Below are positions 1 through 59,371 of a stretch of DNA of 59,371 bases, piece by piece. A program made the translations under genes and the position numbers. This DNA comes from Butyrivibrio sp. GTDB taxonomy: Bacteria > Bacillota > Clostridia > Lachnospirales > Lachnospiraceae. The stretch spans positions 1-59,371 of the forward strand of contig JAFPVA010000116.1 in NCBI GenBank assembly GCA_017413105.1, written 5' to 3'. Positions within the stretch are counted from its first letter, which is position 1. Every line of letters begins with the position of its first letter. The notes beneath the pieces are model-generated. The model was not told where the DNA came from and ran no database searches. It saw only the letters and a list, made by a program, of their open reading frames with translations.

Positions 1-350
1 GCCAGGTTATCGGCGGACCTTCAGACACACTTGCAGTTGCAGCTTCTTCACCTAACGCTGAGGCAGCAGCAGAGTATGCATTCGAGCTTGGTAAGCTCAT
101 CTGCCACTATGGATACCTTGATGGATGCGGACTTCCGGCTTGGACACCTTATGGCGACACAAGTTCAATCAATCCTCTTACACAGACTGTAGCAGGTATC
201 GTAAGCAATGCAGATAAGTTCGTTCTTTTTGGCGACACAGCCATGAGCGCAGATTCTGCAAACACATATCTTTCATATGTAGATCAGGTTTATGGATGCC
301 TTCTTGATGGACAGCAGTTCATTGACGGACTTGCAAAAGATATTCAGTAA
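1..350 (+). CDS. sugar ABC transporter substrate-binding protein, C-terminal part
   Basis: The open frame enters from the left edge (codons from base 3) and stops with TAA at 348-350, giving the last 115 residues of a protein. The end of the chain is rich in Ala, Asp and aromatic residues (for example YLSYVDQVYGCLLDG and FIDGLAKDIQ), as in the C-terminal helices of family 1 extracellular sugar-binding proteins. Two CUT1 permease genes follow on the same strand, so it very likely delivers an oligosaccharide to them outside the membrane. The signal peptide and lipobox would lie outside the window. The sugar cannot be told from this fragment. Confidence 0.75.
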   Translation, partial: QVIGGPSDTLAVAASSPNAEAAAEYAFELGKLICHYGYLDGCGLPAWTPYGDTSSINPLTQTVAGIVSNADKFVLFGDTAMSADSANTYLSYVDQVYGCLLDGQQFIDGLAKDIQ

Positions 351-362
351 TTAAAAATTTGG

Positions 363-400
363 TCCCCTTCCTGCATTCCTTTTGGAAGGCAGGAGGGGGA
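363..400 (+). terminator. hairpin between binding-protein and permease genes
   Basis: CCCCTTCCTGC and GCAGGAGGGGG form an 11-bp stem with one mismatch, 12 bases after the stop of the binding-protein gene. The T-run is short (TTTCTATT). Such hairpins often limit read-through or stabilise the binding-protein mRNA so that it is made in excess over the permeases; that role is inferred. Confidence 0.5.
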
Positions 401-467
401 TTTCTATTATGCTAAAACCCGTATTTTGAAATTTAGATAGAACAATTATTTTGGAAGGTTTTGCAAC

Positions 468-1361
468 ATGAAGAACAAAAAAAGTATTGATTTAAAGACG
501 GCAATTACCATATTCCTATTTTTGCTCCCGGCCCTCCTGTTGTTTGTAAGCATTCTGATTGCCCCAATTGCTGTATCTGTGTACAGAAGTTTGTACGACT
601 GGAACGGTTTTTCGGAGGGAACATTTATAGGACTGGCCAATTACAAGGAACTTTTTACAAATGGGTCCATAAAGTTCATGACATCATTAAAGAACTCTAT
701 GTTACTGGCATTTTTTTCTGTATTCGTACAGTTACCCTTCTCTCTCATGTTAGCGCTTCTTCTTGGAAGAAAGCCCAAAAAAGATCGTGCATTCCTGGCG
801 ATTTTCTTTATGCCGGTACTCATTTCAACCGTTGTAATTGGTCAGCTTTGGTTAAAGATATATAACCCGGATTACGGTCTTTTAAACAGATTCCTCGATG
901 CTGTGAATCTTGGAAGCTGGAAGCACGTATGGGTTGGCGATGTAAAGACTGCTCTGGGAAGTATCATTGTTCCGACAGTATGGCAGTACATAGGGTATCA
1001 TATGCTTCTTATGTATGCCGGAGTAAAGGGCGTTTCTATCGATCTTCGTGAGGCAGCAATGCTGGATGGCGCAACAAAATGGCAGGTTGATAAATACATT
1101 GTCATTCCAATCATCAAGCCTATCATTCGTGTCAGTGTTATCTTTGCTGTGACCGGTTCACTTAAAACCTATGACCTGGTACGTATCCTGACTGAAGGTG
1201 GTCCTTTCCAGTCCACGGAAGTACCAAGTACACTTTTGGAGAATATGCTGTTCCTTAGAAACCGCTACGGAATGGGCAGCACAATATCAGTAATGCTGAT
1301 CGCGCTTTGTTTTGCCTTTGCGCTTCTTATAACTGCAGCATTTAGAGATAAGGATGAATAA
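468..1361 (+). CDS. sugar ABC transporter permease, CUT1 family (MalF/UgpA type)
   Basis: A 297-residue inner-membrane permease forming one half of the translocation channel of a carbohydrate importer. About six hydrophobic segments are visible, starting with residues 10-35. The cytoplasmic EAA loop that contacts the ATPase reads EAAMLDGATKWQ, followed by IPIIKPIIR, near residues 190-215. The ATG has a GGAAGG ribosome site 10 bases upstream. It sits between a binding-protein gene and a second permease, and its 3' end overlaps that permease by 8 bases, so the two are co-translated. No ATP-binding subunit lies nearby; CUT1 systems in Firmicutes often share a distant MsmX-type ATPase. The substrate is unknown. 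Confidence 0.93.
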   Translation: MKNKKSIDLKTAITIFLFLLPALLLFVSILIAPIAVSVYRSLYDWNGFSEGTFIGLANYKELFTNGSIKFMTSLKNSMLLAFFSVFVQLPFSLMLALLLGRKPKKDRAFLAIFFMPVLISTVVIGQLWLKIYNPDYGLLNRFLDAVNLGSWKHVWVGDVKTALGSIIVPTVWQYIGYHMLLMYAGVKGVSIDLREAAMLDGATKWQVDKYIVIPIIKPIIRVSVIFAVTGSLKTYDLVRILTEGGPFQSTEVPSTLLENMLFLRNRYGMGSTISVMLIALCFAFALLITAAFRDKDE

Positions 1362-2229
1362 TATGGGAAAAAATGTTGTTATAAACAAGGTAGATGAAAA
1401 TAAATCGAATCCTTTCATGAAGGTTTTGATGTATGCTTTTCTTATTTTCTGGGCTCTGGTTAATATTTTTCCCATATATTTCATGTTCACTTTTTCTCTC
1501 AAATCCAACGAAGAAATATTTGGAAAAAATATTATAGGACTCCCGGAAAACTGGCTCTGGAGTAACTACACCACAGCCCTTAATACAGGCAGTATGGGGC
1601 TTTACTTTGTAAACAGCCTTATAGTCACGATTGCGGCTATTGCCATATCTCTTTTTGCAGCAATGATGGCAACTTACGCGATTACAAGAATAAGATGGAA
1701 ATACAGTAAGCTCACCAATGCATTCTTTATGCTGGGACTTACGATTCCGCTGCAGGCATCTATTGTGCCGGTCTATGTAGTATTATCCAAGCTTCACTGG
1801 CTAAATAAGTACTCAACGCTTATCATTCCTTATTCTGCCTTTGCTCTTTCAATGTCCATCCTTATATGCACGGGCTTTATGGTTGAGATTCCATACGCTT
1901 TAGATGAGGCAGCAAGGATTGATGGCTGTTCGCTTAGCGGTACTTTCTTTAAGATAATCCTTCCGCTTATGAAACCGGCAGTTTCCACAGTGGGTGTATA
2001 TTCCTACCTTCAGTGCTGGAACGAGTTCATGTTTGCAAACGTGTTTATTTCAGATTCAGCCCACAGGACCCTGCCTGTTGGTATCAAGGCTCTTTCCGGT
2101 CAGCATACGACAGACTGGGGGCCCATCGGAGCGGCGCTTTGTATCGCTACATTCCCGACTCTGATCTTCTATATTTTCCTTAGCAGGAAGATCCAGGAGA
2201 GCTTCATTGCAGGAGCTGTGAAGGGATAA
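1354..2229 (+). CDS. sugar ABC transporter permease, CUT1 family (MalG/UgpE type)
   Basis: A 291-residue partner permease of the preceding protein. It has a membrane segment at residues 24-46 and five more later, and an EAA loop reading DEAARIDGCSL followed by LPLMKPAV around residues 185-210. The start at 1354 overlaps the upstream gene by 8 bases; an in-frame ATG at 1363 is an alternative, but AGATAAGG lies better for 1354. The C-terminus ends in the usual short cytoplasmic tail (SFIAGAVKG), which is conserved in this family. A terminator follows at once, so this is the last gene of the transporter operon. Confidence 0.93.
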   Translation: MNNMGKNVVINKVDENKSNPFMKVLMYAFLIFWALVNIFPIYFMFTFSLKSNEEIFGKNIIGLPENWLWSNYTTALNTGSMGLYFVNSLIVTIAAIAISLFAAMMATYAITRIRWKYSKLTNAFFMLGLTIPLQASIVPVYVVLSKLHWLNKYSTLIIPYSAFALSMSILICTGFMVEIPYALDEAARIDGCSLSGTFFKIILPLMKPAVSTVGVYSYLQCWNEFMFANVFISDSAHRTLPVGIKALSGQHTTDWGPIGAALCIATFPTLIFYIFLSRKIQESFIAGAVKG

Positions 2230-2250
2230 CACATATGTGAATAATAAGGT

Positions 2251-2288
2251 ATCCATCTAAGGTTTAGGCCAAGGATGGATATTTTTTT
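2251..2288 (+). terminator. Rho-independent terminator of the sugar transporter operon
   Basis: ATCCATC (2251-2257) and GATGGAT (2274-2280) form a perfect 7-bp stem, followed by ATTTTTTT. It lies 22 bases after the last permease gene. Confidence 0.8.
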
Positions 2289-2446
2289 GCTCATCAGGCA
2301 AGAACGCATTATGAAATAAAAAATCAATAAAATATCGCAAGAGTAAATTAATATTTTTTTAAGCCTGACTTAAGAGGGAAAAAATATCTTTGTAGGATAA
2401 TAGATTTTACGATAGACAATTCATTTTCTTACAAGGAGGTTTCTTA

Positions 2447-5044
2447 ATGAGGAAAAGACTGATTGCAGCAGTATTTGGCATGGTATTCATGATGGGTGCT
2501 ACTTTTGCATTCTCCACCACAAGCCATGCAGCTTTTGACGCAAGATATTATGCTGAGCATAATCCCGATGTTGTACAAAGATATGGCTCTTCAGCAGCTG
2601 CTCTTGAGAGACATTATTTGAGATATGGAGCAAAAGAGGGCCGTGCAGGAGACCAGACTGAGGCAAAACTGATTGAAAGTGCATTTACAAAATGGGGTTC
2701 CAAAACGGGACTGGCAGCTATTTTTGATCCGGTTTACTATGCAACGGTATATCCTGAAGTTGCAGCACTTCTTAAGGCTGACCCAGCAGCTTTATACAAT
2801 CATTTCCTTACCGTAGGACTTGCTAATGGGGCAATGCCAAATGCATTTGTTGATTCAGCCTCTTACGGCGCTATATATTCAGATACATCGACAATTGCAG
2901 AGAATCCTGTAGCTCTTTTGGCTCATTTTGCAACAGTTGGTGTTACAGAGAATCGTGTAGCTTCACAGGAAGCTGCTGCTATCTATAAAGAGACAGGCTC
3001 TGTTCCTGATAAAAAGACAGAGATTGCAGCAATTGCAAGCACAAGAAATGTTACTGTTGAGAATGTAACAAAGAGCATGGCAGCTGTAAATGGCGTAACT
3101 GCTCAGGATGCTAAGGAAGTAGGCGTTGATATAGCAAATGTAAAACCTGCTTCACAGAAAACAGCAATGGAGGTTGCTAAATCAGCCAATGCTGCAAGCG
3201 GAACAACCGTAATTCCTTTATCAACTGTAGCACAGACTACGGCTCCGGCACCTGCTGCAACGACTCAGGAGACAACAACGCAGCCTCAGGAGGATTCAGC
3301 TGAGCCAGCAAAAGAAGAGGAGCCTGCGCCTACAGCAACAACTACAAAAGAACTGGTGGCTCAGGCAAAGGCAGCAGCAGACGCATCAGCACAACATGCA
3401 GATGCAGCGCTTTCAAAGGCAGAATCTGCATCCAAGAATGCCAGAACCATACTGCAGGCTGCTAAGAGCGCAACTACATCTGAAGAGATAGAGAAGATCA
3501 GAGCGCAGGTAATAAAGGTTGCTGCAGAGGCAAATGCAGCCTATGCTGATGCCAATAGTGCATTGGTTCAGGCTTATAATGCTGACACCTTTGCAACAAA
3601 TGCATGCTACAGAGCTGAGGATGAGTACAACTATTTGAGGGATGATGGTTCCATTAAGTCTATGTGGTCGTCCTATAAGCAGTCAAAGCATTCTGAATTA
3701 GAGTCAACTGTAATAGGTATTCAGAAGAGCAAGGAATCAGCAGATTCGGTTCTTAGTGATGCCGAGGCAGCATTACAGGATGCACAGAAAAAGTTAGACG
3801 AAGCACTTGAAGCACTTGAAACACTTGAAGCAGCAGCCTCAAGCAAAAAGACAGATGCGGCATCCAAGACAACTGCACTTATGCAGGCTATCAGCAGTAC
3901 AGGAGGCGATTCTGCAGAATCTGCACTTACATATATTTCCGATGCAAAAGCAGATTATGAAAATGCCAAGCTTGCTTTCAGTACCTCTAAAGATAAGGCT
4001 ATCATAGTCCGTATGAGTACCGGAAAAACTGCCGCAAGTACTAACAGGATTCCTATACAGATTCGGAGTCTTGAAACCGAAAAGTCTAACGCTGAGGATA
4101 GAATGCAACAGGCACAGGCTGAAGTATCCGGCTTGACTAGCGAAATCGAATCCTCAAATTCGATTATTGAAGAGTGTCAAAAAGCACTGGCTGCAGCTGA
4201 GGCTGACCTGACGAAGTCCGAGTCAAAGCAGGAAGCTAGGGATGCCAGAGAAAAGATTATAGATGCAACTCACAAAATTGCCGAAAAAGAAGGTGAGCGA
4301 GCTGTAGCTGAAGCAAGACAGGCAGATAGGCAGGCAGAAGCAGACAAGAATAAAGCTACTATTGACAAGTGTACTGAAAAGATCGCTGAACTTTCTGCGA
4401 CACAAATAGCAGCAGACAAAGCGAAGACTGATGCAGAAGCTGAAAATACAGCTGCAGTCAATGATTGTGTTGAGAAGCAGTCAACTGCTGCGGAAAAGTG
4501 GAATGCATACAAGCAGGCTTTGCAGAATATTTCCGGTTTGCAGGGACTGTCATCAGAGCAGATCCAGGCTGTAATAGATGCTGAGGAGGCTTTGAGAGAA
4601 GCTGAAAAGGCTGTGGAAGATAAGAAAGACAGCAATGCTGATCTTGAGAGTGACAGAGATGCCAAGAAGGATCAGCGAGATGGCGCTAAGGGTCAGTCAG
4701 ATGCATTACAGGCAGAACTTGATGCGGCTAAGAATCAGCTGGCTCAGGCATCAGCTGAAGCAAAGGCAGCAGCTGAAGCACTTGAAGCGTGCCAGAAGAG
4801 TCAGGACGAAGCTGAGAAAACAATGATGGATGCTCAGAATGCTATGAAGGTTTCGGAGGATGCTGTGACAACTGCTAAAAAAGCAGAAGAAACTGCAGCC
4901 GGAGCAAAGGTGATGGCTGAGGAAGTACAGGATATGGTTGGAACTCCATCTACAGCTTCAGAACATCCTTCGGTTTCATCTTCTGAAGCTATGCCTACTA
5001 GCGATATACCTGCTATTGTTACACCTAATGCAGATGCACAGTAA
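2447..5044 (+). CDS. secreted alanine-rich coiled-coil protein with three N-terminal HY..G..EGR repeats
   Basis: An 865-residue exported protein of unknown function. Residues 1-28 are a signal peptide (RKR start, hydrophobic core, likely cut after TSHA). Three repeats of about 37 residues follow at 30-66, 93-130 and 134-170; each has a YY or SY near its start, then Asp-Pro or Asn-Pro, then a (H)Y/F-x-x-x-G motif, the first ending EGR. A Pro/Thr/Glu-rich spacer lies near 260-300. Residues 300-830 are almost wholly Ala/Glu/Lys/Asp/Gln helix with heptad-like spacing, hence a long coiled coil. The tail is Ser/Thr/Pro-rich. I see no LPXTG, SLH, lysin or dockerin motif, so attachment to the wall is unproven. 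AAGGAGGT lies 6 bases before the ATG. The gene stands alone between terminators. A second protein with the same repeat is encoded at 39732-40322. Confidence 0.8.
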   Translation: MRKRLIAAVFGMVFMMGATFAFSTTSHAAFDARYYAEHNPDVVQRYGSSAAALERHYLRYGAKEGRAGDQTEAKLIESAFTKWGSKTGLAAIFDPVYYATVYPEVAALLKADPAALYNHFLTVGLANGAMPNAFVDSASYGAIYSDTSTIAENPVALLAHFATVGVTENRVASQEAAAIYKETGSVPDKKTEIAAIASTRNVTVENVTKSMAAVNGVTAQDAKEVGVDIANVKPASQKTAMEVAKSANAASGTTVIPLSTVAQTTAPAPAATTQETTTQPQEDSAEPAKEEEPAPTATTTKELVAQAKAAADASAQHADAALSKAESASKNARTILQAAKSATTSEEIEKIRAQVIKVAAEANAAYADANSALVQAYNADTFATNACYRAEDEYNYLRDDGSIKSMWSSYKQSKHSELESTVIGIQKSKESADSVLSDAEAALQDAQKKLDEALEALETLEAAASSKKTDAASKTTALMQAISSTGGDSAESALTYISDAKADYENAKLAFSTSKDKAIIVRMSTGKTAASTNRIPIQIRSLETEKSNAEDRMQQAQAEVSGLTSEIESSNSIIEECQKALAAAEADLTKSESKQEARDAREKIIDATHKIAEKEGERAVAEARQADRQAEADKNKATIDKCTEKIAELSATQIAADKAKTDAEAENTAAVNDCVEKQSTAAEKWNAYKQALQNISGLQGLSSEQIQAVIDAEEALREAEKAVEDKKDSNADLESDRDAKKDQRDGAKGQSDALQAELDAAKNQLAQASAEAKAAAEALEACQKSQDEAEKTMMDAQNAMKVSEDAVTTAKKAEETAAGAKVMAEEVQDMVGTPSTASEHPSVSSSEAMPTSDIPAIVTPNADAQ

Positions 5045-5095
5045 TGGGCAAATCTTACTTTTGACTCTTACATCATAATATCTTTAAAATCTCGG

Positions 5096-5122
5096 GACCG
5101 GGCTGCAAAGCCCGGTCTTTTT
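5096..5122 (+). terminator. Rho-independent terminator
   Basis: GACCGGGCT (5096-5104) pairs perfectly with AGCCCGGTC (5109-5117), followed by TTTTT. It ends the transcript of the secreted coiled-coil gene. Confidence 0.92.
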
Positions 5123-5185
5123 ATGCAGATATTTAATCAGATAGGAGCAAGAACTATATAGAGAAATGCGCCGTTTCAGTGTAAA

Positions 5186-6973
5186 ATGTGGAGTATGAAA
5201 TGGGGAAAAGTTTTGGGGAAAATCAGTAGTGAAAAAAAAGGGCAGATATCTCTTTCAACGCAGGTGACGAGGGTTATTCTTGGAATAGTCCTTGTTGTGG
5301 TGCTTGCTTTTATGGTTTCAGGATATTTCATAATAGCAAGAGAGCGGCTTGAATACAGTAAGAGAGAGTCCGAGAGTGTCCTAAAGACCCTTTCCGGTAC
5401 CATTGGCTCTGATATTGAGAGGTACAAGGAACTGTCCAGACTTATAAAGGCAGAGGACAGACTTGTCACCTTCCTTAGAGCTGATGCCAGAAGGGTTGAC
5501 ATCAGTATGATCAACGATGCCAGGTACGGCGTCATGGACATTTTGAATGTCACAGAGGGTGTGGATACGGTCATTGTCATACGGGAAGACATGATCATGC
5601 TCTCCACCAATAAATTTATCTACAAATATAACTCTGAGCTTCTTAATTCAGAGGATTGGAGAAAAGATATTTACGAAGGAAAGGGAAAAGCAGTAGTATC
5701 CCTTAATTCAAACGGTATCATTGAAAATGCAGCAAATAAGCCTGTTGTTACAATAGGCAGAGCAATCTACGACATTGAGTCTCAGAACAGAACCGGCATA
5801 ATGCTGATGAATATTTCAGGCAGCATTTTTGACAGGATGCTTTCTGCTCTTCGGTATAACGACATCTGTATTCTTGGTGATGACGGCACCTATATTGCCG
5901 GTAACAGGAAATACGCAGAGTTTTACGACAGTTCTTTTAACAGTGAAAAGACTGTTCACAAAAATGTTCGTGATTCCGGGAGCAAGATGCTTCTTTCAGG
6001 CTGCAGGGTTTCAGGACTTCCGCTGGTTGTTTTAAAGGCTTCGGATTATGGAACTGCCGGTACGCCTGTCAGGGTTATTGTTGTTCTTTTGATACTTCTT
6101 ATCATATTTATATTTGTTGCCATTGTTATCGGAACCTTTATCAGGAAAAATATCACAGTTCCTGTATATGAGCTGTCAGCATCAATGGACCGCAACAAGC
6201 AGTCCGGTGACCTAAAAAAGATTGAGACAAGGATGCCTAACAGTGAGCTTCAGCTTCTTGAAAGTGACTATAATGATCTGATTGACCACGTAAATGAGCT
6301 TATTTCGACACTCATGGAAAAAGAAAAAATTCTGCAGAGAGCGGAACTCAGGGTTTTGCAGGAGCAGATAAAGCCGCATTTTCTTTATAATTCCATTGAG
6401 ACTATCGGTTTCATGGCTCTTGATGCAGGAGCAGACAAGGTCCACGACGCCCTTGAGACCATGGGAAGCTTTTACAGGAACTTCCTTAGTAAGGGCGGAA
6501 GGGAAATTCCTTTTTCAAGGGAAGTAAGGATCGTTAAGGATTATCTTTCGCTTCAGAAGCTCCGCTATGGGGACATTATTGATGATGAGTACGACATAGA
6601 AGCTGAGGCGGAGAATTTCATAGTTCCAAAGCTTATACTGCAGCCACTGGTAGAAAACAGTATCTATCATGGCATCAGACTTAAGGGCGAAGCCGGCATC
6701 ATAAGAATAACCGGTAGGATCCTTAATGGAGCTCTGCATATTACTGTAAGAGATACCGGTGTAGGTATGGACCGGGAGCAGATTGACAAGATTCTTTCCC
6801 AGAACCAAAATGACAGGCCATCGGAAGCCGACTCAAGCTTTGGCCTGTGGGGGACTATTGAGAGAATCAGGATCTACTGCGGGAACAAGGACTGCGTCAG
6901 TATAAACAGTGAGGTTGGAGAGTTCACAGAGATAGAGATAATCATTCCGGACAGGGGAAGGACCGGAATGTGA
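5186..6973 (+). CDS. YesM-type sensor histidine kinase
   Basis: A 595-residue membrane sensor kinase. Transmembrane helices lie near residues 29-51 and 297-320 and flank an extracellular sensor domain of about 245 residues. A HAMP-like linker follows, then a coiled helix and a His_kinase (LytS/YesM) domain with the phospho-acceptor His398 in KPHFLYNS. The ATP-binding domain has the N box PLVENSIYHG near 490 and DTGVGM near 530. The family usually senses sugars or solute-binding proteins and phosphorylates a YesN-like AraC regulator, which is encoded 52 bases downstream. No clear ribosome site precedes 5186; an in-frame ATG at 5195 is also possible. The nearby sugar ABC genes are plausible targets, by inference. 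Confidence 0.93.
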   Translation: MWSMKWGKVLGKISSEKKGQISLSTQVTRVILGIVLVVVLAFMVSGYFIIARERLEYSKRESESVLKTLSGTIGSDIERYKELSRLIKAEDRLVTFLRADARRVDISMINDARYGVMDILNVTEGVDTVIVIREDMIMLSTNKFIYKYNSELLNSEDWRKDIYEGKGKAVVSLNSNGIIENAANKPVVTIGRAIYDIESQNRTGIMLMNISGSIFDRMLSALRYNDICILGDDGTYIAGNRKYAEFYDSSFNSEKTVHKNVRDSGSKMLLSGCRVSGLPLVVLKASDYGTAGTPVRVIVVLLILLIIFIFVAIVIGTFIRKNITVPVYELSASMDRNKQSGDLKKIETRMPNSELQLLESDYNDLIDHVNELISTLMEKEKILQRAELRVLQEQIKPHFLYNSIETIGFMALDAGADKVHDALETMGSFYRNFLSKGGREIPFSREVRIVKDYLSLQKLRYGDIIDDEYDIEAEAENFIVPKLILQPLVENSIYHGIRLKGEAGIIRITGRILNGALHITVRDTGVGMDREQIDKILSQNQNDRPSEADSSFGLWGTIERIRIYCGNKDCVSINSEVGEFTEIEIIIPDRGRTGM

Positions 6974-7025
6974 GGATAGAGGCGCGAAGGCAAAAGCAAG
7001 GGCATTTTTTTCGGGGAGGAGTGCT

Positions 7026-7805
7026 ATGAATAGAAAAATCAGGGTTATGGTAATAGATGATGAAGAGTCTGCAAGAAGACTCATGAAGGCTGCCATCAAG
7101 TGGGATGAGCTTGGAATGGAGGTCGTTGGAGAGGCGGCCAGTGGCATTGAAGCCATCAACATCATTGACGAGATAAAGCCGGACATAGCTTTTGTTGATA
7201 TTTCGATGCCCTTTATGGATGGCATTGAATTTACTCAGACCGCCACCGGGAGATATCCAAATCTCATAATTGTCATCATGACTGCTATCGATCAGTTTGA
7301 GTATGCGAGAAAATGCGTTAGTCTTCCGGTATTTGACTACATGTTAAAGCCTATGGTCCGGGACGAGATTACCAAGGTCTTAGAGCGGGCAAAAGAGAAG
7401 CTTTCAAAAGAGAAGGACTATTGGGAAGAACTAAAGGAAGCAGCTGAGGGGTACGAGTTTTCAGACATACAGCCTGATTCCGGTTCTACAGAACTTATTG
7501 AAAAGTATCTTGAGGAGAATTTTACGGATTCAACCCTAAACCTTGCTTATATAGCCCAGCATTTTGGTTTCAGCCCCAGCTATCTGTCCCGTAAATTCAA
7601 GGCAGATACGGGAAAAAAGTTTGTGGAGTATCTTAATGATCTTCGCATGAAAAAGGCTATGGAACTTGCGGGAAGCGGCATGAAGATGTATCTTACGGCA
7701 TCGGAAGTGGGTATCCCTGATCCCAACTATTTTTCCAGATGCTTTAAAAAATACGCCGGTATGAGTTACTCGGACTACATTTCGTCAGCAGGCTCGAAGG
7801 ACTGA
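7026..7805 (+). CDS. YesN-type response regulator, AraC family
   Basis: A 259-residue cytoplasmic transcription factor. The receiver domain (residues 4-120) has the acidic pair in VIDDEESAR, phospho-acceptor Asp58 in FVDISMPFMDG, and Lys in LKPM near 110. Two AraC helix-turn-helix motifs occupy residues 155-255 (IAQHFGFSPSYLSRKFK, then VGIPDPNYFSRCFKKY). It pairs with the sensor kinase just upstream, with the 52-base gap holding a GGGGAGGA ribosome site. YesN proteins typically activate a neighbouring sugar-uptake or glycosidase gene; here the candidates are the CUT1 permeases upstream and the GH3 gene downstream. The target is inferred, not shown. Confidence 0.94.
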   Translation: MNRKIRVMVIDDEESARRLMKAAIKWDELGMEVVGEAASGIEAINIIDEIKPDIAFVDISMPFMDGIEFTQTATGRYPNLIIVIMTAIDQFEYARKCVSLPVFDYMLKPMVRDEITKVLERAKEKLSKEKDYWEELKEAAEGYEFSDIQPDSGSTELIEKYLEENFTDSTLNLAYIAQHFGFSPSYLSRKFKADTGKKFVEYLNDLRMKKAMELAGSGMKMYLTASEVGIPDPNYFSRCFKKYAGMSYSDYISSAGSKD

Positions 7806-7864
7806 AGCTGAGACAATGCATTTGGAAATGAAATTATAAGGTTGTTTGGAGGAAGAACTAAAAA

Positions 7865-9613
7865 ATGAAGTGGTATGAAAAAATAAAAGAGGGTGCCAAG
7901 GGGGTATTAAAAGAGCATCCATTATCTATTAGCGTGTTCTTTATTTACTGCGTCCTGGCAGGAATAAAGGGGGACTTTGGTTCGAAGATAGGAAAAGGAA
8001 CCCCGGCAAATGTGCTGGAGTTCATATATCTTTTTACACTTATTCTTACACCGGTACTGGCACTTTGTGAATCCAATTACGCCTACAAGAAAAAGGCAGG
8101 AAAAATAGAGAGTCTAAAAGAAATCAGGAAATCTCTTGTGTATTTCATTGTTACGGCAGTAGGTGTTGTTATCGCCGTTATTCGCGCCTATATTCATTCC
8201 TTTATGTTCCCTGATTTTAAAAAGACCGGAACGGCGCTGTATTCTTTTGACAAATATTTTGATCGCATTATTTTTGTATATCTCGCTATCTGTGTTTTTG
8301 CTGCCATCTATTTCATGTACAAAAAGCACATGGACAGCTTTGAAAAATATTCCCTGAGGGCGTTTCTTAGCCTTATGAAGGCAGGTCTTGTCTATGGAAT
8401 TATCCTTCTTGGCACCTTCTGTATTCTGTGGGTGTTTAACCTGCTGTTTTTTGACCTGGGTATAGAATCCATGATCTTGTGGCTTGTCACCGGAATAGTG
8501 GGATTTCCGGCATCTCTCCTTTCGCTTTCCATGCCCGGGGAGAAGACTACCAGATTTTCAGAAATTGTTATGGGCTACGTTTTTCCGGGGATTCTTACAG
8601 CGGCCTTTGTTATAGTTTATGCCTACATCATAAAGATCCTGATTACCTGGACCTTCCCATCAAACCAGGTATTTACTATTGTCACAGCTCTTTTTGTATC
8701 GGGACTTGCCTTTTGGACCATGGCGCTGGGGTGCACTGAAGGAAAGGCAAATTCAGCTCTTAAGGTGATGCCGCTTCTTTTTATCCCGTTTATTGTGATA
8801 CAGATCATGTGCCTTGCCATGAGGATAGATCAGTATGGCATAACCGGTACCAGATATCTGGGAATTCTTCTTATTGTTTTTGAAGTGATTTATGAAGCCT
8901 ACTATATTTATCGCTTTACCAGAAAAGAAGGTCTTGGGGGAATCCTTATGCCTCTGCTATTGTTGTTCGTGGCAGTGTACTTTATCATTCCCGGCATCAA
9001 TGTCTATGCGGTGATAACAAGCTCCCAGAAGGCAGTTGTGGATGCAGTCGTAAATTCCAAACTTGCAGGAGATGAAGAGAGCTCTGCGCAGCTGGCAAAG
9101 GCCAGGTCAGCCTATCACGAGATCATGGAAAGCGGCGGACTTGAGGGCGAGAGGTACTTAAAAAAGCTCTATGCCGGAAGTTCCAAGGACGAAGTTGAAA
9201 AGATACTTGGAACCAGGACCTCTGCTTCGGGAGATGCGGTTATTTCAAAATCCTACTATGTGTATGCAGAGTGCGTAAGAGGCGAACTTGATATAGATGG
9301 TTACAGCAGGTTTTGCAGTCTGATCAGCGATGTTTACGAAGAAGAAAATGAGTTATCTGCTGTTCCTTTCACCAGCAGAGTAGATGGTACAACGCAGGTG
9401 CTGGAACTGGATCTCAGGGATGTGGTACATAAGTTAAAAGAACTTGAGATAGCGGATGTTGACCCCAGTGAAGAAAATGCACTTCTTGAAACGCCCATAA
9501 AGACTGATAACGGAGTCTTTTACATCGAATATATGAACTTTGAATTTGATGCAGATTATGCTGAAGATGAAATTAATGACCTTGTTGTGGAAGGTTATTA
9601 TATTTATGATTGA
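7865..9613 (+). CDS. polytopic membrane protein, probably DUF4153 family
   Basis: A 582-residue protein with about eleven hydrophobic helices spread over residues 15-390, followed by a soluble C-terminal region of about 190 residues that is acidic and has no motif I know. The central segment (GYVFPGILTAAFVIVYAYI and then TWTFPSNQVF) recalls DUF4153 membrane proteins. The family has no assigned activity. GGAGGAA lies 10 bases before the ATG, and 59 bases separate it from the YesN gene, so it may belong to the same transcript. The soluble tail facing one side of the membrane suggests a sensor or partner-binding role, but that is a guess. Confidence 0.7.
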   Translation: MKWYEKIKEGAKGVLKEHPLSISVFFIYCVLAGIKGDFGSKIGKGTPANVLEFIYLFTLILTPVLALCESNYAYKKKAGKIESLKEIRKSLVYFIVTAVGVVIAVIRAYIHSFMFPDFKKTGTALYSFDKYFDRIIFVYLAICVFAAIYFMYKKHMDSFEKYSLRAFLSLMKAGLVYGIILLGTFCILWVFNLLFFDLGIESMILWLVTGIVGFPASLLSLSMPGEKTTRFSEIVMGYVFPGILTAAFVIVYAYIIKILITWTFPSNQVFTIVTALFVSGLAFWTMALGCTEGKANSALKVMPLLFIPFIVIQIMCLAMRIDQYGITGTRYLGILLIVFEVIYEAYYIYRFTRKEGLGGILMPLLLLFVAVYFIIPGINVYAVITSSQKAVVDAVVNSKLAGDEESSAQLAKARSAYHEIMESGGLEGERYLKKLYAGSSKDEVEKILGTRTSASGDAVISKSYYVYAECVRGELDIDGYSRFCSLISDVYEEENELSAVPFTSRVDGTTQVLELDLRDVVHKLKELEIADVDPSEENALLETPIKTDNGVFYIEYMNFEFDADYAEDEINDLVVEGYYIYD

Positions 9614-9710
9614 GGTACTTGATAAAAATCTGGTTTTGGGGCTTTTATTGATCCAGGAGCAGATGGCAGTAAATAGAATGAATTACAGAATATTCAACGG
9701 AGGGTTTTAG

Positions 9711-11921
9711 ATGAAGAAGTCAGATTTAAAGAAACTGCTTGCTGATATGAGCCTTGAAGAAAAGGTCATGCAGCTGGTTCAGATTCCGGGCTACGAGTTT
9801 GAGCAGGATGCAGCTGTAACAGGTCTTTCTGATAAAAAGAGCTCCGACAAGGTCAAGAGGCTTGCCGGAAGTACCCTTGGTGTATGGGGAGCAGATAAAG
9901 CGATAGCGCTTCAGAAGAGGTATATGGAAAATCATCCCCATCACATTCCGCTGCTTCTTATGTTGGACGTTATTCACGGGCATAAGACTGTTTTCCCGTG
10001 TCCTTTAGGTCAGGGCGCCACTTTTGACCCTGAGGTGGCCAAGAAAGGCGCCGAGATTCAGGCAAAAGAGGCTTCAGCTGAAGGCGTTCATGTAACTTTT
10101 TCTCCAATGGCGGACCTTGTAAGAGATGCCAGATGGGGAAGAGTAGTGGAATCTACCGGTGAAGATAAATACTTAAACGGCAAAATGGTCAGCGCCATGG
10201 TGGAGGGCTATCAGGGAACTTCTCTTAAGGATAAAGGGCATGTGGCGTCCTGTATCAAGCACTTTGCGGCCTATGGCGGAGCGGAGGCCGGAAGGGATTA
10301 CAATGACGTTGAGCTGTCAGAGCACACATTAAGAGAGCAGTATCTGCCTGCCTACAAGGAAGGTATTAAGGCAGGGGCAAGGCTTGTCATGACTTCTTTT
10401 AATACCTTAAATGGCATTCCTTCCTCCGGAAATAAGTGGCTTATGAAGGACATCTTAAGAAAAGAGATGAAGTTTAAAGGTGTTCTTATTTCTGACTGGG
10501 CTGCCATTGCAGAGATGGTTAACTGGGGCTTTGCCAAGGATATGAAGGAGGCTTCAAGACTTGCAATGGAAGCGGGCGTGGACATCGATATGTGCACAGG
10601 CTGCTATGGCGGCAATCTTCAGAACCTGGTAAAAGAGGGCAAGGTCTCGGAAAAGCTTTTGGACGAAGCTGTAATGAGAGTGCTTGAGCTTAAGAATGAC
10701 CTGGGACTTTTCGAGGATCCCTACCGCGGAGCCTCTGTGGAAAAGAGCCTTGAGGTCTGCCTCTGCGATGAGCATAGAAAGGTAGCAAGGGATGCTGTAA
10801 GGAAGTCGCTGGTTCTTTTGGAAAATATGGGTAGTGTGCTTCCTCTGTCCTCTAAGAAGATTGCATTTATCGGACCTTACGCTGATGAGAAAAAGATACA
10901 CAGCTCCTGGGCTATTTCAGGAGAGCCTGATAAGAACGTTACTATTAAGGAAGCAGCTAAGGAGCTTTTGGGGGCAGGTGACGCAGAGCTTAAGTTCGCC
11001 AAGGGCTCAAACATGCTCCTTGATAAAACAGATATAGGTTCCGGCGTGTTTGAGGCTGATGACGATTCTAACAAGGAGCTTTTAGAGGAGGCTCTTGATA
11101 TAGCAAAGTGGGCTGGCGAAATTGTTTTGTGCCTTGGAGAAGACATAGGACAGTCCGGAGAGTCCACAAGCCGCGTGGATATAAGGATTCCTGCACCGCA
11201 AAAGGCTCTTTTTGATGCTGTATGTAATGTTACTGACAGGTCAAAAAAGAAACTTATAACTCTTATTTTCAACGGAAGACCACTGGACCTTGAGGATATT
11301 CCCCAAAAGAGCGATGCCCTGCTTATCTGCTGGCGTCCGGGAACCGAGGGAGGACACGGAATCCTGGATGTGCTCACAGGCGCATATTCGACCTCCGGTA
11401 AGCTCCCTGTAAGTTTCCCATGGTCAGTGGGACAGGAGCCGCTTCATTATGACCACTACAACACCGGAAGACCAAAGCCAAAGGAGGGTCAGACAATCTT
11501 TTCCTCAAGATATCTGGACTGCCCGAATGAAGCAAGGTTTCCATTCGGATTTGGGCTTGGATACTCGGAGTTTGAGGTTTCTGCTGTAAAGCTGTCTAAA
11601 AAGAAGCTTTCAAAAGATGAAGATTTTATAGAGGCTTCAGTTACCGTTAAAAACATCGGAAAAGTAGAGGCTACCGAAACTCTGCAGCTCTACATAAGAG
11701 ATGTGGCAGGCAGCAGGGTAAGACCTGTCAAGGAACTCAAGGGCTTTGAAAAAGTGACTTTATCTCCCGGTAAGTCAGCAAAGGTTTCCTTCAGGATTGA
11801 TGAGACAATGCTGAGGTTCTTTACCATAAACAATAAATTCGAGAGCGAAGAGGGGAAGTTCGTGGCCTTTATCGGAACTGACTCTAAGACCAATAATAGT
11901 GCAGAATTCGAACTGGTATAA
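9711..11921 (+). CDS. bglX: beta-glucosidase, glycoside hydrolase family 3 (BglX-like)
   Basis: A 736-residue GH3 enzyme without a signal peptide, hence cytosolic, releasing terminal beta-linked sugars from imported oligosaccharides. The N-terminal barrel shows KHFAAYGGAEAGRDYN (the KH and RDYN substrate residues) and the nucleophile Asp262 in ISDW. The alpha/beta sandwich carries GEDIGQSGESTSR, and a C-terminal fibronectin-III-like domain runs from about 630 (PFGFGLGYSEF, VTVKNIGK, VRPVKELKGF). This order and length are usual for BglX. GGAGGG stands 6 bases before the ATG. It may serve the oligosaccharide transporter at the left end of the window. The exact substrate is not readable from sequence. 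Confidence 0.93.
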   Translation: MKKSDLKKLLADMSLEEKVMQLVQIPGYEFEQDAAVTGLSDKKSSDKVKRLAGSTLGVWGADKAIALQKRYMENHPHHIPLLLMLDVIHGHKTVFPCPLGQGATFDPEVAKKGAEIQAKEASAEGVHVTFSPMADLVRDARWGRVVESTGEDKYLNGKMVSAMVEGYQGTSLKDKGHVASCIKHFAAYGGAEAGRDYNDVELSEHTLREQYLPAYKEGIKAGARLVMTSFNTLNGIPSSGNKWLMKDILRKEMKFKGVLISDWAAIAEMVNWGFAKDMKEASRLAMEAGVDIDMCTGCYGGNLQNLVKEGKVSEKLLDEAVMRVLELKNDLGLFEDPYRGASVEKSLEVCLCDEHRKVARDAVRKSLVLLENMGSVLPLSSKKIAFIGPYADEKKIHSSWAISGEPDKNVTIKEAAKELLGAGDAELKFAKGSNMLLDKTDIGSGVFEADDDSNKELLEEALDIAKWAGEIVLCLGEDIGQSGESTSRVDIRIPAPQKALFDAVCNVTDRSKKKLITLIFNGRPLDLEDIPQKSDALLICWRPGTEGGHGILDVLTGAYSTSGKLPVSFPWSVGQEPLHYDHYNTGRPKPKEGQTIFSSRYLDCPNEARFPFGFGLGYSEFEVSAVKLSKKKLSKDEDFIEASVTVKNIGKVEATETLQLYIRDVAGSRVRPVKELKGFEKVTLSPGKSAKVSFRIDETMLRFFTINNKFESEEGKFVAFIGTDSKTNNSAEFELV

Positions 11922-11938
11922 GAAACAAAAAAAGTTTG

Positions 11939-11965
11939 TTAGCACTCACGTTGAGTGAGTGCTAA
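11939..11965. promoter_or_regulatory. CIRCE element (HrcA operator)
   Basis: TTAGCACTC (11939-11947), nine bases, then GAGTGCTAA (11957-11965): a perfect match to the CIRCE consensus TTAGCACTC-N9-GAGTGCTAA bound by the heat-shock repressor HrcA. It lies 7 bases before a TTGACT -35 box and 120 bases before htpG. The stem followed by ATTTTT may also end the upstream bglX transcript. Confidence 0.96.
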
Positions 11966-11972
11966 ATTTTTG

Positions 11973-12001
11973 TTGACTTTTGATACTTTGAGTCTTAAAC
12001 T
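11973..12001 (+). promoter_or_regulatory. probable sigma-A promoter of htpG
   Basis: TTGACT at 11973-11978, a 17-base spacer, and TAAACT at 11996-12001. It directly follows the CIRCE operator, so bound HrcA would crowd the -35 region. Confidence 0.6.
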
Positions 12002-12085
12002 TTTATTTATGGTGATGGGCCTGAGCTTGAAACAGAGCTATAACAGCATGGCCTATATATTTTTTGTGAAAAAGGAGTGAGAATC

Positions 12086-14197
12086 ATGACTTCAAAAAAG
12101 GGAAATCTTTCAATCAACAGTGAGAACATGTTTCCGATCATCAAGAAATGGCTGTACTCGGATCATGATATCTTTTACAGAGAAGTAGTTTCTAATGCAT
12201 GCGATGCAATTACCAAGATCCGCAAGATGGATATGATGGGAGAATATCAGCTTCCTGACGGATATAAGCCTCGCGTGGATATTATTCTTAATGATAAAGA
12301 CAAGACTATCAAGATCGTGGATAACGGTATTGGTATGACAGCTGAGGAGGTTGAGGAGTACATCAATCAGGTTGCTTTCTCAGGAGCTACAGATTTCCTC
12401 AACAAGTACAAGGACAAGGCAAACGCTGATCAGATCATTGGTCACTTTGGATTGGGATTTTATTCAACCTTCATGGTATCTGAGTATGTAGATATCGATA
12501 CACTTTCCTACAAGTCAGACGCAGCATCTGTACACTGGACCTGCGATGGCGGCTCAGATTTTGAGATGTCTGACGGAGATAAAAAGGAAGTTGGTACTAC
12601 AATTACACTTCATCTTTCAGAGGACTGCCTTGAGTTCTGCAATGAGTACAAGGCAAGAGAAGTTATCGAGAAGTACTGCTCCTTCATGCCTTATGAGATC
12701 TATCTCTCAAGGGAGAATGAAGAGGGAACAGAGACCATTAAGGAATCCGAGAAGCGCGATGATGATATCGTGATCGAAGTTATCGAGCCGGAGAAGAAGG
12801 CTGATGACAAGAAAGACGGCGAGGAGGCAAAAGAGGAAGAGAAGAAGCTCAAGATTAAGAGACGTCCACAGCTTCTTAACGACATTCATCCTCTTTGGGC
12901 TAAGACTCCTAAGGATTGCACAGATGAGGAGTACAAGGAGTTCTACAGAAAGGTATTCCGCGACTACAAGGAGCCACTTTTCTGGATTCACCTTAACATG
13001 GACTATCCTTTTAACTTAAAGGGTATTTTATACTTCCCTAAGATCAACATGGAGTTTGAATCCATCGAGGGAACAATCAAGCTTTACAACAACCAGGTAT
13101 TCATCGCTGATAACATCAAGGAGGTAATCCCTGAGTATCTGATGCTCCTTAAGGGCGTGATCGACTGTCCTGATCTTCCTCTTAACGTATCAAGATCAGC
13201 CCTTCAGAACGATGGCTTTGTAAAGAAGATTTCTGAGTACATCTCCAAGAAGGTTGCGGAGAAGCTTGCAGGTCTTTGCAAGACTGATAAAGAGAACTAT
13301 GATAAGTACTGGGATGACATCAGCCCATTCATCAAGTATGGTTGCCTTCGTGACGACAAGTTCTGCGAGAAGATGACAGACTACATCCTCTTCAAGAACC
13401 TGGATGGCAAGTATCTCACAACTCCTGAGGCACTTCAGATCAACAAGGAAGCTGAGGAAGAGGCTGCCAAGGAAGAGGCTACAGATGAGAACGGCAACAA
13501 GGTTGAGGCTGAGGTAGTAGATGCTGATGGAAATGCAGCTGATAGCAAGACTGATGACAAGAAGGAAGAAGAGGACAAGGAACCTCGCACCATCTACTAT
13601 GTTACAGACGAACAGCAGCAGAGTCAGTACATCAAGATGTTCAAGGCTCAGAAGATGGAAGCATTCATCATGAACCACAACATCGATGTACCTTTCATGC
13701 AGCAGCTTGAGTCCAAGAACGAGAACAAGATCCGCTTTGCAAGAATCGACGCTGATCTTACAGATACCTTCAAATCCAAGACTTCCAAGAAGGCAGCAGC
13801 TGAGCTTGAGGAAAAAGAGAAGGAAATATCCGAGAAGGTTAAGAAGGCTCTTAAGAACGACAAGCTCACTGTTAAGCTTGAGAAACTCAAGGACAAGAAG
13901 ATGTCTTCAATGCTCACTGTTTCTGAGGAATCAAGACGTATGGCTGAGATGATGAAGATGTATGCCATGAACGGCATGTCTATGGGCGATTTTGGAAACG
14001 AGGGTCAGACCCTTATCCTCAACGCAAATCATCCTCTTGTTGAGTACGTTATGGAGCATGAAGATGGCGAGAACACCAAGACTATCATCGAGCACCTTTA
14101 TGATCTTGCCCGCATCCAGAATGCACCTCTTGAAGGTGAGGCTATGAGCAAGTTCATAGCTCGTAGTAACGAGATCATGATGGTACTTGCTAAGTAA
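12086..14197 (+). CDS. htpG: molecular chaperone HtpG (Hsp90) with two acidic inserts
   Basis: A cytosolic ATP-dependent Hsp90 chaperone of 703 residues, longer than the roughly 620 usual for bacterial HtpG. The ATG at 12086 has AAAGGAG 8 bases upstream; a GTG at 12077 overlaps that site and is unlikely. The GHKL ATPase domain has VVSNACDAI near 35, DNGIGMT near 80, and GHFGLGFYSTFMV near 120. The middle domain starts near 260 (RPQLLNDIHPLWAK) and contains LPLNVSRSALQ. The extra length lies in a Lys/Glu-rich linker (about 209-260) between the N and middle domains and an acidic stretch (about 452-501). The C-terminal dimerisation region is complete. The CIRCE operator upstream predicts HrcA control. 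Confidence 0.97.
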   Translation: MTSKKGNLSINSENMFPIIKKWLYSDHDIFYREVVSNACDAITKIRKMDMMGEYQLPDGYKPRVDIILNDKDKTIKIVDNGIGMTAEEVEEYINQVAFSGATDFLNKYKDKANADQIIGHFGLGFYSTFMVSEYVDIDTLSYKSDAASVHWTCDGGSDFEMSDGDKKEVGTTITLHLSEDCLEFCNEYKAREVIEKYCSFMPYEIYLSRENEEGTETIKESEKRDDDIVIEVIEPEKKADDKKDGEEAKEEEKKLKIKRRPQLLNDIHPLWAKTPKDCTDEEYKEFYRKVFRDYKEPLFWIHLNMDYPFNLKGILYFPKINMEFESIEGTIKLYNNQVFIADNIKEVIPEYLMLLKGVIDCPDLPLNVSRSALQNDGFVKKISEYISKKVAEKLAGLCKTDKENYDKYWDDISPFIKYGCLRDDKFCEKMTDYILFKNLDGKYLTTPEALQINKEAEEEAAKEEATDENGNKVEAEVVDADGNAADSKTDDKKEEEDKEPRTIYYVTDEQQQSQYIKMFKAQKMEAFIMNHNIDVPFMQQLESKNENKIRFARIDADLTDTFKSKTSKKAAAELEEKEKEISEKVKKALKNDKLTVKLEKLKDKKMSSMLTVSEESRRMAEMMKMYAMNGMSMGDFGNEGQTLILNANHPLVEYVMEHEDGENTKTIIEHLYDLARIQNAPLEGEAMSKFIARSNEIMMVLAK

Positions 14198-14223
14198 TAA
14201 AAATATAATAAGTTTAGCTTTTA

Positions 14224-14252
14224 GGCGGTCTTTTCACAGAGACCGCCTTTTT
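14224..14252 (+). terminator. Rho-independent terminator of htpG
   Basis: GGCGGTC (14224-14230) pairs with GACCGCC (14241-14247), followed by TTTTT. Confidence 0.92.
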
Positions 14253-14407
14253 CAGTGCATTTAAGCCATTATGCTTATTTTATCTGTGCCACAATCCATA
14301 CCGTCAAGCAGCTTATAGGTATAAGAGTGTCAGCAAATGAAGCGATGAATGCAAATCAGGCCAAGAACCGATATCTTGAAAAGCATGATGCGGATTTCGT
14401 GCTTTTT

Positions 14408-14438
14408 GTGGAACGCAGGAACCGTCCCCTCGTTCCAC
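14408..14438. repeat. REP-like 31-bp inverted repeat, isolated copy
   Basis: GTGGAACG (14408-14415) and CGTTCCAC (14431-14438) enclose CAGGAACCGTCCCCT. The same unit recurs three times, plus a partial copy, at 31659-31797. It lies between the convergent htpG and formate-channel genes, 20 bases beyond the stop of the latter. Confidence 0.85.
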
Positions 14439-14457
14439 CGTTTCTACCCCCGGTAGT

Positions 14458-15240
14458 TTACTTCTTGAGGTAGATTGCGTAGTACATGGCGCCGACGCAG
14501 ACTGCGCCGCCGATGATGTTTCCTATGGTTACGGGGATGAGATTTGTTACGAAGAATCCGAATAGGCTAAGGCTCTCTGCCGGGATTCCGTAAAGCGCGC
14601 TGGTGAGCATTCCTGCAGGGATAAAGTACATGTTGGCTACGCAGTGCTCGAAGCCGCAGATGATAAAGAGCATTACAGGGAGCCAGAGGGCAAGGACTTT
14701 GCCGGCAACTTCGTCTGCTGAAAATGAGCACCAGACAGCAAGACATACAAGTACATTACAAAGGATTCCTCTCAGGAGTCCGTCACTAAAAGAGATATTT
14801 GCCTTGGTAACGGCGGTTGCTACAACGCCTTCTGCCAGGGCATTATTTGCGAATGAGTAAATATGGGAAGTAGCTGCGATCAGTGCAATAAGGAAACCTC
14901 CCACCATATTTCCGAGATATACAAGTACCCAGTTTTTGAGCATTCCGGAGAACTTGGCCTTTCCGGACAGTACAGGAATCATAATAAGGCAGTTTCCTGT
15001 AAAAAGTTCAGCACCTCCTACAAGGACCATAAAAAGACCTATCGGGAAAACAACGCTGCTTATCATGCGGGCACTTGATGGATCAGCAGCGGTACAGCTT
15101 GCTATCTGGCTTCCGAGTCCGCCAAGAGCAATGTATGCTCCTGCTAGTATTCCTAAAAGAAAAGTCTTAAGAGCGGGAAGTTCTGTCTTACCCTTTCCTA
15201 CATTTTCATATTTAACGGCTATTTCTGCGGGTGATTTCAT
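14458..15240 (-). CDS. formate/nitrite transporter family protein (FNT)
   Basis: A 260-residue membrane channel of the FocA/NirC family, which forms pentamers and passes formate, nitrite or hydrosulfide across the inner membrane. About six hydrophobic helices are visible from residue 25 on. Family-like stretches include LGILAGAYIALGG near 30, the conserved GAELFTGN near 98-105, a region after FCEH-equivalent GFEHCVANMYFIP near 200, and NIIGGAVCVG near the end. AGGAGGATC precedes the ATG. For a mixed-acid or butyrate fermenter, formate export is the most likely task; nitrite or HS- cannot be excluded. Its promoter region carries AT-rich palindromes (15337-15382). Confidence 0.93.
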   Translation of the reverse strand: MKSPAEIAVKYENVGKGKTELPALKTFLLGILAGAYIALGGLGSQIASCTAADPSSARMISSVVFPIGLFMVLVGGAELFTGNCLIMIPVLSGKAKFSGMLKNWVLVYLGNMVGGFLIALIAATSHIYSFANNALAEGVVATAVTKANISFSDGLLRGILCNVLVCLAVWCSFSADEVAGKVLALWLPVMLFIICGFEHCVANMYFIPAGMLTSALYGIPAESLSLFGFFVTNLIPVTIGNIIGGAVCVGAMYYAIYLKK

Positions 15241-15336
15241 ATTTTGATCCTCCTATAACGTAGATATATGGCGTAGGTGCAAGCCTTATATAGATATAAA
15301 TGATAAATTGATTACTGATATGACATTACTTTTTAT

Positions 15337-15382
15337 ACACTATATAGTACTATATCAAACACAAAAACACAATATATAGTGT
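15337..15382. promoter_or_regulatory. nested AT-rich palindromes in the FNT/efflux intergenic region
   Basis: ATATAGTACTATAT (15342-15355) is a perfect 14-bp palindrome. A wider pair, ACACTATATAGT (15337-15348) and AATATATAGTGT (15371-15382), matches at 11 of 12 positions. On the minus strand TTGATA (15358-15353) and TATAAA or TAAAAA (near 15337-15330) could be the FNT promoter, with the palindrome in its spacer. The arms resemble the padR operator at 45562-45582 (ATACTAT/ATAGTAT). The bound regulator is unknown. The rest of 15241-15599 is AT-rich with no gene that I can see. Confidence 0.5.
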
Positions 15383-15599
15383 TATGCTGTTGGCAATAAT
15401 TTTCCTGTCTTTACAGCAAACTAGATGATTTTATAAAAAATTTATATTCTTGGCAAGTTTTTATCATAAAAATAAGGGATAATAGACTTCGTAAACGATT
15501 AAATCAGTGAAAAAACTGTGTTTTTGAGTGATTGATTATTTACAAAAACAGAATAATGGCATAATCTATTTAAAGTCGATTAGATTTTATACAATGGAA

Positions 15600-15630
15600 A
15601 CTGTTTTGCGAAACAGTGCCATTTAATGGC
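15600..15630 (+). promoter_or_regulatory. two tandem leader hairpins before the efflux operon
   Basis: ACTGTTT (15600-15606) pairs with AAACAGT (15611-15617); directly after it GCCAT (15618-15622) pairs with ATGGC (15626-15630). The ribosome site (TTAGGAG) of the ABC gene begins 5 bases later. The spacing suggests an mRNA or operator element controlling efflux expression. There is no T-run, so it is not a simple terminator. Confidence 0.45.
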
Positions 15631-15644
15631 AATTTAGGAGTAAT

Positions 15645-16349
15645 ATGAAAAAACTAGTTGAAATCAAGGATGTATCCAAAATATACAATCCTGGGGAAAA
15701 TGAAGTCAGGGCACTTAATCACGTAAGCCTCATAATAGGCGAAGGCGAATTTGTTGCCATCATAGGCCAGTCCGGCTCAGGTAAATCCACGCTTATGAAT
15801 ATGCTCGGATGTCTTGATACTCCCACAAGTGGCAAATACTATCTTCATGGACAGGATGTATCAAACATGACCGACGACGAACAGTCTGATGTACGAAACA
15901 GGGAGATAGGCTTTATTTTCCAGGGCTTTAACCTGATTCCTTCCCTGACTGCCCTTGAGAATGTCGAACTTCCTCTTATATATAGAGGAGTTGGAAAAAA
16001 AGAGAGGGAGAACCTTTCAAAAGCTGCTCTGGACAGTGTGGGACTTGGCAATCGTATGACTCACAAGCCCAATGAAATGTCGGGAGGACAGCAGCAGAGA
16101 GTTGCCATAGCAAGGGCGATAGCCCAGGCGCCGCCAATACTTCTTGCTGATGAGCCGACAGGTAACCTGGATTCCGGCTCCAGTAAAGAGATAATAAATA
16201 TAATAAAAAGGCTATATTCAGAGGGCAGAACGGTTATCATCATAACCCATGACCCCGGAATAGCCAAGCAGGCAAAGAGAATAATAACCATTTCGGATGG
16301 AATGATCGTCAGCGACATTATGAATCCGGACTACAAAGAAGTGCAATAA
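15645..16349 (+). CDS. MacB-type ABC transporter ATP-binding protein
   Basis: A 234-residue cytoplasmic ATPase of the lipoprotein/macrolide-export (LolD/MacB) class. Walker A is GQSGSGKST near residue 42, the signature is MSGGQQQRVAIARA near 146, and Walker B with the catalytic Glu is LLADEPTGNLD near 170. The H-loop is ITHDP near 205. It is separate from its permease, as is usual in Firmicutes. The next gene starts 12 bases downstream, and an adaptor plus two permeases follow, so it powers a MacAB-like export complex. Substrates of such systems include antimicrobial peptides, macrolides and lipopeptides; none can be assigned here. Confidence 0.95.
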   Translation: MKKLVEIKDVSKIYNPGENEVRALNHVSLIIGEGEFVAIIGQSGSGKSTLMNMLGCLDTPTSGKYYLHGQDVSNMTDDEQSDVRNREIGFIFQGFNLIPSLTALENVELPLIYRGVGKKERENLSKAALDSVGLGNRMTHKPNEMSGGQQQRVAIARAIAQAPPILLADEPTGNLDSGSSKEIINIIKRLYSEGRTVIIITHDPGIAKQAKRIITISDGMIVSDIMNPDYKEVQ

Positions 16350-16361
16350 AGGGAGGAAGAC

Positions 16362-17969
16362 ATGGCAAAGGATAACGAGAACAAAAACATCTCAGAGAAC
16401 ACTGAGGTTAAAGAGATAGAAGCTCCAAAGACCGAAGTCAGCACAGTAAGCACAGCGCCTGAAACACCTGTGTATGAGGATTATGAATCCCATGAGGTGG
16501 CAAAAAAGCCAAAGAAGAAGTTTAAAAAGAGATATCTGGTCATCGCAGCAGCGGTAATTGCTGCCGGAGTCTTTGGATATACAAGGATCAATGCCGGTAA
16601 AAATGCCATGGTGTATGTGACTACTGAAGAGGCTGCTCTTGGAACTATAGAAAATGTTCTTTCAATTTCAGGAACTGTACAGAGTGCTGAGAGTAAGACA
16701 TATTTCGGAACAGTGACCGCAAAGATTGCGGATATTCCGGTAAAAGTCGGAGATAAGGTTTCATCAGGTGACCTTCTCGTTAGTTATGATGAGGAGAACC
16801 TTGATCTTGCAAAAAAGACAGCGGAGCTTTCAATAAAACAGGCCAAAGGAAGCTATTCCAGCAATTTTTCTGAGACAGCAGCTGCTGAAAGAGAATATGC
16901 AAAGGGCATGAATGCCAAGCAGATAAACGAGAGACTTGATGCCATCACTGCTGAGGTTGATAATCTCAACAATCTCATAACAGAGAAGAAAGCCCGTATG
17001 AACCAGACCCTGACTGATCTTCAGAAGACTCAGGCAGATATAAACCAGAATGGTATCGCTGACAGCAGTGAAAACTATTTTGAAAATGGAAGCAACAGCT
17101 ATATCTATAGAAATGAGACCGGCAACAAGAAGGACGGGGAGTATACACTTCCTACAGAGCAGGACAGACAGATGTCCCTTGCATTGTCCCAGTCCATTGC
17201 TGACGTTCAGTATGCTCTTTCCTATGACCCTGAGATAAAGGGCTGGAATGACCAGATAACAGCTCTTAACGAGGAAAAATCACACCTTCAGTCCGCTAAG
17301 AGTTCTCTTTTAAATGGAGGTCAGATTGCAGCTGCCAAGGCACAGCTTGAGTCCACAGAGCTTTCTCAGGAAGATACTATTGAGAAGCTTGATGAGGCAA
17401 AAGAGGGTGTGAAGGCAGATTTCAACGGTGTTGTCACAGCAGTAAGTGCAGTTGAGGGAGCAACAGTACAGACCGGTACGCAGCTGCTTACTATTGCAAC
17501 TACCGATGACGTTGAAGTTTCCATCCAGATTTCAAAGAGCGACCTTCCTAAGATTTCCATTGGACAGCAGGTTGATGTGACCATTAACGGAAAGCAGTAC
17601 CAGGGCGAGATCACCAAGATTTCAGGAAATGCAACAAAGAACAGCAATGGTGTTGCAGTAGTTGAAACAACTATCAAGGTCAAGAATCCTGATTCAGACA
17701 TCATCCTTGGTGTTGAAGCAAGCAACAAGATCCATGCTCAGAAGGCAGACAATACCCTTGTGCTTCCTTATGAGTATATTATGACTGATTCTGAGGGCGA
17801 TTATGTTTATGTTGTTGAGAATGGTCTTGTGGTTCGCAAGAATGTAACGCTTGGCATTACCTCCAGCACAGAGGCTCAGATAATTGACGGGCTTAATGCA
17901 GGAGAGCAGATAATCACCTCAGACACAGATTCAATAGTTGAGGGTACTGCAGTTGTAGTATCACAGTGA
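16362..17969 (+). CDS. efflux adaptor protein, HlyD/MacA family
   Basis: A 535-residue membrane-anchored adaptor. An unusually long charged cytoplasmic head (1-57, ending in KKPKKKFKKR) precedes one transmembrane helix (about 58-74). The biotinyl-lipoyl half follows (VLSISGTVQSAESKTYFG, VKVGDKVSSGDLLVSYD), then an alpha-hairpin of about 180 residues (roughly 145-325), the second lipoyl half (GVVTAVSAVEGATVQTGTQ) and beta-barrel/MP domains (VDVTINGKQYQGEITKI). It bridges the permeases to the cell envelope. GGGAGGA lies 5 bases before the ATG, and the gene lies within the four-gene export operon. The insert with Asn/Ser/Tyr-rich sequence near 230-260 is unusual for MacA. Confidence 0.92.
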   Translation: MAKDNENKNISENTEVKEIEAPKTEVSTVSTAPETPVYEDYESHEVAKKPKKKFKKRYLVIAAAVIAAGVFGYTRINAGKNAMVYVTTEEAALGTIENVLSISGTVQSAESKTYFGTVTAKIADIPVKVGDKVSSGDLLVSYDEENLDLAKKTAELSIKQAKGSYSSNFSETAAAEREYAKGMNAKQINERLDAITAEVDNLNNLITEKKARMNQTLTDLQKTQADINQNGIADSSENYFENGSNSYIYRNETGNKKDGEYTLPTEQDRQMSLALSQSIADVQYALSYDPEIKGWNDQITALNEEKSHLQSAKSSLLNGGQIAAAKAQLESTELSQEDTIEKLDEAKEGVKADFNGVVTAVSAVEGATVQTGTQLLTIATTDDVEVSIQISKSDLPKISIGQQVDVTINGKQYQGEITKISGNATKNSNGVAVVETTIKVKNPDSDIILGVEASNKIHAQKADNTLVLPYEYIMTDSEGDYVYVVENGLVVRKNVTLGITSSTEAQIIDGLNAGEQIITSDTDSIVEGTAVVVSQ

Positions 17970-17996
17970 CGTTAAGGCTTGGTGTTTAGAGTAGAC

Positions 17997-19205
17997 ATGG
18001 GAAAACTTGGCGAATATTTTAAAAGTGCAATAAAACAGATATTACATAACGGATACCGTACTCTTATGACCATGCTGGGCATTATTGTGGGCATTGCAGC
18101 GGTTATAGCCGTAGTGTCTCTTGGCAATGGCATGACACAGTTTGTGCAGAGTCAGCTCAATGGTATTGCCGGTAATTATGGCGAAGTCTATATGGACGGC
18201 TCTAAGACTTCAGAGAGGATTACTCTTGATGACATTGACTTTGTAGAATCCTCTGTTTCAGATATCTACGGACTTTCACCGCAGCTGACTGCCTATGGAA
18301 AAGTTACCGGAAAAAGAGGAACCTATGAGGCTCAGGTTATTGGCGGAAGCGCTGCTATGGAGCACCTTTTGAGCAATGGCATCATCAAGGGACAATATTT
18401 TAACAAACAGCAGGTGGAGAGTGGACAGAGAGTCTGCGTAATGTTAAGGGACGATGCCAAAAAGCTTTTTGGTACTGAAGAAGTAATTGGTATGGAAATC
18501 GAGATTACTTTATGGGGAAAGACTGCATCCTACAAAATCATAGGTCTTAGAGACAGCATGAACAGAATGTATTCATTCCTTATGGAGGGGCAGGATTATT
18601 CTGCCCAGATTGAGGTTCCTTACACTGCGCTGGGAGCTGATTTCGATTATTACATGGAGGATTTTTCCAGTGTCCTTCTGTTTGCTGATCAGAGCATACT
18701 TAATACCAAGGTAAATGAAGTAAAAGATATCCTTACGAACCGTCACAGCTTAAGGGGGACTAAGGCAATAAACGCCTATTCCATGGCTGATTTTTCCAAG
18801 GAGCTTGATCAGATCCTTGGTTATGCAACCACATTTCTTTTGCTGGTTTCAGTTATTTCCCTCGTAGTTGGTGGAATCGGTGTAATGAACATCATGCTGG
18901 TTTCTGTTGCTGAGAGAACCAGAGAAATTGGAATACGTAAGTCCATAGGCGCCAAGACCGGAGCCATTATGACCCAGTTTCTGTCAGAGGCTGCGATATT
19001 GACTCTGCTTGGAGGAATCGTCGGAATTGTTGTGGGAATAGGCATGGCTTATATAATCTGCACTGCCATTGGCTTTGAAGTTATAGTTACTCCAACCTCG
19101 GTCATTGGTGCAGCTTTATTCTCAGTTCTCATCGGACTTTTCTTTGGACTTTATCCTGCAAGAAAAGCAGCAAAAATGAAACCTATCGATGCACTAAGGC
19201 TTTGA
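17997..19205 (+). CDS. MacB-like ABC transporter permease (first of two)
   Basis: A 402-residue FtsX/MacB permease: one N-terminal helix (near 25-47, MLGIIVGIAAVIAVVSLGNG), a large extracytoplasmic MacB core domain (about 50-270) and three C-terminal helices with VGGIGVMNIMLVSV, the transmission-loop motif RTREIGIRKSIGA, and the closing FGLYPARKAAKMKPIDALR. A TTG at 17979 would add six residues, but the ATG at 17997 aligns with the start of the second permease and gives the same length of 402. The ribosome site is weak for either, and translation may be coupled to the adaptor gene 28 bases upstream. Confidence 0.9.
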   Translation: MGKLGEYFKSAIKQILHNGYRTLMTMLGIIVGIAAVIAVVSLGNGMTQFVQSQLNGIAGNYGEVYMDGSKTSERITLDDIDFVESSVSDIYGLSPQLTAYGKVTGKRGTYEAQVIGGSAAMEHLLSNGIIKGQYFNKQQVESGQRVCVMLRDDAKKLFGTEEVIGMEIEITLWGKTASYKIIGLRDSMNRMYSFLMEGQDYSAQIEVPYTALGADFDYYMEDFSSVLLFADQSILNTKVNEVKDILTNRHSLRGTKAINAYSMADFSKELDQILGYATTFLLLVSVISLVVGGIGVMNIMLVSVAERTREIGIRKSIGAKTGAIMTQFLSEAAILTLLGGIVGIVVGIGMAYIICTAIGFEVIVTPTSVIGAALFSVLIGLFFGLYPARKAAKMKPIDALRL

Positions 19206-19227
19206 CAGGCATTTCTGGAGAAAAATT

Positions 19228-20436
19228 ATGTATCTTGAGTATATAAAAAGCGCAATAGCAAGCATAAGAAGCAATAAGGGAAGGTCATTTCTCACCATGC
19301 TGGGTATCATTATTGGTATCGCAGCGGTTCTTATTGTGCTCGTTATTGGTGACGGTATGAAAGCGACCGTAAACAGTGAGATGGATGATCTGGGAGCAAC
19401 TACTGTTACAGTTTCGTTGGATAAGCTAAAGACAGAAAAAACCTTTACCAGAGAGCAGTTAAAGACCATAGAAAGTACATTGAAGGGAATTTACGGAGTT
19501 TCGCCTTCTCTTGATATTTGGGGCAATTTTGTCACAAGCAGAAGAACTTTTGACGCAAATGTAAGCGGCAGCGGAGCAGCGAAGGTCAACGCAGCCGGGA
19601 ACAAGATAATTCATGGTCGTTACTTTAGTGAAAACGACGTGGATGAGGGAAAAAAAGTAATTGTTATATCTCAAAGCACGGCAAATAAACTATTTGGTTA
19701 TGAAAAAGCTGTAGGCAATACTGTTCATCTGGATTTTTATGGTGATGAGGCTGATTTTACCGTAATCGGTGTCAGAGAAGACACTTCAATGGATAAGGCT
19801 TATGCAAGCTTTGGTGATGAGCCTACGCTTATGGGGGACATACCGTTTACTGCTGCAGCCGAAGTTTATAGCATAGATCCTGACAAGCAGTTTACAAGCT
19901 TTGCAATCTATATGGATAAAGAGAATAAGGATAAAGTCCTTTCTTCTGCCAGATCCATCGTGGAAAACGTTATGGGACTCAGGGGAGAAGGTGCAGTAAA
20001 AATCCAGTCATCTGCAGGTTTTGACCAGACTACCGACACCATTCTCAACATTATAACTGCCGTTGTTGCTATAATTGCAGCGATTTCTCTTTTGGTAGGT
20101 GGAATCGGAGTTATGAATATAATGACAGTTTCCGTGACAGAAAGAACAAGGGAAATTGGAATCCGCAAATCCCTGGGGGCAAGGACCGGCTCTATTTTGA
20201 CACAATTTTTGGCAGAGGCTGCGATCCTTACTTTTACCGGAGGAATAATCGGAATCATCACCGGACTCTCGATATCCTTTTTGATCTGCAAGGTTGTGGA
20301 CTTTACATTTACGGTCAATCCGATACTTGTTGTCGTTGTCGTATTGATCTCTACCAGTATCGGACTGTTTTTTGGAATCTACCCTGCCAAACGTGCTGCA
20401 AACCTTGATCCCATCGAGGCGCTTCGTATGGAATAA
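19228..20436 (+). CDS. MacB-like ABC transporter permease (second of two)
   Basis: A 402-residue paralogue of the permease just upstream with the same layout: first helix in MLGIIIGIAAVLIVLVIGDG, MacB core, then VGGIGVMNIMTVSV, RTREIGIRKSLGA, and FGIYPAKRAANLDPIEALR at the end. With only one ATPase gene in the operon, the two permeases probably form a heterodimer on an ATPase homodimer; alternatively each forms a homodimer with the shared ATPase. CTGGAG lies 7 bases before the ATG. It is the last gene of the export operon; no strong terminator is visible before the next operon 86 bases later. Confidence 0.92.
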   Translation: MYLEYIKSAIASIRSNKGRSFLTMLGIIIGIAAVLIVLVIGDGMKATVNSEMDDLGATTVTVSLDKLKTEKTFTREQLKTIESTLKGIYGVSPSLDIWGNFVTSRRTFDANVSGSGAAKVNAAGNKIIHGRYFSENDVDEGKKVIVISQSTANKLFGYEKAVGNTVHLDFYGDEADFTVIGVREDTSMDKAYASFGDEPTLMGDIPFTAAAEVYSIDPDKQFTSFAIYMDKENKDKVLSSARSIVENVMGLRGEGAVKIQSSAGFDQTTDTILNIITAVVAIIAAISLLVGGIGVMNIMTVSVTERTREIGIRKSLGARTGSILTQFLAEAAILTFTGGIIGIITGLSISFLICKVVDFTFTVNPILVVVVVLISTSIGLFFGIYPAKRAANLDPIEALRME

Positions 20437-20483
20437 AAAGGGTAGAAATCGAAGTTTCCTAATTCTCTATGTGACTTAATCTA

Positions 20484-20492
20484 TGATATACT
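20484..20492 (+). promoter_or_regulatory. possible extended -10 promoter of the 20523 operon
   Basis: TGATATACT is an extended -10 box (TG, one base, TATACT) 30 bases before the start codon. No good -35 box stands at the expected distance, which extended -10 promoters tolerate. Confidence 0.35.
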
Positions 20493-20522
20493 TACATATA
20501 TATGTGGTTTTTGGGGTGAGTT

Positions 20523-23500
20523 GTGAAAGAAATCGTAGAACAGTTACTTAAAGGTAAATATACTTATGCGGAGCGAAGTCTTGATTTTTCGACCCCGCGT
20601 GTTGAGTTATATCTTGGTGCAGGCACTATGGCAGAGGGTACCTTCACCATTTTTGGGCCTGAAGACAGGCTTCTTGTGGGCAAGATCAGCTCTACAGAAG
20701 TCAGGATGCAGGTCATAACCCAGGATTTTTCCGGTACCCCCTATGAGGCTTCTTACAGATTTGATGCCAGGGGCCTGTCAAAAGGGGATGTGATCCAGGG
20801 CGATTTCCGCATTATCTCCAATCAGGGAGAGTATTATCTCCCTTTTGTGGTCAACGTCAGGCTGGATCATATTGCTTCCAGTCTCGGAGACATCAAAAAT
20901 TTATTCCATTTTGCAAATCTAGCTAAAACTGATTGGAATGAGGCAGTAGACCTCTTTTATTCCGATGAGTTCATATCGATTTTTGAGGGCACCGAAGGCC
21001 AGTATGAGAGCCTTTACAGGGGCCTTTCTGCAGTTCCCGGCAATGAGCAGAACGTTGAGGAATTTCTTATTGCCATCAACAAGAAGCAGCCAATGAACTT
21101 CCTTGTGGATGAGAAAGAGATAAACGTAGATTATAACGGCACATCAAGGGATAACACAATAACCATAACAAGGAGTGGCTGGGGATATTCAGGTCTTTCT
21201 GTAAAGATAGACGGAGATTTCATTACGCTGGATAAGAGCAGCATCGGTGAGGATGATTTTACCGGAAGCAGCTGCCACCTAAAATACAGGATAAGGCAGG
21301 ATAAGCTCCACAGTGGCAATAACTTTGGTAAGATCACTTTTTCCAATGCTTTTACAAACATAGAATTACCGGTGGTGGTTTCTGCGGATGTTTCGGGAAT
21401 ACACCCTACAGTGGATTATCAGGAGAAAAAGAAACTGATAGTTCAGCTCATAAAGGTATATGAGAGTTTTAGCTGTAAAAAGATAACTTCAAGAGCCTGG
21501 CTTTCCGAGACCGGCAAAATAGTTGCCAAGATGAATGCTCTTGATGATAAGGACCTGGAATTCAGACTATATACAGCCCATTACTACATAACTGCCGGCA
21601 GGGTAAATGAGGGCAAGTGGATACTTGACCAGTGTGCAAAAGAGGTGGAGGAAGCCCCCGGGGATACTCTATACAGCTACTACCTGTATCTCTCAACACT
21701 TAGCACCCGTGAGGACAGCTATGTCAACGACATCTCTGAGAGACTTGAGGGGATTTTCAGGCGAAACCCTGACAACTGGCGTATTGCCTGGCTTCTTTTG
21801 TATATTTCAGAGGAGTTTTCCTCATCAAGCCCAAGGAAATGGATGACCCTTGAAAGTCAGTTTTCCTTTGGCTGCAGGAGCCCGATTGTTTATCTGGAAG
21901 CAGTGAATCTTTTGAATGACTCGCCATCAATGCTTACAAGCCTTGATGATTTCCAGCTCTATGTCCTTGAATATGGGGCAAAAAAGAATGTTATAAGTCT
22001 CAGCCTTATTGACCAGCTGGTATATCAGGCCGGCAGGGTAAGAAATTACAATGACAGGCTCTTCAGGGTACTTACAGCCTGCTACAAGATAAAAGAAAGC
22101 GACGATGTTCTGGAAGCTATTGTCTCCCTGCTTATCAAGGGCGGAAAGACTGACAGGGCTTCTTTCGAGTGGTATGAAAAGGGCGTAAGCAGGGAACTTA
22201 GGATCACAAGGCTCTATGAGTATTACATGATGTCCATCTATACAGATGAGAACGGACTTCTTCCCTGCGAGATAAACAGGATGGTCCTGATGTATTTTTC
22301 CTATCAGAGCGACCTTGAATACGACAAAAATGCAATCCTTTACAGATATGTCCATGAGCACAGAGAGGATTATCCCGAGCTTTACGAATCCTATGTGCCA
22401 CAGATTGAGAAGTATCTCATGGCGCAGCTCGATAAGGGCAGGATCAGCAGAGACCTGGCTTATCTGTACAAGAACATGCTTACAAGGCAGATGGTGGACG
22501 CCGCCAATGCATCGAAGGTTCTGGCGGTGCTTCATACCTCTGAGATAAGGACAACAGATAAAAGAGTATGCAGTGTAATTGTGGTCTACGATAAATGCGA
22601 GAGGGAAATGCGCTATCCTGTTGCGGACCAGAAGGCCTACGTGCCGTTATATGGCAGTGATTATGCAGTTCTTTTGGCTGACCATGAGGACAACAGGTTT
22701 GCTACGTCGATTCCCTACAGCAATGTGAAGATGATGCTTCCGGGCAAGCTCCTTTCCTATGCTTCGCCTTATATTCAGAAGGGAAAAGAGAATCTGGACC
22801 TGTTCCTTTCAGACCTTGGTAAAAATGCTTACACCATCACCATGGAGAATGTGGGAAGATACAGAGATCTGGCTTCTTCTGACCTGGTTCGCAAAAAATG
22901 CAGGGATGAGATCAGAAATAATCTTGTCAGATTCTATTATGACAATGATTTTACAAGGCAGTTGACGGAATATCTTATGGGAATAGACGCTGCGGACCTT
23001 ACCACAAAGGAAAGGAATGAGATCCTTGAGCTGATGGTCATGGGAGGTCTTTATGACAGAGCGCTCATGTGGCTTAAGGATTACGGGACCTATGGCGTTG
23101 ACCCAAAGACAGTTCTTCGTCTCTGTGGCAGGATGATAGACAGGGATCAGTATCCTGCATCCCAGCCTGAAATTGAGATAGCTTTTTATGCCTTTAGTAA
23201 CGGCAAATATGATGAGCAGCTTCTGACCTACCTTGTCAGATACTTTGAAGGTACCACGAAGGAAATGAGAAATGTGTGGAAGGCAGCCGAGTCCTTTGGA
23301 CTGGATACTTATTCTCTTTGCGAGAGGATACTTATCCAGATACTTTACACAGGTTCCTATATTGGTGAGAAAATCGCTATTTACAAGGAATATGTGCATA
23401 ACGGCCCCAATACTGATGTGGAGACAGCTTTCCTTACTCAGAATTCCTATGACAGCTTTGTTCATGGAAAAATAGCTGAGGGGTATATTTTTACCCGTAT

Positions 23501-24116
23501 CGAGAAGCTGGCGCTGGAAAACGTTCCGCTGCAGGATGTGTGCAAGCTTGCATATCTCAGGTATTATGCGACGGAAAAGAAGGCGGATGAAGCTGTAAGT
23601 GATGAAGTGGCAATCTTTTTCCTGAAGGACCTTATGAAGCAGGGAATATTCTTCCCATTCTTCAAAGAGTACGAGGATCTATTGCCTGATATGTATCAGT
23701 TCAGCGACAAGACAATGCTGGAGTACAGGACTGCTCCCGGCAGGCATTGCACTGTGCATTACAGACTGGACAGTGATTCCGACAATGATTATAAAAGCTT
23801 TGAAATGATGGAGATGTACGAGGGAATCTATGTATGCGGCTTTGTTCTTTTCTTTGGAGAGCAGCTGCAGTACTACATTACCGAAGAAGGCAAGGATAAT
23901 TCCGAGATTGCCACTGAGAGCGGAACCATCGCAAAGAGTGACATAGTTAAGGATTCCTCAGGCAGCAGATACAATCTGATCAATGACATTATGATCGGAG
24001 AGACTCTCCAGGATTACGAAACCGTAGACAAGCTCATGCAGGAGTATTATCAGAAGAAAAATGTCTGTGATATGCTCTTTAAGCCTATCATGGAAGAAAA
24101 GGATGATGAGTACTGA
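20523..24116 (+). CDS. giant protein of unknown function, Ig-like plus alpha-solenoid (possibly DUF5717)
   Basis: A 1197-residue cytoplasmic-looking protein with no signal peptide or membrane helix. Two beta-rich, Ig-like regions lie near residues 15-110 and 200-293; the second has alternating hydrophobic strands such as GKITFSNAFTNIELPVVVS. Residues 300-650 and 770-1050 are repetitive helices like TPR or other alpha-solenoid scaffolds, broken by a beta segment near 665-750. A last beta region (VHYRLDSDSDNDYKSFEMM) lies near 1085-1130. The start is GTG with GGGGTGAG upstream. Its stop overlaps the start of the Hsp70-like gene by one base, showing tight coupling. From memory it may match Pfam family DUF5717, which has no function. 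It probably scaffolds the ATPase encoded next. Confidence 0.75.
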   Translation: MKEIVEQLLKGKYTYAERSLDFSTPRVELYLGAGTMAEGTFTIFGPEDRLLVGKISSTEVRMQVITQDFSGTPYEASYRFDARGLSKGDVIQGDFRIISNQGEYYLPFVVNVRLDHIASSLGDIKNLFHFANLAKTDWNEAVDLFYSDEFISIFEGTEGQYESLYRGLSAVPGNEQNVEEFLIAINKKQPMNFLVDEKEINVDYNGTSRDNTITITRSGWGYSGLSVKIDGDFITLDKSSIGEDDFTGSSCHLKYRIRQDKLHSGNNFGKITFSNAFTNIELPVVVSADVSGIHPTVDYQEKKKLIVQLIKVYESFSCKKITSRAWLSETGKIVAKMNALDDKDLEFRLYTAHYYITAGRVNEGKWILDQCAKEVEEAPGDTLYSYYLYLSTLSTREDSYVNDISERLEGIFRRNPDNWRIAWLLLYISEEFSSSSPRKWMTLESQFSFGCRSPIVYLEAVNLLNDSPSMLTSLDDFQLYVLEYGAKKNVISLSLIDQLVYQAGRVRNYNDRLFRVLTACYKIKESDDVLEAIVSLLIKGGKTDRASFEWYEKGVSRELRITRLYEYYMMSIYTDENGLLPCEINRMVLMYFSYQSDLEYDKNAILYRYVHEHREDYPELYESYVPQIEKYLMAQLDKGRISRDLAYLYKNMLTRQMVDAANASKVLAVLHTSEIRTTDKRVCSVIVVYDKCEREMRYPVADQKAYVPLYGSDYAVLLADHEDNRFATSIPYSNVKMMLPGKLLSYASPYIQKGKENLDLFLSDLGKNAYTITMENVGRYRDLASSDLVRKKCRDEIRNNLVRFYYDNDFTRQLTEYLMGIDAADLTTKERNEILELMVMGGLYDRALMWLKDYGTYGVDPKTVLRLCGRMIDRDQYPASQPEIEIAFYAFSNGKYDEQLLTYLVRYFEGTTKEMRNVWKAAESFGLDTYSLCERILIQILYTGSYIGEKIAIYKEYVHNGPNTDVETAFLTQNSYDSFVHGKIAEGYIFTRIEKLALENVPLQDVCKLAYLRYYATEKKADEAVSDEVAIFFLKDLMKQGIFFPFFKEYEDLLPDMYQFSDKTMLEYRTAPGRHCTVHYRLDSDSDNDYKSFEMMEMYEGIYVCGFVLFFGEQLQYYITEEGKDNSEIATESGTIAKSDIVKDSSGSRYNLINDIMIGETLQDYETVDKLMQEYYQKKNVCDMLFKPIMEEKDDEY

Positions 24117-25417
24117 TGCTTTTTTCAAACTCAGATGAAAAGCGCTTTGTGCTGGGATATGATCTGGGGGACAAGGTTTCCCAGATAAGCTATCTTGCCT
24201 CCGACGCGGATATGCCGGAGACTCTTTCAGTGCTTGCAGGTGCAGAACTATATAATATTCCTACCGTCCTTTGTAAAAGAAAGAATGTAAACCAGTGGTA
24301 TTTTGGTAAGGAAGCGGTAAGGCATATTGAAGACGGGGATGCTACGCCTGTCTATGATCTTCTTTTGGCAGCAAGGGAAGGAAAGCCTGTAAAGGTTCTG
24401 GATGCAGAGTATGACCCGATAGCTCTTTTGACCCTTTTTATAAAAAGAAGCTTATCGCTCCAGTCTATGGAACTATCTCTGGACAGGGTTGAGGCAATCA
24501 TGTTCACTACCAAATCCCTGGATCATCGCATGGTTCAGGTTTTAAATGCTGTGACTTCAGCTCTTGAATTAAAGACCCAGAGCATCTTTTACCAGAGCCA
24601 TGAGGAGAGCTTTTATAACTATATGCTCTATCAGCCGGATGAGCTCATGCATCACTGCGTGATAGCCTGCGACTATGATCTGGATACACTTGGTGTATAT
24701 CAGATGAGCCTCAATCACAATACTACTCCTGTTGTTGCAACGATAGATGTCAGTATTTTTAACGAACTTAAGCTGGGGCCGGAGGGCTTTCCTAAGGATG
24801 CAGCTCTTTTCCACAGGACCAGTGAGAGACTTGATGATGAGTTCCTCAATATCATGCAGAAGGTCTGCGGAGAGAGGATTGTATCGACTATTTTCCTTTT
24901 GGGAGACGGCTTTAAGGAAAAATGGACCAAGAGATCCTTGGAGTTTTTATGCAGGACAAGAAGAGTTTTCCAGGGGAATAACCTCTTTAGTAAGGGTGCT
25001 ACCATTGCTGCAAGGGAGAGGCTTCGCCCCAGTGAGAATTCTTCGAGATTTGTTTTCCTTGGTGAGGACAAGCTTAAATCAAACATTGGAATGAACGTAT
25101 TAAAGTGCGGGACTGAGTGCTACCATGCTCTTTTGGATGCAGGAGTTAACTGGTATGAGGCTTCATCGCAGACGGATATCATAATCGACCAGCACGGGGT
25201 ACTGGATATTCAGATCACACCTCTTACAGGAAAGAGCCCCAAGATCGTACAGCTGTTTCTTGACGGGCTGGAAAAGAGACCTAAAGGGACCACCAGACTT
25301 CGTCTTTCCCTGACTATGGCCTCCGTTAATGAAGTCGATATAAAGGTTCAGGACCTGGGCTTTGGAGAGCTGTTCCCCTCCTCAGGTAAAGTGTGGGAGC
25401 AGACGGTAGAGCTTTAG
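24116..25417 (+). CDS. actin/Hsp70-fold ATPase-like protein of unknown function (possibly DUF5716)
   Basis: A 433-residue protein whose layout recalls the actin/Hsp70 superfamily. A phosphate-1-like start LGYDLGDKVSQISY (residues 13-26) corresponds to GIDLGTTNS of DnaK. A second strand-turn, VIACDYDLDTLGVYQ (about 182-196), fits phosphate-2, and FLLGDG (near 262) followed by FSKGATIAARE (near 300) fits the adenosine loop and closing helix. The C-terminal 110 residues are beta-rich (LDIQITPLTG, TTRLRLSLTMA), perhaps replacing a substrate-binding domain. Motifs are degenerate, so catalysis is unproven. It overlaps the giant gene by one base (ATGA). I recall DUF5716 for such proteins but could not check this. 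Confidence 0.7.
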   Translation: MLFSNSDEKRFVLGYDLGDKVSQISYLASDADMPETLSVLAGAELYNIPTVLCKRKNVNQWYFGKEAVRHIEDGDATPVYDLLLAAREGKPVKVLDAEYDPIALLTLFIKRSLSLQSMELSLDRVEAIMFTTKSLDHRMVQVLNAVTSALELKTQSIFYQSHEESFYNYMLYQPDELMHHCVIACDYDLDTLGVYQMSLNHNTTPVVATIDVSIFNELKLGPEGFPKDAALFHRTSERLDDEFLNIMQKVCGERIVSTIFLLGDGFKEKWTKRSLEFLCRTRRVFQGNNLFSKGATIAARERLRPSENSSRFVFLGEDKLKSNIGMNVLKCGTECYHALLDAGVNWYEASSQTDIIIDQHGVLDIQITPLTGKSPKIVQLFLDGLEKRPKGTTRLRLSLTMASVNEVDIKVQDLGFGELFPSSGKVWEQTVEL

Positions 25418-25438
25418 TAACAGATTTTAGGAGTTTAT

Positions 25439-26287
25439 ATGGGACGACCGATACTTTGTATAGGTACATACGCGGAGAATCCGTATCATATAGATAAAAT
25501 AGGCAAGAACGTGTACTGCATTGAAGAACTGTGCTATTGCATAGTGCAGAATGCGTTTCTTCTTGATGAGGACAGCTTCGATAAGGAGCTGTTTGACTGG
25601 ATTGCCAGGGAATGCTCACTGGACAGACTTGCGGATGAGCTTAGGAGCATGCATGCAAAGAAGTGCTCAATTGCTTCAATGGCTGGAATCATCCTGGATT
25701 ACGTGGGCTACAACACCAAGAAAGAGGTGGATAAGACCGAGGAAATCCTTAGGGAAAATGCCGGAATGGACATCTATCAGAAGAGATTGTCCAGAGCGGA
25801 TTTCCTTATGACAAACGGTCGTTACAGCATGGCTTTTAAGGAGTATGAGTTTATTCTTGCCAATACTCCTGACATGAACCGGAAACTTCGGGCAAGGATT
25901 GAGCACAATGAGGGAGTCATGTACGCAAGACTCTTTTTGTTTGACAGGGCGGAAAAGATGTTTTTGAAGGCCTTCGAAGATGGGAAAAATCCCGAATCCT
26001 ATATCCAGTATCTTTCAGCTGTCAGGATGAAACTCAGCCCTAAGGAATATGTGGGCTTTGTGGCAGATAATGAGGAGGTCTACGAGGCGTCTTTGGAACT
26101 TGAAAAGCGCATGAATGAAGCGCTGGAAATCTATGATGGAAGTGATGATAAGCACAGCCTTGGCACTATTTCTGTGATAAAGGCTGAGGGCAAGATGCAT
26201 GAGTACTATACCGAGATTGGGGAAAAGACAAGAAGTATCAAGGAAGAGTACAGAAATCTTGTGAAGGAAAAGGTTGGGAGCAAATAA
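25439..26287 (+). CDS. TPR-like helical protein, third gene of the unknown operon
   Basis: A 282-residue soluble protein of unknown function. The first 60 residues begin MGRPILCIGTYAENPY and contain a Cys-rich stretch (VYCIEELCYCIVQ). Residues 115-215 form helix pairs with TPR-like spacing (RADFLMTNGRYSMAFKEYE, HNEGVMYARLFLFDRAEKMF, KAFEDGKNPESYIQYL), so a protein-protein adaptor role is likely. The C-terminus is a charged helix. TTAGGAG lies 5 bases before the ATG, and only 21 bases separate it from the ATPase gene. The stop codon directly abuts the next start, so the operon is tightly packed. Confidence 0.75.
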   Translation: MGRPILCIGTYAENPYHIDKIGKNVYCIEELCYCIVQNAFLLDEDSFDKELFDWIARECSLDRLADELRSMHAKKCSIASMAGIILDYVGYNTKKEVDKTEEILRENAGMDIYQKRLSRADFLMTNGRYSMAFKEYEFILANTPDMNRKLRARIEHNEGVMYARLFLFDRAEKMFLKAFEDGKNPESYIQYLSAVRMKLSPKEYVGFVADNEEVYEASLELEKRMNEALEIYDGSDDKHSLGTISVIKAEGKMHEYYTEIGEKTRSIKEEYRNLVKEKVGSK

Positions 26288-27481
26288 ATGGGATTTTTAG
26301 AAAATATTTTTGGAAAATCTCGTCCAGCAGAGGCTGCCGGAAAGGCAGAGTATGAGAACTGGAATGATATTGTCTACACCAGAAAAGATCTGGATATTGA
26401 CGATCCGGTTCAGAGAAGGGAGTATATCGGAAGCTGCCTTCAGCAGATGGAAGAGGCTGCCAGGGAACTGGATGGCCTTGAAATGGAATACTATGACGTT
26501 ACAAGTCATTTAAGGGACATGGAGGAGATTGATGCCCTCCCTGAGCCCCAGAGACAGGAGATAAATGAGTGCGCCCAGAAGATAATCGATTCTGAGCAAA
26601 AGCGCGAAAAATTCAGTAAGCGCAAGAGCAAGATGACCGAAGATGAGTATGAGCGCATGGAGAGACTTCAGTCAGAGGCCAAGAAGGGGATAAAAAAGCT
26701 GGCTGAGGCAGAGGATTATCAGAAGAAGATAAAGAACGATCTAAAACGCCTTGACGGAGAGCATCAGGCTTATATCTTCCGGGAGGAAGAGCTTTTAAAT
26801 TCCATGGATAACTGCAGGAAGCTTATAATAGTGGTTGCAATTACGCTGGCCCTTGTTTTTGGTCTTCTCATTGTTCTCCATAATGTCCTGAAGCTGAATG
26901 TTGCCTATGGATATATGATATCTGTCCTGATGGCAGCTATTGCGCTGACATATCTTTTTATCCGTAACTCAAATGCACAGATTGAACTAAAAGGCGTGAC
27001 CAAGTCAATCTCAAGGCTCATAATGCTTCAGAACCAGGTCAAGATAAGATATGTCAACAACACCAATCTTATCGACTACCTGTGCCTTAAGTTCAGGGTA
27101 AATAATGCCAGAGAATTAAAGGCTCTTTACGAAAAGTACCTTCAGGAGGTAAAAGAGAGAGAGGCCTACGAGGATGCCCAGAAGAACCTGGATGTAAATC
27201 AGAAGGACCTTATATATATGCTTAAGCGCCTTCGCATCAAGGATCCCGAGATATGGGTTCATCAGGTGGAAGCTCTTTTATCCCACAATGAAGAAGTTGA
27301 GATAAGACACAGCCTGAATGTTCAGAGACAGTCCCTTCGCCGCCGCATGGAATACAACAGAGATGTGGTTGCAGGAAATGCCAAAAGGGAGATCGAAGAC
27401 ATGGCTCAGCAGTATCCGGAATATACCCAGGAGATTCTGGATATGGTTTCCAGATATGAAGAAAAATACCCTTCTTTTTAG
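26288..27481 (+). CDS. membrane-anchored coiled-coil protein, fourth gene of the unknown operon
   Basis: A 397-residue protein with two charged coiled-coil regions (about 55-175 and 235-390) on either side of two close transmembrane helices (near residues 180-198, IIVVAITLALVFGLLIVLH, and 204-224, AYGYMISVLMAAIALTYLF). Both coiled coils would then face the cytoplasm. This is the only membrane protein of the operon and could dock the giant scaffold and the ATPase-like protein at the membrane. It starts on the base after the stop of the preceding gene. I recognise no enzymatic motif. It ends with a TAG stop. Confidence 0.75.
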   Translation: MGFLENIFGKSRPAEAAGKAEYENWNDIVYTRKDLDIDDPVQRREYIGSCLQQMEEAARELDGLEMEYYDVTSHLRDMEEIDALPEPQRQEINECAQKIIDSEQKREKFSKRKSKMTEDEYERMERLQSEAKKGIKKLAEAEDYQKKIKNDLKRLDGEHQAYIFREEELLNSMDNCRKLIIVVAITLALVFGLLIVLHNVLKLNVAYGYMISVLMAAIALTYLFIRNSNAQIELKGVTKSISRLIMLQNQVKIRYVNNTNLIDYLCLKFRVNNARELKALYEKYLQEVKEREAYEDAQKNLDVNQKDLIYMLKRLRIKDPEIWVHQVEALLSHNEEVEIRHSLNVQRQSLRRRMEYNRDVVAGNAKREIEDMAQQYPEYTQEILDMVSRYEEKYPSF

Positions 27482-27518
27482 TTGTTGACGGGTAGAAACA
27501 CAATGCGCTCACTCTTGC

Positions 27519-27560
27519 ATCAAGTTCTCACGAAATGCGCAGCTTAGTTCGCATTTCTGT
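27519..27560 (-). repeat. structured intergenic repeat, copy in reverse orientation
   Basis: Read on the minus strand, ACAGAAATGCG, a short loop and CTGCGCATTTCGTGAGAAC match the first-hairpin region of the repeats at 30610 and 55254. The stem AAATGCG/CGCATTT differs from AAATCCG/CGGATTT of the other copies by a compensating base-pair change. The second hairpin is not clearly present. Confidence 0.7.
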
Positions 27561-27609
27561 TTGAACAGTAACTATTCATTCATCGCATTAATATGACAAA
27601 AATTGGTGA

Positions 27610-27638
27610 TTGTCACAAGGCAGGGATGATGATATTAT
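27610..27638 (+). promoter_or_regulatory. probable sigma-A promoter of purF
   Basis: TTGTCA (27610-27615), 17 bases, TATTAT (27633-27638), leaving a leader of about 40 bases before the purF start. No riboswitch or PurR box is evident. Confidence 0.65.
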
Positions 27639-27683
27639 GGTCGTGTTCGTGAAAGATTTTTCCTGTAGCGATGAGGAGATTTT

Positions 27684-29129
27684 ATGGAAAATACATGTAG
27701 GACCGAAAGTTACAAGCACTTGGGGGAAGAGTGCGGCGTTTTTGGAATATATGATTTCGACGGAGGGGATGTGGCAGAGTCAATCTACTATGGTCTTGTG
27801 TCACTCCAGCACAGGGGACAGGAGAGCTGCGGTATTGCTGTCAGCAAGACGGATGGCCCCAAAGGTAAGGTTGTAAGCTACAAAGACATGGGCCTTGTTA
27901 ATGAGGCTTTCACGCCTGAAACCCTGGACACACTAAAGGGCGATATAGGTGTTGGTCACGTGCGCTATTCTACAGCCGGCAGCAGCACCAGAGAAAATGC
28001 TCAGCCACTTGTTCTAAACTATGTAAAGGGTACCTTGGGACTTGCCCATAACGGTAACCTGGTCAATGCACCACAGCTTCGTCATGAGCTGGCTTATACC
28101 GGTGCAATCTTCCAGACAACAATTGATTCAGAGGTAATTGCATATTTGATCGCCAGGGAGAGACTGGTTACAGGTTCTGTCGAAGAGGCAGTCGGTAAGG
28201 CTATGCAGAGGATAAAGGGTGCTTATAGCCTTGTTATCATGTCGCCACGAAAGCTTATCGGAGCAAGGGATCCTTACGGATTTAAACCGCTTGTAATAGG
28301 CAGAAGAGAGAACTGTTATATTCTGGCGTCTGAGACCTGTGCCTTAGATACCATCGGAGCTACTTTTATCAGGGATGTGGAACCTGGAGAGATAGTTACT
28401 ATTTCACCTGAATATGGCATCAGATCAGATAAATCCATGTGCCTTCCAAAGGATAAGCACGCAAGATGTATTTTTGAGTATATATATTTTTCAAGACCGG
28501 ATTCCCATATAGACGGTATCAGTGTATATGATGCCAGAATAGCAGCCGGAAGATTCCTTGCAATGGATTCTCCTGTGGATGCAGATATGGTTGTGGGAGT
28601 TCCTGAGTCAGGAAACGTTGCGGCTCTTGGTTATGCCCTGGAGTCCGGGATTCCTTATGGACAGGCCTTTGTAAAGAACTCCTATATAGGCAGGACCTTT
28701 ATTAAACCAAAGCAAAAGAACCGCGAATCCAGCGTTCAGGTGAAGCTTAATGCTTTAAAGAGCGCAGTTTCCGGTAAACGTATTATAATGATAGATGATT
28801 CCATTGTCCGTGGAACCACTTCAGATAGAATTGTCCGTATGCTGCGGGATGCAGGGGCAAAAGAGGTTCATATGAGGGTAAGTTCACCGCCGTTCTTATG
28901 GCCCTGCTACTTTGGAACCGATGTTCCCGCAAGGGATCAGCTCATTGCCTACAACAGAAATGTGGATGATATCTGCAAGATCATAGGTGCGGATTCCCTG
29001 GCTTATCTTGGGATAGAACGCCTTGAAGAAATGGTAGGCGGAAATCTTGGAATCTGTAAAGGATGCTTTACGGGGAATTACCCTGTAGATCCACCAAAAG
29101 AAGACATCCGTGGAGAATTCGAGAGGTAA
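27684..29129 (+). CDS. purF: amidophosphoribosyltransferase
   Basis: A 481-residue enzyme that makes phosphoribosylamine from PRPP and glutamine, the first committed step of purine synthesis. A 16-residue propeptide (ending GEE) precedes the catalytic nucleophile Cys17 in CGVFGIYDF, as in the Bacillus-type enzyme. The Ntn glutaminase domain includes [14 protein letters not shown] and GHVRYSTAG. The C-terminal PRTase domain has the PRPP loop [14 protein letters not shown] near 370. Four cysteines ([16 protein letters not shown]) toward the C-terminus resemble the iron-sulfur ligands of clostridial PurF. GAGGAG lies 5 bases before the ATG. purB follows 28 bases later. Confidence 0.97.
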
Positions 29130-29157
29130 AAATATAGCAAAACAAGTGGAGGAAGAT

Positions 29158-30591
29158 ATGAGTACAGATCGTTACAGCAGCCCGTTATCAGAGCGTTATG
29201 CCAGCAAGGAGATGCAATACATCTTTTCACAGGATATGAAGTTCAGGACCTGGAGAAGATTGTGGATTGCTCTGGCTGAAATAGAGAAGGAACTTGGCCT
29301 TAATATTACACAGGAGCAGATTGACGAGCTCAAGGCTCATCAGGATGACATCAACTACGAGGTTGCAAGGGCAAGGGAGAAAGAAGTACGTCACGATGTT
29401 ATGAGCCATGTTTATGCTTATGGTCAGCAGTGCCCTAAGGCAAAGGGTATCATCCATCTGGGCGCCACAAGCTGCTACGTAGGTGATAATACAGACATCA
29501 TTGTAATGACTGAGGCACTGAAGCTTGTTCGCAAAAAGCTTGTAAATGTAATCGCCGAGCTTGCAAACTTTGCAGATAAATACAAGGATCAGCCAACTCT
29601 TGGCTTTACACATTTTCAGCCTGCACAGCCCACAACAGTAGGTAAAAGGGCTTGCTTATGGCTTCAGGATTTCACAATAGATCTTGAGGACCTTGACTAT
29701 GTTCTTGATAATATGAAGCTCCTTGGTTCAAAGGGAACCACAGGAACACAGGCTTCATTCCTCGAGCTTTTTGACGGCGACCTTACAAAGGTTGACAAGC
29801 TTGATCCGATGCTTGCTGAAAAGATGGGATATAAGGGATGCATGGCTGTTTCCGGACAGACCTACAGCCGTAAGATTGATGTGAAGGTTGTGAATGTCCT
29901 TTCAGGCATCTGCCAGTCAGCTACCAAGATGGCTCAGGATATCAGACTCCTTCAGCACCTTAAAGAAGTCGAGGAGCCTTTTGAAAAGAGCCAGATCGGT
30001 TCATCGGCGATGGCTTACAAGAGAAATCCTATGAGAAGTGAGAGAATCTGTTCTCTTTCCAGATATGTAATCGTTGATACACTTAATCCTGCTATCACAG
30101 AGGTTTCACAGTGGTTTGAGAGAACCCTTGATGACTCAGCAAATAAGCGCCTTTCAATACCTGAGGGTTTCCTTGCTACTGACGGTGTCCTTGACCTTTG
30201 CCTCAATGTTGTTGACGGCCTTGTTGTTTATCCTAAGGTTATCGAAAAGCACATGCTTGCGGAACTTCCATTCATGGCAACAGAGAACATCATGATGGAT
30301 GCAGTTAAGGCTGGTGGCGACAGACAGGAGCTCCACGAGAGAATCCGTGAGCTCTCAATGGAGGCAGGAAAGACCGTCAAGGTAGAGGGTAAGGACAACA
30401 ACCTCCTTGAGCTTATCGCAGCTGATCCTGCATTCCACTTAAGCCTTGAAGAGCTTCAGGCTTCCATGGATCCAAAGAAGTATGTTGGCTGCAGTGCTCA
30501 TCAGGTTGAGAAGTTCCTTAAAGAAGTTGTAACTCCAATCCTTGATGCTAACAAGGATGACCTTGGAGTAAAGGCGGAGATAAACGTGTAA
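29158..30591 (+). CDS. purB: adenylosuccinate lyase
   Basis: A 477-residue cytosolic lyase of the fumarase/aspartase superfamily that acts twice in purine synthesis: it splits SAICAR to AICAR and adenylosuccinate to AMP, releasing fumarate. The superfamily signature [14 protein letters not shown] lies near residue 280, preceded by the flexible-loop residues QIGS. Upstream [11 protein letters not shown] and [12 protein letters not shown] carry the substrate histidine and threonine/serine contacts. GGAGGA lies 4 bases before the ATG at 29158; a GTG at 29110 inside purF is less likely. Its position behind purF suggests one transcript, although the remaining pur genes are not in this window. Confidence 0.96.
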
Positions 30592-30609
30592 GATATAGGT
30601 CTTAAAAGT

Positions 30610-30736
30610 CATGAGTTCTTAGATGAAATTACAGAAATCCGCACTTGCTGCGGTTTTCGTGAGAAAGTGAAACAAGAGTCAACCAAGCCCTGCGACGAAG
30701 TCGCCTTCAAATGGCTTGGGTGATACATTCTTGGAT
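30610..30736 (+). repeat. structured intergenic repeat, copy between purB and metF
   Basis: Closely matches 55254-55380. Hairpin 1 is AAATCCGCA, loop, TGCGGTTTT (8 of 9 pairs). Hairpin 2 has outer stem CCAAGCC (30683-30689) with GGCTTGG (30713-30719) and inner stem GCGAC-GAA-GTCGC (30692-30704). In the 55254 copy these stems read GGCC/CCGG-like and TCGAC-GAA-GTCGA, so pairing is kept while the bases differ. Confidence 0.85.
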
Positions 30737-30752
30737 TTTATATCCAAGAATG
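30726..30752. promoter_or_regulatory. perfect 11-bp hairpin before metF
   Basis: CATTCTTGGAT (30726-30736) pairs fully with ATCCAAGAATG (30742-30752) around TTTAT, 29 bases before the metF start. No T-run follows. It continues from the repeat element (CATTCTTG is also found after hairpin 2 at 55367). I see no SAM riboswitch or T-box sequence here. Confidence 0.6.
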
Positions 30753-30781
30753 CATATATCGTGATGAAAGGAAATCATTGC

Positions 30782-31645
30782 ATGAAGATAAAAGACATAA
30801 TTAGGGAAAAGGAAGTTACCCTTTCATTTGAAGTTTTCCCTGCAAAGACTGATGCGGGATACGAGGCTGTAGAGAAGGCTGCGGCGGAGATTGCTGCCCT
30901 TAAGCCTGATTTTATGAGCGTTACCTATGGAGCCGGTGGTGGCACCAGCAAGAATACTGCCAATATTGCAGCTGACCTTCAGAATAAGTATGAGACACCG
31001 GTTCTTGCACATCTTACCTGCGTGTCATCCACCAAAGAATATGTTAAGGAAATGATCTCTGTTTATAAAGAGAAGGGCATTGAGAATATCATGGCTCTTC
31101 GAGGCGACATTCCAAAGGAAGGCCGTGTCTGTTTTGATTATGACCATGCAACACAGCTTATCTACGACATTAAGTCTCTGGATGAAAGTATTTGCATCGG
31201 CGGCGCCTGCTACCCTGAGGGACATGTTGAGTGCGCAAGGCAGTCAGAAGATATCGTGCATTTAAAAGAAAAGGTTGAGGCAGGGTGCGATTTTCTGACC
31301 ACTCAGATGTTTTTTGATAACTCAACTCTTTATCAGTTTTTGTATCGCATAAGAGAAAAAGGTATTGAGGTTCCTGTACTTCCGGGAATCATGCCTATTA
31401 CCAATGCAAAGCAGGTGGCAAGAAGCGTGGCTTTATCCGGATCAACCATCCCGCAGAAGATGAAGATAATGGTTGACCGCTTTGCTGACGACCCTGAGAA
31501 GATGAAGGAAGCAGGCATTATCTATGCCAGCGACCAGATCATCGATCTTATTTCAAACGGCGTGAGTCACATTCATGTTTATTCCATGAATAAGCCTGAT
31601 ATTGCAGCAGGGATTATGAGGAATTTGGCGACGATTATAAGGTAA
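30782..31645 (+). CDS. metF: methylenetetrahydrofolate reductase
   Basis: A 287-residue flavoprotein that reduces 5,10-methylene-THF to 5-methyl-THF for methionine synthesis. Family marks are the N-terminal LSFEVFPAKTD (catalytic Glu), SVTYGAGG, LAHLTCV, NIMALRGDIP, CIGGACYPEGH and TQMFFDN, and it ends near ISNGVSHIHVYSMNKPD. Starts further upstream (TTG 30716, ATG 30764) would add residues with no family match; ATG 30782 has AAAGG 9 bases upstream. The length is normal for MetF. It stands after a structured repeat region and before a REP cluster, so it is probably transcribed alone. Confidence 0.95.
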   Translation: MKIKDIIREKEVTLSFEVFPAKTDAGYEAVEKAAAEIAALKPDFMSVTYGAGGGTSKNTANIAADLQNKYETPVLAHLTCVSSTKEYVKEMISVYKEKGIENIMALRGDIPKEGRVCFDYDHATQLIYDIKSLDESICIGGACYPEGHVECARQSEDIVHLKEKVEAGCDFLTTQMFFDNSTLYQFLYRIREKGIEVPVLPGIMPITNAKQVARSVALSGSTIPQKMKIMVDRFADDPEKMKEAGIIYASDQIIDLISNGVSHIHVYSMNKPDIAAGIMRNLATIIR

Positions 31646-31658
31646 GGGTTAATTTGGC

Positions 31659-31797
31659 TGGAACGAGGGGAGTTTTTTGGTGGAACGAGGGGACGGTTCT
31701 TTCGTTCCACATTAAGTGGAACGTCAAGAACCGTCCCCTCGTTCCATATTTCGGTAGGGAGACTAAGTGGAACGGAAGAACCGTCCCCTCGTTCCAC
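31659..31797. repeat. REP-like cluster: three full copies and one partial copy
   Basis: Full units GTGGAACG-15 nt-CGTTCCAC occur at 31680-31710 (GAGGGGACGGTTCTT sense), 31716-31746 and 31767-31797 (both AAGAACCGTCCCCTC sense). A partial unit GGAACGAGGGGAGTT starts at 31660. The first two full copies face each other and can fold into one long hairpin of about 30 bp, like a bacterial interspersed mosaic element. It fills the gap between metF and the moxR-like gene. No transposase gene is nearby. Confidence 0.9.
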
Positions 31798-31829
31798 CCT
31801 CATTCCACAAAATACTAAGGAGCAGCGAT

Positions 31830-32831
31830 ATGGATTCCAAGGAGAAAATCCAGATTTCAGAGAGTGAATTTAATTACGCCCAGGACGTCATCAAGAGGCT
31901 TTCAGACTACTATGACGCCAAGGTGGTTGGTCAGCAGCAGCTTAAGTTTTCACTTATAGGTGCTATCATTGCTGACGGACACATTCTTATAGAGTCTGTG
32001 CCGGGACTTGCCAAGACTACAGCAGCCAAGGCTATTTCAGATGCCGTGGACGGCAAGTTCATGCGTATTCAGTGTACACCGGATCTTTTACCGGGAGATA
32101 TCATCGGTACACAGATATTTAACCAGGCAAATGGTAAGTTTGAGACAATCCTTGGCCCTGTTTTCGCAAACTTTGTTCTTCTTGATGAAGTAAACCGTTC
32201 AAGTGCCAAGACACAGTCAGCCATGCTTGAAGCCATGCAGGAGAAGCAGGTTACAATTGGCGGAACAGCTTACCATATGCCGGAGGATATCTTTATAGTT
32301 ATTGCAACCCAGAACCCGATAGAGCAGGAGGGAACCTATCCTCTTTCAGAGGCTCAGACTGACAGGTTCCTGATAAAAGAGGTTATTACTTATCCTCTGG
32401 CTTCTTAGGAAGTTGAGATCTTAAACAGAATTGAGACAGGAGTAATCTCCAAGGCAACACCGCCTGTTCTTTCGATAAAAGATGTGGATAAGGTTCAAGA
32501 TATCTGTGAAAAGGTATACGTTGATGATGCCATCAAGTGGTATATCTCAAGTATAGTTGTGGCTTCCAGAAGAGCTAATCAGATTCAGGGACTGGATGTT
32601 GGCAAATATGTCAGAATTGGATGCAGCCCAAGAGCTTCAATCGCATTTTTGAAAATGGCAAAGGCTTCTGCGCTCATGCAAGGAAGGACTTATGTTGTGC
32701 CTGAGGATGTGAAGGCAGTAAGACACCAGGTATTGAGGCACAGGATTGGTCTTAACTATGCAGCAGTAGCGGATAATATTTCTGTTGAGCAGGTTATCGA
32801 TGGAATTGTGAACTCTGTGAAGACACCTTGA
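31830..32831 (+). pseudogene. MoxR-family AAA+ ATPase interrupted by an in-frame TAG
   Basis: The reading frame runs 334 codons but codon 193 (32406-32408) is TAG. Before it stand Walker A SVPGLAKTTAAKA near 55, Walker B VLLDEVNRSSAKTQ near 115 and sensor 1 IATQNPIEQEG near 160. After it, in the same frame, the lid domain continues (EVEILNRIETGVISK) and ends with IDGIVNSVKTP at 32831. Family members read YPxxxEEExEIL here, so TAG most likely replaces GAG, CAG or AAG by one change. AAGGAG lies 7 bases before the ATG. The DUF58 and vWA genes downstream are intact. It may be a true nonsense mutation, a strain variant or a sequencing error; two separate half-proteins are less likely, as no ribosome site precedes the second half. 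Confidence 0.85.
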
Positions 32832-32841
32832 GGAGACAACT

Positions 32842-33741
32842 TTGCAGCTGGACTACGATTATTTATCAAGAATAAGACGAGCAGTGGCTCTTTATACAAA
32901 CAGGAAGACCTCCAATATTCTTGATGGAGATTTTCATTCGATACACCGCGGGCGCAGTATGGAGTTTGACGACCTTAAGCTCTATACCTTTGGCGATGAT
33001 GTTCACGATATAGATTGGAAATCCTCTTCCAGAATGGGAGATATTCTTGTAAGGCGCTATATGACAGACAGGCGCCACAATGTAATGTTTGTCTGCGACT
33101 GTGGTCAGAAGATGACCGGAGATACCATGGCGGGGAGGCCCAAAAGTGAGCTTTCCCTTATGACTTTTGGTACCATTGCTTATATTGCAGGCAGAAATGG
33201 GGCAGACTATGCTCTGGGATACCCAAGAGAAAAACGGGCAATGATGAGTCTTTTCAGGTCCGGACCGGAGCATATGGAAAAACTTCTGTATGAATACGGG
33301 AAATGTATCGACACCGACCAGGGCCTTACTGCTCTTGATGTGCTTAGAGAAGTGGCCTATTCAATAAATAAGAAGATGATAATCTTTCTAGTGACTGACA
33401 TTGATGGTCTGGATAAACTTGACGAGAACCTCCTTCGGATTGTCACAAAGGACAATGACCTTCTGGTTATCGGTCTGGAGGATGCCATGCTCACAGGAGG
33501 AAATTCCTATGACAACGATATCAGTCTTTACGAGAAGCACTTTTTTACAGGGAATAAAAAGCTCCGCAAGGAGGAGCAGAGAATCCGAAGAGAAATAGTG
33601 GAGAGGGCATCCCTTATCTGCAAGCAGAACAAAGCGGGTCTCACCATAATAGATTCTGAGGATAAGATCATAGATGCCACCATAGATCTTTTAGAAAGGT
33701 ACAGACATGGTTACTACGGTTACGTTACAGCCACCCTTTGA
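32842..33741 (+). CDS. DUF58 domain protein of the MoxR/vWA operon
   Basis: A 299-residue cytoplasmic protein with the DUF58 signature FGDDVHDIDWKSSSRMGDILVRRY near residues 50-75 (the D-DIDW core), which is followed by a vWA-like fold (VMFVCDCG near 90). DUF58 proteins occur with MoxR ATPases in Bat-type and methanol-dehydrogenase maturation operons and act with the membrane vWA proteins. The start is TTG at 32842, chosen because GAGGAGA ends 6 bases upstream, overlapping the stop of the moxR frame, and no ATG is available before the conserved region. It overlaps the next gene by 35 bases. Confidence 0.88.
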   Translation: MQLDYDYLSRIRRAVALYTNRKTSNILDGDFHSIHRGRSMEFDDLKLYTFGDDVHDIDWKSSSRMGDILVRRYMTDRRHNVMFVCDCGQKMTGDTMAGRPKSELSLMTFGTIAYIAGRNGADYALGYPREKRAMMSLFRSGPEHMEKLLYEYGKCIDTDQGLTALDVLREVAYSINKKMIIFLVTDIDGLDKLDENLLRIVTKDNDLLVIGLEDAMLTGGNSYDNDISLYEKHFFTGNKKLRKEEQRIRREIVERASLICKQNKAGLTIIDSEDKIIDATIDLLERYRHGYYGYVTATL

Positions 33742-34201
33742 GTATTACTGGTGGCTTATTCTTATTGGGGTGATATTTCTTTTGGGGGCTGGGGCCTTAT
33801 TATTTCTTGCCTTTAGAAAGCTCTTTTTGCAAAAGCCAAGGAAGGCGGGAAAAGAAAAGCCGGTTATGATTAAGCCTACACCCCAGAGCCTTGCTGTCAT
33901 AAAGCAGAAGTATACTGAGCAGCTTAGGGCTCTTATGGATTCCTATGCCAAAAAGACTGTTTCAAAAAGAGATGGATATCAGAGGCTGAGTCTTCTTATA
34001 AGGGGCTTTGTCACTGATGCCACCGGAATCAATGTGGAAATCTACACTAAGACTGAGATTCAGGACTTTGGTATAAAGAGCCTGGATAATCTTATGAATG
34101 AGTATTACATCCCTGAGTTTGGAGAGGCTGAAAGAGCTAAGACCAGGGATTTTACAGCATCCTGTAACAAAACGCTTAAGGTGATACAGTCATGGAAATG
34201 A
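33707..34201 (+). CDS. small single-TM protein of the vWA operon (DUF4381-like position)
   Basis: A 164-residue protein with one membrane helix (about residues 15-37, WWLILIGVIFLLGAGALLF), a basic stretch, and a helical cytoplasmic domain of about 115 residues (YQRLSLLIRGFVTDATGINVEIYTKTEIQDF). In related operons this slot between DUF58 and the first vWA gene is held by DUF4381-type proteins; this one has similar size and layout but I cannot confirm the family. It overlaps DUF58 by 35 bases and the next gene by 10, so translation is coupled. Confidence 0.75.
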   Translation: MVTTVTLQPPFEYYWWLILIGVIFLLGAGALLFLAFRKLFLQKPRKAGKEKPVMIKPTPQSLAVIKQKYTEQLRALMDSYAKKTVSKRDGYQRLSLLIRGFVTDATGINVEIYTKTEIQDFGIKSLDNLMNEYYIPEFGEAERAKTRDFTASCNKTLKVIQSWK

Positions 34202-35301
34202 TGCATAAATGGGTGGTCTATTTAGGAATCTTTGCGATCATTCTTGTGCTTTCTTTTGCATTCCTGTTTAGAAGAAAGCACAGAGATATGTTCGCTAAAG
34301 GCGTTAAGGTTTCAGGCACCCAAAAGATCAAGTCAACCGAAGTTTATAATAATCTGAAGCTGCAGTACAGATTTTTGTCGGCGCTGATGGTTGCAGCCCT
34401 GGTGGGGTGTGCGGTATCGGCTTTCTTTCTTGTGGCAAGACCCTACAAAAATCAGGATGTTTACACCGGGATAAAGAAAAGAGATATCATCATCTGTATG
34501 GATGTCTCCTATTCGCTCTACGACCTTAATTCGGAGCTTACAGAGTATTTAAAGGGCGTCGTAAGGGGACTTGCAGGAGACAGGATAGGAATAAGCATCT
34601 TTAACACCTCGTCTGTTACTTATGTGCCTCTTACGGATGATTATGACTATGTGGCTGCAAAGCTTGATGAGCTGGACAAATACTTTAAGCTGCAAAAAGA
34701 GCTGTATGAAGAGATCTATGATCACTATAACTATACCTACGAGATGCCTGACAATGTAGAAGCCAGATATTATCAGCTAATGGATGAACTGGCCTATTAC
34801 GATGCAGGAACTTTGTACAACAATACTATCAGAGGTTCTTCCCTTATCGGCGAAGGACTTGGCACAGCACTTTACTCTTTTCCCTATCTTGGGGATTCGG
34901 AGCGCACCAGAGTTATCATAATGAGCACCGACAATCAGCTCAATGCCCATGACAGGCAGGTTATGGACCTAAATGAGGCAGCAGGTTATTGCAAGAAGAA
35001 TAAGGTTACGGTATTTGGAATTTTCCCTTCTGAGGAGAACTTCTATCAGCCGGAGAATTTCAGCTATGATGTCTGCAAAAAAGAGTACAAGTCAGCAGTT
35101 GAAAAAACAGGTGGACTTTTATATGTAAGGACCCCGGACCTTCCTGTTTCTGCCATTGTTCAGAATATTCAGAAGCAGGATGTAATGACAGTAAACATGA
35201 TAGTGTCAAGGGAGACAACCGATCTTCCGAGAACACCTTTCATCTTTCTTTTGCTTTTCCTCGGGATAGTTTGTGCTATGGGAGTGGTACTTCAAAAATG
35301 A
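34192..35301 (+). CDS. vWA-domain membrane protein (BatA-like)
   Basis: A 369-residue protein with a membrane helix at residues 7-25, a second at about 65-85, a von Willebrand A domain (about 95-315) and a C-terminal helix (PFIFLLLFLGIVCAMGVVL). The metal-binding MIDAS motif DVSYS is present in IIICMDVSYSLYD near residue 104. A long insert rich in Tyr and acidic residues (about 165-215, with YEEIYDHYNYTYE) is not typical of BatA. Such proteins work with MoxR ATPases, which remodel the complex at the membrane. The ATG at 34192 is followed by other in-frame ATGs at 34198 and 34201; the start choice is uncertain by three residues. Confidence 0.87.
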   Translation: MEMMHKWVVYLGIFAIILVLSFAFLFRRKHRDMFAKGVKVSGTQKIKSTEVYNNLKLQYRFLSALMVAALVGCAVSAFFLVARPYKNQDVYTGIKKRDIIICMDVSYSLYDLNSELTEYLKGVVRGLAGDRIGISIFNTSSVTYVPLTDDYDYVAAKLDELDKYFKLQKELYEEIYDHYNYTYEMPDNVEARYYQLMDELAYYDAGTLYNNTIRGSSLIGEGLGTALYSFPYLGDSERTRVIIMSTDNQLNAHDRQVMDLNEAAGYCKKNKVTVFGIFPSEENFYQPENFSYDVCKKEYKSAVEKTGGLLYVRTPDLPVSAIVQNIQKQDVMTVNMIVSRETTDLPRTPFIFLLLFLGIVCAMGVVLQK

Positions 35302-36257
35302 CGATACAACCTATTTTTCCTATTGGAATCCTGCTCCTTGGCTTTGTGGGAGCTATAGGCATATCCGCTTATTGTATATTTAAGGGTGGACATGCTTTAT
35401 CAGAAAAAATATTTACGCTGGCAAGGCTTTTTGTAATCTATCTGCTGGTGCTTATCATAGGCCTCAGGCCAGTATCCGTTGCTACAGATTATGAGTTTTC
35501 TACCAAAAATCTGGATGTTTTATTTGTGGTGGATACCACTATCAGCATGTGGGCACAGGATTATAATGGCAATAGGCCAAGGATGGACGGGGTAAAGAAT
35601 GATATTAGCTATATTCTCGGAGAACTTGCAGGGTCAAACTTTGGCCTTGTAACCTTTGATGATACCGCTCACGTCCTTTCACCCTTTACTCAGGACCTTA
35701 AGTATATTGAGGATACGGTGGACATTCTTACAATGCCGGATATTGAGTATGCCATGGGCAGTAATCTGTCAGTTCCTTTTTCCGATGTAAAGGCTCTTTT
35801 GGAGTCTTCCAGCAAAAAAGAAAACAGGAAGACAATTGTCTTTTATATCAGTGATGGTGAAAAGACCAACGAGAATGAGGAGGTATCCTTTGAGTCCCTT
35901 GCTGACTATATAGATGCCGGCGCAGTTCTTGGCTACGGCTCTGCAGCAGGCGGCAAGATGAAAAACGGATACACCTATCTCTATGACTATGACGGCCATG
36001 GTGAAGCTATCTCAAAAATTGATGAGGAGAACCTTGAAAGAGTGGCGACAGAGCTGGACCTTCAGTATCTGAACTTAAATGGCGGAAATACTGCTTTATC
36101 CGGTCTTATAGAGATGATAAAGCAGGAAAGTACCACCATTGTTGAAAAAGGTTTTGGCGCAGAAAGATATATTGATACATATTATTACTTTGCATTGGCT
36201 CTGGCTGTAATGCTGATGATAGAGGCGGCATTGTTTATGGGAAGGGGGAGACTATGA
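35298..36257 (+). CDS. vWA-domain membrane protein (BatB-like)
   Basis: A 319-residue partner of the preceding protein: membrane helices near residues 5-25 and 38-55, a vWA domain with MIDAS-type motif DTTIS in VLFVVDTTISMW near 80, and a C-terminal helix (YYFALALAVMLMIEAALF). ATG 35298 overlaps the upstream stop in an ATGA; a TTG at 35271 would add nine residues and is less likely. GGAG lies 13 bases upstream, so initiation probably relies on coupling. BatA/BatB pairs in anaerobes have been linked to stress or oxygen tolerance, but the molecular role is unknown. Confidence 0.87.
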   Translation: MTIQPIFPIGILLLGFVGAIGISAYCIFKGGHALSEKIFTLARLFVIYLLVLIIGLRPVSVATDYEFSTKNLDVLFVVDTTISMWAQDYNGNRPRMDGVKNDISYILGELAGSNFGLVTFDDTAHVLSPFTQDLKYIEDTVDILTMPDIEYAMGSNLSVPFSDVKALLESSSKKENRKTIVFYISDGEKTNENEEVSFESLADYIDAGAVLGYGSAAGGKMKNGYTYLYDYDGHGEAISKIDEENLERVATELDLQYLNLNGGNTALSGLIEMIKQESTTIVEKGFGAERYIDTYYYFALALAVMLMIEAALFMGRGRL

Positions 36258-37018
36258 AGCAAAAGATTCCTCTTAAAATAATTTTTCTTTTTGCGGGCGC
36301 TGCGCTACTTCTTGTTATGGCGATTACTCTTTTTTCCAAGATGTATATCAATCACCGTTTTGTAAAAGCCTATGACTTAGAGGAATACCTTACGGAGAAC
36401 GAAGAAAAGCTTCTGTTTATCAATACACCTGAGAGCTACCTTCCTTATTACAACATGGGCAGTGTTGCTTTTGAAAACAGGGATTACAACAGTGCAGTAG
36501 GATATTTTACCAAGGCACTGAGTCTTTTTCCTCTTGGACAAAAAGAGTGTGACGTCAGGATAAATCTGGCGCTTTCCATTTGCTACAGTATTGATTTCCA
36601 GCATCTTGAATCTCAGGAGAGAGTGGATACGGCGCTTCTTTTGTTGTATAAGGCAAGGGATATCCTTCTTGAGAACGGATGGGCAAATGAAGATCCTGAG
36701 CTTGCCAGGGATGCTGATGCGCAGAAACTCAAGGAAGATATTGATGAGATGATAAAAAAGCTTGAGAATCCTCAGGGCGGTGATGACAATCAGAATGATT
36801 CCGATGAGGAAAACGATAATCAGGATCAGGGGGATCAGGGTCAGTCTTCACAACCTTCGGACAGGGAAAAGAAGCAGCAGGATCAGCTTGATGAGAATAA
36901 GAAAAATGCCATGGAAGAGAGAAAGCGTGAGCAGAAGGCTCATGAAAGCTATGGCGATGGAGAAGATGGCGGAAGTATAGACGGTGAAGGCACCGGAGGC
37001 AGCTATAAGCCATGGTGA
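36254..37018 (+). CDS. TPR protein with acidic Gln/Asp-rich tail (BatC/BatE-like)
   Basis: A 254-residue protein: membrane helix at residues 9-30, then TPR-like helices (YYNMGSVAFENRDYNSAVGYF near 58-80, CDVRINLALSICYS), then a low-complexity tail from about 170 rich in Asp, Asn, Gln, Glu and Lys, and a Gly-rich end. TPR proteins with such charged tails complete Bat operons, where they are thought to hold the vWA proteins together outside the membrane. It overlaps the preceding stop by ATGA, with GGGGGAG upstream. The next gene, a sugar kinase, follows after only 22 bases. Confidence 0.82.
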   Translation: MKQKIPLKIIFLFAGAALLLVMAITLFSKMYINHRFVKAYDLEEYLTENEEKLLFINTPESYLPYYNMGSVAFENRDYNSAVGYFTKALSLFPLGQKECDVRINLALSICYSIDFQHLESQERVDTALLLLYKARDILLENGWANEDPELARDADAQKLKEDIDEMIKKLENPQGGDDNQNDSDEENDNQDQGDQGQSSQPSDREKKQQDQLDENKKNAMEERKREQKAHESYGDGEDGGSIDGEGTGGSYKPW

Positions 37019-37040
37019 AAAAAATATTGGGGGTAACAGT

Positions 37041-38213
37041 ATGAAATGTGAAGAGATTTATGCCGAGTACTACAAAAAGGCGCCGGAGGGAATGGCTTTT
37101 TGCCCATACAGGGTTTCGCCTCTCGGAGCACACATTGATCATCAGGACGGCAAGATCAATGGATTTGCAATAGATAAGGGAATCCATATTGCGTATTCAG
37201 TCAAGCACAACGGAGTTGTTGAGGTTCAGTCCCTCAACTTCCCCAAGAGAGCTCAGTTTCACGTCAGCTCTGTTCCTGAGGAAAAAGAGGGAGACTGGGC
37301 AGATCATTTAAGAGGAGCCACAAAGGTTCTAAATGAAAAGTATCGTCTTCGTTACGGAATTTCAGCCGTAATAGAGGGCACCATGCCTATAGGAGGCCTT
37401 AGTTCATCAGCTTCTGTCATAATTGCTTTTTTATCTGCCCTGGCAAATGCTAACGGCATCGTACTTGACCAGTGGGAGACCATAATGATGGCAAAAGAGG
37501 CAGAGAACAAGTACGTAGGAGTTAACTGCGGAAAGCTTGATCAGAGCTGTGAAGTTTTGTGTAAGAGCGACAGCCTTTTGTATCTTGACTGCATGGATGA
37601 CAGCTTTGAACTTATTGAGAAGAGCCCTTCTCTCAAGCCCTTTAAGATAGGGGTGTTCTTTAGCGGTCTGGACAGGTCCCTGGCAAACAGCAGCTATAAC
37701 TTAAGGCAGGATGAGTGTAAGGCTGCTGCTTATAATCTTATGGCTTACGCAGGTATGGAATATGGAAAATTCCAGGATGCAAAGCTTAGGGATGTTCCAA
37801 AAGAAATTTTCGAGGAGTACAGGGACAGACTACCTGAGAACTTCAGAAAGAGGGCTGACCATTACTATTCTGAAATGGACAGGGTGGAAAAAGGAATTGC
37901 AGCCTGGAGAGCAGGGAATCTTGATGAATACGGAAAGCTCATTTTCCAGAGTGGAAAGAGCTCTGTAGTAAATTACGAATGCGGCTGTCCGGAACTCATT
38001 ACTCTTTATAACATTCTGACTGAGACGGAAGGTGTCTATGGAGGACGCTTTAGCGGCGCAGGCTTTAAGGGCTGCTGTATGGCTATCATAGATCCGGAAA
38101 AGGCTTCTGAGATAGAAAAAAATGTTACTACAAAATACTTGCACGAATACCCGCTTCTGGAGGGTAAATATTCCTTCCATTTGTGTAACTGTGCGGATGG
38201 GGTGAAATTATGA
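37041..38213 (+). CDS. GHMP kinase, galacturonokinase/galactokinase-like
   Basis: A 390-residue cytosolic sugar kinase. Motif 1 reads YRVSPLGAHIDHQDG near residues 22-36, in place of the galactokinase GRVNLIGEHTDY; the GAHIDHQ form is, as I recall, that of plant galacturonokinase. Motif 2 is the ATP loop PIGGLSSSASV near 120, and motif 3 GRFSGAGFKGCC near 340. ATG 37041 has GGGGGT 7 bases upstream; an upstream in-frame start at 36984 overlaps the TPR gene and is unlikely. Its stop overlaps the start of a nucleotidyltransferase gene (ATGA), so the two probably turn a free sugar into its 1-phosphate and then an NDP-sugar. Galacturonate is the best guess; galactose is the alternative. Confidence 0.82.
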   Translation: MKCEEIYAEYYKKAPEGMAFCPYRVSPLGAHIDHQDGKINGFAIDKGIHIAYSVKHNGVVEVQSLNFPKRAQFHVSSVPEEKEGDWADHLRGATKVLNEKYRLRYGISAVIEGTMPIGGLSSSASVIIAFLSALANANGIVLDQWETIMMAKEAENKYVGVNCGKLDQSCEVLCKSDSLLYLDCMDDSFELIEKSPSLKPFKIGVFFSGLDRSLANSSYNLRQDECKAAAYNLMAYAGMEYGKFQDAKLRDVPKEIFEEYRDRLPENFRKRADHYYSEMDRVEKGIAAWRAGNLDEYGKLIFQSGKSSVVNYECGCPELITLYNILTETEGVYGGRFSGAGFKGCCMAIIDPEKASEIEKNVTTKYLHEYPLLEGKYSFHLCNCADGVKL

Positions 38214-38932
38214 AGTGTATAATACTTGCAGCAGGATATGCCACAAGGTTGTATCCTCTAACTGAGAATTTTCCAAAGCCTCTTTTGGAGGTGGGAGGAA
38301 AGCCAATCCTGGACTGGCTTATCGGTGACCTGAGATGCGAGGTGGAGGAGTTTATTGTCGTTACCAATCATAAATTTGCAGCAATTTTTGAAGATTGGGC
38401 AAAAGATAAGGCTGGCGTCCGTATCATTGATGACGGTACGAGCAGCAATGAGGGAAGACTCGGAGCTGTAAGAGATATTCAGCTGGCGGCAAAAGATATT
38501 GAGGGAGATGCTTTTGTAATGGCAGGAGACAATGTGCTGACATTTTCTCTGGTTCCTTTCATTGAGTTTGCCAGAAAGAAAGCCACCTCCTGCGTAATGT
38601 GCCATGAGGAAAAGAGTATTCCGGCTCTCCAGAGAACTGCTGTTATTACGGTGGATGAAGATGATAAGATAACCTCCTATGAGGAAAAACCAAAGGAGCC
38701 AAAGGGAGAACTGGCAGTACCTCCGTTTTATTACTATAGGGCAGAGGATATAAATCGCATCCAGGAAGCATTGGATGCGGGCTGCGGTTATGATGCTCCC
38801 GGAAGCTTTGCTGCATGGCTGTCAAAGCAGACACCGATGCACGCCTGGAAGATGACAGGAGGCCGCCACGATATCGGCGATATGGCATCCTATGAGGCTG
38901 TGAGAGACAGCTATAAGGGACCTGAGGTGTAA
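38210..38932 (+). CDS. sugar-1-phosphate nucleotidyltransferase
   Basis: A 240-residue NTP_transferase enzyme that joins a nucleoside triphosphate to a sugar 1-phosphate. The N-terminal loop LAAGYATRLYPLTENFPKP (residues 6-24) is the nucleotide-binding signature G-x-T-R-L-x-PLT-PKP, and VMAGDNV near 104 carries the metal-binding Asp. It lacks the C-terminal left-handed helix of GlmU or GlgC, as do RmlA- and RfbF-like short forms. It overlaps the GHMP kinase gene, so its substrate is presumably that kinase's product. The nucleotide (UTP, dTTP or other) cannot be read. A strong terminator follows. Confidence 0.9.
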   Translation: MKCIILAAGYATRLYPLTENFPKPLLEVGGKPILDWLIGDLRCEVEEFIVVTNHKFAAIFEDWAKDKAGVRIIDDGTSSNEGRLGAVRDIQLAAKDIEGDAFVMAGDNVLTFSLVPFIEFARKKATSCVMCHEEKSIPALQRTAVITVDEDDKITSYEEKPKEPKGELAVPPFYYYRAEDINRIQEALDAGCGYDAPGSFAAWLSKQTPMHAWKMTGGRHDIGDMASYEAVRDSYKGPEV

Positions 38933-39019
38933 GTGGCTAAGTTGATGTGCTTAGATACGGAAAAAGAAATATTAGCGAGATATTTTGCGTAGCAGTTAAA
39001 ATCTCTACAAGAAAGAAAA

Positions 39020-39066
39020 AAGGGAATCCCGATTTCACTAAGCAAGTGAAATAAGGGATTCCCTTT
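39020..39066. terminator. bidirectional terminator
   Basis: AAGGGAATCCC and GGGATTCCCTT form an 11-bp outer stem, with an inner TTTCACT/AGTGAAA stem. T-runs flank it in both directions (TTTTATATTT on plus, TTTTTTCTTTC on minus), serving the nucleotidyltransferase and cyclophilin genes that converge here. Confidence 0.92.
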
Positions 39067-39089
39067 TATATTTCAACTATCTATGCAAG

Positions 39090-39611
39090 TTAGCACTTCT
39101 CAGGCTCTGGATAGTCAACGCCGAAGGTTTCAACGGTAACAGATTTCATAACCTGAGGAGTTGTAGGACGGTCGTTCCAGTCAGTATCTGTCTCTGCAAT
39201 CTTGTTTACAATCTCGATTCCCTCGATTACCTTGCCGAAGGCTGCGTAATCACCGTCGAGATGAGGTGATGTCTTGTGCATGATAAAGAACTGTGAACCT
39301 GCTGAGTTTGGCATCATTGATCTTGCCATTGAGAGAACACCCTCTGTGTGCTTAAGATCATTCTTGAAGCCGTTTGATGAAAACTCACCCTTGATTCCGT
39401 AGCCCGGACCACCCATTCCTGAGCCTTCAGGATCTCCGCCCTGAAGCATGAAGCCCTTTATTACTCTGTGGAAGATAAGTCCATCATAAAAGTTCTTTTT
39501 GATAAGTGAAATGAAGTTGTTTACTGTGTTTGGTGCAATTTCAGGATAAAGCTCTGCCTTCATGACATCGCCATTTTCCATTGTGATAGTAACAACCGGA
39601 TTCTGTGCCAT
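39090..39611 (-). CDS. peptidyl-prolyl cis-trans isomerase, cyclophilin type
   Basis: A 173-residue cytosolic foldase that speeds up proline isomerisation. Cyclophilin marks are FHRVIKGFMLQGGDPEGSG (residues 50-68, with catalytic Arg and the Phe/Met/Gln pocket residues), SMARSMMPNSAGSQFFI (near 94-110) and HLDGDYAAFGKVIEG near 118-132. No signal peptide. AGGAGG lies 10 bases before the ATG. It is a single-gene transcript ending at the bidirectional terminator. Confidence 0.96.
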   Translation of the reverse strand: MAQNPVVTITMENGDVMKAELYPEIAPNTVNNFISLIKKNFYDGLIFHRVIKGFMLQGGDPEGSGMGGPGYGIKGEFSSNGFKNDLKHTEGVLSMARSMMPNSAGSQFFIMHKTSPHLDGDYAAFGKVIEGIEIVNKIAETDTDWNDRPTTPQVMKSVTVETFGVDYPEPEKC

Positions 39612-39731
39612 TATTCTAATTCCTCCTATGTTGTATGCCTAAATCTGTCAGCATTTTTTTTCTGGGCGGTATTTATGCCCACCATAGAAAATTATAACAA
39701 AAGAAAGGAACTATGGCACCCTTTTTGCGGG

Positions 39732-40322
39732 TTATTTTATCCTGTTGGCAATTCTGCCTTCCTTTACACCGAAGGTGGTGTAGTGAGAAAGAAGAGCATC
39801 AGGATTTGCACCGATGGAAGTTCTAAGATCAGCATAGTTCATGTAGTAGTAATATGCATTGAATGCAGAGTTGTTTCCTGAATAGGACATAAGTGCAGCT
39901 GCTGCAGGATCGGAAGGTGCTGCCGGTGTCTGGTTTATATTCTGCACATAAACTTCGATGCTGGCATAATTGTCGCCGTTCTTATATGGATCTTCATCGA
40001 TGTAGAAATAGAAGAATACATTCTTGACGGTTTCATCCTTACCGATATGTAGCTTGATATTTTCTGTGCCTTTCTTGAAAGTACACTCTACGTATGTATC
40101 TTTACTGGTGTGGTCACCAATGTAATATGTATAGTTATATCTCGACCAGAACCATACCTCTCTGGTGGAACCTGCATCCATGGAAACGACGGTATCACCA
40201 AAGTCAAAGCCGTAAGGATAATCGCTTGCTGCATAGGTCTTTACATTAAAGACAGATACAAGCATAAGTACCAACAATAGTCCGCTTACAAAACGTGCTG
40301 CATTTCTTTTCATTTTTTTCAT
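39732..40322 (-). CDS. small secreted protein with one HY..G..EGR repeat
   Basis: A 196-residue exported protein of unknown function. Residues 1-31 are a signal peptide (KKMKRNAARF, hydrophobic core, likely cut after TYA). Residues 32-145 look beta-rich with many Tyr and Asp (STREVWFWSRYNYTYYIGD). The last 42 residues hold one unit of the repeat found three times in the secreted protein at 2447-5044: AYYYYMNYADLR, then NPDALLSHYTTFGVKEGR. ATG 40322 has GAGGTG 8 bases upstream; a GTG two codons earlier is too close to it. Expression seems monocistronic. The repeat may serve attachment or assembly at the surface, by inference. Confidence 0.75.
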   Translation of the reverse strand: MKKMKRNAARFVSGLLLVLMLVSVFNVKTYAASDYPYGFDFGDTVVSMDAGSTREVWFWSRYNYTYYIGDHTSKDTYVECTFKKGTENIKLHIGKDETVKNVFFYFYIDEDPYKNGDNYASIEVYVQNINQTPAAPSDPAAAALMSYSGNNSAFNAYYYYMNYADLRTSIGANPDALLSHYTTFGVKEGRIANRIK

Positions 40323-40459
40323 GATCACACACCTCGCTCAAGATTTGTTTATCTTTACATGATAGTTATACGAACCAAAAAATCGTTGTGGCAATGTTTC
40401 AACAATATTATATTATTTCGCTAACGATAATACATATAAAGATTCTCTTAAAACAATTA

Positions 40460-40492
40460 AAAAAAACAGACCTCCGAAAGTTCGGAAGTCTG
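40460..40492 (-). terminator. Rho-independent terminator of the amino-acid ABC operon
   Basis: On the minus strand CAGACTTCCGAA pairs with TTCGGAGGTCTG (one mismatch), followed by TTTTTTTT, starting 15 bases after the ATPase stop codon. The rest of 40323-40459 is AT-rich without a visible gene. Confidence 0.9.
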
Positions 40493-40506
40493 CTATATTT
40501 CGATAT

Positions 40507-41244
40507 TTATAGTACTTTGGACAGGAAGTCCTGAAGACGTTTACTTTGTGGATTTTCGAAGAACTCCTTAGGTGTATTTTCCTCAAGGATATTTCCTTCA
40601 TCCACAAAAAGAACCTTTGTCGCAACTTCTTTTGCAAAGCCCATTTCGTGAGTTACAACCACCATGGTCATTCCGTCATCGGCAAGCTGCTTCATAACAT
40701 CGAGAACTTCGCCGACCATCTCGGGATCAAGAGCAGAAGTTGGCTCATCAAAGAGCATAACCTCCGGATTCATGCACAGTGAACGGACAATTGCGATTCG
40801 CTGTTTCTGACCGCCTGAAAGAGATGCAGGATAAACATCGGCTTTATCGAGAAGATTTACTCTCTTTAAAAGCTCCGTTGCCTTTTTGCGGGCTTCATCC
40901 TCACTCATGACTTTGAGTTTTACAGGAGCTAGGATAATGTTATCCATGATTGTCAGGTTGTTGAACAGGTTAAAGTTCTGGAAAACCATTCCCATTCTTT
41001 CTCTTACCTTGTTGATATTGACCTTTGGATCAGTTATATCTTCGCCGTCAAAGATAATATGGCCGGAAGTGGGGCGCTCTAAGAGGTTAAGGCACCTGAG
41101 GAACGTACTTTTTCCTGAGCCGGAGGGACCAACGATAACTATCTTTTCCCCTTTATTTACCTCATAGTTTATGCCGTTCAAAACCTTTGTAATGGTTCCA
41201 TCGGTATTCTTAAATTCTTTGCACAGATTCTTAACGGTTATCAC
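40507..41244 (-). CDS. polar amino-acid ABC transporter ATP-binding protein (GlnQ type)
   Basis: A 245-residue ATPase powering an amino-acid importer. Walker [10 protein letters not shown] near residue 38, signature [14 protein letters not shown] near 138, Walker [15 protein letters not shown] near 160, H-loop VTHEMGF near 196. The start is GTG at 41244 (VITVKNL), chosen because AAGGAGG ends 10 bases upstream; the longer frame to 41274 would include that site. It overlaps the permease gene by 14 bases. With the adjacent permease and binding protein it forms a complete PAAT-family system. Confidence 0.93.
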
Positions 41245-41917
41245 TCTTGCGCATCCTCCTTTCCAGATTATCAAGGAGTATCGTGAGCAGTTTGATTATC
41301 ACGAAGTAGATGACTGCTGCACCAATAAGAGGCATAAAGGCATCGTAAGTTCTTGATGCTATCTGATTGGCAACACGGGTCAGATCGGCAAGACTTACAT
41401 ATCCTACAATGGCTGTTTCCTTGATCAGAGTAATGAACTCATTTCCCAAAGGTGGAATGACGTTCTTTATGGCCTGAGGAAGAATGATGTAGCGCATGGT
41501 AGCTGCTTTGGAAAGGCCAAGGCTTCTGCCTGCTTCCATCTGTCCCTTATCTACAGCAAGGATTCCGCCCCTGACTATCTCGGATACGTAAGCGCCTGAG
41601 TTGATGCCAAAAGATAGTGAGGCAACCAGAACGCCGTTGTTGGAAGATGCCATAATGATGAACCACATAATAAGAAGCTGCAGTACGCTGGGAGTTCCTC
41701 TGATTATGTCAACATATACGGATGCAATGTAGCTAAGGACTGTAGGTTTACCATCTTCAGTGGTGGATAGCTTCATAAGAGCTACGATTGTTCCTATGAT
41801 GATACCAAGAAGCCCTGCAAAAAGAGCTATCTCCAGTGTTACTCCCAGACCGGAAATATACAATTTCCATCTGTCGCCTGTTATGAAGGCTGCGACAAAA
41901 CGTTCAGTTAAAGTCAT
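41231..41917 (-). CDS. polar amino-acid ABC transporter permease (HisM/GlnP type)
   Basis: A 228-residue membrane permease with about five helices. The family signature occurs as the EAA-like loop [24 protein letters not shown], split here near residues 132-155, and the N-terminal [22 protein letters not shown] segment is typical. GAGGAG lies 12 bases before the ATG. It follows the binding-protein gene by 9 bases and overlaps the ATPase gene. It probably forms a homodimer, since no second permease is present. Confidence 0.93.
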
Positions 41918-41926
41918 TTATTTGTA

Positions 41927-42694
41927 TTACTCCTCAATGTACTGTGATACGAGCTTGTCGTAGGTTCCATCCTCTTTAAGCTCTTTTAATGCATTGTTGA
42001 TCTTGCCTGCAAGGTCTGTGTTTCCCTTAGGAAGAGCAATCGCATAATGCTCAGGTTCGAAATTGAAGTTGGTTCCGGGAAGAACATCAACCTTATCTGA
42101 GAACTGTGTACCAAATACTTCAGCAGGATTCTTATCTACGATAACGCAGTCAACCCTTCCGTTGTTAAGGTCGTTAACTGCATCAACAGCCTTATTATAT
42201 GCTGAAACTGAAGCACCTTCAATCTCATCGGCAATGAATTCACCTGTTGTTCCGAGCTGAACACCAATCTTGAGATTCTTAAGGTCATCTGCTGTAGCGA
42301 TAGAAGCGCCCTTTGGCACGATAACTGCCTGAACAGCTTCATAATATGAATCAGAGAAATCAACAGTCTGCTTTCTCTCTTCTGTAACAGTCATACCTGC
42401 GATAGCAACATCAATCTTGCCGCCGATAGAAGATACCAGGGAATCAAATTCCATGTCCTGAACCTGAACATCCATACCGATCTTTTCGCCAATAGCCTTG
42501 ATGAGAGCGATATCAAATCCATCAGGCTTTCCGTCGTCCCCAACATACTCGAATGGTGGGAAAGCAGCGTTTGTTCCTACGATAAGAGTTCCGTTTGTTG
42601 CCTGTGAAGAGTCTGATGCGGCATTTCCGCATCCTACAAGGGCAAGAACGGTTACGATTGCTGCAAGAGCAGTGGCGAATACTTTCTTTTTCAT
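41927..42694 (-). CDS. amino-acid ABC transporter substrate-binding lipoprotein
   Basis: A 255-residue extracellular solute-binding protein (family 3). Residues 1-22 form a lipoprotein signal with lipobox LVGC, so Cys23 or thereabouts is lipidated. The mature part shows LIVGTNAAFPPFEYVGDDG, the family signature GFDIALIKAIGEKIG near 70, and the closing lobe LKIGVQLGTTGEF. The ATG at 42694 has AAGGAGG 5 bases upstream; a start at 42715 would lie before the ribosome site. The ligand is an amino acid; ARG-box-like sites in the promoter hint at arginine or a related basic amino acid, but this is inference. Confidence 0.93.
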   Translation of the reverse strand: MKKKVFATALAAIVTVLALVGCGNAASDSSQATNGTLIVGTNAAFPPFEYVGDDGKPDGFDIALIKAIGEKIGMDVQVQDMEFDSLVSSIGGKIDVAIAGMTVTEERKQTVDFSDSYYEAVQAVIVPKGASIATADDLKNLKIGVQLGTTGEFIADEIEGASVSAYNKAVDAVNDLNNGRVDCVIVDKNPAEVFGTQFSDKVDVLPGTNFNFEPEHYAIALPKGNTDLAGKINNALKELKEDGTYDKLVSQYIEE

Positions 42695-42781
42695 AAATTC
42701 CTCCTTCTTGGACATGCTGTCCCAGACTCTTTGCCTGACAGATGATGTCCCTTTGCTTTGATATTTGGTTTATACATTTTA

Positions 42782-42815
42782 TGAATAAATATACAACTTT
42801 ATGTATAATATAACA
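42782..42815. promoter_or_regulatory. two ArgR-box-like sites at the amino-acid transporter promoter
   Basis: TGAATAAATATACA (42782-42795) matches the ARG-box core TGAAT-N4-ATTCA at 9 of 10 fixed positions. A weaker site TGTATAATATAACA follows at 42802-42815, 20 bp on, close to the usual 21-bp spacing of paired boxes. The second overlaps the -10 box of the promoter. Confidence 0.4.
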
Positions 42816-42835
42816 ATGATATTAAAATATATCAA
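42807..42835 (-). promoter_or_regulatory. probable sigma-A promoter of the amino-acid ABC operon
   Basis: On the minus strand TTGATA (42835-42830), 17 bases, TATATT (42812-42807). The leader is about 110 bases and contains a small hairpin GGACA-GCA-TGTCC near the ribosome site. Confidence 0.65.
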
Positions 42836-42883
42836 GCACAAAATTATTATTTATGAAAAAATATGAATAATACTGTAAAAAAA

Positions 42884-42910
42884 CCCCCTTAGCCGGTAAG
42901 CTAAAGGGGG
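42884..42910 (-). terminator. Rho-independent terminator
   Basis: CCCCCTTAGC and GCTAAAGGGGG pair over about 10 bp, and on the minus strand a run of seven T follows. It ends the GNAT-like gene, 8 bases after its stop. Confidence 0.9.
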
Positions 42911-42917
42911 TAAACAT

Positions 42918-43460
42918 CTACATTTGCTCTTTTTCTAATTTTTTATCCATGAGATATCCGATAACTGCTCCGATAAGAATTCCGGATAAAGTTCCCATCC
43001 ATAGATTGGAAACAGTGATACCTATGATAAATCCGGCGATCAGTCCAACGAAGATATAAAGCCCTGTCCAGGAGGTCTTTTGCTTCTTCATGGAATAATA
43101 ATCGCAGCCGTCCTTGAATTCACGTAAAACATAGCCCGCTTTTTCAAGTCCTCGAACCCGGTGATCATTTTCGTGCCGGCAGGAAGTACTTATTTCCCTG
43201 AGGTCCTTGAACATGAAAACAAATTTCGCCATGGTAGAAAAGATTTCCGCATCATAGCCTGTTTTGTCATATTCATTCTCAAGTTCCACGCGTATTTTCA
43301 CTTCACCATGGAAGCCTGCTTCCTCAAAGTGGATGGACCCGACTTTTTTCTGTTCACCTTTAATAAGACTGACTGACCAGGGCTCCTCCCAGATTTTTTC
43401 AGTGTTCTGCGGTTGTAGTAAAAAATGCTTGGTAACAAGCGGGAATAATTTTTCGTCCAT
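42918..43460 (-). CDS. GNAT-like domain fused to two membrane helices
   Basis: A 180-residue protein. The first 125 residues resemble an N-acetyltransferase fold; the end reads STSCRHENDHRVRGLEKAGYV, like the last strand-helix of GNAT enzymes that follow the acetyl-CoA loop, but no clear R/Q-x-x-G-x-G/A acetyl-CoA motif is visible, so activity is doubtful. Residues 127-170 hold two Gly-rich helices (GLYIFVGLIAGFIIGITVS and GTLSGILIGAVIGYL), then a short charged tail. ATG 43460 is preferred because GGAGGA lies 9 bases upstream; an upstream ATG overlaps that site. It has its own terminator. The function is unknown. Confidence 0.65.
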   Translation of the reverse strand: MDEKLFPLVTKHFLLQPQNTEKIWEEPWSVSLIKGEQKKVGSIHFEEAGFHGEVKIRVELENEYDKTGYDAEIFSTMAKFVFMFKDLREISTSCRHENDHRVRGLEKAGYVLREFKDGCDYYSMKKQKTSWTGLYIFVGLIAGFIIGITVSNLWMGTLSGILIGAVIGYLMDKKLEKEQM

Positions 43461-43553
43461 GTTCCCCATTCCTCCGTTATAAATATCCCCCATTTATTAT
43501 GTAAACGTATTTTATCATAAACGAAGTCGATATGGAATGAATGCGCGAATTCG

Positions 43554-45440
43554 TTACTGCAGCGCACTCCAACCTGCTTCATGCCAGCATTCTCCGGTTC
43601 CTATCTGGGTGATTGAAGAATAGTAGGGCATGGGGAGAGTTCCTGTAAGCGGTACATCTCCTGTAAGTACATCTGCTATGGCATTTGCCCCTTCAGAACC
43701 CGGAAGGTAGCACATGATGCAGGAATCCCAGTCATTAAGATAATCGTCTATTATCACATTTCTTCCAGCGAAGATAAGTGTCAGGGTTGGCTTTCCTGAG
43801 GAAGCGGCTTCTTCGATGGCTTTTTTGTTGCCACTAAGCGCCATGTCTCCTACGATGGAAAGATCCTTAGTATCTCCAAGCCACTCAGCATAAGTCTGTT
43901 CGCCTACGCAAAGAAGTACAAGGTCGCATTCATCTATCCTATTGGAATCCGTGATGACTTCAAAGCCTTTTTCTGCACCGGCAGCTTCAAGGGCTTCGAG
44001 TATGGTGGGATCATCAGGGAGCATCCGCTTGTTGTGATCTTTGTCGCTTGCTCCAAGCCAGAAGTAAGTCCATCCGCCGCATAGGACTCCGGTGTCTGAA
44101 GAAGCAGGGCCTGTAACAAAGACTTTCATTCCTTTGCTGATGGTCATATTTTTACCTGCTTTTAGAGGCACAAAGGATTTAGCTGCCAGTTCTCTTGCTA
44201 CCTGATGAGAGCGCTCGCTTCCAAATTCATGGGAAGGAGAAAAATCTTTCATATAAGGGTCTTTAAATAGTCCGGCATCCATTTTTACCCTTATGATTCT
44301 TGTGACTGCGTCGTTTACGCGTTCTTCACTTATTGAGCCTTCATTAACGGCTTCCACGATGTATTTTCTGCATTCCTCATATCGATCTGCTTCCATCAGC
44401 ATATCTATGCCGGAGTTGACGCAGAGTATCACGTTATCTTTTATGGTATCGCCGGAACATTTTTCTATGGAATCCCAGTCGGAGAGTACAAAGCCGTTAA
44501 ACCCAAGATCTTCTTTCAGATAGCTCAGATACTTGGCGTTTTCGTGCATCTTGGTTCCCCAGAGTGAGGAGTGGGATACCATTATGGACTGAACCCCGGA
44601 TTTTACAAGGGCTTCATATACGGAAAGCTGAGCAGCTATTTCGTCCTCTGACATCTGGGCATCGCCCCTGTCTATTATCCTGGCAGTTGAATCTGAGTAT
44701 TCGCCTGTTCCGTATTTTGTATATCCGGCTCCAAAGAAATGCTTTGCACAAACAACAACGCCTTGGGATAAAAGCCCCTCAGCGTATGCTGTTGAAAGCT
44801 CTTTTACCGTATCGTTATCATTGGAATAGCACTCGTAAGTTCTTCCCCATCTTGGATCCTGAGCTGCATCCACGCAGGGAGAAAAATTTAGAAGCATCCC
44901 GGTGTGTACTATGTCCGAACCCACAAGGGCTCCGTATTCCCTGGTAAGTTCCGGATCATTTGCTGCACCGATATTTATATTCTGGGGAAAAATCACGGAG
45001 CCGTAGGCAAAGTTTACGCCGTGGACACTGTCCTGGCCATAAATATATGGAATCGGAGCATCGGAGGAAAGAGCACTGCTCTGGTACTTACAGACTATCT
45101 CATACCACTCCTCGGAGGTGGGATTTGGAAGCACCTCAAACTTAGAGAGAATGGAGCCGTAGTCGTGCTTTTCCATCTCGTCAAAGCTTACATTGTAAAC
45201 AGCACCTTCCACCATCTGGGCTGCCTTCTGGTCCAGAGTGAGCGTAGAAACAATTTCCTCGGCGGTCATGCCTTCATATTTTTCCAGGGCGGAAGTTGCT
45301 GCGAGATATGAGGATTCAGATGCTTCAGAAACTTCAGCAGTTGCTGCAGAATCTGATGGTACTGATGATGTTGATTGTGCACAGGAAGTAAGCATCAAAG
45401 ATGATGCGAGAAGTGGTACTAGGATTTTTGCAGATTTCAT
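43554..45440 (-). CDS. glycoside hydrolase family 3 lipoprotein (beta-glucosidase/exo-glucanase type)
   Basis: A 628-residue surface lipoprotein: lipobox LTSC at about residues 17-20, a Ser/Thr/Ala-rich linker, then the GH3 barrel with YGQDSVHGVNFAYG, CVDAAQDPRWGRTYE, KHFFGAGYT, and nucleophile Asp321 in LSDWDSI. The second domain has CGGWTYFWLGA and GEQTYAEWLGD, which places it near plant ExoI-like exo-beta-glucanases and unlike the BglX enzyme at 9711. There is no fibronectin-III tail. It likely trims cello- or mixed-linkage oligosaccharides outside the cell before uptake. It is a single gene, divergent from padR. Confidence 0.93.
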   Translation of the reverse strand: MKSAKILVPLLASSLMLTSCAQSTSSVPSDSAATAEVSEASESSYLAATSALEKYEGMTAEEIVSTLTLDQKAAQMVEGAVYNVSFDEMEKHDYGSILSKFEVLPNPTSEEWYEIVCKYQSSALSSDAPIPYIYGQDSVHGVNFAYGSVIFPQNINIGAANDPELTREYGALVGSDIVHTGMLLNFSPCVDAAQDPRWGRTYECYSNDNDTVKELSTAYAEGLLSQGVVVCAKHFFGAGYTKYGTGEYSDSTARIIDRGDAQMSEDEIAAQLSVYEALVKSGVQSIMVSHSSLWGTKMHENAKYLSYLKEDLGFNGFVLSDWDSIEKCSGDTIKDNVILCVNSGIDMLMEADRYEECRKYIVEAVNEGSISEERVNDAVTRIIRVKMDAGLFKDPYMKDFSPSHEFGSERSHQVARELAAKSFVPLKAGKNMTISKGMKVFVTGPASSDTGVLCGGWTYFWLGASDKDHNKRMLPDDPTILEALEAAGAEKGFEVITDSNRIDECDLVLLCVGEQTYAEWLGDTKDLSIVGDMALSGNKKAIEEAASSGKPTLTLIFAGRNVIIDDYLNDWDSCIMCYLPGSEGANAIADVLTGDVPLTGTLPMPYYSSITQIGTGECWHEAGWSALQ

Positions 45441-45551
45441 GGCTTTCCCCCAACAAATGCTGTCTTGAATTACTATTACTATTCTATTATCTTAGCATAA
45501 ATTATCTATGAAATTGCGATAATGACTTTTTTACCCATTTCAAAATACTAC

Positions 45552-45582
45552 TTGACACATTATACTATGCAACATATAGTAT
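45552..45582 (+). promoter_or_regulatory. padR promoter with overlapping palindromic operator
   Basis: TTGACA (45552-45557), 17 bases, TATAGT (45575-45580): a near-consensus sigma-A promoter. ATACTAT (45562-45568) and ATAGTAT (45576-45582) form a perfect inverted repeat across the spacer and -10 box, as expected for self-repression by the PadR protein encoded 21 bases later. Confidence 0.8.
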
Positions 45583-45603
45583 TGTGTAACAGGAGGTAAT
45601 GTG

Positions 45604-45921
45604 ATGGAAAATCAGATGAAACGAGGCCTTTTGGATGTATGCGTCCTGGCTGCCATCAAAAATGAAGACTCCTACGGCTATCAGATAGTAAAGGACATGA
45701 GTTCCTACGTTGAAATATCTGAGTCGACGCTTTACCCGATACTGCGCAGACTTGAGAATCAGCAACTGTTGACGGTAAGGTCAGCAGAACACAACGGGAG
45801 GCTTAGGAAGTATTACCACATAACCGATGCAGGGCTTGCCAGACTAAAAGCCTTCGAGGAAGAGTGGAAAGAATTGATGCAGATTTATGAGTATGTGACG
45901 AGAGGGGACAAGAATGAATAA
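45604..45921 (+). CDS. PadR-family transcriptional regulator
   Basis: A 105-residue winged-helix repressor. Family marks are MKRGLLDVCVLAAIKNEDSYGY at the start (first helix), the recognition helix region ISESTLYPILRRLENQQLL near 43-61, and the wing RKYYHITDAG near 75-84, followed by a dimerisation helix. ATG 45604 has AGGAGGT 6 bases upstream; a GTG at 45601 is too close. It overlaps the HAAS gene by 8 bases and heads a three-gene operon. PadR regulators of this short type usually respond to envelope stress or drugs bound in the dimer groove. Confidence 0.95.
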   Translation: MENQMKRGLLDVCVLAAIKNEDSYGYQIVKDMSSYVEISESTLYPILRRLENQQLLTVRSAEHNGRLRKYYHITDAGLARLKAFEEEWKELMQIYEYVTRGDKNE

Positions 45922-46513
45922 GACAGAGTTTACCAATCAGCTGACGGCTGCACTTGCCGGTCTTTCGGAGGAGGACATCAGAAAATCGGTGGACTTTTAT
46001 ACAGAGATGATCGATGACCGCATTGAAGATGGGATGCCTGAGGAGGAAGCGGTTGCAGCTCTTGGAAATATTGATGAGATCAGGAGTAACATCCTGCAGG
46101 AGATTCCCATAACAAGGATAGTAAAAGAAAAGATTACTCCTAAGAGAGCCTTTAGCCCGGTGGAGATAGTTCTTTTAATTTTCGGAGCGCCGCTGTGGCT
46201 GCCGCTGCTTTTAGCTTTCATAATTATATGCTTTGCGCTATTCCTGTGCTTTTGGATCATCATTCTTTCGCTTTATGTTGTTGATCTTTCAGTATTTCTT
46301 GCAGGAATGGTTGGAATCATCGCACCGTTCACCGGATTAAACACAGCCTTCGCCGGATTGTTTACATTAGGCTGCGGAATAGCTCTTTTAGGTCTGTCGG
46401 TTCTGCTGTTTTTTGGTTTCAATCAGGTGGCAAAGGGAATGCTCTTTTTAAGCAAAAAGATCGTTTTGGGAATCAAGAAGCATTTTGTGGGAGGTAATAC
46501 AAATGAGAATTGA
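45914..46513 (+). CDS. HAAS-domain membrane protein (DUF1700 type)
   Basis: A 199-residue protein with an N-terminal helical HAAS/DUF1700 domain (MNKTEFTNQL, SEEDIRKSVDFYTEMIDDRIEDG, EEEAVAALG) of about 75 residues, then four hydrophobic helices between residues 90 and 180, and a basic tail. HAAS domains are the usual partners of PadR regulators, possibly relaying a membrane signal to them. It overlaps padR by 8 bases and the next gene by 11, so translation is coupled throughout. Confidence 0.9.
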   Translation: MNKTEFTNQLTAALAGLSEEDIRKSVDFYTEMIDDRIEDGMPEEEAVAALGNIDEIRSNILQEIPITRIVKEKITPKRAFSPVEIVLLIFGAPLWLPLLLAFIIICFALFLCFWIIILSLYVVDLSVFLAGMVGIIAPFTGLNTAFAGLFTLGCGIALLGLSVLLFFGFNQVAKGMLFLSKKIVLGIKKHFVGGNTNEN

Positions 46514-47414
46514 GAAAAAAATTGCAATAATCATCGCTGCAATTATGGTCATAGGGGGATTATCAATGGCCATTTCTGCAGTATTATCTGTAGGAGGAAA
46601 TTTCAGAAATATGTTCGGGACAGTGGAGTATCAGGAACAGACAAAAGAGATAACAGAAGCTTTTGACGATATAGATATCGATGTTAAGGATCAGGATCTT
46701 TATATCAAAAAATCAACAGATAAGAGAGCTTATTTTATCTGTAGTGAAAGTAAGAATATTAAATACAACGTGTCTGTATCAGGAAAGACCTTGAAAATAG
46801 AAGAAAAGTCAGAAAACAAGTTATGGCATTTCAGCTTCGGAGATATGGATTCGCACCCAGCCCAGCTCTATCTCCCGGAGGACAAATACAATAATCTGAA
46901 AGCTCATGTCGGAAGTGGAGACATGTACCTTCAGGAGAGTTTCGAGCTTGGTAACGTGGATCTTAAGGTAGGAAGCGGCAACATATATCTTGATAAAGTG
47001 ATTGCCGATGCGGTTAATCTCAAGACCGGAAGCGGACAGATATGGTTTACAGGATCCCAGACAGTCAGCACTTCTATTCATTCCGGTAGTGGTGATCTTA
47101 CTGCTCAGGACATCGCATGCAAAAAAGGCTTTAGCGTTGATACAGGCAGTGGAAAGCTGTTCCTTTCCAATGTCACTTCCACAGAGTCTTTTTATGCCAA
47201 GGCAAGCAGCGGCGATATTTTCCTGGAATCCTGCGATAGCATTAAGATGGAGCTTCGTTCCGGAAGCGGAGATATAACCGGTTCAATCAAAACTGCAAAG
47301 ACCTTTGATGCCCATGCAGGTTCAGGTGACGTGAGAGTTCCTACGGATGGAAATGGAGGAAATTGCCTTATTAAGACCGGATCTGGAGATATCGAGATTA
47401 CAGTTGAGAATTAA
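46503..47414 (+). CDS. DUF4097 beta-helix adhesin-like protein
   Basis: A 303-residue protein with one N-terminal membrane helix (about 8-30), then a repetitive beta-strand domain in which S-G-S-G-D/N/Q-I/L recurs about every 18-20 residues (HVGSGDMYL, KVGSGNIYL, KTGSGQIWF, HSGSGDLTA, DTGSGKLFL, RSGSGDITG, HAGSGDVRV, KTGSGDIEI). This is the DUF4097 family found next to PadR and HAAS proteins and related to LiaF/LiaG of cell-envelope stress systems. ATG 46503 has GGGAGGT 8 bases upstream. The domain probably lies outside the cell. The ligand is unknown. Confidence 0.9.
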   Translation: MRIEKKIAIIIAAIMVIGGLSMAISAVLSVGGNFRNMFGTVEYQEQTKEITEAFDDIDIDVKDQDLYIKKSTDKRAYFICSESKNIKYNVSVSGKTLKIEEKSENKLWHFSFGDMDSHPAQLYLPEDKYNNLKAHVGSGDMYLQESFELGNVDLKVGSGNIYLDKVIADAVNLKTGSGQIWFTGSQTVSTSIHSGSGDLTAQDIACKKGFSVDTGSGKLFLSNVTSTESFYAKASSGDIFLESCDSIKMELRSGSGDITGSIKTAKTFDAHAGSGDVRVPTDGNGGNCLIKTGSGDIEITVEN

Positions 47415-47479
47415 ATTCAGGGGATAGTGATCTCTTTGGGAAGGGATTTTTAGTTCATTTCATTAGATTTAATAATAAC

Positions 47480-47521
47480 GAGCCAGGCAAGATGATTTTT
47501 CGGATGATTTTTGCTTGGCTC
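47480..47521 (+). promoter_or_regulatory. imperfect hairpin after the DUF4097 gene
   Basis: GAGCCAGGCAA and TTGCTTGGCTC pair at 10 of 11 positions around a loop holding two copies of GATGATTTTT. No T-run follows, so termination is uncertain. Confidence 0.45.
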
Positions 47522-47721
47522 GTATGACATGCAGCCCTAGTCTAACACTCACAGCGATCTTTTCTTGTAATCCTAGTGTCTGTCTGCTGTTACTTCTTGC
47601 GCTCAGGACACTCGAGGCAAGAGTAATAGGTCATACAAGCGTTGTTTTCTGGGAAAATACTGTCATTTTCCTTCTTGATGTACATAATGTTATCTGTCAC
47701 GTTCCCTTTGCTTTTTTCTAT

Positions 47722-47847
47722 ATGCGCTGTCGGAAAAGCCTTTTTATCTTGGAAAACCGTAAAGGAAAACGGATCGCATTCATTATCTCTGTATTGGCAG
47801 GTATAGTCGCTTACTATATTTGCAAATGGTTAGACAGGGATGAGTAA
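47722..47847 (+). CDS. possible Ldr/Fst-like type I toxin peptide
   Basis: A 41-residue frame (or 33 residues from a TTG at 47749) ending in VLAGIVAYYICKWLDRDE. One hydrophobic helix followed by a Trp-Leu-x-x-Arg end matches the layout of type I toxins such as LdrD (VIAGILASMIVNWLNKRK) and Fst. No good ribosome site is visible, which is common for these toxins but also for false frames. A perfect hairpin follows at 47888-47917. The same frame is open upstream to 47515 without convincing coding character. It could also be a decayed remnant. The rest of 47415-48150 holds no other gene that I can support. Confidence 0.4.
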   Translation: MRCRKSLFILENRKGKRIAFIISVLAGIVAYYICKWLDRDE

Positions 47848-47887
47848 CACGGTACTAGCCTGAGAACAGCTCACTCTGACGAGCAAG

Positions 47888-47917
47888 AAACCCTCGATGT
47901 CGCCACATCGAGGGTTT
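47888..47917. terminator. perfect 13-bp hairpin, possibly bidirectional terminator
   Basis: AAACCCTCGATGT (47888-47900) and ACATCGAGGGTTT (47905-47917) pair fully around CGCC. The T content after it is modest (TCGCTTTG). It lies 40 bases after the possible toxin peptide. Confidence 0.65.
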
Positions 47918-48156
47918 CGCTTTGTCATAGAATATATAATCGCTTTTTATTGCGTTTCCGCATAATCATATTACTACAACTATTATTTTCAGTCAAATAA
48001 AACTCTTATAAAGAAACTCGATCAATAGCTGCTTTTTCCACATTATACATGATTAGTACGCAGATTTGTACCCTAAAATTACCCTAATTTAAGTGTTCCA
48101 AAACGTACTTTTTTGAACCAAAACAGACATTTACAACAAAAGAGTTATAACAACAA

Positions 48157-48201
48157 AAAAGACTGAAACACCAGCATTCATCTGGATTCCAGTCTTTTTT
48201 A
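48157..48201 (-). terminator. terminator of the tRNA gene
   Basis: On the minus strand AAAAGACTG...CCAG and CTGG...CAGTCTTTT form the stem, followed by TTTTTT. It begins 7 bases after the 3' end of the tRNA and could also work on the plus strand. Confidence 0.85.
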
Positions 48202-48207
48202 TTGAGC

Positions 48208-48278
48208 AGGGGAAGCAGGATTCGAACCCGCATGAGCGGTTTTGGAGACCGGCATACTAGCCATTGTATGATTCCCCT
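48208..48278 (-). tRNA. tRNA-Trp(CCA)-like gene with a shortened anticodon arm
   Basis: Read on the minus strand: acceptor AGGGGAA/TTCCCCT (7 perfect pairs), D stem ATAC/GTAT with loop AATGGCTA, anticodon region CGGTCTCCAAACCG, T arm GCGGG-TTCGAAT-CCTGC and discriminator G, as in bacterial tRNA-Trp. The anticodon loop CTCCAAA should be followed by A and a paired stem, but one A is missing (three A instead of four), leaving either a 4-bp stem with a 6-nt loop or a broken stem. CCA is not encoded. Promoter and terminator are both strong. It is either a tRNA-Trp with an assembly error in an A-run, or an unusual or dead copy. Confidence 0.75.
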
Positions 48279-48312
48279 TTATGCCGTCGTCGCTATCGCA
48301 CCGACGAATGCT

Positions 48313-48341
48313 AGTATAGCATGATGATTTTGAAATGTAAA
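48313..48341 (-). promoter_or_regulatory. promoter of the tRNA gene
   Basis: On the minus strand TTTACA (48341-48336), 17 bases, TATACT (48318-48313), with transcription expected to start about 30 bases before the tRNA. Confidence 0.75.
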
Positions 48342-48373
48342 GAAGTTTTTTTGATTATTTTAGCAACTCCAAC

Positions 48374-48417
48374 GGGGTTGCTTTGGGGTTGTTTTGGGGT
48401 TTACTTTGCGTTATACT
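48374..48417 (+). promoter_or_regulatory. three 11-bp tandem repeats and promoter of the AAA gene
   Basis: GGGGTTGCTTT (48374), GGGGTTGTTTT (48385) and GGGGTTTACTT (48396) follow each other at exactly 11 bases. TTGTTT (48389-48394), 17 bases, TATACT (48412-48417) is a plausible promoter whose -35 box lies in the second repeat. Helical phasing suggests a cooperative activator or repressor site. Confidence 0.5.
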
Positions 48418-48440
48418 ATGCTTGACTGGAGGACTGTCTT

Positions 48441-50288
48441 ATGAGTATAGAGAGCAGTAGAATGTCAGAGCTTAGGGCTGAAATAGAGTTATTACCCAAG
48501 GGCAATATTACTTATAAAAATATACGCGGAAAACGTCGGATGTATCTTCAATGGTATGAAGATGGCATCAAGAAGAGCGTCTATGTCAAAAAAGCCGATG
48601 AAGATGATATTGAAGCTAAGGTGAACCGTCGCAAGGAATTAGAACGGGAGCTTCGAGTGGAAGCCTATGTGGCTGGTTTGTCGGGGGCTTTGAGAGATAA
48701 CGATTTTCTTCAAGAAGAAAAAGGCAGCTACAGTAATAATGATGTTTCTTTTGAAATGCGCGTAGTAAGATATGATTCACTTGCTGCTATGTGCAAAGGC
48801 GTTGAAAAATACGACAGAAGGGAGTGTTTTGAACTCCTTGATAGGTACCTTGGAAGTGATACTTATGGAAAGGTATGCCTGATCTACGGTCTTAGACGTA
48901 CCGGGAAAACGACACTTGTTCTTCAGGCGATTTCTGATTTGCCATTAGATGAAACGGCATATATAAAGGCTCTTTCGACAGATACCATGGCCATGCTTAA
49001 CAGAGACCTTAGGAAGCTGGAGGAATTGCGTGTTAAGTATGTTTTTATTGATGAGGTTACGCTTATTAGTGATTTCATTGATTCAGCATCTCTTTTGTCA
49101 GATGTATATAGTATGACCGGGATGAAGATAATTCTTTCCGGCACGGATTCGTTAGGACTTATTCTTTCCACAGACGATGAGCTCTATGACAGGTCTTTTA
49201 CCATACATACAACATTCATCCCTTTCAGGGAGTACTCCAGGCTTCTGGGGAAGAATGACATAGATGAGTACATCAGATATGGAGGTACTCTTAGAGCAGG
49301 TGAGACTAACTTTGATGATAATGATCTCATGGATGAGGGAGCTTCGTTTAGAGATGATGAATCTGCCAGGAGGTACATTGATACAGCTATAGCGCGGAAT
49401 ATTCAGCATAGCCTGGCGTGCTACAAATCCGGCGGGCATTTCAGGCATCTTTTGGATTTGTATGAAAACGGGGAACTGACAGGAGCGATTAATCGCATTA
49501 TTGAGGATATGAACCACAGGTTTTTGTTGTCTGTTCTTGAGAAGGATTTTGTATCCCATGATCTTGGTTCGGCCAGACAGATAGATCGAAAAAAGAAAGC
49601 CTTGGAGGGAAAGGAAAGCGTTCTTGATCATATCGATGAACTTACTGTAGTTAATAAACTCAGGGAAATACTGGATATAAAGAATTCGGATGAGAGAATT
49701 GTACCTTTAGACAGGAACCATGTAGCAGAGATAAAAGAGTATCTATATCTGCTGGATCTTATTATGAATTGCGAAAGCGAATCCATAGAGGGAATGGGAA
49801 CTGAGGAAAGGATTCTTTTCACTCAGCCGGGTATGCGTTATTGTCAGGCGCAGGCCCTTGTTTTTTCCTTGATGAAGGATGAGATATTTAGTTTAGTGTC
49901 CGCAAGGGAAAGAGGAGAAATCTGTGATAGGATACTTGGTGATGTCAGGGGACGTATGTTGGAAGAAATAGTTCTTTTAGAGACTGTTAAAACATTACCT
50001 GCCGGGCAGAGAGCGTTTAAACTGGTATTTCCAATGGGAGAGTTTGATATGGTGATACTGGACGAGCAGAACTATGCTATCCGGCTTTATGAGATCAAGC
50101 ATTCCGAGCAGATAGATTCACATCAGTATAGACATCTTGTGAATAAAGATATGTGTCAAAAAGCTGAATTTAAGTACGGCACTATATTGGATAAAACGGT
50201 TCTTTATAGGGGAACTGATACGGAAGTTAATGGTATAAAATATCGAAATGTGGAGAAATACCTCATGGAATTGGGTGCTAGGCGCTAA
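48441..50288 (+). CDS. AAA_14-type ATPase with C-terminal PD-(D/E)XK nuclease-like domain (DUF4143 type)
   Basis: A 615-residue protein. Residues 15-75 form a small beta-hairpin plus helix (GNITYKNIRGKRRMYLQWYEDG), a module seen at the N-terminus of some mobile-element proteins. The ATPase has Walker A GLRRTGKTT (Lys156) and Walker B VFIDEV (Asp204, Glu205), then sensor LSGTDS near 234. Near the end, GEFDMVIL (Asp536) followed by YEIKHS (Glu551, Lys553) fits a PD-(D/E)XK nuclease core, as in AAA_14/DUF4143 proteins. Such genes are scattered in genomes and of uncertain role, often accessory. GGAGGA lies 7 bases before the ATG. It stands alone beside the tRNA gene. Confidence 0.85.
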   Translation: MSIESSRMSELRAEIELLPKGNITYKNIRGKRRMYLQWYEDGIKKSVYVKKADEDDIEAKVNRRKELERELRVEAYVAGLSGALRDNDFLQEEKGSYSNNDVSFEMRVVRYDSLAAMCKGVEKYDRRECFELLDRYLGSDTYGKVCLIYGLRRTGKTTLVLQAISDLPLDETAYIKALSTDTMAMLNRDLRKLEELRVKYVFIDEVTLISDFIDSASLLSDVYSMTGMKIILSGTDSLGLILSTDDELYDRSFTIHTTFIPFREYSRLLGKNDIDEYIRYGGTLRAGETNFDDNDLMDEGASFRDDESARRYIDTAIARNIQHSLACYKSGGHFRHLLDLYENGELTGAINRIIEDMNHRFLLSVLEKDFVSHDLGSARQIDRKKKALEGKESVLDHIDELTVVNKLREILDIKNSDERIVPLDRNHVAEIKEYLYLLDLIMNCESESIEGMGTEERILFTQPGMRYCQAQALVFSLMKDEIFSLVSARERGEICDRILGDVRGRMLEEIVLLETVKTLPAGQRAFKLVFPMGEFDMVILDEQNYAIRLYEIKHSEQIDSHQYRHLVNKDMCQKAEFKYGTILDKTVLYRGTDTEVNGIKYRNVEKYLMELGARR

Positions 50289-50333
50289 TGTGCTATACTG
50301 AACCTGCACCTATTTACATGATGGAGAGCTGGT

Positions 50334-50385
50334 TACCGTTAGCGACCGTATTTTGGTCGGTTACGGTATCCGCATCCGATCGGAT
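50334..50385. promoter_or_regulatory. long hairpin and perfect palindrome before the amylase gene
   Basis: TACCGTTAGCGACC and GGTCGGTTACGGTA (within 50334-50368) pair at 12 of 14 positions. Next to it ATCCGATCGGAT (50374-50385) is a perfect 12-bp palindrome. Both lie within 95 bases of the amylase start. No T-run follows, so an operator or mRNA leader is more likely than a terminator. I recognise no known riboswitch. Confidence 0.5.
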
Positions 50386-50426
50386 TTTGTCAGATACAGA
50401 CTGGTGTTTATAGAGGAGGAATGACT

Positions 50427-52349
50427 ATGAAAAAGAGAGTTTTAGCGGCATTTCTGGTGTCGGCGTTTATTTTATCTGCGTGCCAGGGCAAATCAGCACC
50501 GGAGGCGGATCAGGCAGATACGGATTCACAGGAATCAGTAGCAGACACCCGCGAAACAATATCATCAGATGCGGTTGCAGAGTCAAACATGCAAGATTCG
50601 AATAATGCAGATTCAAAAAATGTGGAATCAACTGTTTCTACGTCATCGTCGGAGAATCTGCCTCCGCTTAATGTATTAGATGACAAATACAGAACTACCT
50701 ATGAGATATTTGTTTATTCCTTTGCTGACAGCAATGGCGATGGAATCGGCGATCTAAAGGGCGTGACAGATAAGCTTGACTACATAAATGATGGTGATGA
50801 CAGCACAGATACGGATCTTGGCTGCAATCAGATATGGCTTATGCCGATAATGCCGTCTCCTACTTATCACAAATATGATGTGGTTGATTACAAGGACATT
50901 GACGAGCAGTACGGCACTTTGGAGGATTTTGACAATCTGGTGAAGGCATGTCATGACAGGGGCATCAAAGTGATAATCGATCTTGTGCTGAACCATACAT
51001 CCAGTGAGCACCCCTGGTTTAAGGAGGCGAAAGAGTATCTGAAAAACCACAGCGAACTGGATAGCCTCTATGGGGAGAACGGCGGTGCTATTCCTGAGAT
51101 AGAGAGCGAATGCCCCTATGTCTATTACTACAATTTCACCAAACAGCAGCAGACAGGATACGAAAAGGTAAATGGAACTGACTGGTACTATGAGGCCCGT
51201 TTCTGGTCAGGAATGCCGGATCTTAATTTAAGCAGCACTGCCGTTTGGAACGAGATTACAGAAATAACACAGTTCTGGACCGACAGGGGCGTTGATGGCT
51301 ACAGGCTTGATGCTGTTGCCTATTACTACACAGACAACAATGAGCAGAACATAGAGTTCATGACCCGCTTCAACGACATGGTAAAGAGTCAGAACGATAA
51401 TGCATATATTGTTGGTGAAGCCTGGGTAGCGCAGTCCACCTACGCAGACTACTACACCAGCGGAATCGACAGTTTTTTTGACTTTGATTTCTCAGGAAGT
51501 GAGGGAATGATAGCGACTGTTGCCAGAGGAAAAAAGGCACCTGTCCTGTTTGCAAAGGCTATGGCCCAGGAGGAAGAGCTTTACGAGTCAAAGAATCCTG
51601 ATTACGTGAATGCGCCCTTTTATACCAATCATGATATGGCAAGGAGTGCAGGTTACTTTGTGGGCCGGGGCTCAGATAACATGGTGAAGATGTCAGGAGC
51701 ACTTAACCTTCTTATGGGTGGAAATGCCTTTGTTTACTATGGCGAAGAGCTTGGCATGAAGGGCTCCGGAAAAGATGAGAATAAGCGGGCTCCTATGCAG
51801 TGGACCGCTTTGGGTTCAGGCAGCGCAGACGAATCCATCATGTGCGATGGACCAAAGGACATGGAAAAGTTTGAAATGCCGTATCCCGCTCTTGATGAAC
51901 AGGCTTTAGATCCTTATTCCATTTACAACTATTACAAAAAGGCAATTCGCCTTAGGAACACATTCCCTGTTATCGCCAGGGGCAAAACAGAGCCCATAGA
52001 GGTTCTCTCGGATGAGACTTCAGGCGTTGGAGCTTTCCTTAGATATGGCAGTACCGGACTTTCATCCGATTCCGGTGACTATATTGTCTTTGATGAAAAT
52101 GGTGATAATATCGGAATGGATGGTGTAGTTAAGCCTGCTCTTGGTGCAAAAGATCCGTTATATGGGGAGGCAGCGCTGCTTATACTTATAAATAACGGCA
52201 AAGACACTAAGACAGTTGACCTTTCCAAGTGGAGCGGAACAGGTAATAACCCTGAACTTGCTTTTGAATTAAATGTTGGTGAGGAGAGCAGTGCACTTGA
52301 GGGAACAACCCTGACTATTCCTTCCTATGGAATTGCAGTGGTAAAGTAA
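50427..52349 (+). CDS. alpha-amylase family GH13 lipoprotein
   Basis: A 640-residue surface enzyme that cleaves alpha-1,4-glucans such as starch or maltodextrin. Lipobox LSAC near residue 19, then a Ser/Asp/Glu-rich linker of about 65 residues. The GH13 regions are DLVLNHTS (I), GYRLDAVAYY with nucleophile Asp295 (II), VGEAW with acid Glu331 (III) and FYTNHD with Asp403 (IV); the N-terminal SFADSNGDGIGDLKG matches the oligo-1,6-glucosidase/neopullulanase-like subfamilies with a calcium-binding loop. A C-terminal beta domain follows from about 545. ATG 50427 is chosen because AGAGGAGG lies 7 bases before it; ATG 50421 is too close. Confidence 0.95.
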   Translation: MKKRVLAAFLVSAFILSACQGKSAPEADQADTDSQESVADTRETISSDAVAESNMQDSNNADSKNVESTVSTSSSENLPPLNVLDDKYRTTYEIFVYSFADSNGDGIGDLKGVTDKLDYINDGDDSTDTDLGCNQIWLMPIMPSPTYHKYDVVDYKDIDEQYGTLEDFDNLVKACHDRGIKVIIDLVLNHTSSEHPWFKEAKEYLKNHSELDSLYGENGGAIPEIESECPYVYYYNFTKQQQTGYEKVNGTDWYYEARFWSGMPDLNLSSTAVWNEITEITQFWTDRGVDGYRLDAVAYYYTDNNEQNIEFMTRFNDMVKSQNDNAYIVGEAWVAQSTYADYYTSGIDSFFDFDFSGSEGMIATVARGKKAPVLFAKAMAQEEELYESKNPDYVNAPFYTNHDMARSAGYFVGRGSDNMVKMSGALNLLMGGNAFVYYGEELGMKGSGKDENKRAPMQWTALGSGSADESIMCDGPKDMEKFEMPYPALDEQALDPYSIYNYYKKAIRLRNTFPVIARGKTEPIEVLSDETSGVGAFLRYGSTGLSSDSGDYIVFDENGDNIGMDGVVKPALGAKDPLYGEAALLILINNGKDTKTVDLSKWSGTGNNPELAFELNVGEESSALEGTTLTIPSYGIAVVK

Positions 52350-52352
52350 AAT

Positions 52353-52440
52353 GTAGATTTCGTGAGAACATGATTCAGACGGCAAACAAGCCCTTCGATG
52401 TAAGTCGACTGGAATTGGATTGTTTGTTGATATATTTACG
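52353..52440 (+). repeat. structured intergenic repeat, copy between amylase and HAD genes
   Basis: AGATTTCGTGAGAACATGAT matches the right arm of hairpin 1 and the following block of the 55254 copy, but the left arm is missing. Hairpin 2 is present: CAAACAA with TTGTTTG as outer stem and TCGA...TCGA inside. It runs almost to the ribosome site of the HAD gene. Confidence 0.75.
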
Positions 52441-52448
52441 AGGAGATT

Positions 52449-53303
52449 ATGAAAAAAGAATTCGACAACTATATTTTTGACTTATATGGAACTCTGATCG
52501 ACATCCACACGGATGAGGAGAAAGAGGGACTCTGGCAGGAGATGGCAGAGTATCTCATGGCGAACTTTGGCGTAAGCTATAAGTCAGAGGCTCTTAGAAA
52601 AAGATATGTTGAAATCTGCGCTGAGGAGGAGAAAAAACTTAAGGCAAAAAATGGCGCAGACTTTCCGGAAATCAGAATTGAAAATGTGTGGGGGAGACTT
52701 ATTTCTGAGGGAAAATCCTGCTGTGAGAAGGCTTCTTCAGACACTGCTGCAGCTTGTGGCAATACTCTGGATACAGGCGAAAGCGAATCGAATGTCTTTG
52801 CTACTGTAGACCTGGAGTCCAAGGAAATCCGCAATCTCTGTATCTTTTTCCGTGAGTCCTCGAGAGATAAACTTGTAGTCTACGAGGGAGTCAAAGATAC
52901 TCTGGATAAACTGAAAGCTATGGGGAAGGGTATATTTCTTTTATCTAATGCCCAGCGCGCCTTTACGGAAAAAGAGCTGGAGGATACAGGATTAACGGAT
53001 TACTTCGATGATATTTTCATTTCCTCTGACAAGGAAATAAAGAAACCACAGAAGGAGTTTTTGGAACTGCTTGTCAGGAAAAATGGGCTTTTCGTTGACA
53101 AGTGTGTTATGATAGGTAATGACATTTTCAGTGATGTGGGTGTTGCGTTCAAAAATGGCATGAACAGCGTTTTTCTTAACACCTATGATTTTACTGAAAA
53201 GAAAATTGACAGAGAGCTGTCTGAGCTTGGAATAAAGGGCTCGGAGCTGATGCCTGTCATAGCAGGGGATGGAGATATTCGCAGCATTCTTCCGGGAGCA
53301 TGA
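52449..53303 (+). CDS. HAD-superfamily hydrolase, phosphatase-like
   Basis: A 284-residue cytosolic hydrolase. Motif I FDLYGTLIDIH has the nucleophile and acid Asp pair in the less common DLYGT form, motif II is LLSNAQ near 160, motif III is the Lys in EIKKPQKEF near 198, and motif IV is IGNDIFSDVG near 222. The cap region has an extra Ser/Cys/Ala-rich stretch (about 90-125) that looks unstructured. Members act on sugar phosphates or nucleotides; the substrate is unknown. GAGGAG lies 5 bases before the ATG. It precedes pepF by 52 bases, perhaps in one transcript. Confidence 0.88.
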   Translation: MKKEFDNYIFDLYGTLIDIHTDEEKEGLWQEMAEYLMANFGVSYKSEALRKRYVEICAEEEKKLKAKNGADFPEIRIENVWGRLISEGKSCCEKASSDTAAACGNTLDTGESESNVFATVDLESKEIRNLCIFFRESSRDKLVVYEGVKDTLDKLKAMGKGIFLLSNAQRAFTEKELEDTGLTDYFDDIFISSDKEIKKPQKEFLELLVRKNGLFVDKCVMIGNDIFSDVGVAFKNGMNSVFLNTYDFTEKKIDRELSELGIKGSELMPVIAGDGDIRSILPGA

Positions 53304-53355
53304 CCTTGGGAAATGCATTAATTTGGCAAATATAATAAATAAGAGAGGATTACGT

Positions 53356-55155
53356 ATGCAGGACAGATTACCAAAGAGAGAAGAAGTCGCACAGGAACTC
53401 ACCTGGAGACTTGAGGATATTTATGACGATGAGGCAAAGTGGGAAGAGGAGCTTAAGAAGCTCGGAGAAGTAGCTGATGTGGTTGCTTCATATCAGGGAA
53501 AGCTTTCCGAGAGCGCAGCAAACCTCCTTGGACTTTGCAAGGCAGATGAGGAGATGAGCCTTCTTCTTGACAGAGTTCACGGCTATGCTCACATGAGAGA
53601 AGACCAGGATACAGCCAATTCCAAGTATCAGGCCATGAAACAGCGTGCCATGACAGCTTATATGCAGTCTGCAGAAAAGAGTGCTTTTATGAACCCTGAG
53701 ATTCTGCAGCTTTCAGATGAAAAGCTTGAGAGCTATTATGCAGAGCTCCCTGAACTTCTCAGATACAAGAGAGCAATCGGTGAGATCAGAAGACTTAAGG
53801 ATCACATGCTTTCCAGCGAGATGGAACAGCTCCTTGCCAGCGCAGGAGAGATGCAGGGTGCATCACAGAAAGCCTATGGAATGCTTTCAAATGCGGATCT
53901 CAAGTTCCCATCAGTAAAAGACAGTGAGGGAAACGAGGTTACTCTTTCAAACGGAAGATTCGTGCCTACTCAGATGTCCAAGGACAGAGCGCTTAGAAAA
54001 GTCAGCTTTGAGACTTTCTACGGAAAATATGAGGAGTTTAAGAATACCTGGGCTGCCATGTATGACGGCGAGCTCAAGAGCCGTATTTTTGAGGCTAAGG
54101 CTAGAAAGTACAACTCTGCTTTTGAGGCAGCAGTTGATGGCAATGATGTTTCACCTAAGGTTTGCGACAGTCTTTTTGAGTCCATCCATGACAATATGGA
54201 CAAGATGCACAGATATGTGACTCTTCGCAAGAAGCTTCTTGGGGTTGATGAGCTTCATATGTACGATGTTTATGTTCCTATGCTTCCTGATTTTGAGATG
54301 AAGGTTACCTATGAGGAGGCAAAAGAGATATCTCTTAAGGCTCTTGTTCCTCTTGGAGAGGACTACCTTGATGTGGTAAAAGAGGCTTATGAGAACAGAT
54401 GGATAGATGTGGTTGAGAATGAAGGAAAAAGAGGTGGTGCATATTCCTCAGGTGTTTATGATGTTCACCCTTATATGCTTCTTAACTACAACGATACTCT
54501 TGATGATGTATTTACCCTTGTTCATGAGATGGGTCATTCAATGCACACCTGGTATTCCAATAAGGCTCAGACAATAGTAGATGCTAATTACAAGATCTTT
54601 GTTGCAGAGGTTGCTTCTACTACAAACGAGGTTCTTCTTTATCATTACCTCAAGGATCATGCTAAGAGCAAGGAGGAGAAGGCGTTTATCATCAACCACT
54701 TCCTCGACAGCTTTAAGGGTACAATGTTTCGTCAGACCATGTTTGAGGAGTTCGAGAGAAAGACCTGCGAAATGGCAGAAGCAGGAGTACCTCTCACAGC
54801 AGAGTCACTTTACGATGTATATCTTGGTCTCAACAAGGAGTACTTTGGTGAGGACATGATTTCTGACCCTCAGATCGGATGGGAGTGGTGCAGAATACCT
54901 CACTTCTATTACAACTTCTATGTATATCAGTATGCTACCAGCTTTGCAGCTTCTGTAGCTATTGCAGACCGCATTCTTAAAGAGGGGGCTCCTGCTGTGG
55001 AACAGTACAAGAAGTTCCTTTCAAGCGGATGCACACAGGATCCTGTTAGTCTTCTTAAGATTGCAGGCGTTGACCTTACAACCAAGGCTCCTATCGATGC
55101 AGCTCTCAAGGTATTTGGAGAGGCTATCACAGAAATGGAAGAGATTTCCAAATAA
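53356..55155 (+). CDS. pepF: oligoendopeptidase F, M3 family metallopeptidase
   Basis: A 599-residue cytosolic zinc peptidase cleaving short peptides. The active site is HEMGH (His390, Glu391, His394) in TLVHEMGHSMHTWYS, with the third zinc ligand Glu in AEVASTTNE about 25 residues later, and the substrate-binding HFYYNFYVYQYATS near 517 typical of PepF. The N-terminal helical region starts LPKREEVAQELTWRLEDIY. ATG 53356 has AGAGAGGA 7 bases upstream; the open frame continues upstream into the HAD gene without family match. Length is normal for PepF. A terminator follows. Confidence 0.97.
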   Translation: MQDRLPKREEVAQELTWRLEDIYDDEAKWEEELKKLGEVADVVASYQGKLSESAANLLGLCKADEEMSLLLDRVHGYAHMREDQDTANSKYQAMKQRAMTAYMQSAEKSAFMNPEILQLSDEKLESYYAELPELLRYKRAIGEIRRLKDHMLSSEMEQLLASAGEMQGASQKAYGMLSNADLKFPSVKDSEGNEVTLSNGRFVPTQMSKDRALRKVSFETFYGKYEEFKNTWAAMYDGELKSRIFEAKARKYNSAFEAAVDGNDVSPKVCDSLFESIHDNMDKMHRYVTLRKKLLGVDELHMYDVYVPMLPDFEMKVTYEEAKEISLKALVPLGEDYLDVVKEAYENRWIDVVENEGKRGGAYSSGVYDVHPYMLLNYNDTLDDVFTLVHEMGHSMHTWYSNKAQTIVDANYKIFVAEVASTTNEVLLYHYLKDHAKSKEEKAFIINHFLDSFKGTMFRQTMFEEFERKTCEMAEAGVPLTAESLYDVYLGLNKEYFGEDMISDPQIGWEWCRIPHFYYNFYVYQYATSFAASVAIADRILKEGAPAVEQYKKFLSSGCTQDPVSLLKIAGVDLTTKAPIDAALKVFGEAITEMEEISK

Positions 55156-55174
55156 AATATATCATGAATAAATA

Positions 55175-55225
55175 AGAGAGACTGAACATTTGAATGGTAT
55201 CATAAAATGTCAGTCTCTCTTTTTA
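55175..55225 (+). terminator. Rho-independent terminator of pepF
   Basis: AGAGAGACTGAACATTT and AAATGTCAGTCTCTCT pair almost fully around a 15-base loop, followed by TTTTT. Confidence 0.9.
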
Positions 55226-55253
55226 TGCACATCTGCTATGTAGCATGAGGTAT

Positions 55254-55380
55254 GACTTCTTAGATGAAATTACAGAAATCCGCACTAGCTGCGGATTTCG
55301 TGAGAACATGATACGAGAGGCAAATAGGCCCTTCGACGAAGTCGACTTTTAATGGCCTATTTGCGGCATTCTTGATCGTT
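55254..55380 (+). repeat. structured intergenic repeat, best-preserved copy
   Basis: Hairpin 1: AAATCCGCA (55276-55284) with TGCGGATTT (55290-55298), perfect. Then CGTGAGAACATGAT. Hairpin 2: GCAAATAGGCC (55320-55330) with GGCCTATTTGC (55354-55364), perfect, enclosing TCGAC-GAA-GTCGA (55333-55345). It ends in GCATTCTTG. It lies between the convergent pepF and GH10 genes. Confidence 0.9.
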
Positions 55381-55391
55381 TCCTACCAGAT

Positions 55392-57458
55392 TTACAGTCT
55401 CTTTATCCATGCCCAGGCAAGATCAGACCAGAGGCCTACATCTTCCTTAAGGCTTTCGTCAATTCCCGTGGCTTCCATCTCATTTCCGCTAAAGAACTGT
55501 TCAATCAGTTCCTGTCTGCGTTTTTCAGATACGTTTACGCCCTTTCCTTCTTTTACAGAAAAAGCAGCTCGCATGGTCTGTTCCATGGTGTAGTCACCTC
55601 CGGACCAGCCCTGGAAGAAGGCTTTGTTTGCTATGGTAAGTCCATGGTAACCGGCGGGGAAAACATAGTGGGCAAAGGGCACATTCTTTTTGCGGAGAGC
55701 CATTGCAAATAAATAGCTGTTCTCAACAGGTACAAGTGCATCCTCCTGTGTCTGCCAGATAAAGCAGGGAGGAGTGCTTTCGGTAACCTGTTTTTCCAGG
55801 GAAAAGTACATAAGCTCATCTGCTGACGGGTTATCTCCAAGTAGTGCTCTTACAGAATCCTTATGGGTGTACTCTCCGGTTGTAATAACAGGATAGGAGA
55901 GGATCACGCCGTCAGGTCTGTTGGAGAAATTGTTGAGCTCAGCATCCTTATCTGTTATGTCATCAAAGTGAACTGCAAGGCTTCCGCACACATGAGCTCC
56001 TGCTGAGAAACCGCAGATAAGAAGCTTCTTACCGGAGATTTTGTACTTGTCAGCATTTTTTCTGATAAAGCGAACAGCTCGGGAAATGTCTTCAAGGGGC
56101 TGCTTCTTAAGGGGCACAGACATGGTGATATCTGTGGTATAGCTCAGTACAAAGACATTCATACCGCGGTCAAAAAATTCTTTTGCGGGAAGTTCACCTT
56201 CGTGGGAGCAGCACATGCAGTATCCGCCTCCGGGAACTACCAGCATGGCATCACGCTCTTCATCATCGCTGTGAAGATAAGCGGTGATATTTGGTGTAAA
56301 GCCATAGGCAGCAGGATAATCATATTCACCATCTTTCCAGATATTTTTCCTGAACATGGAAAAATCCGGCTGTGGCATCCCTTTTAATAAAAAGTCATCA
56401 TCGCTGTAATCAGGTTCCCACTTATCGATTTCATCTGCCGGAACAGCAGCTTCAAGAACTGCATAGTAAGCCTCTTTTGCCTCACACTTACCCTTAAAGC
56501 AGAGAGGATAGCTGGTCTCTCTTCTAAAGCCTGACAGCCAGCTGTTCTCATCAAGAAGATTCCAGAAGGTAACGCTGGTAATATTGGCCTTTCCTGATCT
56601 CTTGGCGTCAAGATAGATTTTGAATACTTCCTTATACCTGAGGGCCAGATTGTGCATGGACTCCTGACTAGGATCAGCGTTGTGCATGTCAAGCTCTGTG
56701 ATGTTCAATTTGATACCAAGAGCTCCGTACATTTCGATTGCTGTGCGGTAATCATTAAGATCCGGATGGTCCATGAGAAGATGCGACTGCATGCCCATTC
56801 CGTCCACAAGCTTTTTGTCAATCAGGGGAGTGAGGACATTTTTGATGATGAAGTCTCTTTTCCATTCCTGAGCAGTTTCATAATCATTGTAAAAAAGATC
56901 TACGCCGGGAGCAGCATATTTTCTGGCAAATTCAAAGGCCTTGATAAAGAAATCCTCTCCGACGGTCTTAAGCCAGATGGACTTTCTAAAAGACCCTTCA
57001 TCCACAATCTCATTTACCACATCCCAGGCATAGATGACACCGGGATAGTTTGTCTGAACAAAATCAAGAACGCCGTGGATATAGTTCTCAAGCCTTGCGA
57101 GCATGGTCTCTCTGTCGGCTAAAGGATACATCTCGTTGTACTTCTCGCAGAAAAACCACTTGGGTGTCTGGTTGTGCCAGACAAGAGTGTGTCCGCGCAT
57201 GGCAATTTTCTGCTCTTTAGCAAACTCGAGATAAGGGATTGCATGTTCAAAGGTGAGAGCAGGGGAAAGGTTATATTTCTCGGGCTCAGACTTATTTAAG
57301 TCCTTATCAAGATAGAACATGGGCTTCATGTCATTCTCGCAGGTAAAACTGTTAAACTGCGTAGTGAGAAGCTCCATGTGAGCCTTGGTGTTAAGATTCC
57401 ATCTGGAAATAGCAGCGCCAATCTTAAAATATGGCTCATAGGCAGTTTTTAAATTCAT
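55392..57458 (-). CDS. bifunctional GH10 endo-xylanase and alpha/beta-hydrolase esterase, no signal peptide
   Basis: A 688-residue two-domain enzyme. Residues 1-350 are a GH10 xylanase: FTCENDMKPM, MRGHTLVWHNQ, acid/base Glu150 in WDVVNEIVDEG and nucleophile Glu255 in NITELDMHN. After a short linker (about 350-385), residues 390-660 are an alpha/beta-hydrolase with oxyanion loop VVPGGGYCMC, nucleophile Ser485 in GFSAGAH, Asp in TQEDALVP and His in GYHGL, as in xylan acetyl esterases of the BD-FAE type. There is no signal peptide, so it acts in the cytosol on imported, acetylated xylo-oligosaccharides. GGAGGAAC precedes the ATG. It has no close operon partner. Confidence 0.92.
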   Translation of the reverse strand: MNLKTAYEPYFKIGAAISRWNLNTKAHMELLTTQFNSFTCENDMKPMFYLDKDLNKSEPEKYNLSPALTFEHAIPYLEFAKEQKIAMRGHTLVWHNQTPKWFFCEKYNEMYPLADRETMLARLENYIHGVLDFVQTNYPGVIYAWDVVNEIVDEGSFRKSIWLKTVGEDFFIKAFEFARKYAAPGVDLFYNDYETAQEWKRDFIIKNVLTPLIDKKLVDGMGMQSHLLMDHPDLNDYRTAIEMYGALGIKLNITELDMHNADPSQESMHNLALRYKEVFKIYLDAKRSGKANITSVTFWNLLDENSWLSGFRRETSYPLCFKGKCEAKEAYYAVLEAAVPADEIDKWEPDYSDDDFLLKGMPQPDFSMFRKNIWKDGEYDYPAAYGFTPNITAYLHSDDEERDAMLVVPGGGYCMCCSHEGELPAKEFFDRGMNVFVLSYTTDITMSVPLKKQPLEDISRAVRFIRKNADKYKISGKKLLICGFSAGAHVCGSLAVHFDDITDKDAELNNFSNRPDGVILSYPVITTGEYTHKDSVRALLGDNPSADELMYFSLEKQVTESTPPCFIWQTQEDALVPVENSYLFAMALRKKNVPFAHYVFPAGYHGLTIANKAFFQGWSGGDYTMEQTMRAAFSVKEGKGVNVSEKRRQELIEQFFSGNEMEATGIDESLKEDVGLWSDLAWAWIKRL

Positions 57459-57628
57459 AAGTTCCTCCGTGTATTTGAATAACTATGTATATTATCATAA
57501 AGAAAAACAGACAGGATTTATCCCTAAATATTGCTTACTTTCTCTTATTTTCGTGCTTGAGGATTTGAAACTTATGACATATAATATTCAAAAATCAGAT
57601 TGCAATGTTTATATGAAAAAGGTTATAT

Positions 57629-58162
57629 ATGAAGCGTTTTTGGTCAGTTATTAAACAAACATTGCGGTTTGTGCTTAAGCCATTGTCTTTTGTACCCGCA
57701 ATCATAATGATGTGTATGATTTTCGGCTTTTCCGGACAGGATGCCACCACCAGCAGTGAACTGAGTTATAAGGTAGGTGTCAAGGTCTTTACTGTTGCCA
57801 ATGAAACTTTGGATAAGGGATGGACGCAGAAGCAGATTGAGAGACTGTCCAGACAATCGCAGCACTATATTAGGAAGACAGCTCATTTTTCAGAATATTT
57901 TATGCTTGGTATAACGGTAGCATTTCCGCTTTATGTATACGGACTCAGAGGCATCTGGCTTGTAATCTGCGCCGGAGGCTTTTGCATTGCTTTTGCCGGA
58001 CTTGATGAATTCCACCAATCCTTTGTTGCCGGCCGCAGCCCTCAGAAAAGGGATGTTGTCATTGACAGCTGCGGCGTTATGATTGGCATTATTCTTACCA
58101 GAATAGTATGCTGGACGGGGCGTAAGACTATTTTCAGACCCCTGGCAAACTCAAAAGGATAA
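57629..58162 (+). CDS. VanZ-like membrane protein
   Basis: A 177-residue membrane protein of the VanZ family: first helix FVPAIIMMCMIFGFSGQD (the short Ser-Gly-Gln-Asp turn is typical), a helix with HYIRKTAHFSEYFMLGI carrying the conserved KxAHFxEY, then two more helices and FAGLDEFHQSFVAGRSPQKRDVVIDSCG, the family's most conserved stretch. VanZ itself gives low-level teicoplanin resistance; most relatives in Firmicutes have no tested role. AAAGG stands 8 bases before the ATG. The next transcript (infC) starts 8 bases after its stop. Confidence 0.92.
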   Translation: MKRFWSVIKQTLRFVLKPLSFVPAIIMMCMIFGFSGQDATTSSELSYKVGVKVFTVANETLDKGWTQKQIERLSRQSQHYIRKTAHFSEYFMLGITVAFPLYVYGLRGIWLVICAGGFCIAFAGLDEFHQSFVAGRSPQKRDVVIDSCGVMIGIILTRIVCWTGRKTIFRPLANSKG

Positions 58163-58169
58163 AAAACTA

Positions 58170-58199
58170 TTGACATGTGCATTTGCACTGTGATATAGT
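58170..58199 (+). promoter_or_regulatory. promoter of the infC-rpmI-rplT operon
   Basis: TTGACA (58170-58175), 18 bases, TATAGT (58194-58199), with TG one base before the -10 (extended -10). Confidence 0.85.
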
Positions 58200-58206
58200 A
58201 CTTAAG

Positions 58207-58350
58207 TATTTGAAAACAAAGCAGAGTATCCACTCTCACCCTGCGGCGCAGCTGGCAGGCGTTAATATCTTTTCAAAACTTCTTTTGATAACAGATTTGT
58301 TTTGATGCGATTCATGTGGATACGTTTGCGGATGTATCCACTTTTTTATT
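58207..58350 (+). ncRNA. infC leader with attenuator (L20-leader type)
   Basis: About 160 untranslated bases. A terminator can form from GTGGATAC (58316-58323) and GTATCCAC (58334-58341) followed by TTTTTT. An upstream GTATCCAC (58226-58233) can pair with the same GTGGATAC and so prevent it. This is the layout of the L20-controlled leader of B. subtilis infC: excess L20 is expected to favour termination. Direct similarity to the Rfam model was not tested. Confidence 0.8.
58314..58349 (+). terminator. attenuator terminator in the infC leader
   Basis: GTGGATAC/GTATCCAC stem, 10-base loop and six T. It ends 20 bases before the infC start and is conditional (see leader). Confidence 0.85.
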
Positions 58351-58367
58351 GTATGGAGGGTAAGACC

Positions 58368-58877
58368 ATTAGCGAGTTATTTATTAACGACCAGATCAGA
58401 GCTAAAGAGGTAAGAGTTATCGGTATCGAAGGCGAGCAGCTTGGAGTAATGTCCATTCAGGATGCCAGAAAGATTGCAGACGATGAAGGCGTAGATCTTG
58501 TTATGATTGCACCTACAGCTAAGCCACCTGTTTGCAGAGTTGTTGATTATGGCAAGTTTAAGTACGAGCAGCTTCGTAAAGAGAAAGAAGCTAAGAAGAA
58601 ACAGAAGACAGTCGAGATTAAGGAAATCAGACTTTCGCCCAACATTGATACCAATGATCTGAACACTAAGGTCAATGCAGCTAAGAAGTTCCTTGAGAAA
58701 GGCAACAGAGTTAAGATCACACTTCGTTTCCGTGGCCGTGAGATGGCTCACATGGGAGCAAGCGTTCATATTCTTACTGACTTCGCAGAGGCACTTGCTG
58801 ATGTTGCAGTTGTTGAGAAGCAGCCTAAGGTTGAGGGACGTTCTATGACTATGTTCCTTGCTGAGAAGAAGAACTGA
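58368..58877 (+). CDS. infC: translation initiation factor IF-3, ATT start codon
   Basis: A 169-residue factor that binds the 30S subunit and checks the start codon. The N-domain begins SELFINDQIRAKEVRVIG, with APTAKPPVCRVVDYGKF near 65-80 leading to the linker helix; the C-domain has KEIRLSPNIDTND and RVKITLRFRGREMAH. The start is ATT at 58368 with GGAGGG 7 bases upstream. IF-3 genes of E. coli and B. subtilis also use ATT, which lets IF-3 limit its own translation. An in-frame ATG at 58353 lies on top of the ribosome site and is unlikely. Confidence 0.96.
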   Translation: MSELFINDQIRAKEVRVIGIEGEQLGVMSIQDARKIADDEGVDLVMIAPTAKPPVCRVVDYGKFKYEQLRKEKEAKKKQKTVEIKEIRLSPNIDTNDLNTKVNAAKKFLEKGNRVKITLRFRGREMAHMGASVHILTDFAEALADVAVVEKQPKVEGRSMTMFLAEKKN

Positions 58878-59009
58878 TAAGATTTTTTGCCAATTTACAA
58901 TTTATTGGTTGAAAATATACATGATATAGGTTGCCAAAGTTAAGCAGTTATATGCTTGCAAATCCGTATCATACTTAAACTACATTTTTTATTTTAGGAG
59001 GATTTAGTT

Positions 59010-59210
59010 ATGCAGCAAAAGATGAAGACAAAGAGAGCTGCTGCCAAGAGATTCAAAGTTACTGGCACAGGTAAGCTCATGAGAAACAAAGCGTATAAGC
59101 GCCACATCTTAACAAAGAAGTCCACTAAGAGAAAGAGAAACTTAAGACATGCTGGACTTGTTGACGCTACAAATGTAAAGACAATGAAGAGCATTCTTCC
59201 TTACGCATAA
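59010..59210 (+). CDS. rpmI: 50S ribosomal protein L35
   Basis: A 66-residue basic protein with the L35 pattern [19 protein letters not shown] and [22 protein letters not shown] lies 7 bases before the ATG. It is the second gene of the operon; the 132 bases after infC hold no other gene. It binds 23S rRNA late in assembly of the 50S subunit. Confidence 0.98.
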
Positions 59211-59265
59211 TTATTGATCGCGTAGGACAGTTCGGTATTAGTTATTATTTTAGGAGGATATTAAG

Positions 59266-59371
59266 ATGGCAAGAGTTAAAGGCGCATTAAATGCCAAGAA
59301 GAAGCACAATAGAGTATTAAAACTGGCAAAGGGCTACAGAGGAGCAAGATCTAAGCAGTACAGAGTAGCTA
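59266..59371 (+). CDS. rplT: 50S ribosomal protein L20, N-terminal part
   Basis: The first 35 codons of L20 ([32 protein letters not shown]), cut by the right edge of the window. AGGAGG lies 8 bases before the ATG. Besides its place in the 50S subunit, L20 is the regulator expected to act on the leader at 58207-58350. Confidence 0.97.

Follow-up and report, generated by a model that had tools for sequence, protein, structure and literature searches.

The window analysed here is a 59,371-nucleotide stretch of DNA from a Butyrivibrio sp. (phylum Bacillota, class Clostridia, order Lachnospirales, family Lachnospiraceae). As listed in Table 1, it contains four genes (A, B, C and D) in a tight run at 20523..27481, and the spacing given in the initial annotation was found as described: A and B overlap by 1 base, B and C are separated by 21 bases, and C and D by 0 bases. 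The profile labels recurred across 58 Lachnospiraceae loci (A at 58, B at 55, C at 50 and D at 33), indicating that A-B-C-D was not a chance run of open reading frames. The B label was absent at L046, L097 and L116. At L046 (genome row G015) and L116 (G212) a B match was present and was masked by an antisense open reading frame in gene calling, the L046 match sitting within a 724-aa open frame; at L097, B was fused to C and was labelled C. Seven of the eight loci lacking a C label carried B-C fusions, and the eighth was L046. As the missing labels were explained by fusions or masked genes, A-B-C was a constant unit and D an optional member. Thus the earlier idea of a tightly kept unit held for A-B-C, but not for D as a constant member. 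The genes remained neighbours in related genomes and did not each fall into an unrelated known pathway. Genes next to the operon (purF, purB, valS, folC and an aminotransferase gene) gave no functional clue.

Table 1. Genes of the window operon (A to D) and genes named in the long operon of sister families (H1 to H4V)
Gene	Position	Strand	Product
A	20523..24116	+	DUF5717 protein, 1197 aa, GTG start
B	24116..25417	+	DUF5716 protein, 433 aa, Hsp70 without catalytic set
C	25439..26287	+	TPR-like protein, 282 aa
D	26288..27481	+	Membrane coiled-coil-like protein, 397 aa, optional member
H1			Intact Hsp70, no helical lid
GE			GrpE-domain protein
H2			Orthologue of B, without catalytic set
H3			Second intact Hsp70, no helical lid
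H4V			Hsp70-VWA fusion, catalytic residues intact, VWA in place of lid

A was a full-length member of Pfam DUF5717_N (PF18984, 1111.5 bits) and DUF5717 (PF18983, 338 bits), and B of DUF5716_C (PF18980, 357.4 bits), all above cut-off; these families have no assigned function. Their one-line Pfam descriptions made no mention of the Hsp70 nature of DUF5716, of a long operon or of its reduction. In literature listings, DUF5717 gave no match and DUF5716 appeared in one paper, on another subject. The N-terminal part of A (residues ~1–300) looked beta-rich and was followed by a long TPR/PPR-like alpha-solenoid, the TPR and PPR matches bearing out the solenoid proposed initially. Against beta-sandwich families the N-terminus gave one match (E 0.37), and the best Cep192_D6 match (E 0.1) was found in 2 of 25 members, both below significance; the Ig-like beta region suggested for A is plausible. 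In most long operons seen (see below) A was encoded by two genes, AN (~390 aa) and AC (~900 aa). The A alignment in use had no separate AN rows, mixed alignments of AN and AC rows being mis-registered and dropped.

Pfam matches of C were to TPR and RPN7 only, all below cut-offs. Its N-terminal region was conserved. C was a shortened relative of a TPR protein (~390 aa) encoded in the long operon, and the TPR-like partner that had been proposed was supported. On a tree of A (57 of the 58 rows; one A row of <800 aa was excluded), the B-C fusion required four changes, all forced by starred branches, which suggests that B and C may be in contact. D gave stray Pfam matches only, below cut-offs. By alignment it contained a membrane hairpin (residues ~175–230), flanked by two long charged stretches that looked coiled-coil-like by eye. 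The scan gave one merged hydrophobic stretch (175–208) for the window D, and two stretches or one long one for its homologues. Of the two-helix membrane protein claimed earlier, the membrane protein stood, and the two helices were merged in the window scan. D was absent by profile at 25 of the 58 Lachnospiraceae loci, so membrane tethering cannot be general.

A profile built from B and H2 was searched against PDB sequences and matched DnaK 2v7y over profile positions 21–500 (E 2e-22). The homology spanned the nucleotide-binding domain and SBD-beta, with no lid, placing B in the Hsp70 superfamily and confirming the “degenerate actin/Hsp70 fold” first seen in it. Six catalytic residues (T11, K70, D194, G196, T199 and D201, E. 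coli DnaK numbering) were scored after removal of duplicates, fragments under the length limits and rows with stops, retaining 47 of 69 rows for H1, 66 of 86 for H2, 47 of 69 for H3, 36 of 59 for H4V and 55 of 55 for B. All six were present together in every H1 (47/47), H3 (47/47) and H4V (36/36; 130/130 together) and in DnaK (4/4), but in no Lachnospiraceae B (0/55) and no H2 (0/66). The phosphate-2 aspartate was still present in 35 of 55 B. This pattern of motif residues argues against hydrolysis by B and would be compatible with ATP binding; the operon probably encodes no active ATPase complex. The median tail past SBD-beta was 150 aa in DnaK, 13–24 aa in H1, H2, H3 and B (16 in B itself) and 216 aa in H4V, the VWA domain being located there. 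B had neither feature of a canonical DnaK chaperone that was looked for: the helical lid was absent, and the linker columns differed from the conserved DILLLDV-type DnaK linker.

In sister families of the order (e.g. Defluviitalea phaphyphila) the same genes were found within an eight- or nine-gene operon, ordered AN-AC-H1-GE-H2-H3-H4V-C-D, with D only sometimes present. This order was unbroken and on one strand at 56 of 56 scanned loci (2 to 9 members each). GE of two long operons matched PF01025 (E 1.4e-14 and 5.4e-12). A second GrpE match, a putative exchange factor, lay beside H2 in 7/7 long-operon-type genomes checked, and extra Hsp70s were found in all seven (six with contiguous operons, and G040, where it was split). 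Among ten B-bearing Lachnospiraceae genomes searched, none had a second GrpE; nine had one, and in G000 none was found. J-domain matches in nine long-operon genomes all lay outside the operon. Thus the long operon resembled the DnaK-DnaJ-GrpE system in having Hsp70s with intact ATPase motifs and a GrpE domain, but its Hsp70s lacked a lid and, in the columns compared, a DnaK-type linker, and it had no J-domain match in those nine genomes; the window operon differed further, having neither an active Hsp70 nor GrpE. D homologues terminated the long operons L048, L119, L120 and L061, and some long operons were headed by a membrane protein, M. The hhalign probability for M and D as one family was 0.6%, indicating two apparently unrelated membrane proteins at opposite operon ends. 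Assignment of M to MotA/ZorA was rejected, the matches being confined to its coiled-coil part; GE of the long operon matched PADLOC ZorA3 weakly (E 0.0014).

A quick DnaK-rooted tree was made from a 62-row subset, fused B rows being trimmed to the first 450 residues. H2, B and H3 formed one group (100). Lachnospiraceae B formed one clade (99), whose sister was L048 (98) and then L061 (96), both long operons; several branches, L061 among them, were long. Of the 24 H2 rows in the tree, 23 came from loci with GE or other long-operon members, the exception being L058. The nesting of B among long-operon orthologues indicated that the Lachnospiraceae operon arose by loss of the active Hsp70s and GrpE. 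At the sequence level, these comparisons show the Lachnospiraceae operon to be a reduced descendant of the eight- to nine-gene operon, in which B, the predicted dead Hsp70, was retained together with the partners that are not ATPases (A, C and in many cases D). The initial annotation had missed this reduction. In G051 the operon consisted of just AN-AC-H2, and the rest of the genome gave matches to DnaK and short, MreB-like ones. Its H2 branched apart from Lachnospiraceae B, with L166 (99), and the G051 lineage is predicted to have lost the active Hsp70s and GrpE separately, making two losses seen. Relocation of the active Hsp70s within Lachnospiraceae genomes was considered in a sample of 13 genomes of the family (with or without B) plus three (G158 was in both) and was rejected: the four extra Hsp70s (G008, G025, G209 and G128) best fitted the DnaK profile (264–378 bits) and scored far below true H1, H3 and H4V levels with those profiles.

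DUF5716 was found in 145 of 150 Lachnospiraceae genera sampled, and A in three of the other five. All but two of the 145 positive genomes had a single DUF5716 match, and the suggestion of a core Lachnospiraceae system was upheld. The order-wide sample gave DUF5716 in 142 of 295 genomes. In samples where the other families of the order were thinly represented, the AN profile matched 5 of 398 phylum genomes, all Lachnospiraceae, and DUF5717_N matched 11 of 291 class genomes, ten Lachnospiraceae and one weakly (G576, whose locus L078 held no operon member).

We consider it on balance probable that A, B and C form an ATP-independent scaffold or peptide clamp, reduced from a multi-Hsp70/GrpE operon and tethered by D where D is present. 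The active Hsp70s of the parent machine would go through their cycle on a scaffold built by A, C and the dead Hsp70, and the GrpE-like protein would serve as their exchange factor. The complex remaining in Lachnospiraceae would be ATP-independent: B would bind A and C via its Hsp70 body and may hold peptide via its SBD-beta-like domain, and D may hold the complex against the membrane on its cytoplasmic side. As only the dead Hsp70 and scaffold-like proteins were kept, a static scaffold or clamp, like other atypical Hsp70s (e.g. Ssz1), would fit better than a motor. Hsp110 is an atypical or inactive Hsp70, and Ssz1 is not known to turn over ATP. Ssz1 of the ribosome-associated complex is called an “atypical Hsp70” in a passage of PMC8476630. 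B would resemble Ssz1 as an Hsp70 body serving as a partner subunit and not as a canonical chaperone, but it is bacterial, has no J-protein partner and gave no sign of ribosome binding, and its gene stands in a fixed operon beside those for solenoid and TPR proteins.

A broader reading, held tentatively and at somewhat less than an even chance, is that one order evolved a lidless machine of four Hsp70s (three live, one dead) and a GrpE-like factor on solenoids, and that at least two lineages separately dropped all the ATPases, keeping an ATP-free scaffold or clamp that is core in one family. Two uncharacterised Pfam families, near-universal in Lachnospiraceae, thereby gain a testable hypothesis. 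Genomes ranging from a multi-Hsp70 operon that encodes its own exchange factor down to an ATP-free remnant would offer a natural series for studying the function of a dead Hsp70 whose live partners have vanished. The parent-operon Hsp70s also break with standard Hsp70 architecture: they are lidless, no J-protein is encoded next to them, and one carries a VWA domain.

B might instead modulate the canonical DnaK, as an atypical Hsp70 of the Hsp110/Ssz1 type with A and C as adaptors. The B/H2 profile also matched Sse1 (1e-13) and Ssz1 (4e-13) in the PDB, but ordinary DnaK entries outscored both. TPR proteins are common partners of Hsp70 and Hsp90. In at least 12 of 141 genomes having both genes (a count read by eye, and a lower bound as many assemblies were fragmented), htpG preceded B on the same strand at a distance of 5.6–15.9 kb, and it lay directly before A at L044, L102 and L111. 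However, htpG was absent from the long-operon loci (each at most ~22 kb), no dnaK was seen within the Lachnospiraceae loci examined, and the presence of a GrpE-domain protein and intact Hsp70s in the long operon itself makes DnaK an improbable original partner. We regard such a regulator as unlikely.

Passages of Kaur et al. 2020 (PMC7159879) describe GAP1-N2 neighbourhoods containing HSP70, GrpE and a second HSP70 without a peptide-binding domain, together with fusions of FNIII proteins to TPR or DnaJ. Both cases combine, within one neighbourhood, HSP70 and GrpE with another HSP70-like protein and with proteins of the beta-domain/TPR kind (PMC7159879), and the FNIII-TPR fusions can be compared with A, with its beta-rich-looking N-terminus (beta-sandwich matches below significance) and TPR/PPR-like solenoid. 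This similar parts list, and a match of H4V of L121 to PADLOC PDC-M61B (E 2e-07) over the Hsp70 part, would fit a conflict (immunity) system related to the GTPase-centred GAP1-N2 class and later domesticated. Such an origin is distinctly improbable: none of 10 genomes searched contained GAP1-N2 (the Corynebacterium glutamicum control was positive), no GTPase was seen among the members of two long operons scanned with Pfam, and the near-universal occurrence in Lachnospiraceae genera, mostly as one match per genome, is unlike that of sporadic defence systems. None of the four window proteins had a PADLOC match at E 0.01, and a defence system was rejected.

The initial annotation had the operon built around an ATPase, possibly a motor, which would make B a working actin/Hsp70-type ATPase in an active membrane motor or chaperone. 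B is homologous to Hsp70 and keeps the first phosphate-loop aspartate in 87% of 55 sequences, but K70, T199 and D201 were kept in only 0, 4 and 0 of the 55, and the long-operon orthologues already lacked the full set, making this very doubtful and the ATP-independent scaffold or clamp preferable. An origin in which the four-gene operon came first and later grew to nine genes could account for DUF5716 being commoner in Lachnospiraceae than in the order-wide sample, but is hardly credible given the position of B inside H2, the long-operon-type origin of nearly all H2 rows and the retention of all catalytic residues in H1, H3 and H4V.

No relative of the operon was found in viral contigs and a plasmid search gave no match, in agreement with the lack of mobile-element marks noted initially; a mobile element or phage gene was rejected. 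A had matches in four “Bacteriophage sp.” records, all without annotation. The one opened, MT835486, carried A-B-C-D followed by two open reading frames resembling the valS genes beside other Lachnospiraceae operons, and an upstream open reading frame resembled one in L101 that is presumably RarA. MT835486 therefore looks like Lachnospiraceae chromosome.

In the operon, Pfam placed DUF5717 in the first gene (A) and DUF5716 in the second (B); for the TPR-like C and the membrane coiled-coil-like D nothing scored above cut-off in Pfam or NCBIfam. The initial annotation had described four tightly coupled ORFs, and re-reading the ORFs of the window bore these out, with their overlaps and strand. 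Promoter-like sites in the operon region were at chance level (11 against 12.9 expected). Terminator-like hairpins between 20300 and 27800 numbered 13, versus 5.7 in shuffles, and several lay within operon genes.

Low-scoring matches elsewhere in the order, outside the window's family, led to a longer operon, the probable parent of the four-gene set. As assigned by Pfam in two long operons, its order was AN (the beginning of DUF5717_N), AC (the remainder of DUF5717_N and DUF5717), H1 (HSP70), GE, H2 (DUF5716, with an HSP70 match too in L050), H3 (HSP70), H4V (an HSP70 part, then VWA), the TPR protein C and, at some loci, D. GE had a C-terminal GrpE domain and usually measured about 560–645 aa, against 279 aa in L048. 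Among the 56 loci that a GE profile found in named genomes was that of an isolate, Defluviitalea phaphyphila Alg1; others came from MAGs with labels such as Candidatus Epulonipiscium and Defluviitaleaceae. Each of the 56 contained between 2 and 9 of these genes, always on one strand and in the order given above; AC through C was complete in 21, the others being shortened by contig ends or having fewer members. A same-strand membrane coiled-coil gene (M) was found 5′ of AN in 14 loci, mostly at 50 bases or fewer; it was unrelated to D and had no clear Pfam family. Additional ORFs of roughly 100–420 aa lay among the operon genes in seven loci (L062, L063, L064, L129, L142, L150 and L161). In genome G039 the Hsp70-VWA gene was read as two ORFs (198 and 494 aa), either by assembly error or by decay. 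In genome G040 (L055), GE and H2 remained together and matches for three other operon-type Hsp70s lay on two other contigs.

Positions of features in the compared loci and in the window
Sequence	Positions	Feature	Remark
L139	1779-2948	M gene	head of long operon
L128	2874-4163	M gene	head of long operon
L160	1446-2783	M gene	head of long operon
11 further loci		M gene	head of long operon
L048	5316-7360	Hsp70-VWA gene	genome G039
C240	59337-59816	DnaK match	genome G000
Window	12077-14197	htpG (Hsp90)	same strand as operon, upstream
Window	31767-37018	AAA, DUF58, VWA-type and TPR genes	downstream of operon
Window	31767-32408	AAA gene, first ORF	
Window	32484-32831	AAA gene, second ORF	

Among open-licence literature the term DUF5717 was found in no paper, and DUF5716 in one, on another subject. 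For the combination of Hsp70, VWA (von Willebrand factor) and GrpE, only Kaur et al. 2020 (PMC7159879) was relevant there. The GAP1-N2 systems described there include an HSP70/GrpE theme, with a parts list similar to that of the long operon, but none of the 10 genomes tested here contained GAP1-N2.

All six catalytic positions were intact in H1 (47/47), H3 (47/47), H4V (36/36) and DnaK (4/4), but the full set occurred in none of 66 H2 or 55 B proteins. H2 had conserved residues of its own at these sites (at the D201 column, for example, 95% have Arg), and a C-terminal D-x-G-[FL]-G-type motif was present in 57 of 66 H2, 47 of 55 B and 5 of 47 H3, and in none of the H1, H4V or DnaK sequences compared. 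Judged from these residues, H2 is more than simply decayed; its own site pattern, with a motif common to most H2 and B, argues that the dead Hsp70 has been kept by selection for a different job. The DnaK lid was absent from H1, H2, H3, H4V and B, its position in H4V being occupied by the VWA domain.

On a DnaK-rooted tree, made by a quick method with SH-aLRT support values only and with several long branches, B of the window's family formed a single clade (99) within H2, its nearest relatives being L048 (98) and then L061 (96), both long operons; H2, B and H3 made one group (100). Extra Hsp70s and a second GrpE were present in all seven long-operon-type genomes checked. No second GrpE was found in the window-family genomes searched; four window-family genomes had a further Hsp70, which scored best against the DnaK profile, not H1, H3 or H4V. 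In the window-family genome G000, a GrpE search gave no match and the DnaK match spanned just the end of the protein, which we read as an assembly gap. Genome G051, of another family, had AN-AC-H2 and no further operon-type Hsp70 match, and its H2 grouped with L166 (99), apart from B. This gene content and placement point to a separate reduction, by which A and a dead Hsp70 would be left independently of the window's family.

Of 150 genera sampled in the window's family, which the initial annotation took for Lachnospiraceae, 145 carried DUF5716_C; among high-quality genomes the figure was 122 of 125, and all 14 control genomes lacked it. Of the five genomes of the family without it, G158, G188 and G206 had DUF5717, which was also absent from G089 and G151. 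Across the order, 295 genomes were sampled, of which 142 matched DUF5716_C, 134 of them above cut-off; in class and phylum draws, the A family was confined to the window's family, bar one weak match.

The constant unit of the window-family loci was A-B-C, with D in 33 of 58. B and C were fused in a single ORF in 8 of 57 treed loci, needing four changes on the A tree (FastTree, where some long branches meet), each forced by starred branches; L046, outside the treed set, is probably also a fusion, from its 724-aa frame. Such recurrent fusion is a good, if indirect, sign of physical contact between B and C. Of the 141 family genomes with both genes, 12 had htpG 5.6–15.9 kb upstream of B and co-directional with it; in L044, L102 and L111 it came immediately before A. 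This proximity hints at chaperone work for the operon, or may instead reflect shared ancestry.

Around the operon, purB occurred in 30, purF in 21 and the window's upstream ABC-transporter permeases in 12 of 58 window-family loci. A divergent aminotransferase-like gene adjoined it in 26 of 89 loci (18/58 window-family, 8/31 other) and valS in 19 of 89 (16 window-family, 3 other), both names being given by eye, without a family search. Since these two neighbours were common to the surroundings of short and long operons, they support one inherited locus for the window-family and other-family operons. Downstream in the window were genes for a MoxR-type AAA protein, DUF58, two VWA-type proteins (one match scoring under its cut-off) and a TPR protein; the AAA gene, in two ORFs there, was a single 331-aa ORF in L031 and L033. 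A public "Bacteriophage sp." record, MT835486.1 (L175), contained all four operon genes (A-B-C-D) along with valS-like ORFs, and appears to be bacterial chromosomal DNA.
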